From the NCBI GenBank assembly GCA_016871015.1, contig VFZX01000001.1, positions 1 to 64,000 on the forward strand: a stretch of DNA of 64,000 nt. The letters run 5' to 3'. This DNA is from Acidobacteriota bacterium (lineage in GTDB: Bacteria; Acidobacteriota; Terriglobia; Bryobacterales; Bryobacteraceae). Each line of letters begins with the position of its first letter. The stretch's first letter is position 1. Shown one piece after another: positions 1-64,000 of the stretch. The notes beneath the pieces are model-generated. The model was not told the origin of the DNA. It searched no databases and saw only the letters and a program-made list of their open reading frames with translations. A program made the position numbers and the translations under genes.

Positions 1-2
1 TG

Positions 3-761
3 CGGCCCGTCTCCGGCGGTACCCTGGCGGCCCTGGACCGTCGGCGGCTGCGGGATTATTTCGCCCGAGTACGCCAGCAGCCGGTTCCGCCAGATGAGGA
101 TGACGTGGCATGGGAACACTTGCTAGTGAACACGGAGATCATGACGGAGGAGGGCGTTACGATGGGCGCACTGCTCCTCTTCGGGACAAATCCGAATCGC
201 TTTCTCCCGCAGGCCGGAATCGACGCGGCGGCATACCCGGGAACTGAGAAGGACTACGCGGCGCGCGAGCGCCTGGCTCTCCGCGGCGCCATGACGCCCC
301 TCCACGGCGCAAACGGCGCTGTCGTCGAAAACGGCCTCGTCGAACAGGCCCTCGAGTTCGTGCGGCGGAACACGCCAGTGGTGACGGTGATCGAGGACGG
401 ACGACGGATCGAGCGGCCAGCCTATCCGCACGAGGCGCTCCGGGAGGCTATCGTGAATGCGCTGATCCACAGGGACTACCTGCTCTCGGGCACGGATATC
501 GAGCTCTCCGTCTACAGCAACCGGCTGGAGATCATCTCACCGGGAAGGCTTCCGAATGGCATCACACCTGCCCGCATGCGCGCCGGAACCCGCGCGGCCC
601 GGAACCAACTCATCAAGGATGTGATGAGAGACTACCGCTACCTGGAACACATGGGCATGGGTATTCCGCGGAAGATCATTCAGGGGATGCGAGCGCACAA
701 CAATACCGAACCGGAGCTTGTGGAGGATCAGGAGCGGTTTATCCTCCGGCTGTTGGCCTGA
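3..761 (+). CDS. RecG-like/AlbA-type ATP-binding protein, C-terminal part
   Basis: The reading frame is open from the window edge, so the N-terminus, where an AlbA_2-type DNA-binding domain normally sits, is missing. A GTG at 105 lies inside the frame and is not taken as the start. A GHKL/HATPase-like block stands at about 432-479 (PHEALREAIVNALIHRDY), followed by NRLEIISPGRLPNGIT at about 522-567. Together these are the signature of RecG-like putative transcriptional regulators. Such proteins are presumed ATP-binding regulators or accessory proteins and are often found in variable genome regions. The stop lies 20 bp from the converging ceramidase gene. Nothing in the window indicates its target. 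Confidence 0.85.
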   Translation, partial: RPVSGGTLAALDRRRLRDYFARVRQQPVPPDEDDVAWEHLLVNTEIMTEEGVTMGALLLFGTNPNRFLPQAGIDAAAYPGTEKDYAARERLALRGAMTPLHGANGAVVENGLVEQALEFVRRNTPVVTVIEDGRRIERPAYPHEALREAIVNALIHRDYLLSGTDIELSVYSNRLEIISPGRLPNGITPARMRAGTRAARNQLIKDVMRDYRYLEHMGMGIPRKIIQGMRAHNNTEPELVEDQERFILRLLA

Positions 762-784
762 GCCAGACCCAGGGCGGCGGCTCA
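759..784. terminator. Possible bidirectional hairpin between convergent genes
   Basis: TGAGCC (759-764) and GGCTCA (779-784) form a perfect 6-bp inverted repeat around a 14-nt GC-rich loop. It overlaps the stop codon of the RecG-like gene and the end of the converging ceramidase gene. There is no U-tract, so this is a weak terminator candidate. Confidence 0.25.
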
Positions 785-2056
785 GCGCGGGATGCCTTCC
801 AAGTAGGTGACCACCGCTTCGGTGAGATCACGCTCCACCTGGTCTGAGAACGGCGACGTGTTGGGTTCATATCCGCCCTCGGCGAAAGCGGCTTTCGTCG
901 GCAGGTATCCGAGCCAGCCGTTGGTGTAGCCGAAGAAGAACGTGTTGGTGAAAGGCGAGCGTGCGCGCACTTCCATCGCGATCTCGCAGAACATTTCCAC
1001 TGGGCCGCCCCACAGGACCGTGTCGTTGATGCGCGCGAATCGCACGGGCATGCGGACCAGTGCGCGGCCAGCCGTATCCGTGCGGGTGTAGGTGGGCATG
1101 TCACCTGGCCAGCCGAGACCTGCCTTGCGCGGACTCTCGACGATCTTCTCGCCGGCCCACAGAGAGACCTGGTCCGTTGCGCCGGAGAGGGTTTTATTCG
1201 CGGCGAGGATGCGGTCGCCCAGCAGGACATTGAACTGGTTGAGGTGCCCGCTCTTGGGATCGTTGTACACGCTGTAGATGGGCGCGATGTTGCCCGCGGC
1301 TCCGTTAATGTAGAGCATGGGCGCTCCGAGCTTGCGCTCCACGTAATCAGCGACGATTCCCTGGGCGTCACCGCTGATTTCCATCCAGCGTCCACCGAGG
1401 ACAGTGCCATGCATCGCGTAGTTGGCGGCGAGGGCAATCGGAGTTCCGCCCGGGCGCTCGACGCGAATCAATCCGATCTGCCGGTCGGCGGGACCATCCG
1501 GATTGAGTCCGAGCGAGATGCGGCCCTCAGTGTCGCGGGCGCGGCGGTTGATGTTAGCGAAGGCGATGCCGGTTCCAATCGCGATGCGGGCGGGAGCGAG
1601 TTGGGCCCGCGCCTGCTTGATTCCGGCCACAAGCTTGTCGATGATCTCATTGGTGTACTCGTGGTCTACCGGGTGGTCGGAGCGGCCTTTGAGCAGCACG
1701 GCGTAGATTCCCGGTGGGCCGACTTCGGGCGCGGAATGCGTGTGCGTGACAGTCCACCAGAGCGACGCGGGCGGGATTCCGGTTTCTTTTTGGACGCGCG
1801 CGGCGAGGTCGTCATAGACGGTTGGGGAGAAGACGCACACGTCGGTGGAGACGAGATAGAACGGCGTGCGTCCATCGTCGAGGGCCAGGATGCGGTGATG
1901 GATCCGGTCATGGACACCTGTGGATTGGCGCGCGCCGTAGCCCATCAGCCACTTGGGTTGGGAGGGCGTGATGTCGATCTTGACGATGGACGCACGAAAC
2001 TCGGCGGCGGAAGTGGACGCGGAAGCTAAAAGCAGGAGTGGCAGTAAATGTTTCAT
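782..2056 (-). CDS. Neutral/alkaline non-lysosomal ceramidase-like secreted hydrolase
   Basis: A 424-residue protein with a cleavable signal peptide (first 18 residues, ending SAA). Family motifs are clear: THTHSAPE at residues 104-111 and an AMHGT motif at 214-218 (zinc-ligand histidines), SGD at 228-230, and NGAAGNIAP at 251-259, resembling the NGAxGDVSP element of the family. It is shorter than full ceramidases (about 650-700 residues) and corresponds to the N-terminal catalytic domain, the usual form in acidobacteria and planctomycetes. In this group the substrate may not be ceramide. Its start overlaps the stop of the upstream cytochrome gene by 4 nt (2053-2056), so it is the last gene of a translationally coupled operon. 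Confidence 0.85.
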   Translation of the reverse strand: MKHLLPLLLLASASTSAAEFRASIVKIDITPSQPKWLMGYGARQSTGVHDRIHHRILALDDGRTPFYLVSTDVCVFSPTVYDDLAARVQKETGIPPASLWWTVTHTHSAPEVGPPGIYAVLLKGRSDHPVDHEYTNEIIDKLVAGIKQARAQLAPARIAIGTGIAFANINRRARDTEGRISLGLNPDGPADRQIGLIRVERPGGTPIALAANYAMHGTVLGGRWMEISGDAQGIVADYVERKLGAPMLYINGAAGNIAPIYSVYNDPKSGHLNQFNVLLGDRILAANKTLSGATDQVSLWAGEKIVESPRKAGLGWPGDMPTYTRTDTAGRALVRMPVRFARINDTVLWGGPVEMFCEIAMEVRARSPFTNTFFFGYTNGWLGYLPTKAAFAEGGYEPNTSPFSDQVERDLTEAVVTYLEGIPR

Positions 2057-4899
2057 GGCGCCGATTTGATATAAGCGAGCAGATCGGCCATCCGGTCCGG
2101 GCTGATCTGTTTTTCGAGATCCGCGGGCATGGCGGACAGGTTGGCGGCGTACATATTCCGGATGTCCTTGCGGAGGATGACTTCTTCCTTGCCTTGTTCC
2201 TGGCGCAAGGTGATGGAGCTTGCTGTTTGGGGTCCGATCACGCCGTCGAGCGTGATGCCGGTGGTCGTCTCGACGACATAGGATTCAAATCCCTGCGAGA
2301 TCGCCCGGCTGGGGTCGAGGATCTCTTCGAGGAGCACTTGTTTGGGTTGATGGCGGACAGTGGCAAGGTCAGGGCCCACTTCCGCGCCGCGCCCGTTGAA
2401 ACGGTGGCACTTGGCGCAGACGTCCTCAAAGATTTGCTGGCCACGTCCCGGGTTGCCGTCGCGATTCAACGCGGGCTGATAACTGCGCACGACAACCGCG
2501 CGCTCGCCCTCGGCGGATTCAAGCAAGGCCCGGGCCTGGCCGCGGATCTCCGGATCGCGGTGCATTTGCAGTTGGCGGCGGTGGCGGAAGGCCAGGGTCC
2601 ACGCGGGAAGCTCTCCGCCCTTGAGCGCGGCGAGGATCAGGGGCGCGCGGGCAGGATCGCGGTAGAGCGCGTCGCCCGCTTCGAGGCGGACCGAGGGTGT
2701 GAGTCCGCGCCATCGCCTCAGGATTTCCCGCCCGATGGGCTCCCCATCTACGCGCCCCAGCGCGCGGGCGGCGGCAATCTGGACATCCTCGGGCTGGTGG
2801 GAGTCGAGATACGGCAGGATCTCCGAAGTGTGATCGCCGGGAAGGAGGCTCGTGAACCAGATTGCGTCGGCGCGGCGATCGGCAGCAGCCGCGGCGAGTT
2901 TGGGACGCGGAGTGTTCGCGGGAGCGCCAGCAGCTTCGAGCATCCGCAAGGCGCCGCGGCGCAAAGCGGGCTCACCGGAACCGGCCAACGCCACCAGCGC
3001 TTGGCGTCCACGGGGGATCTCGATGCGCTGCTTCACACCGGCGGCGAGGCCCTCAAGGAGTGCAGCGCGAGGAGCTGTAGGACCCGGTTGTGAGGCCCGG
3101 CTGACGGCGGACTCGATCTCCGCAGGCTGGCGGCGGGTTCCGATCGCGGATCCCACAAGCCGTGCGAAAGAGGCGCTGTTCATCGCGCGGGGCAGCAGTG
3201 CGAGCGCTTCGTTGGGTCCGGCGGTGAGCGCGGCCGCTTGCATCCAACGGTCGTCCGGCGCTGTGTCGAGGAGACGGCCGCGGACGGCATGGGCATTGCC
3301 CGCGGATCCCAAAGCTGCAAGCAACTGGAATCGCACGCGAGGATCGGGGTCGTTTGCCATCGCCACGAGCGCCGGGTGGAGCGCGGGGCGCGCCTCAGCA
3401 AGAACGATCGCGTTCTCACGGACGCCGGCTTCAGGGTCGCGAAGGGCCTGGGTGATCCACCCCGGCGTGAGGCGGCCCAACCCCTCCAGGGTCCAAAGCA
3501 TGTGGACGCGGCCCGGGGCACTTGAAACGGACTCGTATGCGGGTGTTTCAAACGCGGGGCGGCGGTCCTGTATCAGGCGCTGTGCGGTGCGCCTCCACCA
3601 GGGATTGGGATCGGCGAGCGCGGCCAGCAGAGCGGCAGAATCCGCCTTGCCAGGCATTGCGCGGCGCGTGGGCGCGAATCCGGGCGGCGTGAGGCGGTAG
3701 ATGCGGCCGCGGTCGTTGCCTGCGTTCAAGTCCTTGGGACTGGACTGGGCTTGCGACATCCATTCCGGATGTTCGATCACAAGGCGGTAGTAATCGAGCA
3801 TGTAGAGGGCGCCGTCGGGTCCGATGTAGAAGTTGACTGGGCGGAACCATGGGTCGGTGGACGCGAGGAATTCGCGGTCAGGCGCTGTCCGGCTGGCGGC
3901 GAACGTGGGACCTTTGGCACTAACGCGCACGCGATGGACCAGGTTGTGCGCGGGCTCGGCAGTGAACAGGTATCCACCTGGCCAATAGGTGAGTCCGCAG
4001 GCCGACGTGAACTCGCCGACATTGGTGAGCATCTCGAAGCGCAGTTGGGGCGCGATGGGGAACACGCGCGCGGGACGGCCGTAATCGGGCATGTCTTCGA
4101 GTGACGAAGGCAAGGCGAGATCCGGATTGCGCTTCAGATAGCGCGCGGCGATCACTTCATGCCGCGCCGGGTTGGAGTTGTTCTGGACGAAGTGATGGCC
4201 CCATTCATCGAACGCGTGGCCGAACTGAGACGTGCCCGACAGCGCCTCGATCTCGAAGGTATCGGGGCGGAACCGGAGATTGCGTCCGCGCTCGCGTACG
4301 ACAGCCGTGGGGCGGTCAACAAAATGGACGTCAGTGCCGCGGTCGCCGAACTTGTCCTTGAAGATCACCGCGGTGGTGGGATTCTCGTGCGCGATGTAGA
4401 TCCAGTTGTCCAAGCCGTAGACCAGCCCGTTCACGGTGTGTTGCGGATTGGTGAGGGGGAATCCCGTGAGCAGCTTGCGTTTGATGTCAGCCTTACCGTC
4501 GCCGTTTGAATCCTCGAGGTACCAGATGTCCGGCGCGTCGGTAACGAGAATGCCGTTCTTCCAGCGCATCACGCCGGTGGGAAGCACGAGGCCCTCGGCG
4601 AACACGGTGGCGCGGTCCGGAGTTCCATCGTTGTTCGAGTCTTCGAGCATCTTGACGCGGCCCACGCGGCCTTCCACGTTGAGTGGATATCCGGGGTTCT
4701 CGACAACGTAGATGCGCCCGTCTTCGTCCCAGTCCATTGCGACCGGCGCCACCACCATCGGTTCGGCGGCGAATGGCGCGATGCTCCAGCCGGGCTCGAG
4801 TTTCATGTGGCGAATGGAGACATCGGGCGGGAAGGGTGGATGGCTGGCGTCGCGTCCGCAAGAGACGAGCAGAAGCGCGGCTGCGCTCAATGCGCGCAA
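2053..4899 (-). CDS. PVC/Solibacter-type cytochrome c, membrane-bound dehydrogenase-like lipoprotein
   Basis: A 948-residue lipoprotein (lipobox LLVSC, Cys14). The N-terminal half is a six-bladed propeller of the membrane-bound dehydrogenase type (DWDEDGRIYVVENPGYP, EDSNNDGTPD). The middle holds HEAT-like helical repeats (WWRRTAQRL, DPDPRVRFQLLAALG). The C-terminus is a single-heme cytochrome c domain with CAKCH at 828-832 and a likely distal Met at 924. This architecture is common in Planctomycetes and Solibacter and probably passes electrons from a periplasmic substrate; the substrate is unknown. It overlaps the CoA-transferase gene by 13 nt and the ceramidase gene by 4 nt. It shares layout and tail spacing with the cytochrome at 6089-8995, so the two are likely paralogues. 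Confidence 0.88.
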   Translation of the reverse strand: MRALSAAALLLVSCGRDASHPPFPPDVSIRHMKLEPGWSIAPFAAEPMVVAPVAMDWDEDGRIYVVENPGYPLNVEGRVGRVKMLEDSNNDGTPDRATVFAEGLVLPTGVMRWKNGILVTDAPDIWYLEDSNGDGKADIKRKLLTGFPLTNPQHTVNGLVYGLDNWIYIAHENPTTAVIFKDKFGDRGTDVHFVDRPTAVVRERGRNLRFRPDTFEIEALSGTSQFGHAFDEWGHHFVQNNSNPARHEVIAARYLKRNPDLALPSSLEDMPDYGRPARVFPIAPQLRFEMLTNVGEFTSACGLTYWPGGYLFTAEPAHNLVHRVRVSAKGPTFAASRTAPDREFLASTDPWFRPVNFYIGPDGALYMLDYYRLVIEHPEWMSQAQSSPKDLNAGNDRGRIYRLTPPGFAPTRRAMPGKADSAALLAALADPNPWWRRTAQRLIQDRRPAFETPAYESVSSAPGRVHMLWTLEGLGRLTPGWITQALRDPEAGVRENAIVLAEARPALHPALVAMANDPDPRVRFQLLAALGSAGNAHAVRGRLLDTAPDDRWMQAAALTAGPNEALALLPRAMNSASFARLVGSAIGTRRQPAEIESAVSRASQPGPTAPRAALLEGLAAGVKQRIEIPRGRQALVALAGSGEPALRRGALRMLEAAGAPANTPRPKLAAAAADRRADAIWFTSLLPGDHTSEILPYLDSHQPEDVQIAAARALGRVDGEPIGREILRRWRGLTPSVRLEAGDALYRDPARAPLILAALKGGELPAWTLAFRHRRQLQMHRDPEIRGQARALLESAEGERAVVVRSYQPALNRDGNPGRGQQIFEDVCAKCHRFNGRGAEVGPDLATVRHQPKQVLLEEILDPSRAISQGFESYVVETTTGITLDGVIGPQTASSITLRQEQGKEEVILRKDIRNMYAANLSAMPADLEKQISPDRMADLLAYIKSAP

Positions 4900-6092
4900 T
4901 GGATGACTCCCGCCCGCGCCAATTCGCCGATTCGCTCCGCGCCGAGACCGAGGAGTCCGGCGAGAGCTTCGCGCGTGTGTTGTCCGGAAACGGGCGCGGC
5001 GCTCTTGATGCCTCCCGGTGTTTCACTGAACTTGATGGGCACGCCGGTGACGCGAACCGGGCCCGCGGTGGGATGGCCGAGCACGGGGAACATTTCGCGG
5101 TGCGCGGCATGGGGATCGTCGGCGACTTGGCGCAGATTCCGCACAGCCGCGCACGGCACGCCGTGCTTGCAGAACAGCCCAGTCCATTCCGTCGAGGTAC
5201 GATACCGGAGGACTTCCGTGACCATGGGCTCCAGGATGCCGCGGTTGGCGACACGATCGCGATTGGTGGCAAAGCGTGGATCATGCTCCCACTCCGGGTG
5301 TTCGACGGCTGCGCAGAACAGGGTCCAGAGTTTTTCGCTTGCAACGGCGATCGCCATTTCGCCATCGGCGGTGGGGAAACAGGCATACGGAACGATGGTC
5401 GCGAAGGCCGTGCCAAGGGGCGTGGGGACGGTTCCGGAACCGAACATATAGGCGTAGTTCGACGCCATCGCCGAGATCATTCCGTCGAGCATCGAAACGT
5501 CGATGAACTGGCCCATGCCGGTCCTGTGGCGCGCTTCGAGGGCCATGAGGACTCCGGTGAGAGCGAACATTCCGGCCGTAATGTCGGCGACCGAGTGACC
5601 ACAGCGTGCCGTGGACGTGGCGCTGTTGCCGGTGGTGCTGATGAGTCCGGACGAGGCCTGGAGGATCAGGTCCATTGCGGGATCGTCGCGCGACGGGCCG
5701 GTCTGTCCGTAGCCCGAGATCGAGCAGTAGATGAGCCGGGAGTTGAGCGTGCGCGCGGCGGGCCAATCGAGGCCCAGACGCGACATCGTGCCTGGACGGA
5801 AATTTTCGATGAGCACGTCGGCGCGGCGGACCATGTCGCGGCACAGATCGAGTCCGCGCGGATCCTTGAGGTTGATGGCGACGCCCTGCTTCCCGGAGTT
5901 GAGGCCGAGGAAGTAGGACGCTTCGCCCCCTTGAAACGGCGGACCCCAGGTCCGGCCCATGTCGCCCGAGCCGGTGGATTCGATCTTGTAGACCTGAGCG
6001 CCGTATGCGGCCATGAGCATCGTGCAGTAGGGTCCGGCGAGCGCGTGGGAGAAGTCGACCACGATCAGGTTGTCGAGAGGCGCCATGTTCAC
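4887..6092 (-). CDS. CaiB/BaiF family III CoA-transferase
   Basis: A 401-residue cytoplasmic enzyme that starts with the family hallmark LDNLIVVDFSHALAGPYCTM and continues with ENFRPGTMSRLGLDW (residues 96-110) and SGYGQTGP (126-133). The presumed catalytic aspartate is Asp141 in PAMDLILQASSG. Family members move CoA between carboxylic acids, for example formate/oxalate, carnitine or succinate derivatives. The length matches the family. It sits between two exported cytochrome c proteins, with overlaps of 4 nt (upstream) and 13 nt (downstream). This implies co-translation, but the shared pathway is not evident. The acyl group cannot be named from sequence. Confidence 0.92.
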   Translation of the reverse strand: MNMAPLDNLIVVDFSHALAGPYCTMLMAAYGAQVYKIESTGSGDMGRTWGPPFQGGEASYFLGLNSGKQGVAINLKDPRGLDLCRDMVRRADVLIENFRPGTMSRLGLDWPAARTLNSRLIYCSISGYGQTGPSRDDPAMDLILQASSGLISTTGNSATSTARCGHSVADITAGMFALTGVLMALEARHRTGMGQFIDVSMLDGMISAMASNYAYMFGSGTVPTPLGTAFATIVPYACFPTADGEMAIAVASEKLWTLFCAAVEHPEWEHDPRFATNRDRVANRGILEPMVTEVLRYRTSTEWTGLFCKHGVPCAAVRNLRQVADDPHAAHREMFPVLGHPTAGPVRVTGVPIKFSETPGGIKSAAPVSGQHTREALAGLLGLGAERIGELARAGVIHCAH

Positions 6093-8995
6093 TGTGGCCT
6101 TTTAAGGTAAGCAATGAGGTCGGCCATTTGGTCCACGGTGATGTCCTTCTCAACCCCGTCAGGCATGGGAGAGGTGCCGCCGGAGCGCAGTTCTTTGATT
6201 TGCGAGCGCGGGACGACGTCCTCTTCGCCCTTGGCACGGCGCAGCGTGATGCTGGATGGAGTGTCCTTGGAGAGTAGGCCGGTGAGCACGCGTCCGTCGC
6301 GCGTTTCCACCACGTACTCTTCGTAGCCGGGTTCGATGTTCTCACTCGGCATGAGGATATTGGCGAGCAACACTTCTTTGTACCGCTTCACGACGCCACG
6401 CAGGTCGGGGCCAACGGCGGTGCCCACTCCGCCCAGCTCGTGGCAGTCGGCGCAAACGCGATCGAACACGGGCTTGCCGCGGCCTGGATCACCGTCACGA
6501 TGGACCGCGGGAAGGTAGCGCTTATACACATCCTCGCGGTCGCCTCCCGCGGCCTTGGCGACGGCGGTGGCACGCTCACGGATCGCCGCGTCCGAGTGCT
6601 GTTGGAGTGAGCGGAGACGCGCCTGTCCGATCGCCCAGACCTGAATCTGGTTCTTTTCGACGGCGTCGAGCAGAAGGTTCACCGTCTTCGGATTCTTCAT
6701 CAGCGCGGCCATGGCGGTTTCGCGCATGGGTCCGGTGAGCGCGCGCCATTGCTCCAGGAACGCAGGAGCGGCGGTGTCCGGGGCGAGCCGGGCCAATGCG
6801 CGCGTGGCAGCAACGCGGACCTCCGCCGGATACTTGGGCGCGAGGTAGCGGGACACGCGGCCGTCGGTTGCGAGTCCAATGATGCCAGCCGCGTGGGTCC
6901 GCTCTTCGACGGAGGCCGATTCATTGTCCGCGGTCTTTTCGGCGTTGGCGAGCAGCGCCGCCGGATTCGCGCGCAGGGCGGACGCGATCCTGAGGGCGGC
7001 ATCGGCCTGCTTGCCACGGGCGTTGGCGAGCAGGCCGAGGATCGCCGCTTGCGCTTGTGGACGCGCGCCGGTGAGGCTGGACGAAGCCGCGACTCCCTCG
7101 GCGAGGCCTTGCAGCGCGGGCTCGGATCCGGAGCGGATCACGGCGGCGATTTCCGGGTCAGCACCGCGATTGCCGATCAGCGAGGCCGCGCGGTGTACAA
7201 AACTCACCTCTGGCTTTGGTTGTTTCGCGAGAGCTTCGAACCAGCGCAGGGACGTGGTCCGCGCGTTGCTGAGCGCGACGACTTGCAGCCACTGGTCGCC
7301 GGGATCGGCGAGGGCGATCTTGAGCAGGGGGGCAAACGCGGTCTGTTCCGGCATGGCGGCGATCGAGATCGCGGCTTCATAGCGGACTTGGGGATTCGCG
7401 TCGCCCGCCAACGCGAGCACGGCGGATTGGTGCGCCTTTCGTGCGAGTTTGACGCCGTGGCGCCTCACGCCAGGATGGGAGTCGGAGAGCGCCGCGGAGA
7501 TCAGCGTGTCGGACAGCAGCCCGAGTCCGTCGAGGGTCCACAACGCATGGATTTTGCTTTGTCCCGTGCCGCCATTGCGCGCGAGCGCTTCGAGGGCGGG
7601 CGCGGCGTCCTTGGCCTGGCGGTCCACCAGCAGGCGTTGGGCGGTGATCCGCCACCACAGGTTCTTGTCGCTCAGCGCCTCGACGAGTTGCGCGGTAGTG
7701 GCCTCTCCGAGCTTGGGCGCGGCGCGCTTCTGGGAAGATTCATGAACCACGCGCCAGATGCGGCCTTTCTGCGGTTTGGTGGTGAAGTCCAGATCCTTGA
7801 GAAGCTCCGGCGGCACGAACTCCGGGTGCTCGACCGAGTGGCGGTAGTAGTCCACAACGTAGAGCGCTCCGTCGGGTCCAGTCATCGTGAAGACTGGCCG
7901 GAACCAGGCATCGGTGGAGGCAAGGAATTCGCTGTTCTGATACGCGCGGGACGCAGTGAAGCTGCCGCCCGTGGGCGTGAGAATATCGCGGTGCACCAGG
8001 TTGTGGACCGGCTCGCAGGTGAAGGAGTTGTTCTGGAAATCAGGCGGCAGATTGGCGCCGGCGTAGACGCTCAATCCGCACGACGAGGTGAAGTGTCCGA
8101 TCTGCGAATCGTGGATGTGGCGGGGATTTTCGGTGACCGGATACACAGTGGCCTGCGCTTTGTGGTCGGAGGCGGAGTGCATCGGCAGCGCGATGGCGAG
8201 GTTCGGATTGCGGTCCACTGTGGCGCTGTCGAGCGGGACGTGGCGGATGTGGTCGCTGTTCCAGACGACGAAGCGGTCGGCCCATTCGTTGAAGCTCCAG
8301 CCGAACTGGGAGAATCCGGCAAGGGCTTCGAGCTTGCCTTCATCGGGACGGAAGCGGACGTCGCGCGAGTGGATGTCGAGGGGCTTGATGTCCGGCCGGT
8401 CCGGGAAGCGAATTGGTTGTCCCTTGTCGCCGAACTCCTTCGCATAGCGGCGCGCGGTGGTGAGGCGTGTGTAGGCGGCGTAGATCCAGTTGTCGATTCC
8501 ATACTGCGGACCGTTGAGGCGCAGTTGTGGATTCTGCGACGCGAATCCGGTGAGCACCACCTTGCGCTTGTCCGCCTTGCCGTCGCCATCGGAGTCCTCG
8601 AAGTAGAGGATGTCTGGGGTCGAGGTGACCAGGATCCCCTTGCGCCAGCGCATCACGCCGTTCGGAAGCTGCAGGTTGTCGGCGAAGACCGTGGAGTGTT
8701 CGTAGCGGCCGTCGCCGTCGCGGTCCTCCAACAGGCGGATGCGGCCTGGAGGTCCGTCGCCCATCGGGTAGTCGCGCATCTCGACGGCGTAGATCCGGCC
8801 GGCTTCGTCGAACGTCATCGCGACCGGATCGATAACGTCGGGCTCGGCGGCCACCAGTTCCATGCGGAATCCAGAGGGGAGCCGGAAGGTCTGCTGTTCT
8901 TCGGCTGGCGTGTACGGCGGTCCCGATTTACGGGAGCAGGCCTGCATGAGCGCCAGAACGATAATGGCAAGAATCGCGAAATATGAACGCTTCAT
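6089..8995 (-). CDS. PVC/Solibacter-type cytochrome c, membrane-bound dehydrogenase-like lipoprotein
   Basis: A 968-residue protein with a lipoprotein signal (hydrophobic stretch 5-18, Cys20 in LMQACS). The order is an N-terminal propeller (TFDEAGRIYAVEMRDYP, LLEDRDGDGRYEH, YFEDSDGDGKAD), HEAT-type repeats (WWRITAQRLLVDRQAK, DANPQVRYEAAISI), then a cytochrome c domain with CADCH at 848-852 and a distal Met at 944. It is the first gene of a four-gene minus-strand operon. Its start lies 25 bp from a divergent Asp-box gene. The 137-residue C-terminal segment aligns by eye, position for position, with that of the 2053-4899 protein. The physiological electron donor is unknown. Confidence 0.88.
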   Translation of the reverse strand: MKRSYFAILAIIVLALMQACSRKSGPPYTPAEEQQTFRLPSGFRMELVAAEPDVIDPVAMTFDEAGRIYAVEMRDYPMGDGPPGRIRLLEDRDGDGRYEHSTVFADNLQLPNGVMRWRKGILVTSTPDILYFEDSDGDGKADKRKVVLTGFASQNPQLRLNGPQYGIDNWIYAAYTRLTTARRYAKEFGDKGQPIRFPDRPDIKPLDIHSRDVRFRPDEGKLEALAGFSQFGWSFNEWADRFVVWNSDHIRHVPLDSATVDRNPNLAIALPMHSASDHKAQATVYPVTENPRHIHDSQIGHFTSSCGLSVYAGANLPPDFQNNSFTCEPVHNLVHRDILTPTGGSFTASRAYQNSEFLASTDAWFRPVFTMTGPDGALYVVDYYRHSVEHPEFVPPELLKDLDFTTKPQKGRIWRVVHESSQKRAAPKLGEATTAQLVEALSDKNLWWRITAQRLLVDRQAKDAAPALEALARNGGTGQSKIHALWTLDGLGLLSDTLISAALSDSHPGVRRHGVKLARKAHQSAVLALAGDANPQVRYEAAISIAAMPEQTAFAPLLKIALADPGDQWLQVVALSNARTTSLRWFEALAKQPKPEVSFVHRAASLIGNRGADPEIAAVIRSGSEPALQGLAEGVAASSSLTGARPQAQAAILGLLANARGKQADAALRIASALRANPAALLANAEKTADNESASVEERTHAAGIIGLATDGRVSRYLAPKYPAEVRVAATRALARLAPDTAAPAFLEQWRALTGPMRETAMAALMKNPKTVNLLLDAVEKNQIQVWAIGQARLRSLQQHSDAAIRERATAVAKAAGGDREDVYKRYLPAVHRDGDPGRGKPVFDRVCADCHELGGVGTAVGPDLRGVVKRYKEVLLANILMPSENIEPGYEEYVVETRDGRVLTGLLSKDTPSSITLRRAKGEEDVVPRSQIKELRSGGTSPMPDGVEKDITVDQMADLIAYLKRPQ

Positions 8996-9008
8996 GATAT
9001 TGCAAGGT

Positions 9009-9014
9009 TACAAT
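9009..9014 (+). promoter_or_regulatory. -10-like TACAAT placed for a leaderless transcript
   Basis: TACAAT ends 6 nt before the ATG at 9021, so transcription would begin at or next to the start codon. No Shine-Dalgarno sequence lies between them. No good -35 hexamer was found; the upstream bases belong to the divergent cytochrome gene. Confidence 0.35.
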
Positions 9015-9020
9015 GGCCGC

Positions 9021-11264
9021 ATGCCACGTTGGGTGTGCCTTTCCCTGATTTCGAGCGGGCTGATTCGCGCCGCCGAGCCGCTGCCGTTTGAAGTGAAACT
9101 CGAAACGGCCGTCAAGTCGGATCATCCGGACTGGCAGTGGTTCCATCCCCGGCCGGCGATGATTCCGGGCTTTGGCGTGATGCTGACGATCCAGAAGCAT
9201 CTGCGCGTTTCGGACTACTACTCGGGGCTGTACATGATGACGGCGCGCGGCCCGGGCCAGCCGTGGACGGGTCCAGTGGAGATTCCCGAACTGGGCTGGA
9301 TGACGGAGAGCGCGGGTGTCGACATCGCGGTGGCGGATGTGACGCCGGGCTGGCATAGGGCGTCGGGCAAGCTGATCGCCGTGGGGGCGCAGGTCCGATA
9401 CAGCAAGAAGGGCGAGCAGTTGGATGACCGTGCGAGGTCGCACCAGACGGCGTATGCGGTGTTTGATCCGGTGGCGCGGAAGTGGAGCCGCTGGAAGACG
9501 GTCCGGATGCCGCCGGGAACGAAGTTCGATTTCGCGCGGAGTGCATGCGCGCAGTGGCTGGAGATGGAGGATGGCACCGTGCTGCTGCCCTTCTACAACG
9601 GTCCGAACGCGAAAGAGCCGCACTGGGTGACGGTGGCGCGGTTCGGGTTCGACGGATCGGAGCTGGCCTATCAGCGGCACGGCAGCGAGCACGTGTTGAA
9701 CGAAGTGCGCGGACTCGTTGAGCCGTCCGTCGTCCGGTTTCAGGGGCGTTACTACTTGACGGTGCGGAACGATCTGCGCGGATACGTGACGTCGGGCGCC
9801 GATGGGCTCGACTACGCGCCGATTCAGCCCTGGCGGTTCGATGACGGATCCGAGCTCGGCAGCTACAACACACAGCAGCATTGGCTGTCGCACAGCGACG
9901 GGCTGTTTTTGGCGTACACGCGTCGCGGCGCGAACAACGATCACATCATGCGGCATCGGGCGCCCTTGTTCATCGCGCAGGTGGATGAGACAAAGCTGCG
10001 CGTGATGCGTGCAACGGAGAAGATCCTGATGCCGGAGCGTGGAGCGACGCTCGGCAATTTCGGCGCGGCGACGATCACGAGCGGCGAATCGTGGGTGACG
10101 GATACGGAGGGGATGTTCAGTCCGCAGGCCCGCCAGCGTGGCGCCGAAGGTGCGACTTTCATCGCGCGCGTGATCTGGAGCAAGCCGAACCGCGACGTTG
10201 AGGCGCCTGGAGTGAAGGCGCCCGAGCTCATGTCGCGATCCACCGTTTACGCGTATCCGAACCGCGATCCATATTCGTTGGAGAACCGCTTCGGGTTCAA
10301 CCACGCCGCGAATATCGGGGTGCTGCCTGGCGGGCGGTTGATGTCGTGCTGGTTCTCGGGTCCGTTCGAAGCGTCAGTGCACCAGGCGGTGTTGTGCTCG
10401 TATTCCAGCGATCAGGGCGTGACGTGGACGAAAGCCGAGGTGTTCAGCGATTTCCCGCGCCGGTCAGACTTCGACCCGGCGATGCTGATGGACTCACAGC
10501 GCGCGTGGGTGTTCTTTTCCGCGGGCCGCTGGATCCGGTATCCGTTCATCAACGATGAGCGGAACAAGGTGGGCGAGAATTCGTTCCAAATCTACCAGCG
10601 GCATTCAGACGATGGCGGCAAGACCTGGTCGGCGGCGGAAGCCGCGCAGATCGAAGCGGGATTCAACTGCCGCAACAACGGGATCAAGTTGACGAGCGGA
10701 GAGCTGCTGTTGCCAGTGGCCAAGCTTCGCGGCGCTGAGACTGGTATGCTCAAGTCCGTGGATGGCGGGCGGACGTGGAAGCGCCATGGCGCGATCGCGA
10801 CGCCAATGGGGAACGACGAGCCGACGATCGCGGAGACGAATTCCGGCGCGGTGTTGATGTTCCTGCGCACGGGCGGCGGCACCTTGTGGCGGACGGTTTC
10901 GCGCGACAAGGGTGAGACGTGGTCCAAGCCCGAGCGCAGCTCGATTCCGGCAGCGCGGTCCTCACACAGCCTGTTCCGGTTGCGGGATGGGCGGCTGCTG
11001 CTCACGCATGACGCATCCACCGGACCGCGGAGCCCGGTCACGATGCGGGTTTCGGACGATGAAGGCGAGACTTGGGGTCCGCCACTGGTGTTGGCGACAG
11101 CGCCCGAATGGCGTGGCGGCTCCGGCGAGCCACGCCGGCAGGTGAGCTATCCATCGGTAGCACAGCTCGGAGACGGGACGCTCGCTGTGGTCTACTCAGA
11201 TATCGGGATCGCGGATTCCGAGCAATGGGGTGATATTCAATTTGCCCGGATCCGCATCCGTTAA
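9021..11264 (+). CDS. Secreted Asp-box (BNR/sialidase-like) protein
   Basis: The start at 9021 (MPRWVCLSLISSGLIRAAEP) gives a proper signal peptide; an in-frame ATG at 8862 would run back into the divergent gene. The mature protein (747 residues in all) carries at least five Asp-box motifs of the S/T-x-D-x-G-x-T-W type, with aspartates near residues 464, 530, 581, 629 and 680. This is a beta-propeller typical of exo-sialidases and related glycoside hydrolases. The N-terminal 400 residues look like a second propeller-like region without clear Asp boxes. Catalytic residues of true sialidases were not confirmed, so the substrate is open. It is followed 15 bp later by another propeller-type protein. 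Confidence 0.8.
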   Translation: MPRWVCLSLISSGLIRAAEPLPFEVKLETAVKSDHPDWQWFHPRPAMIPGFGVMLTIQKHLRVSDYYSGLYMMTARGPGQPWTGPVEIPELGWMTESAGVDIAVADVTPGWHRASGKLIAVGAQVRYSKKGEQLDDRARSHQTAYAVFDPVARKWSRWKTVRMPPGTKFDFARSACAQWLEMEDGTVLLPFYNGPNAKEPHWVTVARFGFDGSELAYQRHGSEHVLNEVRGLVEPSVVRFQGRYYLTVRNDLRGYVTSGADGLDYAPIQPWRFDDGSELGSYNTQQHWLSHSDGLFLAYTRRGANNDHIMRHRAPLFIAQVDETKLRVMRATEKILMPERGATLGNFGAATITSGESWVTDTEGMFSPQARQRGAEGATFIARVIWSKPNRDVEAPGVKAPELMSRSTVYAYPNRDPYSLENRFGFNHAANIGVLPGGRLMSCWFSGPFEASVHQAVLCSYSSDQGVTWTKAEVFSDFPRRSDFDPAMLMDSQRAWVFFSAGRWIRYPFINDERNKVGENSFQIYQRHSDDGGKTWSAAEAAQIEAGFNCRNNGIKLTSGELLLPVAKLRGAETGMLKSVDGGRTWKRHGAIATPMGNDEPTIAETNSGAVLMFLRTGGGTLWRTVSRDKGETWSKPERSSIPAARSSHSLFRLRDGRLLLTHDASTGPRSPVTMRVSDDEGETWGPPLVLATAPEWRGGSGEPRRQVSYPSVAQLGDGTLAVVYSDIGIADSEQWGDIQFARIRIR

Positions 11265-11279
11265 GTTAAGGAAAGGCAC

Positions 11280-12716
11280 ATGACACGAAGGGATCTCTTC
11301 TCCACCACATTGGTGGCTTCCATGCAGGCGCGCGCACAGACGGTGGCGGACATCGGCTCGCGACGCGAATTGTTCGTTGACCGGTTCTTGATTGGGGAGA
11401 TGCGAGGGACCTCGCTTCAACTCGCGTTGCCGCACGACACCGGTCCTGTGATCGAGTTGAACCGCCCGTGGGAGGGCCGCTTTTCGGCCTACGCGACGGT
11501 GATCCGCGATGGCGGGCTCACGCGCCTCTACTATCGCGGCGTTCCAACAGTCGGACAGGACGGCCGGATTGACGAGGTAACCTGCTACGCGGAGTCGAAG
11601 GACGGGATCCACTTCACGCGGCCGGACCTGGGCTTTTATGAGATCCACGGGACGCGCAAGAACAACGTGATCCTGGCGGGCACGCCGCCGCTGCAGCACA
11701 ATTTTTGTCCCGTCCTCGACACGCGGCCCGGAGTAGCGGAATCGCAGCGCTACAAGGCGCTGGCGGGATCGCGGAAGACGGGTCTGATCGCCTATCAATC
11801 CGCCGACGGAATCCGGTGGACGAAAGTGCGCGAGCAGCCAGTGATCACCGAGGGAGCATTCGATTCGCAGAATCTCGCGTTTTGGTCAGAGAGCGAGCAG
11901 CAGTACGTTTGCTTTTTCCGGACGTTCAAGAAAATCGGTGGCACGGGGTACCGCTGGGTGTCGCGCTGCACGAGCAGTGATTTCCTGAACTGGAGCAAGC
12001 CGGAGGAGATGGTGTTCGGCGACGCGCCACCGGAGCATTTGTATACCAACCAGACGAGTCCGTATTTTCGAGCGCCTCACATCTACATTGCACTGTGCGC
12101 GCGGTTCCTGCCGAACCGGCAGGTGCTCACCGATGAAGAAGCGCGCGCGGTGAACGTGGATCCGGGATATTTCAAGGACTGCTCCGACGCGGTGATGCTT
12201 TCCACGCGAGGCGGCCTGCGCTATGACCGCACCTTCCTCGAAGCGTTTCTGCGGCCGGGATTCGGTGTGCAGAACTGGGTGTCGCGCTCGAACTATCCGG
12301 CGTTGAACATCCTGCCCGCGGGCGACGGCGAGATGGCGTTCTACGTGATGCGCAACTACGGCCAGCCAAGCATCTATCTGCGGCGGTACACGCTGCGGAC
12401 CGACGGGTTCGCTTCCGTGCATGCGCCGTATGGGGGCGGCGAGATGACGACGAAGGCGCTCAGGTTCACGGGATCGCGGCTGCTCGTGAACTTCGCGACC
12501 TCGGCGCCTGGGGGAGTCCGCGTGGAGATCCGCGATGAGCGCGGCGCGCCGGTGCCCGGATTCACGCTGGACGACGCGGTGGAGCTGATCGGCGATCAAC
12601 TCGACCGGGAGGTGCGATGGAAAGGCGCGCCGGATATGAGCCGGCTCGCGGGCCGTCCGGTCCAATTGCGGTTCGTGATGAAAGACGCAGATCTGTACTC
12701 GCTGAGGTTTGCGTGA
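11280..12716 (+). CDS. Exported GH32/43-like five-bladed propeller protein
   Basis: A 478-residue protein preceded by the Shine-Dalgarno-like sequence AAGGAAAGG. It begins MTRRDLFSTTLVASMQARAQT, a signal that may use the Tat route. Repeated elements SKDGIHFTRPDLG and SADGIRWTKVREQ, and an Asn-rich segment, resemble the GH43/GH32 beta-fructosidase-like propeller found in many uncharacterised planctomycete and acidobacterial exoproteins. The C-terminal about 90 residues (VRVEIRDERGAPVPGF) form a beta-sandwich-like tail. It probably binds or trims sugars, but no catalytic acid was assigned. It overlaps the amidohydrolase gene by 1 nt (TGATG). Confidence 0.65.
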   Translation: MTRRDLFSTTLVASMQARAQTVADIGSRRELFVDRFLIGEMRGTSLQLALPHDTGPVIELNRPWEGRFSAYATVIRDGGLTRLYYRGVPTVGQDGRIDEVTCYAESKDGIHFTRPDLGFYEIHGTRKNNVILAGTPPLQHNFCPVLDTRPGVAESQRYKALAGSRKTGLIAYQSADGIRWTKVREQPVITEGAFDSQNLAFWSESEQQYVCFFRTFKKIGGTGYRWVSRCTSSDFLNWSKPEEMVFGDAPPEHLYTNQTSPYFRAPHIYIALCARFLPNRQVLTDEEARAVNVDPGYFKDCSDAVMLSTRGGLRYDRTFLEAFLRPGFGVQNWVSRSNYPALNILPAGDGEMAFYVMRNYGQPSIYLRRYTLRTDGFASVHAPYGGGEMTTKALRFTGSRLLVNFATSAPGGVRVEIRDERGAPVPGFTLDDAVELIGDQLDREVRWKGAPDMSRLAGRPVQLRFVMKDADLYSLRFA

Positions 12717-13699
12717 TGGACTGGCAAGTCAGCGCCGAGGACCAGGAGATCTTCGCGCGTGAGTTGAATTCCTTTGTGCCGGACCGGCTCTTCGATGCGC
12801 ACGCGCACTTGTACGCCGAGGACCAGTTCGCGCGCGACCGGCCCGGATGGTTGACCGACGGCCCAAAAGTGGCGGGGCTCGCAGGGTTTCGCGCACGCAT
12901 GGACCAGATTCATCCGGGACGCCATGTTGATGGGCTGTTCTTCGCTTTTCCTCATCTCGCGCTGGACACGGACCGGGCGAACGCGTTCATCGCGCACGAG
13001 GTGCGGGGCACAAGGTCGCGCGGGCAGATGCTGATCCGGCCGGAGATGGATCCGGAGTGGATCCGGCAGCAGGTCCGCGAGCATGGGTTCGTGGGGCTGA
13101 AGTGCTATCACATTTATTCCCCGTCAAAGCCAACGTGGGAAGCGCCGGTGCTCGACTACTTGCCCGCGGCGCACGTGCGCATCGCGCATGAGGAACGGCT
13201 CAGCATCACACTGCACATGGTCCGCGCCCGGGCAATGGCGGATCCGGTGAACCAGCAGCAGATCCGCTGGCTGTGCGAACGGTTCCCGGACATGCGGATG
13301 ATCCTGGCCCATGCGGCGCGTGGATTCAATCCGCATCATACGGTGGAAGGCATTGGGGCGCTGCAGGGGCTGACGAACGTCTGGTGTGACACGTCGGCCA
13401 TCACGGACGGGGGTGCGATCGAGGCAATCGGCCGGACGCTGGGTGCATCGCGCATTCTCTATGGATCTGATTTCCCGGTGACTCACTTGCGTACGCGCTG
13501 TGTCGCGCTGGGGGATTCGTTCCTGTGGCTGACGCCGGAGAATACCCGGCTTGATGCTTCTTATGGCAACATCCGCATCGCACTTGCCGGGATCGAGGAA
13601 CTGCGTGCGTTGAAGCTCGCGTGCCTGCATCTGGGTCTGAACGACTCTGAAGTGGAAGCCGTGTTTCATGGCAACGCCGCGGAGCTGTTTCCGGAGTGA
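12716..13699 (+). CDS. Amidohydrolase family 2 (TIM-barrel metal hydrolase)
   Basis: The start at 12716 is set by the TGATG overlap with the preceding stop; an earlier in-frame start would lie inside the upstream gene. The 327-residue protein has the metal motif DAHAH (H29, H31), a GLK at 128-130, H167, H199 in ILAHAARGF, and D252 in GSDFP, all consistent with the ACMSD/TatD-like amidohydrolase_2 barrel. Family members are decarboxylases or hydrolases of small carboxylated substrates. No signal peptide is seen, so it is cytoplasmic. Its GTG-started downstream neighbour overlaps by 4 nt, suggesting co-translation with the EamA transporter. Confidence 0.85.
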   Translation: MDWQVSAEDQEIFARELNSFVPDRLFDAHAHLYAEDQFARDRPGWLTDGPKVAGLAGFRARMDQIHPGRHVDGLFFAFPHLALDTDRANAFIAHEVRGTRSRGQMLIRPEMDPEWIRQQVREHGFVGLKCYHIYSPSKPTWEAPVLDYLPAAHVRIAHEERLSITLHMVRARAMADPVNQQQIRWLCERFPDMRMILAHAARGFNPHHTVEGIGALQGLTNVWCDTSAITDGGAIEAIGRTLGASRILYGSDFPVTHLRTRCVALGDSFLWLTPENTRLDASYGNIRIALAGIEELRALKLACLHLGLNDSEVEAVFHGNAAELFPE

Positions 13700-14613
13700 C
13701 CGGGCAGGCGCGGCGCGATCATTACCTCGGGGTCACCTTCGCAATTGTTTCGGCGCTCGGATTTTCCGGGAAGGCGATTTTCGTGAAGCTCGCCTATGCG
13801 GGTGCGAAGATCGATGCGACGGTCCTGCTCACGCTGCGGATGTTGTTTTCGGCGCCGTTTTTCGCGCTGATCGCCTGGCGGGCGAGCCGGGATGCGTCGC
13901 GCCCGCCGTTGTCGCGCGGGGATTGGATGTGGCTCGTGTGGCTGGCGTTCGTCGGCTATTACGCGTCGACCTATCTCGATTTTTGGGGGCTCGAGTACAT
14001 CTCAGCCGCGCTCGAGCGGATCATCCTGTTCACTTATCCGGCGTGGGTGCTGCTCATCTCCGCCGTGTGGACGCGGCAGCCCGTGCGAGGACGCGACATC
14101 GCTTCACTGGCGTTGTCGTTTTTCGGAATCGCGATGAGCTTTGTGAACGACATGCGATTCGTGGGGCCGGGGCCCATGGTGTGGAAGGGTTCACTGCTGG
14201 TGTTCGGCGCCTCGGTGGTGTATTCGTTCTACTTGTTGGGCAGCAAGCATGTGGTCCTGCGGATTGGGTCACAGCGGTTCACTGCATGGGTGGTGATTCT
14301 GGCGGGACTCATGATGGGTACGCAGTTCGTGTTGACGCGTCCGCTGTCGCAGTTGGTTCATCCGCCGCGTGTGTATTGGATGTCATTGGCACTGGCCGTG
14401 GTGTCGACGGTGGTGCCGATCATCTGCGTGGTCCAGGCGCTGAAGCGGATCAGTCCGGCGATGGTGGCGGTGTGCAGCACGATTGGTCCGGTGTTGACGA
14501 TCCTGATGGCGTCGGTGTTTTTGGACGAGCCGCTGACAATGATGCAAGTGGTTGGGGCGCTGTTGGTGCTGGCTGGCGTGGGCTTGATTTCGCGGGCACC
14601 AGTGGAGTCTTGA
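13696..14613 (+). CDS. EamA-family (DMT) transporter
   Basis: A 305-residue inner-membrane protein with about ten hydrophobic helices in two EamA repeats. The first starts GVTFAIVSALGFSGKAIFVK and the second begins near GSLLVFGASVVYSFYLLGSK. Start is GTG at 13696, in a GTGA overlap with the amidohydrolase stop. Known relatives export or exchange metabolites such as amino acids, sugars or drugs. The context (sugar-type exoproteins and an amidohydrolase) suggests small-metabolite export, but this is inference. Confidence 0.88.
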   Translation: MTGQARRDHYLGVTFAIVSALGFSGKAIFVKLAYAGAKIDATVLLTLRMLFSAPFFALIAWRASRDASRPPLSRGDWMWLVWLAFVGYYASTYLDFWGLEYISAALERIILFTYPAWVLLISAVWTRQPVRGRDIASLALSFFGIAMSFVNDMRFVGPGPMVWKGSLLVFGASVVYSFYLLGSKHVVLRIGSQRFTAWVVILAGLMMGTQFVLTRPLSQLVHPPRVYWMSLALAVVSTVVPIICVVQALKRISPAMVAVCSTIGPVLTILMASVFLDEPLTMMQVVGALLVLAGVGLISRAPVES

Positions 14614-14664
14614 CCGTCATTCACCTCCCCCGCCCTATCACACTCCGGCCAGAACGCGGCTGTC

Positions 14665-14673
14665 TGATACGAT
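14665..14673 (+). promoter_or_regulatory. Extended -10 element (TGATACGAT)
   Basis: TGnTACGAT fits the extended -10 form. It lies 13 nt before the ATG at 14687, giving a leader of only about 7 nt. The 73-bp gap after the EamA gene holds nothing else that was recognised. Confidence 0.3.
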
Positions 14674-14686
14674 TTCAGATGTTCCA

Positions 14687-17600
14687 ATGATCCGTCATTT
14701 CCTGCTTCTCTCGGCGTTCACGGCTTCCGCACAGGAGTTCCCCTTCAGCGGCACGCATACGCGAACGATGAATCTGTCAGCCGGACAGACAGTCGAAGTG
14801 TATGCCGGCGTTCCCACGCCATCAGAGCTTCCGGCCAACGGACGAATCGCCGTCGAATGGCCTGGATTCCGTAAGGTGATCCACGCGTTCGACCCGGACT
14901 TCTTCATCCTCTTCCGCGCGCCCAAGGCCGGCAGTTACACGCTCAAGCTGTCCAAAGTGGAGAACGAACAGGCGCTGTTCAACAAGCCGCGCTGGCGCGA
15001 ATCGGGGACCGTCGAAAAGCTGAGTCCGTTTCCCACGTTGACACCGTGGCCCGCGGGGAAATCCGTGAGCATGCGCGCGTGGATCAAGGCTGTGAATCCG
15101 GGTGCGCCCAGCCGGGGCATGATCCTTGAAGCCGAGCCGAACAATTCCATCGCCGAGGCACAGCCGGTGCGGCTCGGGGCAAGCGGCGATGCCGAGACAC
15201 TCCACATTACGGGCGGCGCCGACGACACGGAGTATTTTGACAACGGCGACATCGGGACGAGCGGCATCGACTGGTTCCGCATCGAATTCGCGGGCTCTGA
15301 ACCGCGGCTGTTCACGGCGAACTTGGGATTGCCGGATCCGTTCGTGGTCGCCCAGCTTCAGTTCTACACCGGTGACGGCAAAGAATACCGCGAGGGAGCC
15401 AATCCCAACGAACGTGTGCACCAGCAGACGGAAGGCCACAGGACCGCGATGTCGCGCACGCTGAAACCAGGCGGCGTCTACTTCCTGAAAGTGGAGTCGA
15501 ACTCTCCGGGCTACGAAGTAGAGCTCCGCATCCGCCGCCCCGCGCCATACACCGATCCGCGCGACGCCGTACGCCAGGCGATGTACGATCACCTGGGCCA
15601 GGTGGACGCATGGCTGTTGAACCGTCCGCGCGGAGCCGCGGTGGACCGCAGGATTCGCGACACCGGCAGCCTGCTGGGCTCACACTGCATGAGCTGCCAT
15701 ACACAGTCAGGCGTGTGGGGCCCATCCGGTCCGCTGAAGCACGGGTACCGCATCGAGAACATCGTGAACTTCCGGCATCTGATGAATCTCGCTTATGAAT
15801 CGATGCGTCCCACGAACACGCTGGCCGAAGCGGCGAACAACACAAGCCTGGCCCCGCTGGACCTGGGCGATGGGCCAGCCGGCACGCGCGTGGCCGGCTA
15901 TAACGTGACCACGCTCGAAGGGATGGTGCTTCCGCGGAGGCTGCATTCGGCGCAGCAGATTCGCGCCGCAAATTTCGTCCTGCAGTCGAACGATCCAAGC
16001 GGCATCAACGCCGCCGGGCCGGGATCGAACATCGGGCAGGCGTTGGTCTACCGCTTCGCCGGCGAGATCCTGCTGCGGGCCTGGAAGAACACGCGGAATC
16101 CGAAGTACCTCGATGCGCTCGAAGACAACGCGCGCAAGATGATGTCGATTGGTCCGCGGTTCTCAGATGACCTTTCAAACCGGATCCTCTTCTACCGCGA
16201 AGTCTTCCCGCGTGACTACGTGGCGCTGCGTGAGGAATCACAGGAAGCGAAGAACTTCATGGTCCAGATTGGAGCGCAGGTGGCTGAAGATGCCCGCCGG
16301 TTGCGGCAACTGCAGCGTCCGAACGGCATGTGGCAGTTCGATCCGGGCACGCTCGACACCGCCTCCTACTCCTGGAAAGTGAAGGCCGATGAGAAGGACG
16401 AGGATCCGGCGCCGACTGCGCTCGCGTTGTCGGCGCTGCATTCGCTGGGTGCCGGAACCTCGGATCCGCATGTGAGCAAAGGAGTGCGGGCACTGCTGGC
16501 GCGGCAGGATCCGTTCGGACGCTGGAACCAGCATGCACTGACGGGATTCGTGACCACGGCGTACACGCTGCATGCGCTGGCTCGCCTGTATCCCGTGAAC
16601 GACCCGCGGCCCACGCGGGCGCAGTTTGAGGCGCGCCCGGGAGAGCCCCTCACCGGCACGGTCGCGCGGCTGCGTGCCCTCGCGCAAACCGGACTTTCTC
16701 CGGAAGAACGCTCAAACGTGGATCTGGCGATGACAGCGTCGCGGCATGAGAGTCCGCTGGTACGGTACTGGGCGTACGTTGCACTGGGAGCGCTGCACGA
16801 CGAACGTGGCGTGGATGCGCAGATCGCCGGTTTGAGCGATCCCGTGAAGATGGTCCGCGAGTCCGCGCGATGGGGACTCCGGCAGACGCTGCTCGACGAT
16901 AAGGGCTGGGACCGTCTCTTTCCGGCACTATCCTCGTCCGGCGACTTGACACGCGAGTGGGCGGCGGGTGCTCTGGTGATGCGCGCCGACGGCGTGATGA
17001 CGCACTCAGCAGTGGTGTGGCCCCGGCTCACACAAGCGCTGCGGAAGCTCATGATCGAAGATCCACATCCGGCGGCCCGCGCCTGGGCTTCGCGCGCTGC
17101 ATGGAACTGGTGGGTATGGAATCCGCCCGTGCGCGAGGATCTGAATGCTGCGTTCTTGGAAATGCTCGAACGCGACGAGCCGTCGGCGTTGGCGGAAAAC
17201 GCCAAGCGCTATCAGACAGAGGCGCTGTTCATCGCCAACGGACAGCGGGCGAACGGCAGCAAGGAGCATCAGTATCCGGAGTTGACGCGGCTGTTTGAGC
17301 GCTTGAGCGCGAAGATGGACCGGAATCCGAGTCCACTGCTGGTGCGGCGCGTGGTGAACATCGCCGCAACGTTCTACAATCAGGCGGGCGGCGACGGCGG
17401 TCCGGGCCAGATGGGATACGTCACGGCGAAGAGCAGCGAAGCGGTGGGCAAGGCGGTGGGCCACTACTGGAGCGCGCTGCCGGCGGGCTCTCCCCAAGAC
17501 ATGCTGAAGCTGGCGCTCGAGTCGGCGGCGAACGTGATCCATGATCCGTTGCAGAAGAAGCTGCTCGATTATTCGACCAACGGCGCGCCGGAGCTGCGGA

Positions 17601-18697
17601 CTCTCGCGGCCACGTCAATTGCGGATCCGCGCGTGATCACGCTGAACGCCGCGCAGGAATTCGTTGAGCCGCTGATGGAGCAAGTAACCCGCGGCGCCGG
17701 GGAGCCGGAGCGCCGGGCGGAATTGGTGAATCCGATCCTGCGGTTGTTCGCGCGAGCGCGGTGGAACATGCCGAAGACCGAAGAGCAGCAGAGCGTCTTC
17801 TACAACCTGTTACTGCCGGACTTCCCCGAGGAACGCGGCAGACTGGAGGAGAACACGCGCGAGCTGCTCCAGATGGACAAGGACAGCCGCGATTGGTTCC
17901 TGGCGCGGAGCATGGCGCGCGTGATCCACTCCAATCCTGACTTGCAGACCGCGGCCCTGGTCGCGCGGCTGCCGTCGCGCCACCGGACTCCGATGGAGGA
18001 AATGCTGTGGCTTGAAAGCGCACGGTGGCTGTTGACGTGGGACACGCCGGTTCCGGAGGTTCGCGGAGCGGCGCAGGGACCGGATGCACATCGCGCGGTG
18101 CGGGACCGGGCGGCGGAGTTGGTAGCGCGCCAGATCGGCACACGGCAGACGTCGGTTGTTGACCGGCGGCTGCGGGACGCGGCGGTGTCGCTGGCGGCTT
18201 CAAGCTCGATCGTGCGCAACCATCCGGCAGTGCGGACCGCATTGCAGCCGGTTCAACCGGCGCTCTATGAGCAGGATCCGCCCGAGGCGCAGGCTCTCAG
18301 CACAGAGTGGCGCGCCAATTACGAGTATTTTCGTGATTGGGTGATCCCTGAATTCCAGCGTGGCAACCGGGAGGATGAAAGCGCCTGCCTCACCTGCCAT
18401 GGCGTCGCGGGACGTGTGCCTTCGATGGAGTTGAAGCCGGCGGACAATCGCGGATTCATGACGCTCCGCGATACGTGGGCCAACTACCGGATCCTACTGG
18501 AGCGCGTGAACGAGGGCGATGTCGAGAACTCGAAGCTGCTGCGGAAACCGTTGAACGTGCAAACGGGCAAGGAGGACGGGCACCAGGGTGGGCGCCGCTA
18601 CAATCCTGAAGACCGCGGATACCAGATCTTGCGGAAGTGGGTGCTGGATTCGGCGGCGTTGAAGCGCGGCGGAGTGCGAGAGACAGCGGCGCGTTAA
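14687..18697 (+). CDS. Giant secreted di-heme c-type protein with a large helical core
   Basis: A 1336-residue protein with a short signal peptide (MIRHFLLLSAFTASAQE). After about 290 residues of beta-rich sequence resembling bacterial pre-peptidase-like modules (YTLKLSKVE, GGVYFLKVESNSPGYEVELR), a first heme motif CMSCH stands at residues 334-338. A central alpha-helical section follows: an alpha/alpha-toroid-like part with terpene-cyclase-like phrasing (ALALSALHSLG, TAYTLHALARLYP) and then HEAT-like repeats. A second heme motif, CLTCH, is at 1234-1238, close to the C-terminus. No known enzyme family was recognised over the full length. It is likely periplasmic and redox-active, possibly linked to the PVC-type cytochromes nearby. 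The intact frame and consistent codon use argue for a real gene. Confidence 0.85.
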   Translation: MIRHFLLLSAFTASAQEFPFSGTHTRTMNLSAGQTVEVYAGVPTPSELPANGRIAVEWPGFRKVIHAFDPDFFILFRAPKAGSYTLKLSKVENEQALFNKPRWRESGTVEKLSPFPTLTPWPAGKSVSMRAWIKAVNPGAPSRGMILEAEPNNSIAEAQPVRLGASGDAETLHITGGADDTEYFDNGDIGTSGIDWFRIEFAGSEPRLFTANLGLPDPFVVAQLQFYTGDGKEYREGANPNERVHQQTEGHRTAMSRTLKPGGVYFLKVESNSPGYEVELRIRRPAPYTDPRDAVRQAMYDHLGQVDAWLLNRPRGAAVDRRIRDTGSLLGSHCMSCHTQSGVWGPSGPLKHGYRIENIVNFRHLMNLAYESMRPTNTLAEAANNTSLAPLDLGDGPAGTRVAGYNVTTLEGMVLPRRLHSAQQIRAANFVLQSNDPSGINAAGPGSNIGQALVYRFAGEILLRAWKNTRNPKYLDALEDNARKMMSIGPRFSDDLSNRILFYREVFPRDYVALREESQEAKNFMVQIGAQVAEDARRLRQLQRPNGMWQFDPGTLDTASYSWKVKADEKDEDPAPTALALSALHSLGAGTSDPHVSKGVRALLARQDPFGRWNQHALTGFVTTAYTLHALARLYPVNDPRPTRAQFEARPGEPLTGTVARLRALAQTGLSPEERSNVDLAMTASRHESPLVRYWAYVALGALHDERGVDAQIAGLSDPVKMVRESARWGLRQTLLDDKGWDRLFPALSSSGDLTREWAAGALVMRADGVMTHSAVVWPRLTQALRKLMIEDPHPAARAWASRAAWNWWVWNPPVREDLNAAFLEMLERDEPSALAENAKRYQTEALFIANGQRANGSKEHQYPELTRLFERLSAKMDRNPSPLLVRRVVNIAATFYNQAGGDGGPGQMGYVTAKSSEAVGKAVGHYWSALPAGSPQDMLKLALESAANVIHDPLQKKLLDYSTNGAPELRTLAATSIADPRVITLNAAQEFVEPLMEQVTRGAGEPERRAELVNPILRLFARARWNMPKTEEQQSVFYNLLLPDFPEERGRLEENTRELLQMDKDSRDWFLARSMARVIHSNPDLQTAALVARLPSRHRTPMEEMLWLESARWLLTWDTPVPEVRGAAQGPDAHRAVRDRAAELVARQIGTRQTSVVDRRLRDAAVSLAASSSIVRNHPAVRTALQPVQPALYEQDPPEAQALSTEWRANYEYFRDWVIPEFQRGNREDESACLTCHGVAGRVPSMELKPADNRGFMTLRDTWANYRILLERVNEGDVENSKLLRKPLNVQTGKEDGHQGGRRYNPEDRGYQILRKWVLDSAALKRGGVRETAAR

Positions 18698-18703
18698 ACG
18701 CGG

Positions 18704-18732
18704 TTGCAAGCGACACGGCATTGCGATAGTGT
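18704..18732 (+). promoter_or_regulatory. Weak sigma70-like promoter before gene remnant
   Basis: TTGCAA at 18704-18709 and TAGTGT at 18727-18732 are 17 bp apart, just after the stop of the di-heme gene and 13 bp before the ATG of the enolase-like fragment. The -10 is a poor match. Confidence 0.2.
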
Positions 18733-18745
18733 CTCATCGTTTGAC

Positions 18746-18975
18746 ATGCTGCGCATTACACACGTCGAGACGATCGCGATCGGACGGCCACCTGGATTGG
18801 GCCAGGGTGGAGAAGGCGAATGTCTCCTCTCTCCGCTGAATATCCTTGCTGATGGCGGCGGTCAGGCGGGTGACTGCTTCGTGGGCCTGCGCGGCGGACC
18901 CGCGTACGCAGTGCTCGTACGGATTCACACCGACCCGGGATCGATGGGCTTGGAAGCGTGGGCGTGGGAAGCGGG
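18746..18975 (+). pseudogene. Mandelate racemase/enolase superfamily N-terminal fragment
   Basis: Reading from 18746 gives MLRITHVETIAI, then AYAVLVRIHTDPGSMGLEAW. This is the typical opening of mandelate racemase/muconate lactonising enzymes (MKIT.VET ... V.VHTDEG..GLGE). After about residue 75 the frame turns into an arginine- and serine-rich stretch with no family character, because the DNA there encodes a ceramidase fragment in another frame. The catalytic barrel is absent, so the fragment is non-functional. The exact break point, near 18960-18990, is an estimate. Confidence 0.5.
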
Positions 18976-19248
18976 GCGGCGGGCGAAACGCTGGTGGAGC
19001 TCGGTCGGCGGACCAAATCCGCATCGCCATTCGCGCAGACGCAGTTCCTCGGGTACTCAAACGGCTGCATCGGCTACATCCCGCCCGCGGAGTGCTATCC
19101 GGCGGAAGGCTGGTCGCCGCGGGAGACGTACCTGGTTCCGGACATGCTGTGCCAGTCCTACATGCTGCCGATGCACGTCGCGCCCGATGCCGGACAGATG
19201 GTCGTGGACCGTTGCACCGCCCTGCTCCAACGGACCGCCGGAGAGTGA
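18970..19248 (+). pseudogene. Ceramidase-like gene remnant, C-terminal end only
   Basis: In the +1 frame the sequence reads GETLVELGRRTKSASPF, then FLGYSNGCIGYIPPAECYP, and ends at 19248. This matches the C-terminal part of neutral-ceramidase-like proteins and resembles residues about 360-400 of the intact gene at 782-2056 (SPFTNTFFFGYTNGWLGYLP). All upstream catalytic motifs are missing. It is joined directly to an enolase-superfamily start, so the locus looks like the scar of a deletion that fused two genes out of frame. Confidence 0.65.
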
Positions 19249-19308
19249 AGCCGTCGCGGCAGGTCTGTTACCATCGGAGTTCACCCCGAAATCGAGGAGG
19301 CGCCAGAC

Positions 19309-21102
19309 ATGGACCGGACCCAACCGGCCGGCCGCGGTGACGAGGGAACGCTGATCGTACTCACCGCGCCCCTAACTGAAACCGTTGACCACGCGGGCTA
19401 CTTCATCCAGATGGCGATGGCATCGCTCCCCAAGCAGATGGAGAAGGTCATCACGCAAAAGTATCCCCGGTGGCGCGAGCTGGAGCGGAACTCCGACGGA
19501 TCGGCGCGCTACATGCCCGCTGGGATCCGGCTTCTGGAAGCTTCGCTGCTCCGCGAGTTCCGGCCGGACGACATTGTGTGCTGTTTCCCGGAGGACCTGT
19601 CCAAATTCATTGGGCCGCGGACACGGGTGGTGGGCGTGTCCACCCACAACCCACTTGGAGTGACCTTCGCCGCCGGCGTCTACGCGTCGATTTTCGGATC
19701 CTCCAAGGAGCCGATCAATTCACACTACGCACGCCAGCTCTTCGACGCGCTCAAGACCAGTCCGCACCGCGCCGGATTCAAGGTGATCGTCGGCGGATCG
19801 GGTGGCTGGCAGATCACCGAAACCAACCAGTTCGAGGAGCTGAGCGTCGACACCGTGGTGGATGGACGGAGCGAGTCCGACGACGTGACGAAGCTGTTCC
19901 GGTCGGCGATCGCCGGCGAGGAACTTCCCAAGTTCCTGCAGGTGACCCATCCGAAGAAGCGCGACGGGCTGATGACTCCGGACAAGCGCACCACTTTCGG
20001 CGTCGTTGAGATGACCACCGGATGCGGACGCCGTTGCAACTTCTGCGTGCCGGACCTGAATCCGCAGTTCGATTTCCCCAAAGACAGCATCATGAACGCC
20101 GTTCGCGCCAATGTGCGAGACGGCAATGACCAGATTTCGCTCGCCACCGAGGACATGTTCATCTGGGGCCAGATCGGGACGTCCACTCCGTTCTACTTCC
20201 CGAACCGCGAGGCTCTTGTGGACCTGTATCGCGAAGTGGTGGAAACACCCAGCGTCAAGAACCACATCCTGAGCCATTGCACGATGGCGCCTGCTGTCGT
20301 GGATCCTGGGTTGATCGAGCGGCTGTCCAAACTGCTGTTGGACAAGAGTCCGATCAAGCTGCCTTCGTTGAGCTCTCATCCGGAAGGGCGCGTGCTGTCG
20401 CCGCTGATTGGCATGGAGACCGCGTCGGTCCGCATGGCCAAGCAGATCATGCCGGGCAAGGGAGTTCCCTTCCCGATTGACGAGTGGCCGAGCGTCCTCA
20501 TTCAAGGCCTCACCGTACTCAACAAGAACAACTGGTTCCCGGTCGTCACGCTGATGATCGGAAATCCGGGCGAAACGGACGAGGACTCCAAGGCAACGCT
20601 CGACCTGCTGTACGAAGTGGAGCGGCGCGGGCTGTTCGCCTTCTTCGTCCCCTCGATCTTCACTCCGCTCCACGACACGCGCATGGAGAACAAGACGGGA
20701 GTCCAGGAGAGCCGCGAGATGTCGCCCCTCCAGTGGCAGATTATGATGAAGTGCTGGAAGATGAGCATGAAGCCGGCCCTGCGGAGCTGGTGGGGACCCA
20801 CGGCGTGGCGCTTCGGCGCGATCGGCGCATGGCTGTGGAAACTGCGCAAGGTGAACGGCCCGAACTTCACCTGGCCACTGTTGATGTTTGCGAGCGCGCT
20901 TCCTGAGAGTCTGATGGCGAAGATGGGCAAGGTGTACATCGGGCGTCCGCTCGAAGTCAAATCGCGCAAGCAACTGCTGTCCACCATCAAGCCGAACCAC
21001 TGGAGGCACCTTCGCGCGGACAACGGCGCTCTTCCCGACGGATGGACTGCTGAGAGCACCGAATCTCCGCTACGGGTGTTGTCCGCTTCCAGCCACACCT
21101 AA
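19309..21102 (+). CDS. B12-binding-domain radical SAM protein
   Basis: A 597-residue protein with a strong Shine-Dalgarno site (GAGGAGG at 19294-19300) placing the start at 19309. Residues about 65-205 resemble a cobalamin-binding Rossmann domain ([19 protein letters not shown]), although the DxHxxG histidine motif was not found. The radical SAM [4Fe-4S] motif is C239-GRR-C243-NF-C246, followed by the usual barrel strands ([12 protein letters not shown]). The C-terminal about 150 residues are Trp-rich and unassigned. Such enzymes carry out methylations or ring rearrangements; no substrate can be named. Its stop overlaps the aldehyde dehydrogenase start by 1 nt (TAATG), so the two are likely co-translated. 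Confidence 0.85.
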
Positions 21103-22520
21103 TGACGATCCATCAGCAGCTCTACATCAACGGCGCGTGGCGGACTCCACTCTCGCCGGGGTTGATTGACGTGCTCTCGGCGTCGACCGAAGACGTAATC
21201 GGCCGGATCCCGGAGAGTTCGCCCGCCGATGTCGACCAGGCCGCCGAAGCGGCGCGGCAGGCGTTCGAAGGTCCATGGGGTGAAACCACGGCGGCCGAGC
21301 GCGCGGACTGGATTGAGAAACTCGCAGGCGCTCTCAAGGATCGTCTGAAGACTGTTGCGCTAACGATCGCCGAAGAGGTCGGCACGCCCATCACGATGTC
21401 CGCGAGTATCCAGGCAGGACTTCCGGTGATGGTCACCGATTCTTATGCCAAGCTGATCCGGGAGGCGAAGCTCGAAGAAGAGATCGGGAATTCGCTCATC
21501 GTCCGCGAGCCCGTGGGCGTGGTGGGCGCGATCACGCCGTGGAACTATCCACTGCACCAGATCATGGCGAAGGTGGCGCCCGCGCTGGCGGCGGGTTGCA
21601 CAGTAGTGTTGAAGCCGAGTGAAGTGGCGCCGATGAATGCGTTCCTTCTCGCCGAGGCGTGCGAGTCCATCGGACTGCCCGCTGGTGTGTTCAACATCGT
21701 CTCCGGCTACGGACCGGTGGTGGGCGAGGCCATCGCCACGCATCCGCTGGTCGACATGGTGAGCTTCACTGGCTCGCTGCGCGCCGGACGCCGCGTGATG
21801 GCGTTGGCCGCGGACACCATCAAGCGCGTGACTCTTGAGCTCGGCGGCAAGTCCGCCAACGTGATCCTCGACGACGCGCCTCTTGACAAGGCGGTCTCAG
21901 TGGGCGTGAAGAATGCGATGCTCAACTCCGGCCAGACCTGTTCGGCTTGGACCCGCATGATCGTGCCGCGCTCCCGGCAGGACGAAGCCGTCGAAATTGC
22001 GCGCCAGACCATCGCCGGATTGAAGGTGGGAGATCCGCTGGATCCGTCCACCAAGCTCGGACCTCTGGTTTCCGCCGCTCAGCGTGCCCGCGTGGAAGGC
22101 TACATCGCCGCCGGGAAGTCCGAGGGTGCGCGGCTGGTTGCCGGTGGCGGACGGCCCGCGGGACTCGATCGCGGATACTTTGTCGAGCCCTCGGTGTTCG
22201 CCGATGTCCAGGCCAAAATGACCATCGCGCAGGAAGAGATCTTCGGACCTATACTTTCGATCCTGCCCTACGACACCGAGCAGGAAGCCATCGCCATCGC
22301 CAACGACAGTATCTACGGGCTCGCAGGCGGTGTGTGGTCGGCTGATGCCGAACGCGCGCTCCGGGTTGCGCGCAAGATCAGAACGGGCCAGGTGGACATC
22401 AACGGCGGGCGTTTCAACGCGCTCGCGCCGTTTGGCGGATACAAGCAGTCCGGCACGGGACGGGAGCTGGGCCGGTTCGGACTCGAAGAATACCTTCAAG
22501 TGAAGTCGATCGCCCGGTAG
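21102..22520 (+). CDS. NAD(P)-dependent aldehyde dehydrogenase
   Basis: A 472-residue enzyme of the ALDH superfamily with all core residues: Asn148 in ITPWNYP, Glu246 in TLELGGKS, and the nucleophile Cys280 in NSGQTCSAW. The phosphate-loop region KPSEVAP and the QEEIFGPIL element are also present. It oxidises an aldehyde to a carboxylic acid in the cytoplasm. It starts inside the stop of the radical SAM gene. A zinc alcohol dehydrogenase follows 12 bp downstream, suggesting a stepwise alcohol-to-aldehyde-to-acid oxidation, possibly of a sugar or polyol. The specific substrate is unknown. Confidence 0.93.
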
Positions 22521-22532
22521 AACGGATTTCGC

Positions 22533-23528
22533 ATGCGAACCATTGTTCTTGAGCAGCCAGGACGCTTTGTCCTGACCGATACTCCAGCGCCGCCGGCGCC
22601 AGGCCCCGGCGAAGTCGCGATCAACATCCGCAGCGTCGGCATCTGCGGCACGGATCTGCATGCCTACCGCGGCAAGCAGCCGTTCTTCAGCTATCCGCGG
22701 ATTCTGGGGCACGAGTTGGGAGTGGAAGTCGCCGCGGTGGGTGACGGGGTGTCCAACGTGGCGCCTGGTGATCTGTGCGCCGTTAATCCGTATCTCAACT
22801 GCGGCCAGTGCGGACCCTGCCGGCGTGGAAAGACGAACTGCTGCGAGAAGCTGCGCGTGCTGGGGGTTCACGTGGATGGAGGCATGCGGGAGCAGATCAT
22901 TGTACCCGCGACGCATGTATATCCCAGCCAGACGCTGACGCTGCGGCAACTGGCGCTGGTGGAAACGCTGGGCATTGGCGCGCATGCGGTGAATCGCGCG
23001 GCGGTGCAGGCGGGCGAGCGGGCGCTGGTGATCGGCGCGGGTCCGATCGGATTGTCGGTACTCGAGTTCCTGCGGCTGGAAGGGGCTGACCTTGGGCTCC
23101 TGGAAATCAGCGAGCCGCGGCGCCGTTTCGCCGAGTCCTGCTTTCCGGGGATCCGGTGCTATCCGGCGTTCGAACAGGCGCAGGCCGAAGCGGAGCCGGC
23201 TGTGGTGTTCGATTGCACGGGGAATCCGGCGTCGATGCACGCGGCGTTCAAGCTGCCAGTGAACGGATCGCGACTCGTGTTCGTGGGGCTGTTCGTGGGC
23301 GACGTCACGTTCCACGACCCGGACTTCCATCGCAAGGAGCTGACACTCCTGGCGAGCCGCAACGGGACACCGGCGGAGCACCGGAGGATTGTCGGGTTGC
23401 TCGAGTCCGGACGCATTGACACGTCACCGTGGATCTCTGAGACCGCACCCGCAAGTGAAATTATCGAGCGGTTCCCGCGCTGGCTGGATCCGGCTGCCGG
23501 AGTCGTCAAAGCAGTCATCGAATTTTAG
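22533..23528 (+). CDS. Zinc-dependent alcohol/polyol dehydrogenase (MDR)
   Basis: A 331-residue medium-chain dehydrogenase. Catalytic zinc ligands are Cys38, His60 and Glu61 (GICGTDLHAY, ILGHELG). A structural zinc lobe is present with Cys90, 93, 96 and 104. The Rossmann motif is ALVIGAGPIGLS. The overall pattern is closest to sorbitol/threonine-type dehydrogenases. It lies between an aldehyde dehydrogenase and an SDR with gaps of 12 bp each, so an operon is likely. No clear Shine-Dalgarno precedes the ATG; translation may depend on coupling. Confidence 0.92.
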   Translation: MRTIVLEQPGRFVLTDTPAPPAPGPGEVAINIRSVGICGTDLHAYRGKQPFFSYPRILGHELGVEVAAVGDGVSNVAPGDLCAVNPYLNCGQCGPCRRGKTNCCEKLRVLGVHVDGGMREQIIVPATHVYPSQTLTLRQLALVETLGIGAHAVNRAAVQAGERALVIGAGPIGLSVLEFLRLEGADLGLLEISEPRRRFAESCFPGIRCYPAFEQAQAEAEPAVVFDCTGNPASMHAAFKLPVNGSRLVFVGLFVGDVTFHDPDFHRKELTLLASRNGTPAEHRRIVGLLESGRIDTSPWISETAPASEIIERFPRWLDPAAGVVKAVIEF

Positions 23529-23540
23529 GAGCTTTTCTTC

Positions 23541-24323
23541 ATGTCGAATGTTCGGAACTTTACCGATCTCACCGGCCGCGTCGCGGTGGTCGTGGGCGGA
23601 ACATCAGGACTTGGGCGCGTGATGGCCATCGGAATGGCGCAGGCGGGAGCCGATGTGGTCGTGACCGGACGGCGCGACAGCCTGGTCAACGAAGTCGCGG
23701 GTGAGATCGAAGCAGCGGGACGCCAGACGCTGCGGCAGACGGCTGATGTGCTCGACCGCGCTTCGCTCGACAGCCTGCGTGATTCCGTTTTGGCCAAGTT
23801 CGGCCATATTGACGTGCTGCTGAACGCCGCCGGACGCACCGTGCGCAAGCCGACGGTGGACCAGTCCGTCGACGAGTTCAAGTCCATCATGGACACCAAC
23901 CTCACGGGCACGTTGATATCCTGTCAGTGCTTCTATCCGGCACTGGTGGCGAGCGGGCGCGGGCGCGTGATCAACATCGCTTCGTTGAGTTCATTCGTGA
24001 GCTTGAAGGAAGTGGCAGCGTACGCGGCTTCGAAGTCTGGCGTGCTGTCGCTCACCAAGTCGCTCGCGATTGAATGGGCGCCCAAGGGAGTGAACGTGAA
24101 CGCCATTGCGCCAGGCGTCTACCGGACCGAGCTCAACGCCGCACTACTTGACGGCACGGATCGCGGACGCGAGTTTCTGCTGCGGACTCCGATGAAGCGC
24201 TTCGGCAAGCCCGACGAATTGATTGGCGCTGCGGTGCTGCTTGCCTCCGACGCCGCCAGCTTCATCACCGGCGAGTGCATCACGGTGGATGGCGGCTTCC
24301 TCTGTTCTGGTGTAAACTCATAG
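23541..24323 (+). CDS. Short-chain dehydrogenase/reductase
   Basis: A 260-residue classical SDR with the cofactor motif GGTSGLG (residues 19-25; GG replaces the usual TG), the NAG-like motif NAAG (95-98), Ser148, and the catalytic pair Tyr161-Lys165 (YAASK). The C-terminal FITGECITVDGGF is typical of the 3-oxoacyl-ACP reductase/gluconate 5-dehydrogenase group. AGGAG sits before the start. It closes the dehydrogenase trio and probably works in the same sugar or polyol oxidation route, which is inferred from position only. Confidence 0.93.
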   Translation: MSNVRNFTDLTGRVAVVVGGTSGLGRVMAIGMAQAGADVVVTGRRDSLVNEVAGEIEAAGRQTLRQTADVLDRASLDSLRDSVLAKFGHIDVLLNAAGRTVRKPTVDQSVDEFKSIMDTNLTGTLISCQCFYPALVASGRGRVINIASLSSFVSLKEVAAYAASKSGVLSLTKSLAIEWAPKGVNVNAIAPGVYRTELNAALLDGTDRGREFLLRTPMKRFGKPDELIGAAVLLASDAASFITGECITVDGGFLCSGVNS

Positions 24324-24329
24324 CGGCTC

Positions 24330-24623
24330 ATGATTTTGATCGCGGTCCTGCTCGCGCTCGTCAACGCTGGCTGCTTCGCCGGGTGTCTGGCAGCGTCGTG
24401 CCAGCCGCCGGATGAGCCTCCGTGCCATTCGAGCGACACCAAGGCAGAGGTCTGTTCGCACTCGATCGCCGCTTCGCAGGTTGAGCAACCCCACTACAGT
24501 CCGTCTGCTGCACTGATCCCGGCCGTGGCGAAGGTGACGCTGTCACACCAGGCCGTTGTCCGGCCTGTGTGGTTTCCCCGCGCCCAACCGCCCCCATCAA
24601 TCCCCGCCGTTCTGAGAATCTGA
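24330..24623 (+). CDS. Small Cys-rich exported protein of a copper cluster
   Basis: A 97-residue protein: a hydrophobic export signal (MILIAVLLALVNAGC), then a short mature part with several Cys and His residues (CLAASCQ, PPCHSS, VCSHS) and the end SIPAVLRI. The Cys/His content and the position directly before a multicopper oxidase and a TolC-like channel suggest a periplasmic copper-binding or sensing role; this is inference from context. Proteins with the same layout and ending occur next to copper genes in other acidobacteria, as recalled and not searched. Cys14 or Cys18 could be lipidated, but no clean lipobox is present. Confidence 0.6.
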   Translation: MILIAVLLALVNAGCFAGCLAASCQPPDEPPCHSSDTKAEVCSHSIAASQVEQPHYSPSAALIPAVAKVTLSHQAVVRPVWFPRAQPPPSIPAVLRI

Positions 24624-24674
24624 TTCACGCTCCGAATCCGTTCCGCTGGATTTCATCACAAGGAGTGTGTCTTC

Positions 24675-26084
24675 ATGAATCATCGAAGAGGATTCTTCGC
24701 CCGGATCGCATCGTTGGGCGCGGCGTTTAGCGCCGGTTCCAGTGCGCAGCAGGCCGATCCCCATGCGCATCACAAGCACGCGGCAAACCTTCCTGTCGAG
24801 ACGCCGGATCTGCCGAAACTGCCACACAAGCTGGTGGATGGCGTGAAGGAGTTTCACCTCATCGCCGAGGTGGTGCGGACTGAGTTCCTGCCCGGCCGCG
24901 TGGTGGACGCGTGGGGATTCAACGGCAGCGTGCCGGGTCCAACGATCGAAGTGAACGAAGGCGACCGGGTCCGCGTGATCTTCGAGAACAAGCTTCCGGA
25001 GATGACGGCGGTGCATTGGCATGGATTCGAGGTCCCGATGGAGATGGATGGGAGCGTGGGACTCGGCCAGGATCCGGTTCCGCCGAGTGGCAAGTTCATC
25101 TACGAGTTCACGCTCAACCAGCACGGCACGTTCTTCTATCACTCCCATTTCGCGATGCAGGAAATGATGGGCATGATCGGTCTGTTCATCATGCATCCGA
25201 AACAGCCGTACACACCGCGTGTTGACAAAGACTTCGGACTCATCCTCCAGGGCTGGGCGCTGCTACCCAACAATACCGTGCCGAACACCCTGTCGATGGA
25301 GTTCAACTGGCTCACGTTCAACGGCAAGGCGGGTCCCGACTGCACTCCCCTGATCGTCAAGCAGGGAGAACGCGTGCGGATCCGGCTGGTGAACCTGAGC
25401 ATGGACCATCATCCGATTCACATGCACGGAATGCAGTTCGTGATGACCGGCACTGAAGGTGGCCGCGTTCCGGAAGCGCTCTGGTATCCGCAGAACACGA
25501 TCATCGTGGGCGTTGCGCAGGCGCGGACCATCGAGTTCGAGGCCAAGTACACGGGCGACTGGATGCTGCACTGCCACCTGCCGCACCACATGATGAACCA
25601 GATGGTGTCGATGGTGGGTCCGGTGCACCACGGGGCGCATGGCATGCAGGCCGGAGGGAGCATGCCGGAAGGAATGGGCATGTTGCGCAAAGGCGGAGCG
25701 CTCTCTGAGGAACTCGGTCCTACGCTCGGCCGCGGAACAGGGCTTGCAGCCGACGCCGAGCGGGCCACGTCGCACGCGCATCAGCACGGCGGGGAGCCGC
25801 CCGCCGTCCCCGGATATCCGCAGGACATGTGGATGGTCGAGGACGAAAAGTACGCCTACAAGGCCGAGAACTTCGGGCTGCGCAAGGGATGGACCGGCGC
25901 CATGATGGGCATGATGACGCTCGTCCGCGTGCTGCCACCGGACAAGTACGAGCACATCATGAAACTGCGGGCGGAGCAGGCGGGCAAGCCCAGACCGAAG
26001 CCCGGCGCGCCCGCAACGGGACATGAGCATCACCATCACATGCAGCAGCCGGCCACGCCCGCTCCGAAGGCGAAACAGCCATGA
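24675..26084 (+). CDS. Two-domain multicopper oxidase with His/Met-rich tail
   Basis: A 469-residue exported protein (RRGFF...GAAFSAGSSAQ, Tat-like) with AAGGAG before the start. Copper ligands are HWHG at 114-117, HSH at 156-158, HPIHMHG at 246-252 and HCHLPHHMMNQM at 299-310, which includes the type 1 Cys300. The first and second motif pairs lie only about 90 residues apart. This fits a two-domain (small-laccase-like) enzyme rather than the three-domain CueO/CopA type. Residues about 315-469 form a low-complexity His/Met-rich tail (HAHQHGG, HEHHHHMQQP) that probably binds Cu(I). It likely oxidises Cu(I) in the periplasm. Its stop overlaps the TolC-like gene by 4 nt. Confidence 0.92.
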   Translation: MNHRRGFFARIASLGAAFSAGSSAQQADPHAHHKHAANLPVETPDLPKLPHKLVDGVKEFHLIAEVVRTEFLPGRVVDAWGFNGSVPGPTIEVNEGDRVRVIFENKLPEMTAVHWHGFEVPMEMDGSVGLGQDPVPPSGKFIYEFTLNQHGTFFYHSHFAMQEMMGMIGLFIMHPKQPYTPRVDKDFGLILQGWALLPNNTVPNTLSMEFNWLTFNGKAGPDCTPLIVKQGERVRIRLVNLSMDHHPIHMHGMQFVMTGTEGGRVPEALWYPQNTIIVGVAQARTIEFEAKYTGDWMLHCHLPHHMMNQMVSMVGPVHHGAHGMQAGGSMPEGMGMLRKGGALSEELGPTLGRGTGLAADAERATSHAHQHGGEPPAVPGYPQDMWMVEDEKYAYKAENFGLRKGWTGAMMGMMTLVRVLPPDKYEHIMKLRAEQAGKPRPKPGAPATGHEHHHHMQQPATPAPKAKQP

Positions 26085-27316
26085 AGCCCGCGCTCAGTCT
26101 CTTCTTGTGCAGCGGTCTCGCCGCCCAGGCGCCGGTGACGCTGGCGAGCCTTGAAAGCCTGGCGCTCAAAAACAATCCGTCGGTCGCCCAAGCCGAAGCC
26201 GCGGTCCGCGTGGCCGAAGGACGTGCGCGCCAGGCAGGCCTCTACCCCAATCCGGTTATGGGCGCCAATGGCGACGAGATCGCCGGTGGACCCATCATCC
26301 GCGGCGGCGAGATCGGCGGATTCTTCGAGCAGCGTATTGTCACCGGTGGGAAGCTGCGTCTCAGTCGTCAGGCCGCCGAGCGTGAAACCGCGGAGGCCGT
26401 CCAGCATGCCGCGCGGGAGAAGCTGCGCGTGACCAACACGGTCCGCATGCTGTTCTACCAGGCGCTCGGAGAGCAGAACCTGATCGGGATCCGGACGCAG
26501 GCACTCGACCTGGCCAACGAAGCCGCGTGGATCACCGCGCAACTCGCCAACACCGGTCAAGCCGACCGCACCGACCAGCTTGGCGCGGGGATCGATGTCC
26601 AGCGAGCTGAGATCGCGCTCATCCAGATGCGGAACGCCCGGGAGCGGACCTGGCGCCAGTTGGCGGCGGCGGTTAACGCGCCCTCGCTCAATCCTGGTCC
26701 TCTCGAGGGTGACCTTGAGACACTGCCGGTACTCAACATCGATCAGGCGCTTGAAAAGATCTACGCCGAAAATCCGGACGTGCGAGCCGCCGAAGTGAAC
26801 ACCACGCGCGCGGATCTACTGTTGCGGCGCGCCCAGCGCGAGCCGCTGCCGGACATCCAAGTACGCGGCGGAGTCCGCTACAATCGCGAGCTGCTCGAGA
26901 TCGGACCTCTCGGCGGACGCCGTCCGGTGGGCAGGGAAGGCTTCTTCGATATCGGCGTCGAGATTCCGGTCTTCAACCGCAACCAGGGAAACATCGCCGC
27001 CGCCCGGGCGGAAGCGGAACGTGCGCGCCTCAGCGTCGTGCGGACCCGGCTGTCGTTACGGGCGCGGCTGGCCGAAGTCCATCGCGAATACTTGGATGCC
27101 TCAGCCGCCACTGCCCGGTACAAGGAAAAGATGATTCCGCTGGCCACGCAGTCCGTGGATCTGTTGACCAAAAACTATCAACAGATGGCCGCTGCCTATC
27201 CCCAGGTGCTCGTGGCCCGGCGGAACCTGCTTCAGTTGCGCGAAGAGTACGTGATGGCGCTGGTGCAGGCGTGGCAGCGGGCCGTCGAAGTTCAAGGGCT
27301 TTTGGTGATACCCTGA
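26081..27316 (+). CDS. TolC/CusC-like outer membrane efflux protein
   Basis: A 411-residue outer-membrane channel subunit with a short signal (MKPALSLFLCSGLAAQA). Heptad-rich helical stretches recur twice (about 30-210 and 240-390), the usual two-repeat OEP layout; family phrases include NPSVAQAEAAVR and RAQREPLPDIQVRGG. The start overlaps the multicopper oxidase stop by 4 nt (ATGA), so it is co-translated with a copper oxidase. An RND pump (CusA) and its adaptor (CusB) are not in the window, so the partner pump must be elsewhere. Confidence 0.9.
   Translation: MKPALSLFLCSGLAAQAPVTLASLESLALKNNPSVAQAEAAVRVAEGRARQAGLYPNPVMGANGDEIAGGPIIRGGEIGGFFEQRIVTGGKLRLSRQAAERETAEAVQHAAREKLRVTNTVRMLFYQALGEQNLIGIRTQALDLANEAAWITAQLANTGQADRTDQLGAGIDVQRAEIALIQMRNARERTWRQLAAAVNAPSLNPGPLEGDLETLPVLNIDQALEKIYAENPDVRAAEVNTTRADLLLRRAQREPLPDIQVRGGVRYNRELLEIGPLGGRRPVGREGFFDIGVEIPVFNRNQGNIAAARAEAERARLSVVRTRLSLRARLAEVHREYLDASAATARYKEKMIPLATQSVDLLTKNYQQMAAAYPQVLVARRNLLQLREEYVMALVQAWQRAVEVQGLLVIP
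27306..27314 (+). promoter_or_regulatory. Extended -10 element (TGATACCCT)
   Basis: TGnTACCCT spans the end of the TolC-like gene and lies 15 nt before the ATG at 27330. The leader would be only about 8 nt. It could give the CBM9/PKD gene its own transcription start. Confidence 0.3.
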
Positions 27317-27329
27317 CGGGCGGACCCGC

Positions 27330-28400
27330 ATGCGAACCGCGATCCTTGCAGCCCTGCTGCCCATCACCGCCGCCGCGCTGGAGCGGCCCGGCGTCGAGTA
27401 CAAGATCTTCCAGTTCCCGGCGAATCAGATTCCACGTGTCGACGGGGATCCGTCGGACTGGGCGATGGTCCCGGCCGCCTATTCGATCGGCATGGATCAA
27501 TTGAAGGAAACGCAGAAGGGCTTGGGCACGCGCTACGATCCCAAGGATCTCGACGTCAGCGTCAAGGTCGGCTGGGTGAAGGGACTCAACCGCCTGTACT
27601 TTCTCTATGAGGCGTACGACAACTACTGGGACTTCCGCCTCGCCAACCGCCACAACGACATCTTTGAAGTGGTTGTCGACGGCGACCTCTCGGGCGGGCC
27701 GCTGATCTCCACGATGCATCCCCACCCGGGCATCGACAAGGGCGACGCGTTCTTTGGATTCCACGGGGTCCACGCGCAGAACTACCACATCTTCACGCCC
27801 GCGCCCGATCGCGATTGGGCGTTCGCCTGGGGATGCCAGCCCTGGATCAAGGAGCTTCCGTACGCCAACGCCGCCTACCGGTACAACTTCAACCACGGGG
27901 AGAGCGGCAAGCTGGTGCTCGAATTCTGGATCACGCCGTTTGACTACGCGCCGTTTGAAGGACCGGAACGGGCCGTCGAATCCAAGCTTGTAGAGAACAA
28001 GATCATCGGACTCTCGTGGGCTGTCCTTGACTACGACGATGTGAACAACCCCGACCTGCGCGGATTCTGGAATCTCTCCCATAAGACCACGATGTACGGC
28101 AACGCGTCGGACCTGGTGGCGTTCCGGCTGATGCCACTGGAGCGCAACCTGCGCAAGCCGGTGGAGGCCAACTGGAGCTTCCGGATTGTCGATCTGCACC
28201 GGCGGATCGTCGCGTTCCACGATGAGTCGCTGGGGACGGTGAAGAGCTGGAAGTGGGACTTCGGCGATGGCGCCACGTCCACCGAGCAGCATCCGATCCA
28301 CACGTATCAAAAGGGCGGCGAGTACGTGGTGACGCTTTACGCCGAGGGGCCAGAGGGCAAATCCAAACGGACCAAGATTCGCGACGTGAGCGTGCGGTAA
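27330..28400 (+). CDS. Secreted protein with CBM9-like domain and C-terminal PKD domain
   Basis: A 356-residue protein with a signal peptide (first 16 residues, ending TAAA). Residues about 35-250 resemble a carbohydrate-binding CBM9-like domain (RVDGDPSDW, FEVVVDGDLSGG). Residues about 270-356 are a clear PKD domain (SWKWDFGDGATSTEQHP, HTYQKGGEYVVTLYAEG). No catalytic domain is evident. It may bind polysaccharide at the cell surface or in the periplasm. The gap to the TolC-like gene is 13 bp, but a metal role is not suggested by its sequence. Confidence 0.75.
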   Translation: MRTAILAALLPITAAALERPGVEYKIFQFPANQIPRVDGDPSDWAMVPAAYSIGMDQLKETQKGLGTRYDPKDLDVSVKVGWVKGLNRLYFLYEAYDNYWDFRLANRHNDIFEVVVDGDLSGGPLISTMHPHPGIDKGDAFFGFHGVHAQNYHIFTPAPDRDWAFAWGCQPWIKELPYANAAYRYNFNHGESGKLVLEFWITPFDYAPFEGPERAVESKLVENKIIGLSWAVLDYDDVNNPDLRGFWNLSHKTTMYGNASDLVAFRLMPLERNLRKPVEANWSFRIVDLHRRIVAFHDESLGTVKSWKWDFGDGATSTEQHPIHTYQKGGEYVVTLYAEGPEGKSKRTKIRDVSVR

Positions 28401-28403
28401 GAT
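28398..28403 (+). promoter_or_regulatory. -10-like TAAGAT placed for a leaderless transcript
   Basis: TAAGAT overlaps the TAA stop of the PKD gene (28398-28400) and ends 6 nt before the ATG at 28410. No convincing Shine-Dalgarno is present. Confidence 0.3.
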
Positions 28404-28409
28404 GCACTC

Positions 28410-29489
28410 ATGTTGTGCCGCAGAGCTTTTCTAGCCAGCGCCGCCGGTGCCGCGCTCGCCGGGACCGTCCCGCCCGTGCGTGAGATCCGCCGCGGCGGAA
28501 TGACCTACCGCCAGCTTGGCCATACCGATCTCTATGTTTCGCTGCTCTCGTTCGGATCCCACACGGACCCGCGTTACAAACAGAAGGCGGGCCAGGGCAA
28601 CATCCTGACGCCGGATGGCCAGGCCATGCGCGACCGCCTGATTGCGCGCGCGTTTGACCGCGGCGTCAATATGCTCGACACCTACGAGAGCGAGGGCCAA
28701 TGGGAGCACGCGGCTCGGGTGCTCAAGCCGTACAGGCAAAAGGCGCTCGTCTCGATCTGCCGCCAATTTCCGATGTTTGTCGGCCAGAACATCGACATGG
28801 CCGCGAAGCTCTACGGCCACGTCGACATGTACCGGATCTACATCGGCGATGGCGACGCGGTGACGGCGGCGAACGTGTCCGATTGGGACGCGATGCGGCG
28901 CGCCAAGGAGGCCGGCAAGGTCCGCGCGATCGGAATTTCGACGCATTCGGAGCGGGTCATGATCAGCGCGCTCAAGGAGCTCGAGGGGATCGACTACATC
29001 ATGTTCCCCTACAACTTCATCCATGCGCGCGCCGACTATAGCGAGTTCCTGCCGATGGCCGCCGCGCGCGGCGTGGGCCTGATCGCGATCAAGCCGCTCG
29101 CCGCGGGATCGATCGTCCGGCTCGACCCAAGGGCGAACCAGGCGTTGCGCCCTGAACGCGATTTCGTCCAGCTTTATCACACGCGCTACCGCCCGCTGCC
29201 CCCGTCGGTGGTGCAGGACCTGATCAAAACGCTCGACCGTGTGCCGGACGAATCGCTGTGCCAGGCCGCGCTGCGCTTCGTCTACTCGCGTCCGTTCATG
29301 ACTGCGGCGATGCCAGGAATGTTCGAGGACGAAACGCTCGACAGCAATTGCGCGGCGCTCTCCCGCCACCTGGAGCTGTCGCGGGATGAACGCGCCGCCC
29401 TCGATCTCGCGGGACAGCTCGCTGCCGCCCGTGGCAACGCCTGGCTTCCAAAGCACTATCAATGGCTCGACTCGCGCTGGCGGGCCTGA
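28410..29489 (+). CDS. Exported aldo/keto reductase-like oxidoreductase
   Basis: A 359-residue aldo/keto reductase-fold protein with a twin-arginine-type signal (CRRAFLASAAGAALAG), so likely exported folded with its cofactor. Fold markers include MTYRQLGHTDLYVSLLSFGS and the NMLDTYESEGQWE block. In classical enzymes the catalytic Asp and Tyr are spaced D-T-A-x-x-Y; here Tyr92 follows Asp90 by only two residues. Activity may be altered, or another Tyr may serve. Its last 28 nt overlap the multiheme/SUMF1-like gene in another frame, so the two are probably coupled. Confidence 0.85.
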   Translation: MLCRRAFLASAAGAALAGTVPPVREIRRGGMTYRQLGHTDLYVSLLSFGSHTDPRYKQKAGQGNILTPDGQAMRDRLIARAFDRGVNMLDTYESEGQWEHAARVLKPYRQKALVSICRQFPMFVGQNIDMAAKLYGHVDMYRIYIGDGDAVTAANVSDWDAMRRAKEAGKVRAIGISTHSERVMISALKELEGIDYIMFPYNFIHARADYSEFLPMAAARGVGLIAIKPLAAGSIVRLDPRANQALRPERDFVQLYHTRYRPLPPSVVQDLIKTLDRVPDESLCQAALRFVYSRPFMTAAMPGMFEDETLDSNCAALSRHLELSRDERAALDLAGQLAAARGNAWLPKHYQWLDSRWRA

Positions 29490-30703
29490 TCCTGGTCCAT
29501 GCGGCAGCGGCGCAACAGCCGTTCCGCGACGCCGGGGTGTGCGCGCGATGCCACGTGGTCCAGGTGATTGAGTGGTCGTCTTCGCGGCACACCAAGCCCG
29601 GCATCAATTGCCAGAGCTGCCACGGACCGAGCGCCGGACACGTTGCCAACGAGCGCAATCAGGTGGCACCAGACCGCCTTCCGCGCGCGGCCGCAATCGC
29701 CGGGCTGTGCTCCACATGCCACACCGCGGGTTGCCCGAAGACCAAGCAGGCCGCGCAGTGTCAGAACTGCCATCACACGCACGCCCTCACCGATCCGAAC
29801 GCGAAACTCGCACCGCTCGACTTGGGGGACCAGGCGCGGCTCGCGGACTTCGAAAGGCACCGCGCGGCGGGGGAGCGCCACGTGGCAGCGGGCGGCTGGC
29901 AGTCCGCGCGCGACTCGTTCGCTGCCGCCTTGGCTGTGATTCCGGAGCATCGCCAGGTCAAGGCGAGGTTGCGCATGACAGAGCGGCGGCTGCGGTTCCC
30001 CGTCGCCGGCACGGAACCGGTTCCAGGCCAGTATCATGCCGCAACCGGACTCCCGTTGCGCATCCGCGCCCGCGGATTCGATCTTGAGCTCGCGCTCGTT
30101 CCGGGCGGTGACATTGAAATCGGATCGGAAGGCTTCCGCTCGAGCCATCCGGTCCATACTGTTGCGGTGGCACCGTTCTATTTGGGCTTGACGGAGATCA
30201 CGCAGCGCCAATGGACAGTTCTGGATCCTGCCAATCCCAGCACGCACGCCGGGCCCACACTGCCAGTCCATAACGTGTCCTGGAACGGCGCCCGCGGCTG
30301 GATCGCGCGCCTGAACCAGCGCACAAGCGCCGCGTTCCGGCTTCCCACCGAAGCCGAGTGGGAAACTGCCGCCGGACCACCACCTCCAGATCTATCGCTC
30401 GCCGCATGGTTCCGGACTGGCGCGGAGCTTGCGCCCCACCCTGTGGGTGGCAAGCAGCCCAACCCGCTGGGACTCTTCGACATGTCCGGCAACGTGGCCG
30501 AATGGTGTTCGCCGTTGATGCGGCCGTACCCGTACTCGGCTGTCGATGGCCGCGAGGATCCGGCCGCCGAAGGGCTTCGTGTGATTCGCGGTGGCAGCTA
30601 CGCCGATCCCCCCGAGCTGCTCCACCCGGCCCTGCGCCACGCCGACCGGCCGGGACGCCAGAACCCCTGGAACGGCTTCCGCGTGGCGATCTCCGTTCCC
30701 TGA
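29462..30703 (+). CDS. Tetraheme cytochrome c fused to a SUMF1/FGE-like domain
   Basis: A 413-residue secreted protein (signal MARLALAGLILVHAAAAQ). Four CxxCH motifs stand at residues 27-31, 50-54, 83-87 and 100-104 (CARCH, CQSCH, CSTCH, CQNCH). A TPR-like helix pair follows at about 137-170 (GGWQSARDSFAAALAVIP). Residues about 205-411 are a formylglycine-generating-enzyme-type fold (LPTEAEWE at 294-301, GNVAEWC at 343-349, VIRGGSY). The paired cysteines of true FGE are not both present (Cys349 only), so sulfatase activation is unlikely; a binding or redox-partner role is more plausible. It starts 28 nt inside the preceding AKR gene. The domain combination is unusual. Confidence 0.88.
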   Translation: MARLALAGLILVHAAAAQQPFRDAGVCARCHVVQVIEWSSSRHTKPGINCQSCHGPSAGHVANERNQVAPDRLPRAAAIAGLCSTCHTAGCPKTKQAAQCQNCHHTHALTDPNAKLAPLDLGDQARLADFERHRAAGERHVAAGGWQSARDSFAAALAVIPEHRQVKARLRMTERRLRFPVAGTEPVPGQYHAATGLPLRIRARGFDLELALVPGGDIEIGSEGFRSSHPVHTVAVAPFYLGLTEITQRQWTVLDPANPSTHAGPTLPVHNVSWNGARGWIARLNQRTSAAFRLPTEAEWETAAGPPPPDLSLAAWFRTGAELAPHPVGGKQPNPLGLFDMSGNVAEWCSPLMRPYPYSAVDGREDPAAEGLRVIRGGSYADPPELLHPALRHADRPGRQNPWNGFRVAISVP

Positions 30704-30707
30704 TCCG

Positions 30708-30713
30708 TATAAT
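30708..30713 (+). promoter_or_regulatory. -10 box TATAAT before the ABC gene set
   Basis: A perfect TATAAT lies just after the stop of the SUMF1-like gene and 26 nt before the ABC ATPase ATG at 30740. No matching -35 was found at 16-18 bp spacing. Confidence 0.35.
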
Positions 30714-30739
30714 TGAATTGTTCCCCAAAATTCGATTCC

Positions 30740-31471
30740 ATGGACTCGCAAGCGATGATCGAGGCCGTTGGCCTCTGTAAGTTTTATGGAGATTTCGCCG
30801 CCGTTCGAGACGTAAGCTTTTCGGTCCCGCGCGGGCAGGTCTGCGCATTTCTTGGACCCAACGGCGCCGGCAAATCGACCACAATGAAGCTGCTCACGGG
30901 TTACGTGTCGCCGAGCAAGGGATCCGCGCGGATCGCCGGCTTCGACGTTGCTGCTGACCAGCGCCGCAGCGCCCGCCACCTCGGCTATCTGCCCGAGAAC
31001 GGTCCGCTCTATCCCGATATGACTCCGCTTAGCCTGCTCCGTTTCTTCGGCGAGGCGCGCGGATTATCCGGCTCACGGCTCAGCGGGCGGATTGACGCGG
31101 TGGTCGCGCAGTGCTTCCTCCACGACGTACTGGAAAAGGGCATCAGCAAGCTCTCCAAGGGTTACCGCCAGCGTGTCGGCATGGCTCAAGTCCTGCTCCA
31201 TGAACCGGACGTGCTGATCATGGACGAGCCGACCACGGGACTCGACCCGAACCAGATCCGCGAGGTCCGCAACCTCATCCGGACTCTCGGCGAGACCAAA
31301 ACCATCCTGCTCTCCACTCACATCCTGCAGGAGGTGGAAGCCGTGGCCGGGCGCGTGTTGATGATCAACGAGGGACGCCTGGTGTTCGATGGCCCGCCAT
31401 CGGGCCTCCTGGAACACGGCGAGACGCTCGACCTGGCGTTTCACAATCTGACGGGAGCCGCCAATGCCTGA
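30740..31471 (+). CDS. ABC transporter ATP-binding protein, gliding-motility (GldA) type
   Basis: The start is placed at 30740 (MDSQAMIEAVGLCKFYGDF), nine codons after an earlier in-frame ATG at 30713 that overlaps the -10 box. The 243-residue ATPase has Walker A GPNGAGKST (39-47), signature LSKGYRQR (137-144), Walker B VLIMDEP (157-163) and switch His in STHILQEVE. It is followed, with an 8-nt overlap, by a fused GldF-GldG permease and then a DUF4340 protein. That gene order is the GldA/GldFG auxiliary ABC module. The exported substrate of such modules is not known for most bacteria. Confidence 0.92.
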   Translation: MDSQAMIEAVGLCKFYGDFAAVRDVSFSVPRGQVCAFLGPNGAGKSTTMKLLTGYVSPSKGSARIAGFDVAADQRRSARHLGYLPENGPLYPDMTPLSLLRFFGEARGLSGSRLSGRIDAVVAQCFLHDVLEKGISKLSKGYRQRVGMAQVLLHEPDVLIMDEPTTGLDPNQIREVRNLIRTLGETKTILLSTHILQEVEAVAGRVLMINEGRLVFDGPPSGLLEHGETLDLAFHNLTGAANA

Positions 31472-34079
31472 TTTCCGCGTGATCCTGGCTGTTTTCAAGC
31501 GCGAGTTCTTTTCTTATTTCGGGTCGCCGACCGGATATGTCTTCATCACTCTGTTCGTGTTCCTGAGCGCGGTGGCCGCGTTTTGGCAGGAGCGCTTCTT
31601 CCTCAACAATCTGGCGAACCTCGATCAACTGAACCAGTACTTTCCGTATTTGCTGGTGTTCCTGATCCCCTCGATCACGATGGGATTGTGGGCCGACGAG
31701 CAGCGCCAGGGGACCGAGGAACTGCTCCTCACCCTGCCTGCGTCAGCAGTTGAGCTGCTCGCGGGAAAATATCTCGCCGGACTCGGGATCTACACTGTTG
31801 CGCTGGTGTTCTCATTGAGCCACGTGGTCGTGTTGTATTGGCTGGGCAGCCCGGACACCGGAATGCTCGTGTCCACCTACCTGGGCTACTGGTTGATGGG
31901 CGCGGCGCTGCTGCCGTTGGGACTGCTCGCCTCGCAGATCACGGCCAACCTCACGGTCGCGTTCATCCTTGGCGCGTTCTTCTGCGCGATTCCGGTGTTC
32001 GCGCGCCATGCCGGGTCCATCATCAGTGGACGCGCGCAGCGGCTTGCCGAGCAACTGTCGATCGCGGACCGCTTCCGTGACCTCGCCTCCGGGGTGGTCA
32101 CCAGCTCGACCATTCTCTACTTCGTGCTGCTCGCCGCGGCGGTGCTCTATCTTTGCGTGAAGCTGGTGAGCCGGCGGCGCTGGAGCCAGCCGCACCTGGG
32201 CAAGCACTACGTATTCCGGACCCTGTGCCTGCTCGCCGCCTTCGCGGCCTTGACGCTGATCCTGTCCCGCAAGGGTGCGCGGATCGATGTCACCAGTGAG
32301 CAAGTCCACTCGCTCTCGCCGGAGACGCGCAAGCTGATCGAGTCGATCGATCCGAAGAAGCCTGTGTCCATTCAGGCCTACCTGAGCCCCGAGGTCCCGC
32401 GATCCTACCTTCCGGCGCGCAACAACGTGATCACCTTTCTGCGCGAGTTCGCCGCCGTGGGCCGCGAGCGTGTCAACGTCCGCATCACCGAGACGATCAA
32501 GTATTCACCCGAGGCGCGCGAAGCCCGCGAACGCTACGGCATCAATCCGTTCCGCGTTCCAGCGACCGAAGAAAGCGCGTCGACCGTCAACGAGATCTTC
32601 ATGGGGCTGGTCTTCACCTCCGGCGGCGAGGAGTTCATCATCCCCGCGTTCGACCGTGGCCTGCCTGCTGAATACGAGTTGATGCGCTCCATCCGCGTCG
32701 TCTCGCGCGCGCAACGGCGCAAGGTCGGCATCCTCGATACCGGGGCGCGGATGTTCGGCGGATTCGATTTCCAATCCAGGCGCCAGACCAACGAGTGGTC
32801 GATCGTGGCGGAGCTGAAGAAGCAGTACGACGTGGCCCAGGTCATGCCCGATTCCGAGTATCCGCAGGACTTGAGCGTGCTCGTCGCCGCGCTTCCGTAC
32901 ACGTTGAACGCGGCACAGCTCGACCGCCTGGTTGGCTACGCGAAAAAAGGCAAGCCGCTGCTCCTGCTGGTGGACCCCTTCCCGGCGTTCAACCTCAACC
33001 TGTCGCCCGCGGGCGCGGCGCAGGATCCGACGAATCCCACACCGCCGCCGCAGTTCACCAGCGTCGCGCCGTTGATGAACGTGCTCGGCGTCGACTGGGA
33101 CCAGAGCCGCATCGTGTGGGACACCTACAATCCGCATCCGCAATTGAGATCGCTGCAACCGGAAATCGTGTTCATCGGCAAGGGCAGCCAATCAAAGATG
33201 CCGTTCCAGACCGCGGAACCGATGACGGCAGGGTTGCAGGAAGTGGTGCTCATGTTTCCCGGCCAGATCAAGGAGCGGTCCGGCGCGAAGACCAAGTTCG
33301 TTCCGTTGCTTCAAACGGGACCCGCTGCGGGTACGATGCGCTGGGATCAACTCGTGCAGCGCACGATGTTTGGTACGCAAGTCGTGACGGGGCTTCCGCA
33401 CAGGCCCACCAATCAAAGCTACGTCACCGCGGCGCGCGTCACCGGATCCGGCGCCGAGCCCGTTCAGGCAGTGGTGATCGCCGACGCCGACCTGATGGGC
33501 GAGGAGTTCTTCGAGATCCGCAAGCGCGGAGTCGAAAACCTGAACCTCGACAACGTCACGTTTGTCTTGAACGCGATTGATGATCTTGCCGGAGACCGGA
33601 GCTTTATCGCTCTCCGTTCTCGGCGTCCGAAACATCGCACGTTGGAGGCGCTCGAAGCGCGCACCAGGACCTTCGAGCAACAGCGCGACCAAGAGGCGCA
33701 GAACGCCGCGGTGCTGGCCGAAAAGCGGCTCCAGGACGCGCAGGCCCGGCTGGACCGTGCCGTCGCCGAAATCCGGTCGCGCGGAGATCTCGACGAGCAA
33801 GCCAAGCAGATCATGATCTCGAACGTCGAGGCCGCGGAGAACCGGCGGCTCCAGGTGGCGCGCACCAACATCGAAGAAGAGCGCCAGAAGCAGTTGGAAG
33901 ACGCGCGGTCATCGATGGAGTCGGCGATTCGGGGAATCCAGAGCACGATCAAGCTGCTTGCCGTGACGCTGCCGCCGATTCCCGCGTTTGTCCTGTTCAT
34001 TCTCATGTCGATCCGCAAGGTGGCGCGCGAGCGTTCGCGGATCTCCGCAAGCCGCTTGTTGACCAAGGAGGCCGCATGA
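31464..34079 (+). CDS. Fused ABC-2 permease and GldG-like auxiliary protein
   Basis: An 871-residue membrane protein. Residues 1-240 form a GldF-type ABC-2 permease with about six transmembrane helices (LAVFKREFFSYFGSPTGYVF, QRQGTEELLLTLPASAVELL). A further helix near 258 begins the GldG-like periplasmic part (IDVTSEQVHSLSPETRKLIE). A coiled coil covers about 715-815 (LEARTRTFEQQRDQEAQ), and a last transmembrane helix lies near 825-850. GldF and GldG are separate proteins in Bacteroidetes; here one frame carries both. It overlaps the ATPase gene by 8 nt and the DUF4340 gene by 4 nt, so the three are translationally coupled. Confidence 0.9.
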   Translation: MPDFRVILAVFKREFFSYFGSPTGYVFITLFVFLSAVAAFWQERFFLNNLANLDQLNQYFPYLLVFLIPSITMGLWADEQRQGTEELLLTLPASAVELLAGKYLAGLGIYTVALVFSLSHVVVLYWLGSPDTGMLVSTYLGYWLMGAALLPLGLLASQITANLTVAFILGAFFCAIPVFARHAGSIISGRAQRLAEQLSIADRFRDLASGVVTSSTILYFVLLAAAVLYLCVKLVSRRRWSQPHLGKHYVFRTLCLLAAFAALTLILSRKGARIDVTSEQVHSLSPETRKLIESIDPKKPVSIQAYLSPEVPRSYLPARNNVITFLREFAAVGRERVNVRITETIKYSPEAREARERYGINPFRVPATEESASTVNEIFMGLVFTSGGEEFIIPAFDRGLPAEYELMRSIRVVSRAQRRKVGILDTGARMFGGFDFQSRRQTNEWSIVAELKKQYDVAQVMPDSEYPQDLSVLVAALPYTLNAAQLDRLVGYAKKGKPLLLLVDPFPAFNLNLSPAGAAQDPTNPTPPPQFTSVAPLMNVLGVDWDQSRIVWDTYNPHPQLRSLQPEIVFIGKGSQSKMPFQTAEPMTAGLQEVVLMFPGQIKERSGAKTKFVPLLQTGPAAGTMRWDQLVQRTMFGTQVVTGLPHRPTNQSYVTAARVTGSGAEPVQAVVIADADLMGEEFFEIRKRGVENLNLDNVTFVLNAIDDLAGDRSFIALRSRRPKHRTLEALEARTRTFEQQRDQEAQNAAVLAEKRLQDAQARLDRAVAEIRSRGDLDEQAKQIMISNVEAAENRRLQVARTNIEEERQKQLEDARSSMESAIRGIQSTIKLLAVTLPPIPAFVLFILMSIRKVARERSRISASRLLTKEAA

Positions 34080-35344
34080 AGTCCGAGCTGGCCAAGACCG
34101 CGTTGTACGCCGCGGGAGCCGTGGCGCTGGTGGCGGGGGCATCCTATGTCGAGCCCGATGCCTACAAGGCCGAAATCTTTTCCGACACCGGCCAGGAGCT
34201 GTTCCCGGCCTTCCGCGACGTGAACACGGTGAAGGCGATCGAGGTGGTCGACTATGACGAAGCTGAAGCGGCCGCGCGCCCGCTGAAGGTGGAGTTCCGC
34301 AAGAACCGCTGGGTGCTCACCTCGCACAGCGACTATCCGGCCGAGGCGCGCGACCGGCTGGCGAAAACCGCAGCGGCTCTCGTCGACTTGAAGAAGGACT
34401 CCGCCGTATCCGACCGCTGGGAGGACCACGGCAACTACGGTGTGATCGATCCGCTCGATGCCAAGAATCCGAGCTTGACGGGACGCGGCAAGCGCGTTGC
34501 CCTGCGCGATGCCACTGGTGTCACGCTCGCCGAACTGATCCTCGGCAAGCCGTTGAAGGACAAGGCCGGGCTGCGCTATGTCCGGCTGCCGGGCCAGAAG
34601 CGGACCTATTCGGTAAAGACCGACGCCGATCCGTCGGCGCGCTTCGAGGACTGGGTGGAGGCGGACTTGTTGAAGCTCCGCTACGACGACATCATGCGGA
34701 TGACGCTGAACAGCTATCAGATCGACGAGGCCATGGGCCGCCTTGCGAATCAGCGCCGGTTGCAGATGGTGAAAGACAAGGAAAACTGGGACGCCACCGC
34801 CAAGTCGATCGCCTACGCGCTGGGCTCGTTGCGCGTGGCTGGCGCGCGCCCCAAGCCGCCGATGCTCGCCCAGCAGTTGCGCGAGGGCCAGCTCGCATTG
34901 ACGATGGACGTCGTGATGTCGCTCCGCCAGCGCGGCTTCTTCATCACGCCGTTCGGACAGTTGTTGGCCAACGAAGGCGAATTGACGGTGGAGACGGTGA
35001 AGGGCGTGCTGTACACCCTGCGGTTCGGCGAAGTTGTCTCCGACGGGATCTCGACCAAGCAGCGCGAGAACCGCTACGTGTTCATCACCGTGGCTTCACG
35101 GAATCCGGAGAACGAAGCGCTGGCCAAGGCGATGCAGAACAAGTTTGCCGACTGGTACTACGTGATCTCCGGAGCCGATTTCGCGAAGCTTCATCCACAG
35201 TCGGCGGCGGCCAAGGGTGAGCCGCCCGCGCCGAGACTGCCACCGGGATTTCCGCCGTCAGTGATGCGGCAACAGGGTCCTGGCTCGTTGCCGCCCGAAG
35301 GGGTGCCTCCCCAGCCCGCACCGCCTCCGCCTCCGCAGCGGTAG
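34076..35344 (+). CDS. DUF4340 domain protein of the Gld-type ABC module
   Basis: A 422-residue protein anchored by one N-terminal helix (about 8-25), with a periplasmic DUF4340 domain. Family phrases are VEFRKNRWVLTSHSDYPAEA, LAKTAAALVDLKKD and ADLLKLRYDDIMRM. The last about 45 residues are Pro-rich (GFPPSVMRQQGPG, PQPAPPPPPQR) and probably disordered. DUF4340 proteins are habitual partners of GldG-like ABC components; their molecular role is not established. It overlaps the permease gene by 4 nt (ATGA). The stop is inside the first of two copies of CCGCAGCGGTAGCA. Confidence 0.88.
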   Translation: MKSELAKTALYAAGAVALVAGASYVEPDAYKAEIFSDTGQELFPAFRDVNTVKAIEVVDYDEAEAAARPLKVEFRKNRWVLTSHSDYPAEARDRLAKTAAALVDLKKDSAVSDRWEDHGNYGVIDPLDAKNPSLTGRGKRVALRDATGVTLAELILGKPLKDKAGLRYVRLPGQKRTYSVKTDADPSARFEDWVEADLLKLRYDDIMRMTLNSYQIDEAMGRLANQRRLQMVKDKENWDATAKSIAYALGSLRVAGARPKPPMLAQQLREGQLALTMDVVMSLRQRGFFITPFGQLLANEGELTVETVKGVLYTLRFGEVVSDGISTKQRENRYVFITVASRNPENEALAKAMQNKFADWYYVISGADFAKLHPQSAAAKGEPPAPRLPPGFPPSVMRQQGPGSLPPEGVPPQPAPPPPPQR

Positions 35345-35363
35345 CACCCGCAGCGGTAGCAGC

Positions 35364-35392
35364 CTGATATCGGGACTCGTTTTGAATATAAT
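35364..35392 (+). promoter_or_regulatory. Sigma70-like promoter of the first Oar-like gene
   Basis: CTGATA (35364-35369) and a perfect TATAAT (35387-35392) are 17 bp apart, 44 nt before the ATG at 35437. A Shine-Dalgarno AGGAGGA stands at 35424-35430. Confidence 0.5.
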
Positions 35393-35436
35393 CGTTGGAC
35401 CTGGAGTCCACCAGCATCCCGTCAGGAGGACCATAC

Positions 35437-38400
35437 ATGAGCCGTTTCCTTTTTCTTCTCGGCGCTGCCCTCAGCGTTCCACTATCCGCTCAGACCGGCA
35501 ACGCCAGCATTTCAGGAATTATCAAGGATCCTTCCGGCGCGGTGGTCCCCGCCGCCCGGATCTCCATTCGCAACTCCGCCACCAACGTCACGCTCAAGAC
35601 TCAGACCAACTCTGAGGGCCGCTTCAGCGTGGTGAACCTGATTCCGGGCGGCTACGCGATCGCTGTCGAAGCGCAGGGGTTCCGCACCGCCGAACGCAGC
35701 AGCGTGAACCTTCGCATTGGCGACCGCCTGGGCCTCGACATCAGCTTGGAAGTAGGCGCGACGGCCGACCGGGTCACGGTGACAGCCGAAGTCCCTCTGA
35801 TCCGCACGGAGGACGCCCAGGCTGGACTCGTGATCGACAACAAGCGGATCCAGGACCTGCCGCAGTACAACCGCGATCCGCTCGCCTTCGTTTTCCTCAC
35901 CCCCAATGTGACGGGAAGCAGCCAGAATGATCTCCGGATCAACGGGAGCCGGTCCAAGCAGATTGAGTACTTCATTGATGGCATCCCGGTGACCACCGGC
36001 TACCTGCATGACGTTCCGCCATCGGTGCCGTCCCGGGAGGCGATCGCTGAGTTCAAGGTGATCACCAACGGACTCTCGGCGGAATACGGGCGCTTGTCCG
36101 GCGGCGCCGTTCAAGTGATCAGCCGTTCGGGGACCAACAACTATCACGGATCGGTGTACGAGTTCTTCCGCAATGACAAGCTGAACGCCAACGACTGGAA
36201 CTCCAACCGTTTCGCACGGCCCAAGGGCGTGTTCCACGACAACGTGTTCGGTGCGACATTCGGAGGCCCCATCTGGATTCCCAAGGTGTACAAGGGGCGC
36301 GACAAGACGTTTTTCTTCGTCAACTATGAGGGAACGCGGCGCCGCACCGGAAGCAACGCTGTGCTGGGATCGGTTCCAACCGAGGCAGAGCGAAACGGCG
36401 ACTACACACAAAGCGTGCTCGACCGCGGCGTAGCAGCGCAGGTGTTCGATCCGCTCACTTCGCAGGTGGAAGGCGCGCGTGTGCGGCGGGATCCATTCCC
36501 GGGAAACCGCGTCCCCGCGAGCCGGTTCAATGAGTTGTCCCGGCGCTACATCGGCAACTATCCGCAAGCCAACCGCGCGCCGCTTCCCGGATCCAACAAC
36601 GAAGGCAACTTCATCGGATCGATATCGAATCCCAGTGACAACAACCGCTGGACCGGGCGGCTGGACCAGAATTGGAACTCCAGCCACTCCACCCGCGGTT
36701 CCGTTTCCTACTTCGACAGCGTGGCGAGCAACACTCGCTGGTTCGGTCCGTTGCAGCCGACAAACGTGACCACGGGGTCCGCCTACACTACCTCGCTCGA
36801 TCACACCTGGACCCTGAGCCCGACGACGATCCTGAATCTGCGCGGCGGAGTTGTGCGCGCGATCACTTCACGAGGCGCCCAGGTGGATGCCGATTCGTCG
36901 AGCTGGAATCTGCCGCCGATTGTGCTGAACCTGCTCGGGACTACCCGGAACCGCGTCCCCACCATCAGCAACGGAAGCCACCTTGGTGCGCTGGGCGGCG
37001 GCGACATCTTCGCCTCGCGCGACACCACCTATACCGGAAACATACAACTGCAGAAGCTGTGGAACAAGCACACCTTCAAGTTCGGCTGGGAACACCGCCG
37101 CTACTACTCCAACGTCACCACGGGCGGCAGCTTCGGACTGGCCACCGAGCGCCGCGTCACGTCGCAGTTCTACGACAACCCCGTGACCGGACATCCAATG
37201 GCGAGCTTCCTGCTCGGAATCGCGACTTGGGGACAGGGTGTGCAGATCGCCGGTCCCGCGTCACTGCAGCGCTATCACGGCGCGTTCGTGCAGGACGACT
37301 GGAAGATCACGCCCAAGCTCACGCTCAACCTCGGAGTCCGGTGGGATTTCGAGCCGCCCCGCACCGAGCGGTATGACCGGCAAATCTTCTGGGATCCAAG
37401 CTTCAAGTGGAACATCCAACCCAACCCAGGCTGGAGCTGGGACGTGGCACAGCGCGAAGCCGGAATCAGTTTCGCCGCGCCCGAATGGATCTCCAAGGGA
37501 ATCTTCGGACGCGCCGCGCTCACGGGAACGCGCGAATATCCGGGACGCACGCTGCAGAAGAGCTATCCGCGCAACATCGCCCCACGCCTCGGATTTGCCT
37601 ACCAGTTGATGCCGCGCACCGTAATTCGCGGCAGCTACGGCAAGGTGTTCCTCACGCTCACTGGCGACCGCTTCCTCAGCTCGGCGGTTGACAATGTCGG
37701 GTTTGGCGATTTTGCCCGCGTGAGCCAGGACGGCACTCCCGATGGCGGGCGCACCTATACGGCAAGCTTCAACAATCCGCTGCCCGGCGGACTCGGGTAC
37801 GTGCCCTTCACCCGTGATGTCACCGCACTCAACTTCTCGACCTTGGGCAACTGGTTCGTCGTTCCCGCCATCGACCAGTTCCCCGGCCTGGAGCATGTCG
37901 CGCAGTTCAATATCCAGCGCGAGTTCGGTTCCGGAGCCAACGCGTGGGTGGTGGAAGCTGCCTACAACGGCAATTTCGGGCGCAAGCTTCCGTTCTTCGG
38001 CAATCTCCACAGCGTCAAGAACGCCTACGACAACCTGGCCAGGCCACTGGGCATCAACCTGAACAGGCAGGTGACGAACCCATTCTTCGGCCAGATTCCG
38101 CGGAACACGACACAAGGCGGCTCCACGAACTTCCTGGCGCGCATCATGCAAGCGATGCCGCTTTGGCGCGAGCTCTGGGCGGTGAATGACCCCATCGGAT
38201 ATTCGAACTTCAATTCCGCCTACGTGCAGATCGAACACCGGTTCTCAAACGGGTTCAGCTTCCTGTCCAACTACACCTTTGGTAAGGCGCTGCACGCGGG
38301 CGGCGGCATCGGAGCGGAAGGGGTCCACAGCGTGGGCGCCACCGGCAACAGCAATGGACCTCCGCAGGCCAACCAGTCCATGAAGGAGATTTACGGACTG

Positions 38401-39009
38401 TCCGACTACGACGTGACTCACCGCTTCCTGTTCAACTACGTCGTGGACCTGCCTTTCGGCCGCGGCAAGCGCTTCGCGGGCTCCTCCGGACGCGCTCTCA
38501 ACTCCGTGATCGGCGGCTGGACCATGGCCGGCACCACGATCTTCCGTGGCGGACAGCCGTTCTCGCTCATCTGCGCGCCGGGATTCTGCCGCAATTTCAT
38601 CACGATTGGCCAGGGCAAGCTCAGCCGGCCTTCATTCGTTGAACCTCGCGTCGCCTACAACAATGGCGTCTCCGGACACAATGCACTGGAAGGCTCGGCG
38701 GGGCTGCGTCCCTATTTCAACCCGGACGCGTTCCGGCCCGTTGTCGATGTCGAGATGGGAACCGTCGGCAGCACTCTCCACGGGATGCGTGGACCCGGGT
38801 TCAGCCAGTGGGACTTCGCCATGCTCAAAAACATCGGACTCGGCGCCGAGTCACGCTATCTGCAACTCCGGTTCGAGGCGCAGAATCTGTTGAATCACAT
38901 GAACGCGGGCAAGCCGAACAACGCGCTTCCCAACCGGGCTTTCGGAACGATCACGTCACAAGAGGGAACGCCCCGCGTGGTGATGATCGCCGCGAAGATT
39001 TTCTTCTGA
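35437..39009 (+). CDS. Oar-like TonB-dependent receptor, outer membrane
   Basis: The start at 35437 is fixed by AGGAGGA 7 nt upstream; an earlier in-frame ATG lies in the leader. The 1190-residue protein has a signal peptide (LGAALSVPLSAQ), then a carboxypeptidase-regulatory-like beta-sandwich (about 22-110; [20 protein letters not shown]) and a plug (NPLAF-type LPQYNRDPLAFVFLTPN, INGSRSKQIEYFIDGIP). A long beta-barrel ends in the aromatic AAKIFF. This is the acidobacterial Oar/RagA-like class, thought to import large organic polymers or to act at the surface. No SusD partner is adjacent. The preceding Gld-like ABC genes may or may not be related. Confidence 0.92.
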   Translation: MSRFLFLLGAALSVPLSAQTGNASISGIIKDPSGAVVPAARISIRNSATNVTLKTQTNSEGRFSVVNLIPGGYAIAVEAQGFRTAERSSVNLRIGDRLGLDISLEVGATADRVTVTAEVPLIRTEDAQAGLVIDNKRIQDLPQYNRDPLAFVFLTPNVTGSSQNDLRINGSRSKQIEYFIDGIPVTTGYLHDVPPSVPSREAIAEFKVITNGLSAEYGRLSGGAVQVISRSGTNNYHGSVYEFFRNDKLNANDWNSNRFARPKGVFHDNVFGATFGGPIWIPKVYKGRDKTFFFVNYEGTRRRTGSNAVLGSVPTEAERNGDYTQSVLDRGVAAQVFDPLTSQVEGARVRRDPFPGNRVPASRFNELSRRYIGNYPQANRAPLPGSNNEGNFIGSISNPSDNNRWTGRLDQNWNSSHSTRGSVSYFDSVASNTRWFGPLQPTNVTTGSAYTTSLDHTWTLSPTTILNLRGGVVRAITSRGAQVDADSSSWNLPPIVLNLLGTTRNRVPTISNGSHLGALGGGDIFASRDTTYTGNIQLQKLWNKHTFKFGWEHRRYYSNVTTGGSFGLATERRVTSQFYDNPVTGHPMASFLLGIATWGQGVQIAGPASLQRYHGAFVQDDWKITPKLTLNLGVRWDFEPPRTERYDRQIFWDPSFKWNIQPNPGWSWDVAQREAGISFAAPEWISKGIFGRAALTGTREYPGRTLQKSYPRNIAPRLGFAYQLMPRTVIRGSYGKVFLTLTGDRFLSSAVDNVGFGDFARVSQDGTPDGGRTYTASFNNPLPGGLGYVPFTRDVTALNFSTLGNWFVVPAIDQFPGLEHVAQFNIQREFGSGANAWVVEAAYNGNFGRKLPFFGNLHSVKNAYDNLARPLGINLNRQVTNPFFGQIPRNTTQGGSTNFLARIMQAMPLWRELWAVNDPIGYSNFNSAYVQIEHRFSNGFSFLSNYTFGKALHAGGGIGAEGVHSVGATGNSNGPPQANQSMKEIYGLSDYDVTHRFLFNYVVDLPFGRGKRFAGSSGRALNSVIGGWTMAGTTIFRGGQPFSLICAPGFCRNFITIGQGKLSRPSFVEPRVAYNNGVSGHNALEGSAGLRPYFNPDAFRPVVDVEMGTVGSTLHGMRGPGFSQWDFAMLKNIGLGAESRYLQLRFEAQNLLNHMNAGKPNNALPNRAFGTITSQEGTPRVVMIAAKIFF

Positions 39010-39023
39010 TGGACTGGCGGGGG

Positions 39024-39039
39024 AGCGGTCGCCGCCGCT
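39024..39039. terminator. Small hairpin between convergent genes
   Basis: AGCGG/CCGCT form a 5-bp stem with a 6-nt loop in the 28-bp gap between the Oar-like gene and the gluconate-dehydrogenase-subunit gene. There is no U-tract; weak. Confidence 0.2.
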
Positions 39040-39532
39040 AAATCCGGTACGACAGCGCTCCTCCGTTCCCCTTCCACCGCATATACTGCCGCGTTCCAAT
39101 CTCGGAGAACCGGTAGCCATCCACCACCGCCGGCTTGAGCATCTCAAAGAAGCGCTCCAGTGCGTTCTCCGGCTTGCCTTCATGCGCGGCCATCACACCC
39201 ATCAATTCCTCCTGCTGTTGCCGGGTCAGCGTGCTGTACGCCGCGCCGAACCGCGACCGCGCCGCCGCCTCGACGTCCTTGATGCCCTCTCTCCACCGCT
39301 GCTGCAGCGCCGCCGTTGAGTACGCGGCCACCAGGTCGATGTAGCGCGACACCTTGGCTTCATGCGCACCCGGCGACTGCTCATCCGTAGGCAGGATGAT
39401 GTCGGCCAGCCGGTCGAGCACGGCGTCCTCCGCCGGCGTGAAGAACTTCAGCGGACCTTCGCCAAAGTGCCGCGGCGCCGCGGGCAGCGCGCTGGCCGCC
39501 GCAATCTGGATCAACTCCCGCCGGTGGATCAT
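39038..39532 (-). CDS. Gluconate 2-dehydrogenase subunit 3 family protein
   Basis: A 164-residue exported protein with a Tat-type signal (HRRELIQIAAASALPAAP). The mature part is all-helical and matches the gluconate 2-dehydrogenase gamma-subunit family: FTPAEDAVLDRLADIILPTDEQSPGA, KVSRYIDLVAAYS, TRQQQEELMGVMAAHE. Such subunits carry the Tat signal for the flavoprotein subunit. The adjacent GMC gene lacks its own signal, which fits piggy-back export. It overlaps the GMC gene by 4 nt. A cytochrome c third subunit is not adjacent. Confidence 0.9.
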   Translation of the reverse strand: MIHRRELIQIAAASALPAAPRHFGEGPLKFFTPAEDAVLDRLADIILPTDEQSPGAHEAKVSRYIDLVAAYSTAALQQRWREGIKDVEAAARSRFGAAYSTLTRQQQEELMGVMAAHEGKPENALERFFEMLKPAVVDGYRFSEIGTRQYMRWKGNGGALSYRI

Positions 39533-41133
39533 GCCAGTTCTCCCTTCCTCGCCAGCTCAGCCAGATGCTCGCTCATCCGCCACGACATCGTGATATTGGT
39601 CAGCACGGGGTTCTTCTCCGGATACGCCGGGAATACGCTCGCATCGCCGATAAACACGTTCGGGACGTCGTAGCTCCGCCCCCAGTCATCGAGTGGCGCG
39701 GTGCGGCGGTCCTTGCCCATCCGCACGGTCCCCACCCAGTGGTTGTAGTCGATGATCAGCTTCGACGGATCCATCTTCCCGGGCGACCAGTGCAACTGTC
39801 CACCTCCGGCGCGGATGATGCGTTCACAGGTCTCGACCATATCGTCGGCCATCGCCACGTCGTTGTCCTCATAGTGGAGGTGGATGCGCGGCAGCGGGAC
39901 TCCATTGCGGTCCTTGGCCGAAGGATCGAGTTCCATGAACTTCTTCGATGACTGCAGGAGAGTCCCCTGCATGTTCATGCCGGCGTTGCCCAGGTTCTTC
40001 TCGCGCAGTTCCTTCTTAAATCCCTTGCCCCATCCCTTGACGTCGCGGATGGGAAGCACGCCGAGCGGCCATCCGGATCCGCATTGAACCTGGTAGGTCC
40101 CCTGGAACTTCGGATTCGGCTTATCCCAATTGAGCCCGGTCAACAGCGAATGATGGTAGTTGGTGCCGTCGTCGTTCACGTTGTCGCGCCGCGCGTACTC
40201 GGGGAAAAATCCGTATACCCAGCAGCCGAAGTGGCTTGTCAGGTTGCGGCCCACCTGTCCGCTCGAATTGCCAACGCCACTGTGGAGCATCAGCCGCGGC
40301 GTCTCGATCGAATTGCAGGCAAGCACCAACGCCTTGCACTTCACCTCGCGCCGGTCTCCATTGGGCATCGCGTACTCGACGCCCGAGGCGCGCCCGTCCT
40401 TCATCAGGATCCGTGTAACCCAGGCCTCAGTGATGATGGTCAGATTCCCGGTCCGCTGCGCCATCGGAAGCGGCGTGTTGGCCGACGTGTACTTGGCATC
40501 CACGCAACAGCCCGAGCACATGCCGCAAAAGTGGCACTGCGCCCGACGCGACTGGTGCGGCTCGGTGAGCATCGCCTTGCGCTGCGCGACGAATTCCATC
40601 TTCGCCCCGCCCGACTTCAGCTTCTGGACCCCGCGCCACAACGCCTTCTCCGCCGGGCGGTAGGGAACCCCCTTCAGGAACTCGCCATCGGGCATGTTCC
40701 AAAGTCCATCCTTGAATCCATACACGCCCATGAACTTCTCGGCGCGGCTGTAGTAGGGCGCTACTTGCGAGTACGGGAAGGGCCAACTCTCGAAATCTTT
40801 GGGGCCGAACCGCAACGAATGGCCCGCCCAGCACAGCGACCGGCCTCCAAGCGCCACTAGCATCCCGTGATTCGGGCGGTCGCCAACGCCTGTGAAGTGA
40901 TTCCGCGCCGCGTGGCGCCATACGGAATCGAATGGAAGGCCGATCCCTTTGCTGATGCGCTCCTCAGCCACTTCCCACGCCATGTCGTGATGGCCGTAGT
41001 CGACCCCAGCCCGCAACCGCGGCCCCGCCTCCACGAGCGCGACCTTGAGTCCTGCTTTCGTCAGCGCGTAGGTGGCGATGCCGCCGCCCGGTCCGCTGCC
41101 GACCACAACCGCGTCGTAGACTGTTTCCGCCAT
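39529..41133 (-). CDS. GMC-family FAD oxidoreductase (sugar/alcohol dehydrogenase large subunit)
   Basis: A 534-residue flavoprotein: FAD Rossmann motif VVVGSGPGGGIAT near residues 10-21 and the conserved C-terminal block NHWVGTVRMG with the catalytic His. A Cys-rich insert is present (CHFCGMCSGCCVD), as in some membrane-associated GMC enzymes, and may bind a metal or form disulfides. It pairs with the Tat-bearing subunit 3 gene (4-nt overlap), so it is likely a periplasmic dehydrogenase of gluconate, other sugars or alcohols, with electrons passed to a cytochrome. A secreted beta-helix protein lies 33 bp upstream. Confidence 0.9.
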   Translation of the reverse strand: MAETVYDAVVVGSGPGGGIATYALTKAGLKVALVEAGPRLRAGVDYGHHDMAWEVAEERISKGIGLPFDSVWRHAARNHFTGVGDRPNHGMLVALGGRSLCWAGHSLRFGPKDFESWPFPYSQVAPYYSRAEKFMGVYGFKDGLWNMPDGEFLKGVPYRPAEKALWRGVQKLKSGGAKMEFVAQRKAMLTEPHQSRRAQCHFCGMCSGCCVDAKYTSANTPLPMAQRTGNLTIITEAWVTRILMKDGRASGVEYAMPNGDRREVKCKALVLACNSIETPRLMLHSGVGNSSGQVGRNLTSHFGCWVYGFFPEYARRDNVNDDGTNYHHSLLTGLNWDKPNPKFQGTYQVQCGSGWPLGVLPIRDVKGWGKGFKKELREKNLGNAGMNMQGTLLQSSKKFMELDPSAKDRNGVPLPRIHLHYEDNDVAMADDMVETCERIIRAGGGQLHWSPGKMDPSKLIIDYNHWVGTVRMGKDRRTAPLDDWGRSYDVPNVFIGDASVFPAYPEKNPVLTNITMSWRMSEHLAELARKGELA

Positions 41134-41166
41134 GCGGAAATGATACCGCTTTCAGAACCGGAGCGC

Positions 41167-42585
41167 CTATCGCGGACGGCAGTCGCTCGCGTGAGTGGGG
41201 CGGGCACTCCGCAAGGCACCGGCCCAGTGTCCCGAGCCCGCCCGCGCGAAATGGTGGGCAGCAACGGCGGCTGCCACTGAGGAGTCTCTCGCCTCGAAGG
41301 CGCCTACCGAGGGCGGATCGGCCCAGCAGCGCCCATCGAAGTCTCCGGACGTTGCCTCCTTCACAACCCGGCCCATGGCGCGCGCGGGGCTGTCCATCGG
41401 AATCCGGTAGTCGCCGGCCTCAGCATCAGCGAAGGTGGGATCGCGCTGCACGGCGGTCCCTTCCTCACGAGGAATACCTGAACCCAACACGGGACCGGTC
41501 CAGTCGCCGCTACGGTCCAGCGCATACCAGAGGTTCGAGCCGAACACAAACGATTCGGGCGACGTACCTCCGCCAACGTTGACGAAGGTGCGCAAATCCG
41601 CCAACCGCAGCACGATGATGTTGTTGACCAAGAGTCCGTTACGCGAGGGGACGAACCGGGCGCCAGTGGTCTCCTGCAGAATTCGCGCCACCCAGGTACG
41701 CGGCTCGACGATGGTGTTGTTCGCGAACACACACGCGTCGCAGCCCACATAGGCGATGTTGGCGCCGGCGGCTTCGCCGTTCCGCACGAAGATGTTGCCT
41801 TCCACACGGATCCGCGCCGCTTCGTACGGCGCATCGAGCGGGCGGAAGAACTCGAGTCCAGTGGAGCCGCCCGCGTTAACCGCGCGGCCCGGAATGTTGG
41901 CGAAGATGTTGGCGTGGATCAGGATGTCCGCGCTTCCGCCCTTGGCCTGCACTCCGCTCGCGACGGGCTCGTGGAAATAGTTGCGGGCGATGTAGCCGTT
42001 GTGGCAGCCGACCATGTCGATGATCTCGCCGCGGTTGCATCCCCAGGCTTCGCTATCAGTGACCCAGAAGTTGTCCACGCCCGATAGCTTGATGCAATCG
42101 TTATTGCCGCCCGATCCGGATCCGGCGACGGTGATCCCGCGCAGGATCAGGTACTCGGTGGGCGTTTCGTAGGAGCCTCCGTCGTCAATGTTGATCCCGT
42201 GCGCCCTCGCGCCGCGGATCGTGAATCCCTCGATCACCACGTATCGGAGGTCGGTGCCGGAGACCACCACCTGCGCGCCGCCGGCTTCCAGGGTCACCTG
42301 GCCCGCGGCGGAAATGGCAATCGGGCGGCCCGGTTCGCCGCGCAATCCGTCAATATCGATCGCGCCCGTGTAGGTCCCGGCTTGGACCAGAATCCGGGTG
42401 CCCGGCGTCGCGTGGCGGATCGCTGCACGGATGGAATCGAATGGCGCAGACAGCGAGCCGTCGCCGTTCGACGTCCCCTTCACACTGACATGGAGGGTCC
42501 TGGTGTAGGTCACATCCTGGTCAAATGGCTCGGGCGCGGCGGACAGGACGAACACGCCAACCAGTCCGGACAACAACAACCTCAT
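41167..42585 (-). CDS. Secreted right-handed parallel beta-helix protein
   Basis: A 472-residue protein with a signal peptide (MRLLLSGLVGVFVLSAAPE). Coils of a beta-helix (VVIEGFTIRGARAHGINIDD, YIARNYFHEPVASGVQA, ILIHANIFANIPGRA) and the start HVSVKGTSNGDGSLSAPF are typical of polysaccharide-lyase/pectinase-like folds (DUF1565/NosD-like). Catalytic residues were not identified. The expected end lies near VGAFEA; about 45 further residues (SSVAAAVAAHHFARAGSGHW onward) look atypical and may come from loss of the original stop. The start sits 7 nt after a -10-like element. Confidence 0.75.
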   Translation of the reverse strand: MRLLLSGLVGVFVLSAAPEPFDQDVTYTRTLHVSVKGTSNGDGSLSAPFDSIRAAIRHATPGTRILVQAGTYTGAIDIDGLRGEPGRPIAISAAGQVTLEAGGAQVVVSGTDLRYVVIEGFTIRGARAHGINIDDGGSYETPTEYLILRGITVAGSGSGGNNDCIKLSGVDNFWVTDSEAWGCNRGEIIDMVGCHNGYIARNYFHEPVASGVQAKGGSADILIHANIFANIPGRAVNAGGSTGLEFFRPLDAPYEAARIRVEGNIFVRNGEAAGANIAYVGCDACVFANNTIVEPRTWVARILQETTGARFVPSRNGLLVNNIIVLRLADLRTFVNVGGGTSPESFVFGSNLWYALDRSGDWTGPVLGSGIPREEGTAVQRDPTFADAEAGDYRIPMDSPARAMGRVVKEATSGDFDGRCWADPPSVGAFEARDSSVAAAVAAHHFARAGSGHWAGALRSARPTHASDCRPR

Positions 42586-42592
42586 GCGGCCA

Positions 42593-42598
42593 ATGATA
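42593..42598 (-). promoter_or_regulatory. -10-like TATCAT placed for a leaderless transcript
   Basis: On the minus strand TATCAT ends 7 nt before the ATG of the beta-helix gene at 42585. The downstream bases TGGCCGCATG closely match those after the 9009 element (GGCCGCATG). Confidence 0.35.
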
Positions 42599-42649
42599 GC
42601 TCTGCACGCATCGCAGCCGGGCAGCGTCAGTGTCTTTGAAAGGAGAACG

Positions 42650-43636
42650 ATGCATTATCGACACTTGATCCTGGCAGCCGTGTGCGCCTCAGGATCCTAC
42701 TTGTGGGGTGCGGAGCGAACGTATACCATCGCGAACGCGTCCGCCGCGCAGGCCCGGAGTGAGCTGGCCCTGGTGGTCAAGGCCGGACTTGAGATCGCCG
42801 TTGCCCAGTCCGGCACGGATCAGCGGATCCTCACCATTTCTGGATCAGAGGAGGAACTCGCCGCCGCGGAATGGCTTCTCCGGGAACTCGACAAACCGGC
42901 GCCGGAGGCCGGCGAAGCGCGGCGCGCGAGCGCGGCGTTCACGATGAACGGTGTGTCCGATGGCACGATAACCGTCTTTTATCTAAAGGGCGGCCGGTCG
43001 ACGCAGCAACTCCAGGAGTCAGCCACGATCATCCGGTCTATCGCGGACATCCGGCGGGTGTTCACGTACAACCAGACGCATGCGATCGCAGTTCGTGGAA
43101 CGCCCGGACAGATCGCTGCCGCCGAGTGGATCTGGCGTACCCTCGACGACGAACCCAAGGCGGGAGCGGTGGAGTTCAGCGCCAGCCTGGGAAGCGACAA
43201 CCTGCTCCGGGCGTACCACATGCCGGCCGAGTGGTCCGTTCAGGACCTGCAAGAGGCAGCGGTGGTGTTGCGGACAACGGCCGAGCTGCGCCGGTTGTTC
43301 ACCTACAATCGCACGCGTACCATTGTGACCCGCGGAGCGGACTCAGCGATTGCCGCGGCCAACTGGCTGGCCAGCGAAATCCAGCGGCCCGCAAGCCAGG
43401 CGCTCGCCGTATCTGAACCCTTCCAGATGGACGACCCACGGCAGGAAGGCGTGCTTCGGGTGTTCCGGATCCCGGCGAGACACGATGCCGCCGGACTGCA
43501 GGGAACAGCCGTGGACCTCCGCCAGCAAACTCAGATCCGCAGGATCTTCACGTTCAACCGGCCGCGCATGCTTGTCTTGCGTGGAACAGGCGTGCAGATC
43601 GCAGAGGCCGGCCGGATCCTTGGGGCAGCCCAGTAG
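42650..43636 (+). CDS. Secreted protein of four NolW/secretin-N-like repeats
   Basis: The start at 42650 follows AGGAGA (42641-42646); an earlier in-frame ATG is inside the divergent promoter region. The 328-residue protein has a signal peptide to about residue 21, then four units of about 65-80 residues (roughly 22-83, 92-160, 165-240, 245-328). Each carries a core like IRR(V/L/I)FTYNxTxxIxVRGTxxQIAAAEW. Such repeats resemble the short N-domains of secretins and TonB-associated proteins and probably form small alpha/beta ring-building modules. No secretin barrel is fused, so the partner is unknown. Its stop abuts the converging gene directly. Confidence 0.7.
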   Translation: MHYRHLILAAVCASGSYLWGAERTYTIANASAAQARSELALVVKAGLEIAVAQSGTDQRILTISGSEEELAAAEWLLRELDKPAPEAGEARRASAAFTMNGVSDGTITVFYLKGGRSTQQLQESATIIRSIADIRRVFTYNQTHAIAVRGTPGQIAAAEWIWRTLDDEPKAGAVEFSASLGSDNLLRAYHMPAEWSVQDLQEAAVVLRTTAELRRLFTYNRTRTIVTRGADSAIAAANWLASEIQRPASQALAVSEPFQMDDPRQEGVLRVFRIPARHDAAGLQGTAVDLRQQTQIRRIFTFNRPRMLVLRGTGVQIAEAGRILGAAQ

Positions 43637-44836
43637 TCACTCCACCCGCCAATCCGAGACAAAACGTTCATCCAGCACCGCCCGGCCGGCCTCGAACAGA
43701 AAGACCCCCACGCCGCGCGGCGACCCCGCCATCGCCGCCAGCACCCGCTCCCGCTGCGACCTGCCTCTGGCGGCCAGCGTCACCGGGACCTCGGTGCCGC
43801 CCACCAACACCGTGTCGAATCGAATGCCAAACACCACGAAGCCCGAGGGTTGATGTTCGCGCTCGCAACGCACCAGCCGTCCCAACACGCGCGAGCCCGT
43901 ATCCACCAGCACCTTCCCGCGCACATACACCGGACTCAACAACACGCCCTCGACCGGATCGCCCGCAAATGATTCCTCCGAATCGATCTTCGTTCGCAGA
44001 GCGATCCGGAGATTCGCGGCTTGGGGCAGCCGCCTCACAGCCGGACCCGCGGAGCCGCTCACTCCCGTATCCCCATCGGTCCGCAACACGGACTCGCTGC
44101 CGAACGCGCGGCAGCCACTGTACTCGCTGCGATTCTCATGGCGTGCGCCATCCGTGTCCCAGAGCTTGAGCAGCGTCTGGCGCGGCAACAGCAGAGACGA
44201 GCCGCGAACCGGGATCCGCTGATAATCGATTACCGTTTCGATCCGGCACGTGTCCGACCCGGATGGCGGCTTGGGCGCCTCGATGCTCAACCGCCGGATC
44301 TCCGCCGTCGTGGGATCGATCCAGAACTTGCCTTCATACGCAAGCACCTTGCCTCCGCCGCCCTCGGTCCTGATCTGATACCGGCTGGCAGAGACCGGCA
44401 CGCGATAGCTGTAGACCGCGAGCGTCTGCTCCTGTCCAACGGGCCGGTGCTCCACGCCGCTGTCGCCAAAGATGCTCATGAGGAACGGGCCAAAGTCGCC
44501 CGCGCCGGCCAGTCCCCCGCCCGCGATCTGTTGGGCGTCCGTGGCCTCGAATCCCCGCGCACCCGCCCAGGAGAAAATCTCGGCTCCTTCCGACACCGTC
44601 ACGTCGAGCTTCAACCGGTCCGACCAGGCGAGCGTCATTCCCGGATTCTCACGGCATCCGGACTTGCGGCCCTGCCGGAACGGCTGGTACCGCGCGCGGT
44701 GCACCGTCTGGACACAGGTGTACTTGGGGATCGCGCGGACGGCTTCGACAATCTGGCTCCGGGCGCGGACCAGCAGCGGGTCCTGGGCATGGACCGCAAC
44801 AGCCACCGCCAGCGTCAACCAGCGTGCGCGTCTCAT
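43637..44836 (-). CDS. Secreted acidobacterial-type protein of unknown function
   Basis: A 399-residue protein with a signal peptide (MRRARWLTLAVAVAVHAQD). Residues 22-110 include the CVQTVHRARYQPF block and a Cys in GCRENPG; residues about 150-240 read like an LolA-like half (YEGKFWIDPTTAEIRRLSIEAP, LLPRQTLLKLWDTDGARHENRSEY). The final about 100 residues (VRGKVLVDTGSRVLGRLVRCER) resemble a small beta-barrel also seen in type IV secretion VirB10-like tails. No enzymatic motif was found and the function is unknown. The start is 8 nt from a -10-like element shared with the divergent hydrolase remnant. Confidence 0.65.
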   Translation of the reverse strand: MRRARWLTLAVAVAVHAQDPLLVRARSQIVEAVRAIPKYTCVQTVHRARYQPFRQGRKSGCRENPGMTLAWSDRLKLDVTVSEGAEIFSWAGARGFEATDAQQIAGGGLAGAGDFGPFLMSIFGDSGVEHRPVGQEQTLAVYSYRVPVSASRYQIRTEGGGGKVLAYEGKFWIDPTTAEIRRLSIEAPKPPSGSDTCRIETVIDYQRIPVRGSSLLLPRQTLLKLWDTDGARHENRSEYSGCRAFGSESVLRTDGDTGVSGSAGPAVRRLPQAANLRIALRTKIDSEESFAGDPVEGVLLSPVYVRGKVLVDTGSRVLGRLVRCEREHQPSGFVVFGIRFDTVLVGGTEVPVTLAARGRSQRERVLAAMAGSPRGVGVFLFEAGRAVLDERFVSDWRVE

Positions 44837-44843
44837 GCATGCT

Positions 44844-44850
44844 TATGATA
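44844..44850. promoter_or_regulatory. Overlapping divergent -10 elements (TATGATA)
   Basis: TATGAT (44844-44849, plus) and TATCAT (44850-44845, minus) share five bases, inside the near-palindrome GCTTATGATAGC. The plus element lies 11 nt before the ATG at 44861, the minus one 8 nt before the ATG at 44836. Only one could be bound by polymerase at a time. Confidence 0.35.
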
Positions 44851-44860
44851 GCTTGGTCCG

Positions 44861-45640
44861 ATGACAAGACCCGCCCTGTTCCTTGTGGAATTTGGATTGG
44901 TTTGGGCCACGGCACGGGCCGAATCCGTAGTCCCCGGCAAAGAGTGGGAACGGATCCCCGCCGAGCGCGCCGGATATTCAACCAAGCGTTTCGATGCATT
45001 GCGCAGCTATCTCGCGACCATCGAAACCACCGCGATGATGGTGGTTAACTAGGGCCGTGCTATCTCGCGTCGGTCCGCGGACTTCTGCCGATAGAAAAAC
45101 GCGCGACGATCCACCATCTGAGGTGCCTCGCGCGGCACGCAGCCGCCAGGTTCCTACAACCTGTATTCGAACTGAGATTTGAACGCGGCGGGCTACGTTT
45201 TCGAAAAGACCACCGGCGTTGACATCTACGATGCGCTTGAGCAGGATCTGGCACGGCCCATGGCATGCAGGACTTCGACCGCTCGCTGCAGAAGAGGAAG
45301 GCGACGCCACGCGTTCCATCTACCCGGCGTATCCGGTCTGGCTCACCACGCGCGAAATGGCCCGCATCGGATTGCTGATGTCGCGCGGCGGCGAGTGGAA
45401 TGGCAAACAGGTGGTGGCCCGCGATTGGGTGCGCACGATCACGTCGCTCGTGACACCAGTCCACTACATGAATCCGCCGGCCCGGTGCGGCTATGGGGCT
45501 GGCACGCTGTGGGGCTCACGCTGTGGGGCTATGGATACATGTGGTGCGTATGGGATGACCACAACCGCCTGGACCCGTAAAGGGCGCCTATTCCGGATTC
45601 GGTGCGACCGCGCCTGTCCCTGAGCGGGCGCAACCGGCGG
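44861..45640 (+). pseudogene. Decayed serine beta-lactamase-like hydrolase
   Basis: The N-terminus is intact (MTRPALFLVEFGLVWATARA, then GYSTKRFDALRSYLATIETTAMMVV), but the frame stops at 45052. The remaining homology is spread over frames: YLASVR at the SxxK region, then SYNLYSN*DLNAAGYVFEKTTGVDIYDALEQDLARP, where a TGA replaces the Trp expected after YSN. Further on, ATRSIYPAYPVWLTTREMAR, GEWNGKQVVARDWV and GAYSGFGA are in other frames. Several frameshifts and a short tandem duplication at 45504-45531 explain the disruption. The family is the class C beta-lactamase/penicillin-binding esterases. No protein can be made beyond the 63-residue N-terminal peptide. Confidence 0.85.
45504..45531. 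repeat. 14-bp tandem duplication in the hydrolase pseudogene
   Basis: ACGCTGTGGGGCTC (45504-45517) is followed directly by ACGCTGTGGGGCTA (45518-45531). Fourteen bases shift the frame by two, inside a segment that otherwise encodes the conserved GYGYMWW-like region. Confidence 0.8.
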
Positions 45641-45643
45641 GTG

Positions 45644-45649
45644 TATACT
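45644..45649 (+). promoter_or_regulatory. -10-like TATACT before the second Oar-like gene
   Basis: TATACT lies 28 nt before the ATG at 45678, and a Shine-Dalgarno-like AGGGGG follows. No clear -35 was found. Confidence 0.35.
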
Positions 45650-45677
45650 CGTCGGTGATTCCTGTTCAGGGGGTTCG

Positions 45678-48600
45678 ATGCTGCGATCCATCCTGCTTGT
45701 GTCGGCAGCCGCCGCCTGTTTGTCCGCCCAAACAGCCGCGGAGATCACCGGCCGCGTGACTGATTCCACCAACGCGGTGATTCCGGGGGCCGCCATCACG
45801 GCCACCAATGTCGACCGCCAAACGGACCGCACCACCACGTCAAACGACCTCGGCTACTTCACCTTGCCGAGCCTCAGCACCGGAAACTACCGGATCACCG
45901 TGGAACACGGCGGATTCAAACCGGTGTCGCGCTCGGGCATCCGGCTGGATGTGAACCAGTCACTGCGGCTGGACTTCACCCTCGAAGTCGGACAGTTGAC
46001 CGAGAAGATCGAGGTCACCGGAGAACTCGCGCTGATCGAAGCCACCACGGCGCAGCTCGGAACGGTGGTCACCGAGGAGAAGATCTCGGACCTTCCGCTC
46101 AACGCGCGCAACTTCAGCCAGCTCTTGACGCTGACTCCGGGCGCCTCGCCCATTAGCGTGGCGCAGAACCGCGCGGGCGGACAAACGACACCGCGCATCG
46201 GCGTGCTCGTGTTCCCCGCGATCAACGGCCAGACCAACCGGAGCAACTCGTTCACACTCGACGGCGTCTACAACAATGGACATTTCACCGGCACCTATGT
46301 GGTCGCGCCCAACATCGACGGACTGAGCCAGTTCAAGGTCCAGTCCCACAGCGATCAGGCTGAGTTCGGCGGCGCCACAGGCGGAGTGATCAACATCGCC
46401 TCGAAGACCGGCACCAACCAGTTCCACGGCACGCTGTTCGAGTTCCTCCGCAACGACAAGTTGGATGCGCGCGGATTCTTCACCGCGGGCAAACCTGCCC
46501 TGCGGCAGAATCAGTTCGGCGCTGCGGTGGGTGGCCCGGTGTTCCGGAACAAGACCTTCTTCTTCGCCTCCTACGAGGGATACCGGCAAGTGACCGCCTC
46601 GGCATCCCTCGCGCTGGTTCCGACCGCCGAACAACGTGTCGGCGACTTCAGCGCGCTCTCCCGGCGTCTGTTCGATCCCTATTCGACCCGCACCAATCCC
46701 GCCAACGCCAATCAACTCCTGCGCGATCCGTTCCCGAACAACCGGATTCCCGCCGCGCGAATCAGCCCGTCGATCAAGGCGTTCATGGATGCCATCGTCC
46801 CCCTGCCCATCGACACTGGCGTTCCGAACCAGAATTCGCGGAACAGCGATCCACAGACGTTCCCGTCTGATTCCTACAGCATCCGCGGCGACCAGTACCT
46901 CTCGGCGCGCGATTCCTTCTGGGCCCGCTACACCTGGAGCGAGCAGAATACGTCCTCCGCCCTGTCGCTTCCCGGCACGGTAATCACGACGGCGATCCCG
47001 GCGAAGAACTTCGGCGCGGGCTACACCCACACCTTCGGACCCAACACGCTGCTCACGGCCCTTTTCGGATTCTCCTCCACCACGTTCAACGACGCGCCGC
47101 AGTTCACCAAGCGCAACCTGATCTCTGAGGGCTTCTTCAAAGGATTCCTCGATGATCCACGGACACTGACGCCGGGTGTCAACATCCCGGGCTACTTCAG
47201 TCTCAGCATGCGGAACCGGATCCTTGGCCCGCAACGGGGCATCCAGTGGCGCGGCGACGTGGCGCACAACTTCGGCCGCCACAGTCTCAAGTTCGGCGGC
47301 GAGTTGGTGCGGCAGCCGTGGACCAACACCCAGATCACCGAGACACTCACGTTCAACACGCGTCAAAGCGCGGACCTCAACAGCCTAGGCAACACCGGCG
47401 ACGCGCTGGCCTCGTTCCTGATGGGACTGATGGAACGCACCGAGCTCAGCCAGGCCGACTTCACCCTGGAATCGCAGATCGCCAACGGCTACATCCAGGA
47501 CTCCTGGAAAGCGACCAGCACCCTGACCCTCAACTTCGGCCTGCGGTGGGACATCTTCCGTTCCCCCGACTTCTCGCGCGACTTCGCCTCGACGTGGGAC
47601 TTCTACACCGGCAAGTTCCTGGTTGGCATCGCCAGGCCGCCTTCGTGCGCCGAGACCGGCAAGGCGCCGTGCCTTCCGGAGCCGAACAGCGATTATCTCA
47701 ACCGCTTCGTCGAATTCACCGGATCCTCGAAGTTCATCAAGGATGAGCGGGCGCTGCTCGGTCCGCGGTTCGGATTTGGGTGGCAGGCCCGGCCGGGCAC
47801 CGTGATCCGCGGATCCTACGGCATCTTCTACGACCTGATGGCTGGTATGAGCCAGCGCGCGCAGAACGGCAGCATCAACAACGCGAACTGGCCGGGGACA
47901 CGCGGGCGTAGCGTCGACATCAACGCCAACACGGTGCAGGCCACCGCTGATGCGCCGTTCGGCTCGGCGAATCCATTCATCCCCACCGCGGCGCCCACTG
48001 GTCCGGCGCCGTACTATGATCCGCGCTTCAAGAACGCCTACTCGCAGCAGTGGAACTTCGAAGTTCAGCGCCAGCTCGTGCGTGACCTGGCGTTGAGCGC
48101 CGCCTACGTTGGGTCGCACAACCTGCGGCTATCGGTGGGTGGCGATTACAACACCGCGCAGGTTCCCGGCCCTGGCCCGATTGGACCACGCCAGCTCTGG
48201 TCGCACGCGCCCGTCACCACCTGGGACCGCAGCGTCGCGCAGAGTTGGTACAACGCACTGCAGATCAAGCTCGAGCGGCGGATGGCGAGTGGATTCTCGT
48301 TCCTCACCGCCTACACGTGGTCGAAGTCGATCGACACTTCCTCCTCAGGATTTGCGAGCGAGAACATCTCCCTGCAGAATCCGTATGATCCCAACAGCTC
48401 GAAGTCGGTCTCAGGATTCGACGTGCCGCAGATGTTCTCGACCGCGGTGATCTACTCGCTTCCGTTCGGCCATGGGAAAGCCCGGTTCACCAGCGGACCT
48501 GCCGCACGCGTACTCGGCAACTGGCAGGTGAACGGAATCGTGACCCTGCGTTCAGGTGAAACGTTCACGCCCCAGATGAACGCGGATATCGCCAACATCG

Positions 48601-48965
48601 GCGCGGTGAACAACGCAACCCGGGCGCGTCCTGACGTGGTGGGCGAGTGGCGGCTGGCCAATCCCACTCCTGTCGCCTGGTTCAACCCGGCGGCATTCGC
48701 CTCACCGCGCCAGTTCACATATGGGAACGCGGGGCGCAACATTCTGAGGTCCGATTCGCTGCACAATTTCGATATCTCGCTGTTCCGGGAGGACAGGATC
48801 CGCGAGAGCATCAAGCTCCAGATCCGGGCGGAGGCGTTCAACGCCTTCAACCACCCGTCGTTCGGAATTCCCAACGCGGTGGTCACCAACCGGCAATTCG
48901 GCCAGGTCACCGGCACGGCGAGCACCGCGCGCCAGATTCAGTTGGGCATGAAGCTGGTGTTTTAG
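45678..48965 (+). CDS. Oar-like TonB-dependent receptor, outer membrane
   Basis: A 1095-residue protein with a signal peptide (LLVSAAAACLSAQ), then the regulatory-like beta-sandwich (ITGRVTDSTNAVIPGAAITA), the plug (LPLNARNFSQLLTLTPGA, FTLDGVYNNGHFTG) and the NxFHGTLFEFLRNDKLDARGFF element. The barrel ends with QLGMKLVF, an aromatic outer-membrane end signal. No TonB-box was assigned with confidence. The stop codon (48963-48965) overlaps that of the converging third Oar-like gene. Cargo unknown; probably an organic ligand. Confidence 0.92.
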   Translation: MLRSILLVSAAAACLSAQTAAEITGRVTDSTNAVIPGAAITATNVDRQTDRTTTSNDLGYFTLPSLSTGNYRITVEHGGFKPVSRSGIRLDVNQSLRLDFTLEVGQLTEKIEVTGELALIEATTAQLGTVVTEEKISDLPLNARNFSQLLTLTPGASPISVAQNRAGGQTTPRIGVLVFPAINGQTNRSNSFTLDGVYNNGHFTGTYVVAPNIDGLSQFKVQSHSDQAEFGGATGGVINIASKTGTNQFHGTLFEFLRNDKLDARGFFTAGKPALRQNQFGAAVGGPVFRNKTFFFASYEGYRQVTASASLALVPTAEQRVGDFSALSRRLFDPYSTRTNPANANQLLRDPFPNNRIPAARISPSIKAFMDAIVPLPIDTGVPNQNSRNSDPQTFPSDSYSIRGDQYLSARDSFWARYTWSEQNTSSALSLPGTVITTAIPAKNFGAGYTHTFGPNTLLTALFGFSSTTFNDAPQFTKRNLISEGFFKGFLDDPRTLTPGVNIPGYFSLSMRNRILGPQRGIQWRGDVAHNFGRHSLKFGGELVRQPWTNTQITETLTFNTRQSADLNSLGNTGDALASFLMGLMERTELSQADFTLESQIANGYIQDSWKATSTLTLNFGLRWDIFRSPDFSRDFASTWDFYTGKFLVGIARPPSCAETGKAPCLPEPNSDYLNRFVEFTGSSKFIKDERALLGPRFGFGWQARPGTVIRGSYGIFYDLMAGMSQRAQNGSINNANWPGTRGRSVDINANTVQATADAPFGSANPFIPTAAPTGPAPYYDPRFKNAYSQQWNFEVQRQLVRDLALSAAYVGSHNLRLSVGGDYNTAQVPGPGPIGPRQLWSHAPVTTWDRSVAQSWYNALQIKLERRMASGFSFLTAYTWSKSIDTSSSGFASENISLQNPYDPNSSKSVSGFDVPQMFSTAVIYSLPFGHGKARFTSGPAARVLGNWQVNGIVTLRSGETFTPQMNADIANIGAVNNATRARPDVVGEWRLANPTPVAWFNPAAFASPRQFTYGNAGRNILRSDSLHNFDISLFREDRIRESIKLQIRAEAFNAFNHPSFGIPNAVVTNRQFGQVTGTASTARQIQLGMKLVF

Positions 48966-51900
48966 AAAATCATCTTCAACCCGAACTGGATCTGCCTCAT
49001 CGAACTGTCGGTCGAAGAGATCGTCCCTCCATTCACCAGGTCCACCGTCATGTTCGGAGCCGCGAAGTGCGCCTCGTTCAGGATATTGAAAAACTCCGCC
49101 CGGAACGCGAGCGTGAATCTTTCCGAAATCCGGAACGGACGGGACACCGTCGTATCCAGATTCACTACTCCCGGCGCGAAGATGGTGTTCGAACCCGAGT
49201 TGCCGAGCACAAACGGCGCCGCCTGGGTGAACGCCGTGCGGTCAAACCACCGTTCCGGCTTTCGCTCGCTTCGCGGCAGGTTTCCGTTGGCGATCCGGTT
49301 CGGCCGGTTCGCTCCCGTCCAATTCATCGTATTCACGTTCTGCCCCGCCGTGTACGGCAAACCCGCCTGTACCACCGCCAATGTCGAGATCTGCCAGCCG
49401 CCGAGGATCTGTGACACCGGCCCCGCCTTCATCCACTTGCGATCCCGGCCCAGCGGAATGTCCCACACCACGGTGCTGAAGAACCGGTGCCGCATGTCTT
49501 CCGGCGAAAGTCCCCGTTCCCGCTGCCGCACCCGCGTGGCCGGACCCGGATCCGTGATCATCGCGTGGCTCCAGGTATACCCGTTCAACGTCGACAGCCC
49601 TCCCGAAAAGCGCCGCTCGATCTTCAGCTCCAACGCCTGGTAATTGGACTGCCCCTCGGGCAGGCTCGTGGTGACCGTGCTCTGATCCGGGAACAGCCGC
49701 CGCGGATTGATCGCCCCCGCACCCGGAGCTGGCTGATTCAAGTCAATCGCCGGCCAGCGCCGGTGGATCGTGTTCGACCCCACGTATGCCGCTGACGCCA
49801 CCAGGCTCCCGCGCAGCGCCCGCTGCACGTTGAGATTCCACTGATGCGTCTGCCCGTCCGGAAACTGGAACGGCCACTGGCTGAACAAGGCCCGCCCGGA
49901 GAGGACATCCGGACGCAACGCATCCGGAGCGAACCCGTTGCGCACGATCACCGCCGATGTCGAAGCCGTGTTTGCGGTGGGCGTTTGCGTGTCGAGATAG
50001 AACGGCGGATTGCCGGACGGTAAGTCTGAGAACTGGCTCTGCACCGTGTTGTCGTAGAAGACTCCGTAACCGCTCCGGATCACCGTATTCGGCGTCACCT
50101 GCCAGGCCAATCCCAGCCGCGGTGAGAAATTGTTCCGGTCCGGCTGTTGCAGGCTTCGCGACTGCCGCGACCCGTTAGCCGCGTTCACGAGCCGCCCGAA
50201 TCCAGCCAGGCCCGGCTCCACCACGAACGTCGCATAACGGTTCCGCCACTCGACGAACGGCGGCATGTATTCGTAGCGCACGCCGAGGTCGAGCGTCAGC
50301 TTCCGGCCCACCTTGAAATGGTCCTGCAGATAGAATTCGTAGCCTGTCGAGAACAGCGTAGCGTTGCGCGGATTGCTCAGCCGCGCGGTGTTCGTCAGCC
50401 CCAGCAGCGCGTCTGCCAGCGAGCTGCCATTGCCCCTCCCGGCCTGCGCAAACGTGAACTGTCCGTTAAAGCCGAACACGCCGCGCGCGTAATCCGTCGT
50501 GCCGGCATAGCGCCTGAAGTTGCGGATGTTGGTCCCCGCCTTGAGCGAATGCCGGCCTTTGGTCAGCGACACATTGTCCACCAGTTGCTTCACGTCCACG
50601 ATCTTCGGATCCGGCGCGAAACTGCGGTCGCCGAGGCTGGTGAAGCCGGCCAGTGTGAACAGCGGCAATCCTGTGATGTCGGCCCGGTCGAAAGTACCGC
50701 GAAACCCGAATTGCTCCCAAAGCCGCTCCCGGTTCGGCGTATCGATCTTTCCGTCGTTACGCGAGTACGCCACGCGGACTTCGTTCACCACGTTCGCGCC
50801 CGGAAAAATGTGCGTGTGGCTGAACACCGCCGCATGCGCCAGCGCCAGCCGCACGGCGGTGTTTCCGCCGCTGGCCGGCATCGGCAGATTGCCCGGCTCC
50901 AGCCGCGTCCGGTCATGGTAGCTGTAGCGGAGGAACACCGTGTCGCGGTCGCGGAACCGGTGGTCGAACCGCGAGTCGATCTGCGTATCGTCGTCGTCGC
51001 GCGACGGATTGAACAGGTAGTTCTGCACGCCCGCCCGGTTGGGCGCCGGATAGAGTTGCAACACCCGGAGCGCCACTGGATCGAAACGGCTGGCCGGGAT
51101 GCGATTTCCCGGAAACTGCACGCGGGTTCCATCGGCCACCTGTGTTGCCGGGTCGGACACCGCGGTATTTCCGAACTCCCCGCCGATCATCGCCCGTGTC
51201 GGAATCGTGTTCAACAGCGTCAGCTTTTCCCGGATCTTGGTTCCCTGATAGCTGCCAAAAAAGAAGGTCTGGTTCTTCCGGACCGGACCGCCCAACGTTC
51301 CCCCGTATTGATTCTGCCGGTAGGGCGGCTTCGCCCGCCCGCTGTTGAAGAAGTTGTTCGCATCTAGCTTCTCGTTACGCAAGAACTCGAACGCGGTGCC
51401 ATGGAAATCGTTCGTGCCGGACTTCGTCGTCACCTGGATCACGCCTCCGCCGCCCCGCCCGAACTCGGCCGAGAAGTTGTGCGTTTCGATGCTGAACTCC
51501 TGGATGGCGTCGATTGAAGGCTTCATCACCTGGTTCGACGCGATCACCACGCCGAAATGGTAGTTGTTGTTGTCCATCCCATCCATCACGAACTGGTTCT
51601 GCAGCATGTTCGCGCCGTTTACCGAAAACGCGTCCGTCACGAAGTTCCGCGACCGGGACGGCAGCACGCCGGGCGCCAGCATCGCCAATTGCTGGTAGTT
51701 GCGTCCGTTCAGCGGCATCTGCGTGATCGTGGTGTTCTCCACGACCTGGTTCAGGTTCGACGTCTCCGATTGCAGCAGCGGCGTCTGGCTCACCACGTTC
51801 ACTACGTCCGCCAACGTACCCACCTTCATCTCGAAATCCAGCCGCGCCCGTTGGCCCGCATGCAGCGCCAGGTTCCGGCGTTCCACGGATTGAAACCCGG

Positions 51901-52144
51901 TCAAGCTGACTGTTACCGTATAGACGCCCACCGGCAGCGCCGCCACCGTGTAGGCGCCGGTATCGTTGGTCTGCGCGGTGGACTTGAAACCCGTCGCGGC
52001 GTTGGACACCTCGAGAGCCGCGCCGGGAACTACTGCCCCGCTTGGATCAGTGATGATCCCTGTAATCGTGGCCGTGTCCGTCTGCGCCACGGCGCTGGGC
52101 AATAGCAAGGCTACGGAAATCGCAGCAGCGTGGATGCTCTTCAC
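48962..52144 (-). CDS. Oar-like TonB-dependent receptor, outer membrane
   Basis: A 1060-residue protein, the third Oar-like receptor. Signal peptide [21 protein letters not shown], carboxypeptidase-regulatory-like domain ([20 protein letters not shown]), plug ([34 protein letters not shown]), then [22 protein letters not shown] and a long barrel ending in [14 protein letters not shown] precedes the start. It is divergent from rpmH across 173 bp and converges with the 45678 receptor. It occupies the place where dnaA is commonly found upstream of rpmH. Ligand unknown. Confidence 0.92.
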
Positions 52145-52247
52145 ATGTGCTCCTGTTGCGCGCGGATCATGGTCCGCGGCGCAGACGGGGCCAGGATATC
52201 ACAACCCCGCGAAATGAGTCCGGAATGCACTCCCCTGTGCGATGGTC

Positions 52248-52253
52248 TATACT
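52248..52253 (+). promoter_or_regulatory. -10-like TATACT of the rpmH operon
   Basis: TATACT stands 64 nt before the rpmH ATG at 52318, in the 173-bp region between the receptor gene and rpmH. No DnaA-box-like TTATCCACA was noticed in this gap. Confidence 0.4.
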
Positions 52254-52317
52254 GAGAGTTCGGGACCTCCCCGAAGCAATCCACCCTCAGTGCGCCTATG
52301 AGCCGGCGCTCTCTCCT

Positions 52318-52491
52318 ATGCCCAAAAGAACGTTCCAACCCAACAACCGCCGCCGCGCCAAGACCCACGGGTTCCGCGCCCGCATGAGTTCCAAGGACGG
52401 CCGCGACGTGTTGTCCCGCCGCCGCGCGAAAGGCCGCTGGAAGCTCACCGTCAGTGACGAACGGGCCGTCCGGTACTCCAAACTCGGCTAG
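52318..52491 (+). CDS. rpmH: 50S ribosomal protein L34
   Basis: A 57-residue basic protein with the L34 signature: [20 protein letters not shown], followed by [20 protein letters not shown]. It is about a dozen residues longer than typical L34 (about 44-46): the C-terminal extension [11 protein letters not shown] overlaps the start of rnpA in another frame. L34 is a component of the large ribosomal subunit. It is the first gene of the rpmH-rnpA-yidD-yidC-khpB-mnmE block. Confidence 0.97.
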
Positions 52492-52834
52492 CACGGCGTT
52501 CCCCAAGTCCCGCCGGCTTCTCAAGAGACGTGAGTTCCGGAGGGTGTACGACCAGGGGGCCCGCATCACCAGTCCATCATTCTCTGTGTTTTACCTGCGC
52601 CGGGACTCGAACGCTGACCAGCCAAGGGCCGGATTCACGACCCCGCGCCCACTCGGCAAGGCGCACGACCGCAACCGCATCCGCCGCCGGATGCGCGAAG
52701 CCGTCCGCACGGAACTGCACAAGGCGGATCCCGCGCTGGATTTCGTGTTCCACCCCCGCCGCGCCGTGCTCAAGATCCCGCTGCCGTTTCTCCGGCGGGA
52801 GGTGGAAAAGGTGCTTGAGCAATGCAAGGGGTGA
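52454..52834 (+). CDS. rnpA: Ribonuclease P protein component
   Basis: A 126-residue RNase P protein subunit, which aids the catalytic RNA in maturing tRNA 5' ends. Its hallmark is [18 protein letters not shown] (about 68-85), with [14 protein letters not shown] near the N-terminus. The ATG at 52454 lies 38 nt inside rpmH. No ATG, GTG or TTG was seen between there and the conserved [10 protein letters not shown] block, so the overlap is probably real. The N-terminal 15 residues are therefore an extension read from inside rpmH. It overlaps yidD by 13 nt. Confidence 0.93.
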
Positions 52835-53031
52835 TCGTGGCGGTGCTCGTCTTCTACAAGCGGTGGATCTCGCCGCTGCTGCCCTCGGCGTGCCGCTTTC
52901 ATCCCACTTGTTCTGATTACATGCGCCAATCCGTGGAACGGCACGGTGCGGTCACAGGAGTGTGGCTGGGGCTCAAGCGCCTGGCCAAATGCCATCCGTT
53001 TCATGAGGGTGGAATGGATCCCGTGCCATGA
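52822..53031 (+). CDS. yidD: Membrane protein insertion efficiency factor YidD
   Basis: A 69-residue protein with the family motif CRFHPTCSDY at 24-33, preceded by a hydrophobic N-terminus (VAVLVFYKRWISPLLP) and ending in the LKRLAKCHPF segment. YidD helps YidC-dependent membrane insertion in E. coli, where its location is the membrane surface. It overlaps rnpA by 13 nt and yidC by 4 nt, so it is in the same translationally coupled string. Confidence 0.96.
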   Translation: MQGVIVAVLVFYKRWISPLLPSACRFHPTCSDYMRQSVERHGAVTGVWLGLKRLAKCHPFHEGGMDPVP

Positions 53032-54743
53032 GCGATTCCAAGAAACCGCAGTCCAACCAGGAAATGCCGATGGAGCAGCGCCTGATGCTTGCCTTCGGCC
53101 TGATGATCGTGGTGCTCGGCGGCACCAGCTACTTCATGCCGAAGCCGGAGCCTCCGGCCGAGCCAGCCAAGCCGCCCGTCAAGGCGGTGGAAACCACGCC
53201 CGCCCCGGCACCGGCAACTCCGCCGGCGCCAGCGCCGAAACCCGCGCGGGCAACCAAGAGCGTGGCGGCTCCCCCGGCTCCAGTGACCAAGATCGCCGCG
53301 GCGGCCGAACAGTCCCACGTCATCGAGACCGATCTGTATAAAGTCACCTTCCACACCACGGGCGGAGTGATCCGGAGTTGGATTCTGAAGCGATTCAAGG
53401 ACTCCAAAGGCAGCCCCCTCGAACTGGTGAATACCAAGGCGGGCGCGCTCGGCTATCCCCTCCAGTACAGCTTCCACCTTCCTCAAACGGCCGACCCCTA
53501 CAACGCCGCCGGGCATCAAGCCACGCTTTCGCCGGACCGCCTGGGAATCACATTCGAGTACCGTGGCGAGGGCTGGCACGGCAGAAAAGCGATCCGGTTC
53601 GAGCAGGGATCCTACATCGCCCAAGTTTCCTCCGAGCTCACCATCGCCGGTGTCCCGAAGCCACACCTGCTCACCTGGCGTGGCGGATTCGGCGACTTCA
53701 GCGTAGTTGGCGCGGCTTCCCAGCAGAAGAACGTCTACTACCTGACCAACGAAGGCTCGCTCATCCTCAAGACCGCCGACACCGCGGAGAAAGAGCCACA
53801 GTCCAACCGCGGCCGTTTCGACTTCGCCGGGATTGCCGACGGCTATTTCGCTGCGCTCGCGATTCCGGATCCGAACCGCGACTTCGAGCTCCACACGTTC
53901 CAGGACAAGACCGCCAACCATGTCGATGGCAAGACCGATCCGTTCCCCGGCATGGCAATCGGCGGCGATACGGTCAACAAGTTCGTTTTCTTCACCGGAC
54001 CCAAGGATACGGACCTGTTACGCCGCATCTCGCCCAAGCTCGAAAACCTGGTCGACTTCGGATACTTCGCCCCCATCGCGCGGCCGCTGTTCCTCAGCCT
54101 GAAGTGGCTCAACGACAGCTACATCCGCAACTACGGCTGGACCATCGTGATCGTCACTGTGCTCATCAACTTCCTGCTGCTGCCGCTCAAGCTGTCGAGC
54201 ATGAAGTCGATGAAACAGATGTCGTCGTTGCAACCCGAGATCAAGAAGATCCAGGAAAAGTACTCGGGCATGAGCATGAAGGATCCGCGCAAGGCGAATC
54301 AGAACCAGGAAATGATGGACCTGTACAAGAAGCACGGCATCAATCCGATGGGCGGATGCATGCCGATGGCCTTGCAGATCCCCTTCTTCATCGCCTTCTA
54401 CAACGTGCTCTCCAACGCGATCGAGTTGCGCGGGGCTCCGTGGCTCTGGGTGCCGGATCTGTCGCGCCTCGACGGCTACTATATTCTCCCCATCGCCATG
54501 GTCGCCACCCAGTTCTGGATGCAGAAGATGACCCCCGCCACCACCACCGATCCCGCCCAGCAGCGCATGATGCTGCTGATGCCGCTGATGCTCGGGTTCA
54601 TGTTCTGGTCGGTGATGAGCGGCCTGGTGTTATACTGGTTGACCGGAAACGTGGTGGGAATTATCCAGCAATGGTTCTTCAACCGCATGGCGCAGAAGCC
54701 CGCGGCCGCCGCGGTCCCCGTTTCTCCAACAAAGAAGAAATGA
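53028..54743 (+). CDS. yidC: Membrane protein insertase YidC
   Basis: A 571-residue Oxa1/YidC insertase. One N-terminal helix (LMLAFGLMIVVLGGTSYFM) leads to a Pro/Ala-rich linker (about 38-85) and the periplasmic beta-domain (VIETDLYKVTFHTTGG, about 95-330). The conserved C-terminal membrane domain follows (YGWTIVIVTVLINFLLLPLK, MKQMSSLQPEIKKIQEKYSG, GCMPMALQIPFFIAFYNVL). The length agrees with Gram-negative YidC. It overlaps yidD by 4 nt and precedes khpB by 10 nt. Confidence 0.96.
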   Translation: MSDSKKPQSNQEMPMEQRLMLAFGLMIVVLGGTSYFMPKPEPPAEPAKPPVKAVETTPAPAPATPPAPAPKPARATKSVAAPPAPVTKIAAAAEQSHVIETDLYKVTFHTTGGVIRSWILKRFKDSKGSPLELVNTKAGALGYPLQYSFHLPQTADPYNAAGHQATLSPDRLGITFEYRGEGWHGRKAIRFEQGSYIAQVSSELTIAGVPKPHLLTWRGGFGDFSVVGAASQQKNVYYLTNEGSLILKTADTAEKEPQSNRGRFDFAGIADGYFAALAIPDPNRDFELHTFQDKTANHVDGKTDPFPGMAIGGDTVNKFVFFTGPKDTDLLRRISPKLENLVDFGYFAPIARPLFLSLKWLNDSYIRNYGWTIVIVTVLINFLLLPLKLSSMKSMKQMSSLQPEIKKIQEKYSGMSMKDPRKANQNQEMMDLYKKHGINPMGGCMPMALQIPFFIAFYNVLSNAIELRGAPWLWVPDLSRLDGYYILPIAMVATQFWMQKMTPATTTDPAQQRMMLLMPLMLGFMFWSVMSGLVLYWLTGNVVGIIQQWFFNRMAQKPAAAAVPVSPTKKK

Positions 54744-54753
54744 CCGCCTGTTG

Positions 54754-55302
54754 ATGAGCCAGCGCAAGTACACCATTGCAAAGATCGGAGCCCGGACCGA
54801 AGAATTCCTGAAGCGGATTCTGCCCCTGATGGGCGTCAACGTGCGCTTTGAGATCACCGAGGGCGAAGAGCTCCATCCTGGATTCGAGAACCCCGAGATC
54901 CGCGTCAAGTTCAGCGGACACGATGTGCCCGACCTGCTTGAGAACAAGGCCGAGGTCCTGCTGGCGCTCGAACACCTGACCATGGAAGCGCTGCGCATCC
55001 CGTTCGAGGACCACAGCCGGATCTGCTTCGACGCCAATGACCATCGCATGCTCCGCATCGAAGAGCTGCGGCAGAGCGCCGTCACCGCGGCCGAGCGCGT
55101 GCGGGATTCCAAGCGCCCGTTCCGGTTCAATCCGATGAACAGCCGCGAGCGCCGGATCATCCACCTGGCGTTGCGGGACTTCAAGGAAGTGCGCTCCGAG
55201 AGCGAAGGATTCGAGCCGCGGCGCAACGTGGTGATCTACCCGGAGGGAATGCCGTCTCAGCCCGCCAGTGCCCCGCCTCCGATGCGGCGCGGCCGCCGCT
55301 AG
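54754..55302 (+). CDS. khpB: KhpB/Jag-type RNA-binding protein (KH-R3H)
   Basis: A 182-residue protein starting at ATG 54754; a TTG at 54751 is an alternative start. It has the Jag linker region (RTEEFLKRILPLMGVNVRFEI), a KH-like domain (about 50-125), and an R3H segment (FNPMNSRERRIIHLALRDF, about 125-150). The N-terminal Jag_N domain of longer homologues is absent. KhpB proteins bind RNA and affect cell division and membrane homeostasis in several bacteria. The C-terminal tail is Pro/Arg-rich. It stands between yidC and mnmE, its usual place. Confidence 0.9.
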   Translation: MSQRKYTIAKIGARTEEFLKRILPLMGVNVRFEITEGEELHPGFENPEIRVKFSGHDVPDLLENKAEVLLALEHLTMEALRIPFEDHSRICFDANDHRMLRIEELRQSAVTAAERVRDSKRPFRFNPMNSRERRIIHLALRDFKEVRSESEGFEPRRNVVIYPEGMPSQPASAPPPMRRGRR

Positions 55303-55305
55303 CCG

Positions 55306-56655
55306 TTGGATCCGCGCGACACCATCGCCGCGGTGTCCACTCCGCCGGGCCGGGGCGGTATCGGTGTGGTGCGCATCTCGGGGAAATCCGCGATCGCCGT
55401 GGCCGGATGCCTGCTGCGGTTTCCGCATCCTCCGTCCTGGAAGCCCTGGTCGGCGGCTCTCGCCGAGCTCATCGATTCGGACGGCCACACGGTGGACCAG
55501 GTGATCGCAACTTATTTCGCCGCGCCCCGGTCGTACACGGCTGAGGATGTCGTGGAGATCTCCTGCCACGGCGCGCCAGTGGTGCTCCGGTTGGCGCTCG
55601 AGCGGGCCTGCGCATCGGGTGCGCGGATTGCCGAGCCAGGCGAGTTCACACTGCGTGCGTTCCTGAACGGGCGGATCGACCTGCCGCAGTCAGAAGCCGT
55701 GCGCGACCTGATCGAGGCGACCACGCTGTATCAAGCCAGGATCGCGGCGCAGCAGGTGGACGGCGCGGTGTCGCGCAAGCTCGCGCCGTTAAAGCGCCAA
55801 CTGCTCGACCTGATCGCGCTGCTCGAGGCTGGTATCGACTTCGCCGAGGATGACGTGAGCGTCGCGAGCGACGAGGACATCGCGCGCCGGCTCGCGCCTG
55901 TCGAGGCCGGCATCGGGCAGTTGGTCCGCAGCTTTGCCTACGGCAAGCTCGTGCATCAGGGATTCACGCTCGCCATCGTCGGCCGCCCGAACGCCGGAAA
56001 GAGCAGCCTGTTCAACCGGCTGCTTGAGCAGGACCGCGCCATCGTCACCGAGATCCCGGGCACCACGCGCGACCTGGTGTCGGAAACGGCGTCCATCGCG
56101 GGGTTGCCGGTCCGGCTGGTCGACACCGCAGGGATCCGCGAGAGCCAGGATGTGGTGGAACGCCTGGGGATCGAGCGGAGCTTTCAGGCAATGGCCGATG
56201 CCGACCTGACGCTGGTGGTCGTCGACCGGCACGCAGGCGTCTCACCTGAAGATCTCGAACTCATCGGCAAGGCCCGCGCACAAGGGCGCTGTCTGGTGGT
56301 TGCGAACAAGTGCGATCTCGGCGGCGCGGATCCAGGGACCGATGCGGTGTCGGTGTCCGCGCTGACGGGCGAGGGCATCGAACCATTGCGCCAGGCCATT
56401 GTCGCCGGACTAGGCGGAGGCGCGGCGTTGAATGAGGACGGCGGATTCATCACCAGCATCCGGCACGAGGCGCTGTTGCGGGAAAGCCTGGAAGCGCTCC
56501 AGCATGGCCGGGAAGCATTGGGCCACGGGCTTCCCCACGAGATGCTGCTGCTGGACTTCTATGCCGCGTTGGCGCCGATCGATTCGATTACGGGCGCGAC
56601 CACCGCGGACGACATCTTGAACCGGATCTTCTCGACATTTTGCATCGGAAAATAG
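55306..56655 (+). CDS. mnmE: tRNA modification GTPase MnmE
   Basis: A 449-residue GTPase that with MnmG modifies the wobble uridine of certain tRNAs. Start is TTG at 55306 ([22 protein letters not shown]), 3 bp after khpB. The folate-binding N-domain (about 1-115), the helical domain and the inserted G domain are all present: G1 GRPNAGKS at 226-233, DTAG at 273-276, and an NKCD near 328. The C-terminal CIGK (446-449) carries the essential Cys. The usual downstream partner mnmG is not here. Confidence 0.95.
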
Positions 56656-56725
56656 CGCCGGGGCGAGATGCCTTCGACCGATGTCTTCGCAACAGGCTTG
56701 CCGCTCGGGTTCACGACGCGCACCG

Positions 56726-56884
56726 TCACACGCCGATCGAGGCCCGAAGTCCGGCAGATGGAATATCAGGTTCCGGTGTTCCCCCTCGCTCCGCCGCCTT
56801 CATTTCCGCCTTGGTTCGTTCCGCGATCAGTCCTCGCTCGAACGCTGCCAGCGCACCCATCATGTGGAACACCAGGCGGCCGTC
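56726..56884 (-). pseudogene. Serine recombinase/resolvase fragment
   Basis: On the minus strand a 52-codon frame reads DGRLVFHMMGALAAFERGLI, then AERTKAEMKAAERGG. This is the conserved LGALAEFERELIRERTxAGL segment of Tn3-type/serine site-specific recombinases. The catalytic Ser domain and the DNA-binding C-terminus are not recognisable around it. It is a remnant of a mobile element. Confidence 0.75.
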
Positions 56885-56936
56885 AGCGACGCGCCCTCCG
56901 TTACACTTGCGCCAATGCCCAAGAAGAGAACAAGAG

Positions 56937-57181
56937 CGGCTCGCGTCGACGATCTATCTGATCCGGGGCAAATAGATCATTTTCGATTTTGCCCTCGCGG
57001 GTCTGTGCGGGGTTTCGACGAAGGTCCTCAATCAAGCGGTCAGCCGCAATGCGGATCGCTTTCTTGTGACCGGTTCCCAGAAGCACCGTGATCCGAAGTT
57101 CGCGCCCGTGCCTTCACCCAAGAGGGACTAGCCGTGCTCTCCGGTATGCTTCGGAGCAAGTGTGCCGTTGAAGTCAATATC
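56937..57181 (+). pseudogene. ORF6N-domain protein remnant
   Basis: Two pieces match the ORF6N family, common on phages and mobile elements. STIYLIRGK, then a stop (TAG at 56973), then CGVSTKVLNQAVSRNADRF, TGSQKHRDPKFAP, and, after a frameshift, AFTQEGLAVLSGMLRSKCAV up to about 57181. Family members read IYxIRGxKVMLD..LA.LYGVxTKxLNQAVxRNxxRFP and YAFTEQGVAMLSxVLxS. An in-frame stop and a frame change make the gene non-functional. Confidence 0.8.
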
Positions 57182-57329
57182 GGCGCCGCCGGTCAAGAAA
57201 CGTCGCATTGGATTCATTCACCACGAAGACTGATGCACCAAAAGTGGTCGACGGAGGGACACGCCACAACAACGCCGTCCGTCCCGATGTTCGCCGGCAG
57301 CGCTTGCGGCTTGTGGCCCATTCTCCGGC

Positions 57330-57356
57330 GATTATGCGGGGTTCAGGATTATGCGG
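57330..57356. repeat. Direct repeat GATTATGCGG
   Basis: GATTATGCGG occurs at 57330-57339 and again at 57347-57356 (17-bp period), next to the recombinase and ORF6N remnants and before the DUF1080 gene. It may mark the former end of a mobile element. The rest of 57182-57407 holds nothing recognised. Confidence 0.5.
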
Positions 57357-57407
57357 AGCGCCAGGAGCCCCTTGTCTCACGAGATCGCCCGATGAGACAC
57401 TGACGGC

Positions 57408-58448
57408 ATGTCTGTTCGAGTACTCCTCCTCTCCCTGGCGCTCGGCTATCAGACTGCGGCACAGCAGAGCGCGTCCGGGCCAGAAGATGAGATACGGCAC
57501 ACGGTGGAACGGTACATGGATGCTGTCCGACGGCAAGATCGCGCCCTCGCCGAAGTCGTTTCTGCTCCGGGCAGGCGGAGAGTCAGTCCTGGTGGTACAG
57601 CTCAGTTCAATCTGCGAGAAGGGCTTCCTTCCTGGACGCTTCGCTCCAACATGATCCGGCGAGTCGAAATGCTCAGTCCCAACACGGCCGTTGCAATTGG
57701 GATCTGGAGAGATTTTCAGGCCAAGCCGCCATTTGATGTCGGCACATTTCATTACACATTGCTCCGCGAGACGGGTTCCTGGAAGGTCAGCTTCGTCCAC
57801 GAGTCGTTCTTGCCCGCACCGCGAACGGTCTCAAGTCTGGCGCCGCCGGAGGCAAGAGATGGCACCCCGGGGGTTGATAGCTGGGAGCCGCTATTCGATG
57901 GGCGGACACTGAGTGGCTGGTTCGGAACGGAAGTGGGGCAGGAACTCAGTCGATCATGGCGAGTCGAGGATGCATGCCTCGTTGCGAGAGCAGATGGCCA
58001 ACGATCGAGCCTTGTCACTGAACGGCAATTCCTGTTCTTCGATTTGCGGTTTGAGTGGAGTGCAGCATCAAAGACAAATTCTGGCGTCAAGTATCGCTTG
58101 CTTGGGTTCGACCGAATCCTGAACGGATCGAGGGAGGCGCTCGGCTTTGAATATCAGGTAGCGGACGACGATGGTGATGTTGGTGCGCGGCATGACCCAA
58201 GGCAAAGAAGTGGCGCCTTGTACTCTGTCACGGCTGTTGAGCCCTCCGTAGCAAAGCCGTTAGGGCAATGGAATGAGTCCCGGATCGTGGTCACGGCGGA
58301 CCGCGTCGAGCACTGGCTAAACGGCAATATCACGGCCAGCCATGCGACGGATATCCCGTTTGCGAGTTCTATCGCGTTGCAGCACCACACCACCGAAGTG
58401 CGGTTTCGAAATCTGCGAATTCGGCGGCTGAGAGATGGAGGTTTTTAG
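57408..58448 (+). CDS. Secreted DUF1080 (3-keto-disaccharide hydrolase-like) protein with SnoaL-like N-domain
   Basis: A 346-residue protein with a short signal (MSVRVLLLSLALGYQTAAQQ). Residues about 25-130 look like a SnoaL/DUF4440-type domain (IRHTVERYMDAVRRQDRALAE, GTFHYTLLRETGSWKVSFVHE). Residues 155-346 are DUF1080, now linked to 3-keto-glycoside/disaccharide hydrolases and LamG-like folds (WEPLFDGRTLSGWFG, NSGVKYRLLGF, NESRIVVTADRVEHWLNGN). By eye its DNA is less GC-rich than the neighbours. With mobile-element remnants directly upstream, this suggests transfer; composition was not computed. No clear promoter. Confidence 0.82.
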   Translation: MSVRVLLLSLALGYQTAAQQSASGPEDEIRHTVERYMDAVRRQDRALAEVVSAPGRRRVSPGGTAQFNLREGLPSWTLRSNMIRRVEMLSPNTAVAIGIWRDFQAKPPFDVGTFHYTLLRETGSWKVSFVHESFLPAPRTVSSLAPPEARDGTPGVDSWEPLFDGRTLSGWFGTEVGQELSRSWRVEDACLVARADGQRSSLVTERQFLFFDLRFEWSAASKTNSGVKYRLLGFDRILNGSREALGFEYQVADDDGDVGARHDPRQRSGALYSVTAVEPSVAKPLGQWNESRIVVTADRVEHWLNGNITASHATDIPFASSIALQHHTTEVRFRNLRIRRLRDGGF

Positions 58449-58591
58449 CCCAAGGCCCGCTTCACGATCGAGAGCGTCATGGGGCGGGACGAAGGTATTG
58501 AGGTTGTCGTTTGGACGAACTGGCGACGCGCGGTTTCCGGTTGATCCACGCTGGATTTGTCCGATCCTCATGGAGCTTGGTTGCCCGCCAG

Positions 58592-59188
58592 CTACAGCAG
58601 CGGAACCCCAGGTGCCGCGTCCACCGGCAGCAGTCCGCACAACCTCGGGTCGGCGGCAATCTCCAGACCTCGCCGGAACGGCTTAAACCCCGACCGGACA
58701 TAGAAGTCCACCGCTCCCGGATGATCCAGCGTGCAGGTGTGCAGCCAGAACCGGCGCGCGCCGCCGTCCCATACCCGCGCGATCGCGAAGTCCATCAGCA
58801 TCCGCCCGCCGCCGCGCCCCACCATCTCCGGAGTTACTCCAAAATATAGCAACTCGACATTGGAGGGATCCCGGCGGTCCAACTCCAGCAACCCCTCCGC
58901 CCGGTCCCCCGCCCATAACTCGAAAATTTCGTTCCCCGGATCACGCAAGATCCGCTGCAACTCCTCCCGCGGTTCACTCAGCCGTCCCCACCACAGCCAC
59001 GGCCCTCCGACGCGCCGGAACAGATCCACGTACCAGTCCACCGTCGGCCCTTCCACTCGCCGGACCTCGAAGCCCGGCTCCGCCACCCCCGGGCGCTCTG
59101 GTGCCCGCTCGAGCATTTCCAGGTACGTCACCACCGACGCGATCTTCCCGGGCGGCAAGTCCGTATAGCCGTCGAGGTTCAGCGTCAT
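58592..59188 (-). CDS. GNAT-family N-acetyltransferase
   Basis: A 198-residue protein if started at 59188 (MTLNLDGYTDLPPGKIASVV). An in-frame ATG at 59311 would overlap the divergent phosphatase gene. The acetyl-CoA-binding element is FGVTPEMVGRGGGRMLMDFA, and the fold end is GAVDFYVRSGFKPFRRG. GNAT enzymes acetylate small molecules, peptides or proteins; the substrate is unknown. It is divergent from the Ppx/GppA gene, with a 97-bp gap. Confidence 0.85.
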   Translation of the reverse strand: MTLNLDGYTDLPPGKIASVVTYLEMLERAPERPGVAEPGFEVRRVEGPTVDWYVDLFRRVGGPWLWWGRLSEPREELQRILRDPGNEIFELWAGDRAEGLLELDRRDPSNVELLYFGVTPEMVGRGGGRMLMDFAIARVWDGGARRFWLHTCTLDHPGAVDFYVRSGFKPFRRGLEIAADPRLCGLLPVDAAPGVPLL

Positions 59189-59285
59189 TTCCACAGTGGG
59201 CTCGCCTTCCACGCCAACAACGGACCCACCACGGTTTCGGTCATCCGGATGGGCAAAAACGGCGGGCACAGCAAGCGAGGTGAGC

Positions 59286-60845
59286 ATGGAATGGTCGACC
59301 ACAGGTACCATATCACAAGTGCCTCGCTACGCGGCTGTCGACATCGGATCCAATTCCGTGCGGATGCTCACCGCCGACGTGCTTCCGTCCGGCAAGTTCG
59401 AAGTGCTTGCCTCGCAACGCGAAGTCACGCGGCTCGGCGAGTCCGTCTTCCGCGCGGGTGAGATCAGCGCGCAGGCATCCGATTTCGTTTGCTCGATGCT
59501 CACGCGCATGGGCGCCGAGTTCCGCAAGCTTGACCCGATGGGGGTCCGCGCTGTCGCCACCGCGGCCGTCCGCGACGCATCGAATCAGCGCGAATTCCTC
59601 GCCCGGGCGAGCGATGCTCTGGGAGCGCCAGTCGAGATTGTCTCCGGACAGGAGGAGGCGCGGCTGATACACCTGGGCGTCGAAGCCGTGTGGCCCCACC
59701 CTGACCAGCGCATCATGATCGTCGATGTCGGCGGAGGCAGCGCCGAGATCATCGTCGCTGAAGACGGTCACGTGGTCGAGGCCGTTTCGAAGCCCTTGGG
59801 CGCCGTGCGCCTCACCGGACTCTTCCTCAAAGCCGATCCGCCCGAGCCCGGCGACATCACGCGGCTGGACGACTACATTGAGGAGCGGCTCGCGCCGGTT
59901 GTGCGCCGCATCGGAGTCAAGCCCTGTGCACGCGCGATCGCGACGTCTTCCACGGCCGCAGCGCTCGTCTGCGCGGTGAACCGGATTCCGCGGGTCCGCC
60001 GCGACGACGCCGACCGCCTGCGGGCTCCGCTCGCCCAGGTCCGCAAGTTGTACAAGGACCTGTGCCGCCGCGACACGGCGGGCCGGGTCAAGGTCCCCGG
60101 CATCGGTCCGCGGCGTGCGCAGATCATCGTGCCGGGGATCGCCGTGCTGCTCCAGTGCATGGAGCGGTTCCACCTGCCGTCGCTCTACTATTCGACCGCG
60201 GGCGTCCGCGAGGGGCTGATCGCCGATCTCGCCGCGCGGCGCGTGGGTGCCGAGCGGACGCAGCTCACGCAAGACACCCGGCGCGAGGTGGAGCGCATGG
60301 CGTCGAAGTTCCAGGTTCCGCTCCGCCGCGCGCGTCATGTCGCCGGACTGGCCCGCGTGTTGTTTGAGTCGCTCCGGTCGCTGCATGGGCTCGCACCGGG
60401 GTGGGGCCGGCTGCTCGAGGCCGCGGCCTACTTATTCGATACTGGTCACTTTGTCTCGGATACCGGACACCACAAACACTCCGAGTATCTGGTGGCGAAC
60501 TCCGATCTCCCCGGATTCACCGGACGGGAGCGGACCCTCATCGCGGTGCTTTGCCGGTTCCACCGGAAGGCCCTGCCGTCCGCGCGGCACACCACGTTCC
60601 AGCAACTACCGGCCGACGACCGGCGTGCGCTGCTGTTTCTAATACCCCTGTTGCGGCTGGCCGACGCATTGGACCGGGGTCACGAACAGCGCATAACATC
60701 CATTACTTGTCAGGTTGGCGCGTCCGCGATCGAAATCCGGCTGCAATCGGCACAGAGCGCCGATCTCGAGGTCTGGGCTGCCCAGCGGACCGCGGACGCA
60801 TTCGCGGCGGTGTATCAGAAGAGCTTGGCGGCCTCGCAAGCCTGA
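59286..60845 (+). CDS. Ppx/GppA-family phosphatase with HD-like C-terminal domain
   Basis: The start at 59286 follows GAGG at 59277-59280; an earlier in-frame start at 59196 has no such site and overlaps the divergent gene's leader. The 519-residue protein has the actin-like ASKHA motifs (AAVDIGSNSVRML, GQEEARLIHLGVE, VDVGGGSAEII). Its C-terminal half includes an HD-type helical domain (LFDTGHFVSDTGHHKHSEYL). This is the long exopolyphosphatase/guanosine pentaphosphatase type, acting on polyphosphate or pppGpp. The polyphosphate kinase partner is not in the window. Confidence 0.92.
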   Translation: MEWSTTGTISQVPRYAAVDIGSNSVRMLTADVLPSGKFEVLASQREVTRLGESVFRAGEISAQASDFVCSMLTRMGAEFRKLDPMGVRAVATAAVRDASNQREFLARASDALGAPVEIVSGQEEARLIHLGVEAVWPHPDQRIMIVDVGGGSAEIIVAEDGHVVEAVSKPLGAVRLTGLFLKADPPEPGDITRLDDYIEERLAPVVRRIGVKPCARAIATSSTAAALVCAVNRIPRVRRDDADRLRAPLAQVRKLYKDLCRRDTAGRVKVPGIGPRRAQIIVPGIAVLLQCMERFHLPSLYYSTAGVREGLIADLAARRVGAERTQLTQDTRREVERMASKFQVPLRRARHVAGLARVLFESLRSLHGLAPGWGRLLEAAAYLFDTGHFVSDTGHHKHSEYLVANSDLPGFTGRERTLIAVLCRFHRKALPSARHTTFQQLPADDRRALLFLIPLLRLADALDRGHEQRITSITCQVGASAIEIRLQSAQSADLEVWAAQRTADAFAAVYQKSLAASQA

Positions 60846-60954
60846 GCCGTGCGCTGGTACACCCAGACGGGTGAGCTGCCTGACTCGCACAGCATCCTTT
60901 CCCTCTCTTTTTCAACGGCCTGCGTGGGGCGCTTTGCGTGCATCTACAGCAAGT

Positions 60955-61340
60955 ATGAACCCGCGACTCAAAACGTTCGCCCTCGCCGCGGGACTCCTTG
61001 CCACGGCCATGACGCCTCTCCGGGCGTCAGTAACCTATGACTTCGAGACAGTCCCCTTGGGGACTCACCCGCCGTTCCACCCGTTTGCATTCTAACCTGC
61101 GACCCCATCGTGTTCCCCGACGGCACCCGGATCCTCGGCTATCCAAGCCACTCGGTCGTCAACTTCAACTCCTTCAGACTCAGTGGTGCTCCGAAGGTAA
61201 GTTTGACCGCTTCGCACTTCTCGCAGCGAACAGTTTCACCCAGTCCGTATCCTCAAGCCATCGCGATGAACCACGAGCATGCTCATGTTGATCGGCGGCA
61301 TTGCCGGGTGCGGCCTGCCGCAACTCGCCTGGGGCGATCC
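60955..61340 (+). pseudogene. PEP-CTERM-type secreted protein remnant
   Basis: From 60955 a 46-residue frame encodes a signal peptide and the first strand of a secreted protein (MNPRLKTFALAAGLLATAMT, then SVTYDFETVPLGTHPPF), ending at 61095. At 61276-61320 another frame gives SMLMLIGGIAGCGL, typical of a PEP-CTERM sorting anchor, with DEPRA just before it in a shifted frame. The middle is too short and broken to be a functional protein. The stretch 60845-61350 holds nothing else that was recognised. Confidence 0.55.
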
Positions 61341-61349
61341 GCACCGCAA

Positions 61350-64000
61350 TCAAAATGCCAGGCGGAGTCCAAGGCGGAACTGCCGTTGATCGGGCTGCGC
61401 GCTCGTGATGATCATGAAGTTCGCGGCGCTGATGTTTGCCGCCGGATTGTTGAAGTGTGGCGTGTTCAACGAATTCGCCGCCTCCGCGCGTAACTCGAGC
61501 GTGAACTTCTCGCGCAGATAGATCTTGCGGAACAGCCCCAAATCGAGGTTCACCGTGCCCGGGCCGCGCAACAGATTGCGACCCGACGAACCGAATCGCA
61601 CGCCGGTTGGCGCCGCGAACGCCGCCGGATCGTAGAAAGGCCGGCCCGCGCCAACGCCGCCAAGCTTCTCCACTTTATCCTTGACCTGGTCCGCGGTCTG
61701 GATGTTGCCCGGAGCGTTTAGTGCGCCAGCCGCTGCCGTAACGGTGAAGGGCCGTCCCTTAAACGAGGCGAACACCCCGTTTACCTGCCAGTCGCCGAGG
61801 ATCCAGCGAGCCGGCCCGGACGATGCGAACTTCTTTCCTTTGCCCGCCGGCAGTTCGTAGACGAATCCCATTTGCAGGGTTTGCGGAATGTTATAGCCCG
61901 CCTGCGCGCGATTGCGATGGAACACCGGCGCCCAGTTGAAATTGATGGTGCCGGTCCAGCCATCGTCGTCGGTCTGGTTGATCGCCTTGGAGTACGTGTA
62001 TGCGCCTTTCAACATCAACCCGTCGGCCGCGCGGCGATTCACCGCCACCTGCAGCGCGTGATAGTTCGCGTTGAGGTACCCATCCCAGGCCCATGTGTCG
62101 ACCGTACGCCCGAATCGCTGCGCCAGCGGCCTGCCCGCCGTTCCGGCGCCCGGCGCGGCGGCGTTAATCTCGAGGTCGCCGAAGCTGTGCACCGTGCGTG
62201 TGCCGACATAGCCCGCCGAGACCACGGTGTTGCCGGGGAGTTGACGTTCGATCATGAAGTTCCAGGACTGCACGTAGCCGCGCGTCAGCTTCTCGGTCGG
62301 AATGAATCGCATTTGCGCGGTGGGCGGCAGCGCCACGCGGCCGGAACTCGTGTCCGGCAGGATCAACGCCGGGATGCCCTGCTCGATCGTGCGCACCGGC
62401 TGGAACGTGTTCGGCGAGTTGAAATTGCTCGCGAACAGCAGCGGGAAGAATCCGCGCAGGGGGCGCGCCATCGGCATCGGCATGAACGTGAGGCCGTAGC
62501 CGGAGCGAACGACGGTCTCTTCGTTCATGCGATAGGCGAACCCGAATCGCGGTGCGAACAGCATCTTGCTCGTCGAGATGCCGAGCCCTTTCGGTAACCC
62601 GCCGAGGCCGCCGAGACTCACGATGTTCGTATTGGGGTCATAGCCTTCGATTCCGCCCCGGCCCGATCGCGTCTGCAGCGGATAGATCTCGTACCGCAGA
62701 CCCGCCGACAACGTGAGCTTCTGCGACAACTGCCATCGGTCTCGAATGTACCAGGCGCCCTGGTTGTTGTAGGCGGTCATGATCTCGAACTGCGAGGAGC
62801 GGCGCATCGTCTCCGGCAGGCCCAACAGGTACGCGGCGTAAGCGTTGAACTGGTTCTGTGCGGGACCGCCGCGCAACGCAGTGATGCCCTGCGTGAACAG
62901 CAGTGCGCCCTGCGGTCCGCCGTTGCCCCCACCGTCCGGCGAGTAGTGGTTCAGCACGTGGCGTACGGCTTCGAATCCGAAGCGGATGTCGTGCTTCGGC
63001 CGCGTCAGCGAAAAGTTGTGACTGGTCACGAACGACATGTCGTGCATGAAGAAGGGCCGCGTGTCGGTGTCGCTCAGGTGGTTCGTGAATCCGGTGATCG
63101 AGAGCACAGGCGCTCCGCTTTCGCGAACATCGCGGCCGTTGGTGCCGGGGATGCCGTACGTTTCGCGACCCAGGTTCGTGCCGAAGCCGAGACCGGTCAC
63201 GGACTGCCCCTGCCGTGTCCAACCGAAGGTGCCGTCATAAAGGAACGTCGGTGAGAAGATGTATGTGGTTCCGACAGTCGCGACCTGGGTCCGTAGCGTT
63301 CCATCACCGATGCTCGACCCGGCAGGGCACAGCGGGGCGCCGCCGCCTTCGCCGAACGCCGGGTCGCAACCGACCTTGGCGTTCACGGTCGAGTACTTGC
63401 CCCACATGGAGTGCCGTGCATTGCGGTTGAAGTTGATCTTGGTGTCGAAGTGATTCTTGTCGAGCCGTTGCGAGCCGTTCGCAAGGAAGTTTGCCGCCGT
63501 GCCGGCACGGTTCGGCAGCGGGATCAGGCCTTGAATCCGGCGCGTGATGGCACTCTGCCGGGCCACAGGAACCTGGTTGTCCGGGAACGGCGTGCGCCCG
63601 GATCCGTCAGCGACGCCGGTAGCCGGATCGAAGATCGTCGTGGGCAGGCCCGCGAAACTGCCGGCCTTGATGGCCGCCGTGGGAACCGAGAGCAACTGGG
63701 TTGCGCCCAGCCGTTCGTGCTCGGCTTCCCATCCGAAGAAGTAGAAGAACTTGTTCTTGACGATGGGTCCGCCGACGGTTACGCCGAAGATGTTGTTGAT
63801 GTTCTTCGGTTTGGCGCCCGTGTTGAAATAGTTGCGCGCCTGCACCGACGCGTTATCGTTCAGCTCCCAGGCCGATCCATGCAGATCGTTCGTGCCGGAC
63901 TTGGTGATCACCGTGATCGCGGCACCGCCGGCCATACCCTGCTCGGCGTCGAAATTGTTCGTTGAAACGTTCACCGCCTCGATTGTTTCGGCGGGCGGTA
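61350..64000 (-). CDS. Oar-like TonB-dependent receptor, N-terminus beyond window
   Basis: The frame is open to the right edge (reading PPAETIEAVNVSTNNFDAEQ at the edge), so the signal peptide, the beta-sandwich and most of the plug lie outside. A GTG at 63974 is internal. The visible 883 codons cover the plug end (ITVITKSGTNDLHGSAWELN) and the barrel (DNASVQARNYFNTGA, FMPMPMARPLRG), ending in FRLGLRLAF. It is the fourth receptor of this class in the window and differs in its conserved blocks from the other three, so it is not a recent duplicate. Ligand unknown. Confidence 0.9.
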   Translation of the reverse strand, partial: PPAETIEAVNVSTNNFDAEQGMAGGAAITVITKSGTNDLHGSAWELNDNASVQARNYFNTGAKPKNINNIFGVTVGGPIVKNKFFYFFGWEAEHERLGATQLLSVPTAAIKAGSFAGLPTTIFDPATGVADGSGRTPFPDNQVPVARQSAITRRIQGLIPLPNRAGTAANFLANGSQRLDKNHFDTKINFNRNARHSMWGKYSTVNAKVGCDPAFGEGGGAPLCPAGSSIGDGTLRTQVATVGTTYIFSPTFLYDGTFGWTRQGQSVTGLGFGTNLGRETYGIPGTNGRDVRESGAPVLSITGFTNHLSDTDTRPFFMHDMSFVTSHNFSLTRPKHDIRFGFEAVRHVLNHYSPDGGGNGGPQGALLFTQGITALRGGPAQNQFNAYAAYLLGLPETMRRSSQFEIMTAYNNQGAWYIRDRWQLSQKLTLSAGLRYEIYPLQTRSGRGGIEGYDPNTNIVSLGGLGGLPKGLGISTSKMLFAPRFGFAYRMNEETVVRSGYGLTFMPMPMARPLRGFFPLLFASNFNSPNTFQPVRTIEQGIPALILPDTSSGRVALPPTAQMRFIPTEKLTRGYVQSWNFMIERQLPGNTVVSAGYVGTRTVHSFGDLEINAAAPGAGTAGRPLAQRFGRTVDTWAWDGYLNANYHALQVAVNRRAADGLMLKGAYTYSKAINQTDDDGWTGTINFNWAPVFHRNRAQAGYNIPQTLQMGFVYELPAGKGKKFASSGPARWILGDWQVNGVFASFKGRPFTVTAAAGALNAPGNIQTADQVKDKVEKLGGVGAGRPFYDPAAFAAPTGVRFGSSGRNLLRGPGTVNLDLGLFRKIYLREKFTLELRAEAANSLNTPHFNNPAANISAANFMIITSAQPDQRQFRLGLRLAF

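Follow-up and report, generated by a model that had tools for sequence, protein, structure and literature searches.

A conserved tetraheme cytochrome c fused to an FGE-like domain and encoded next to an exported aldo-keto reductase-like protein in Bryobacterales

Introduction

Domains with the fold of the formylglycine-generating enzyme (FGE, SUMF1) that lack the FGE cysteines are very common, and most of them have no known role, save a few such as PvdO and EgtB/OvoA. Another protein of this fold, TvpA of T. denticola, is the target of a diversity-generating retroelement and displays a variable ligand surface. The final oxidation of dihydropyoverdine, which takes place in the periplasm, requires PvdO; the purified protein was inactive and had no detectable cofactor, and PvdO is always found with PvdP and is suspected to need electron-transport partners (PMC6206403).

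A stretch of 64,000 nucleotides from an Acidobacteriota bacterium of the order Bryobacterales (hereafter the window) was analysed here, in which an earlier note had described a gene joining a tetraheme cytochrome c to a domain of the FGE type. A published description of such a tetraheme/FGE fusion was not found in the literature searched, where most subscription papers were missing. The analysis showed that the fusion is real and conserved and that it is biochemically uncharacterised. Its near-obligate, remodelled partner, an aldo-keto reductase (AKR)-like protein, is the point that the earlier note had overlooked.

Results

Architecture, distribution and selection of the fusion gene

The product of the fusion gene comprises, from the N-terminus, an export leader, four CxxCH motifs, a TPR-like helical linker, and an FGE-fold domain at the C-terminus (Table 1). 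The leader is of the Sec type, covers approximately residues 1-18 and ends in AAAAQ, as judged by eye, and a hydrophobic leader was also seen by eye in the fusion members with a complete 5' end. The presence of four CxxCH motifs and an FGE-type fold in one gene, as previously described, was confirmed, since all four motifs were invariant in the 33 aligned fusions and the match to PF03781 (FGE-sulfatase; residues 211-409, E = 1e-33) was far above the cut-off. The ORF coordinates also agreed with the 28-nt overlap that had been recorded between the start of the fusion ORF and the 3' end of the exported AKR gene. Both genes belong to a tight same-strand run encoding a multicopper oxidase, an outer-membrane efflux protein, a PKD protein, the AKR-like protein, and the fusion.

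Table 1. Features of the fusion gene and of the two genes upstream of it in the window.
Feature	Coordinates	Strand	Remarks
Exported protein with C-terminal PKD domain	27330..28400	+	Precedes the pair in the window and in the contigs of 12 relatives
Tat-type exported AKR-like protein	28410..29489	+	Constant partner, encoded upstream; Asp90 and Tyr92 retained; Lys position Cys117, His position Tyr144
Tetraheme cytochrome c / TPR-like linker / FGE-like domain fusion	29462..30703	+	413 aa; full length conserved in ~30 genomes
Four CxxCH heme c motifs	29540..29773	+	C27-H31, C50-H54, C83-H87, C100-H104; from the alignment
TPR-like helical linker, residues 121-178	29822..29995	+	Three helices, pLDDT > 90; least conserved part
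FGE-like (SUMF1) domain, PF03781	30092..30688	+	Lacks the catalytic Cys pair; invariant Asp382 in place of Cys1

A six-frame search detected the fusion at E <= 1e-40 in 31 of the 257 genomes of the order, nearly all of the matches being full-length. The relatives showed 44-57% identity in the alignment and represented 14-15 genera of two families, and both of the other searched genomes of the window's own genus (G023 and G088) carried the gene. The same domain order, for which the earlier note had proposed a search across genomes, was thereby shown to occur in some 30 genomes from two families. No full-length fusion was detected outside the order when 349 genomes of the class and 396 of the phylum were sampled. 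An all-phyla contig scan by exact peptide 8-mers, which is not exhaustive and missed fusions found by the six-frame search, returned FGE-domain matches only.

Comparison of close relatives gave dN/dS values of 0.02-0.16 (cytochrome), 0.03-0.08 (AKR), 0.06-0.31 (FGE part), and 0.14-0.90 (linker). The fusion domains are under purifying selection, and of the two halves of the fusion the FGE part varies more. The divergence of the cytochrome correlated with that of the AKR (r ~0.65, equal-length bootstraps), and the divergence of either correlated with that of the FGE part at ~0.35; this weaker correlation may be explained by the faster and noisier evolution of the FGE part, and shared ancestry alone also gives a divergence correlation. 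One fusion copy (G189:C149:25553-26860; L122 / L155) contained a single in-frame TGA and is a pseudogene or a sequencing error, because its close relatives are intact.

Cytochrome part and helical linker

An export signal and multiple CxxCH motifs mark the N-terminal part as a multiheme c-type cytochrome, and the invariance of the motifs in the 33 aligned members indicates that they did not arise by chance. The scores for the c7/c3 families PF14522 (23.3 bits against a cut-off of 24.8) and PF14537 (18 against 25 bits) were both under the gathering cut-off, and weak matches to these models were obtained in 30 and 28 of the 33 members, respectively. Besides the four proximal histidines, the only invariant histidines of the cytochrome part in the 33 fusions were H43, H60, and H107, the codon of the last falling just beyond position 29773, where the CxxCH range ends; H105 was replaced by D, N, or S in six members. 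Because just three extra histidines are invariant, at most three hemes can have an invariant distal histidine inside the cytochrome domain. The alignment suggests that one heme may be without a distal ligand from the protein, this fourth heme being open or ligated by another residue or by a partner. The AlphaFold2 model of the cytochrome part, built without heme, had pLDDT values mostly below 60, a poor result that is expected because heme was absent from the prediction.

The helices of the linker spanned residues 121-143, 146-159, and 164-178 in the AlphaFold2 model. They resemble those of TPR proteins, as the earlier description of a "TPR-like pair" implied, but the segment is a short three-helix linker rather than a pair, and Pfam TPR models matched a minority of the members, with at most seven of 33 matched by any one model. 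In five of the 33 members (L152, L161, L162, L163, and L164) the linker was missing or shortened. Both observations indicate that it serves as a spacer and is not a core element of the protein.

FGE-like domain

AlphaFold2 gave a confident model (pLDDT > 90) of the FGE-like domain, in which the FGE fold is present together with the core motifs. The top fold match was TvpA (2y3c), with a Z score of 28.4 and an rmsd of 2.0 for 212 residues. PvdO (5hha) followed with a Z score of 26.6 (rmsd 2.4, 218 residues), then PorK (Z 24) and genuine FGE structures (Z ~22, rmsd ~2.6 over ~200 residues), and the nearest solved folds thus include ligand-binding and oxidoreductase proteins. The scores stayed below the family cut-offs for PvdO (39.3 against 500 bits), for the sulfoxide synthases EgtB (52 against 360 bits) and OvoA (N-terminal part; 15.8 against 400 bits), and for GldK/PorK of the T9SS (63.7 against 350 bits).

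The copper-binding Cys pair of FGE (CxxxxC after RGGS) was absent in all 33 members. In the alignment to the S. coelicolor FGE (6muj), RGGSYLCHDSYC lay opposite RGGSYADPPEL and a gap, with Asp382, invariant in the 33 fusions, at the position of Cys1 and the gap at that of Cys2. The catalytic pair had previously been read as incomplete, with one cysteine retained. The pair is indeed missing, but both of its cysteines are gone, and the sole cysteine of the domain, C349 in the motif AEWC (Thr in six of 33 members), occupies a different site. The domain is therefore not a copper FGE, because both catalytic cysteines are absent and the first is replaced by Asp382. The source genome contained 27 PF03781 matches. 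Of the 23 FGE-type domains compared over the motif region, 22 were without the Cys pair, an approximate count, as this region was incomplete in a few of the 23; the loss of the pair is therefore no special feature of the fusion.

AKR-like partner protein

The AKR barrel was clearly recognised in the partner protein (PF00248, 64.9 bits against a cut-off of 24), which matched the fold of L-galactose dehydrogenase with a Z score of 27, and a twin-arginine leader of the Tat type (RRxFL) was seen by eye in most members. When the sequence was aligned to 4xk2, Asp90 and Tyr92 corresponded to the Asp and Tyr of the catalytic tetrad, the Tyr being aligned across a short gap, and the complete Asp-Tyr-Lys-His tetrad was not found. 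The position that we take to be that of the catalytic Lys is occupied by C, A, or F in all 31 members (Cys117 in the window, Ala in eight members, and Phe in L146, an assignment that depends on the alignment, since a Lys lies one residue before the tetrad position in the sequence ATKF). The presumed position of the tetrad His is Tyr144, with His in eight members and Val in one (Y or V in 23 of 31). Likewise, an invariant Pro200 takes the place of the Gln presumed to contact the nicotinamide, and I/M227 that of the presumed stacking aromatic residue.

Residues H51, D53, D90, Y92, R142, H179, N202, H205, and K228 were invariant in all 31 members, and most of the invariant pocket residues are located at or just after the C-terminal strand ends of the predicted model. 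As assigned by profile alignment to one solved structure (4xk2) and by invariant columns, the predicted set of pocket residues appears to differ from that usual for NADPH enzymes. The pocket looks remodelled under selection rather than decayed. Glucose-fructose oxidoreductase is Tat-exported in the folded state with NADP already bound, and by analogy the AKR-like protein may also be exported folded with NADP bound.

Conservation of the gene pair and its neighbourhood

The fusion neighbourhoods of 35 relatives were compared. Two of the contigs begin at the fusion, and in all 33 contigs holding upstream DNA an AKR-like gene was found directly 5' of the fusion on the same strand, usually overlapping it or within ~40 nt. 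The AKR gene occurred in 31 of the 257 genomes of the order, the same number as the fusion, and the mismatches between the two sets of genomes consisted of contig ends or of diverged fusions still adjacent to the AKR gene. Extra copies of the fusion came as extra pairs (three in G057 and two in G054). The exception was a second AKR copy in G026 (L173:6156-7259), an AKR-like paralogue 62% identical to the AKR of the window; no cytochrome-FGE gene adjoins this copy, and its genome contains a normal pair besides. The AKR gene, which had been treated as a mere overlapping neighbour of the fusion, is instead its constant and catalytically remodelled partner.

No other gene was conserved next to the fusion across the group. 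The N-terminal part of the upstream PKD protein looked CBM9/DOMON-like by eye only, and no solved structural relative of this part was found. A gene for a SelA-like PLP protein of the Tat type was recognised by eye upstream of the PKD-AKR-fusion set in L150 and L167, and SelA-like PLP protein genes, again by eye, were present elsewhere in the neighbourhoods of L141 and L147. The region directly downstream of the fusion (30713-35344) encodes an ABC ATPase, a GldF/GldG-like fused permease/auxiliary protein, and a DUF4340 protein. A functional link with these downstream genes, which the GldK-like score had prompted, was rejected because they are not conserved beside the fusion in relatives, and a link with the genes further upstream, for the multicopper oxidase and the outer-membrane efflux protein, was rejected on the same grounds.

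Discussion

Since the fusion is almost always located directly behind the AKR-like gene and both products are exported, the two proteins probably constitute a redox pair outside the cell membrane. More specifically, we propose, with a probability of roughly 45%, that the fusion is a periplasmic tetraheme c-type cytochrome with an FGE-like binding domain and acts as the dedicated redox partner of the AKR-like protein. The two proteins would meet in the periplasm, where the AKR-like barrel would bind or convert a small molecule in its conserved pocket and the FGE-like domain would hold the substrate or a partner. In place of NADP(H), the four hemes would carry the electrons, which would come from or go to the respiratory chain. 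The two genes form a compact unit suited to expression, and reduction of the hemes could give a direct signal in a search for the substrate.

A doubtful but substantial alternative is a binding or sensing platform, in which the FGE-like module, with its C-type-lectin fold, binds a glycan, a metal, or a surface, the hemes connect it to extracellular electron transfer or signal the redox state, and the AKR-like protein is a binding pseudo-enzyme. The fold is common to the variable or binding proteins TvpA, TaqVP, and Mtd and to PorK, the gene for an exported PKD-containing protein precedes the pair in the window and in 12 relatives, and the AKR tetrad is partly lost, all of which would suit such a role. 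However, the invariance of the AKR pocket positions, which have not decayed, argues for continuing chemistry. Moreover, the fusion gene encodes no signalling domain, and the AKR-like gene is alone in being conserved beside it.

It is unlikely that the FGE-like domain is itself the catalyst, acting in the periplasm as a PvdO-type oxidase without cofactor and passing electrons to its own hemes, with the AKR-like protein only delivering or releasing the substrate. PvdO is among the closest folds, and a covalently attached tetraheme domain would supply the acceptor for an oxidation of this type. On the other hand, the score was far below the PvdO cut-off, the top fold match was the variable ligand-display protein TvpA, and the higher variability of the FGE part fits binding better than catalysis. 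This alternative follows from the PvdO precedent but has less support than a redox pair centred on the AKR-like protein. Quite unlikely as well is a bolder proposal, namely that the AKR barrel gave up NADPH and swaps electrons with the dedicated tetraheme cytochrome, while the fused Cys-less FGE domain is a cofactor-free, PvdO-like oxidase or a substrate-presenting module. If the AKR-like barrel does work without NADPH, a member of a large enzyme superfamily would have changed its electron carrier, which is uncommon.

That the fusion is an ordinary sulfatase-maturation enzyme with an accessory cytochrome is very improbable. The strong PF03781 match and the approximately 100 sulfatase matches in the source genome would be consistent with this role, but no catalytic cysteine of FGE was found in any of the 33 members, and an FGE of the source genome (G000) with a CxxxxC pair (RGGSYLCHKSYC; L176), the only one among the 23 domains compared, is encoded at C4:3600-4445 and adjoins a sulfatase gene at C4:4512-5435. 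Sulfatase maturation by the fusion was therefore ruled out, and the proposal of the earlier note that the domain does not modify sulfatases held. The chance that a frameshift, chimera, or assembly error joined a cytochrome gene to an FGE-like gene is negligible, even in a draft genome of 720 contigs, since the fusion occurs under purifying selection in ~30 genomes of 14-15 genera and two families, is present in close relatives, from all of which the earlier note had considered that it might be absent, and continues there in one open frame through residues 110-200, where an error had been suspected.

Comparison with known systems

The domain of the fusion shares with FGE/SUMF1 (S. coelicolor 6muj/2q17) the fold and the frame motifs RLPTEAEWE, GNVxEW, and RGGSY; unlike FGE, it lacks both copper-binding cysteines and is joined to a tetraheme cytochrome. 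PvdO (5hha) is, like the fusion domain, a periplasmic FGE fold outside sulfatase maturation, but it has no heme domain and belongs to a siderophore context. The closest fold, TvpA (2y3c; 31% identity over 212 residues), also differs from the fusion in having no heme.

The cytochrome part resembles the tetraheme c7/c3, small tetraheme, and DmsE/NrfH-like cytochromes in its four CxxCH motifs with interleaved histidines and in its weak profile matches. It differs in that its scores remained below the family cut-offs, and bis-His ligation may not extend to all four hemes, as only three further histidines are invariant. The partner protein has the barrel of the aldo-keto reductases (4xk2 and the L-galactose dehydrogenase 7smi; Z 25-27) and keeps the Asp and Tyr of the tetrad. 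Unlike these enzymes, it carries a Tat-type leader, the Lys position is changed in all members and the His position in most, and the positions of nicotinamide contact are replaced.

In other proteins, too, a single chain carries c-type heme motifs together with an FGE-like domain that lacks the Cys pair. A PSCyt1-FGE fusion is encoded in the same genome (G000 C19:34610-35875; L185, L211). Among 41 genomes searched, 20 contained this fusion or a relative, the source genome being one of them, and the PSCyt1-FGE gene is flanked, as judged by eye, by Gfo/Idh/MocA-like and ApbE-like genes. In a protein from an Akkermansiaceae MAG (L098:3622-6807), two CxxCH motifs occur together with an FGE-like domain and the middle domain of hydrazine synthase alpha (HZS_alpha). 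Both differ from the fusion described here in having one or two hemes and in belonging to unrelated cytochrome families, and PSCyt1-FGE adjoins a gene of the Gfo/Idh/MocA type, whereas the tetraheme fusion adjoins an AKR gene. Because such proteins occur in the same genome and in the Akkermansiaceae MAG, the tetraheme fusion is a variation on a recurring theme: the combination of c-type heme with an FGE-like domain is already known, and the tetraheme-TPR-FGE protein with an AKR-like partner is a new form of it.
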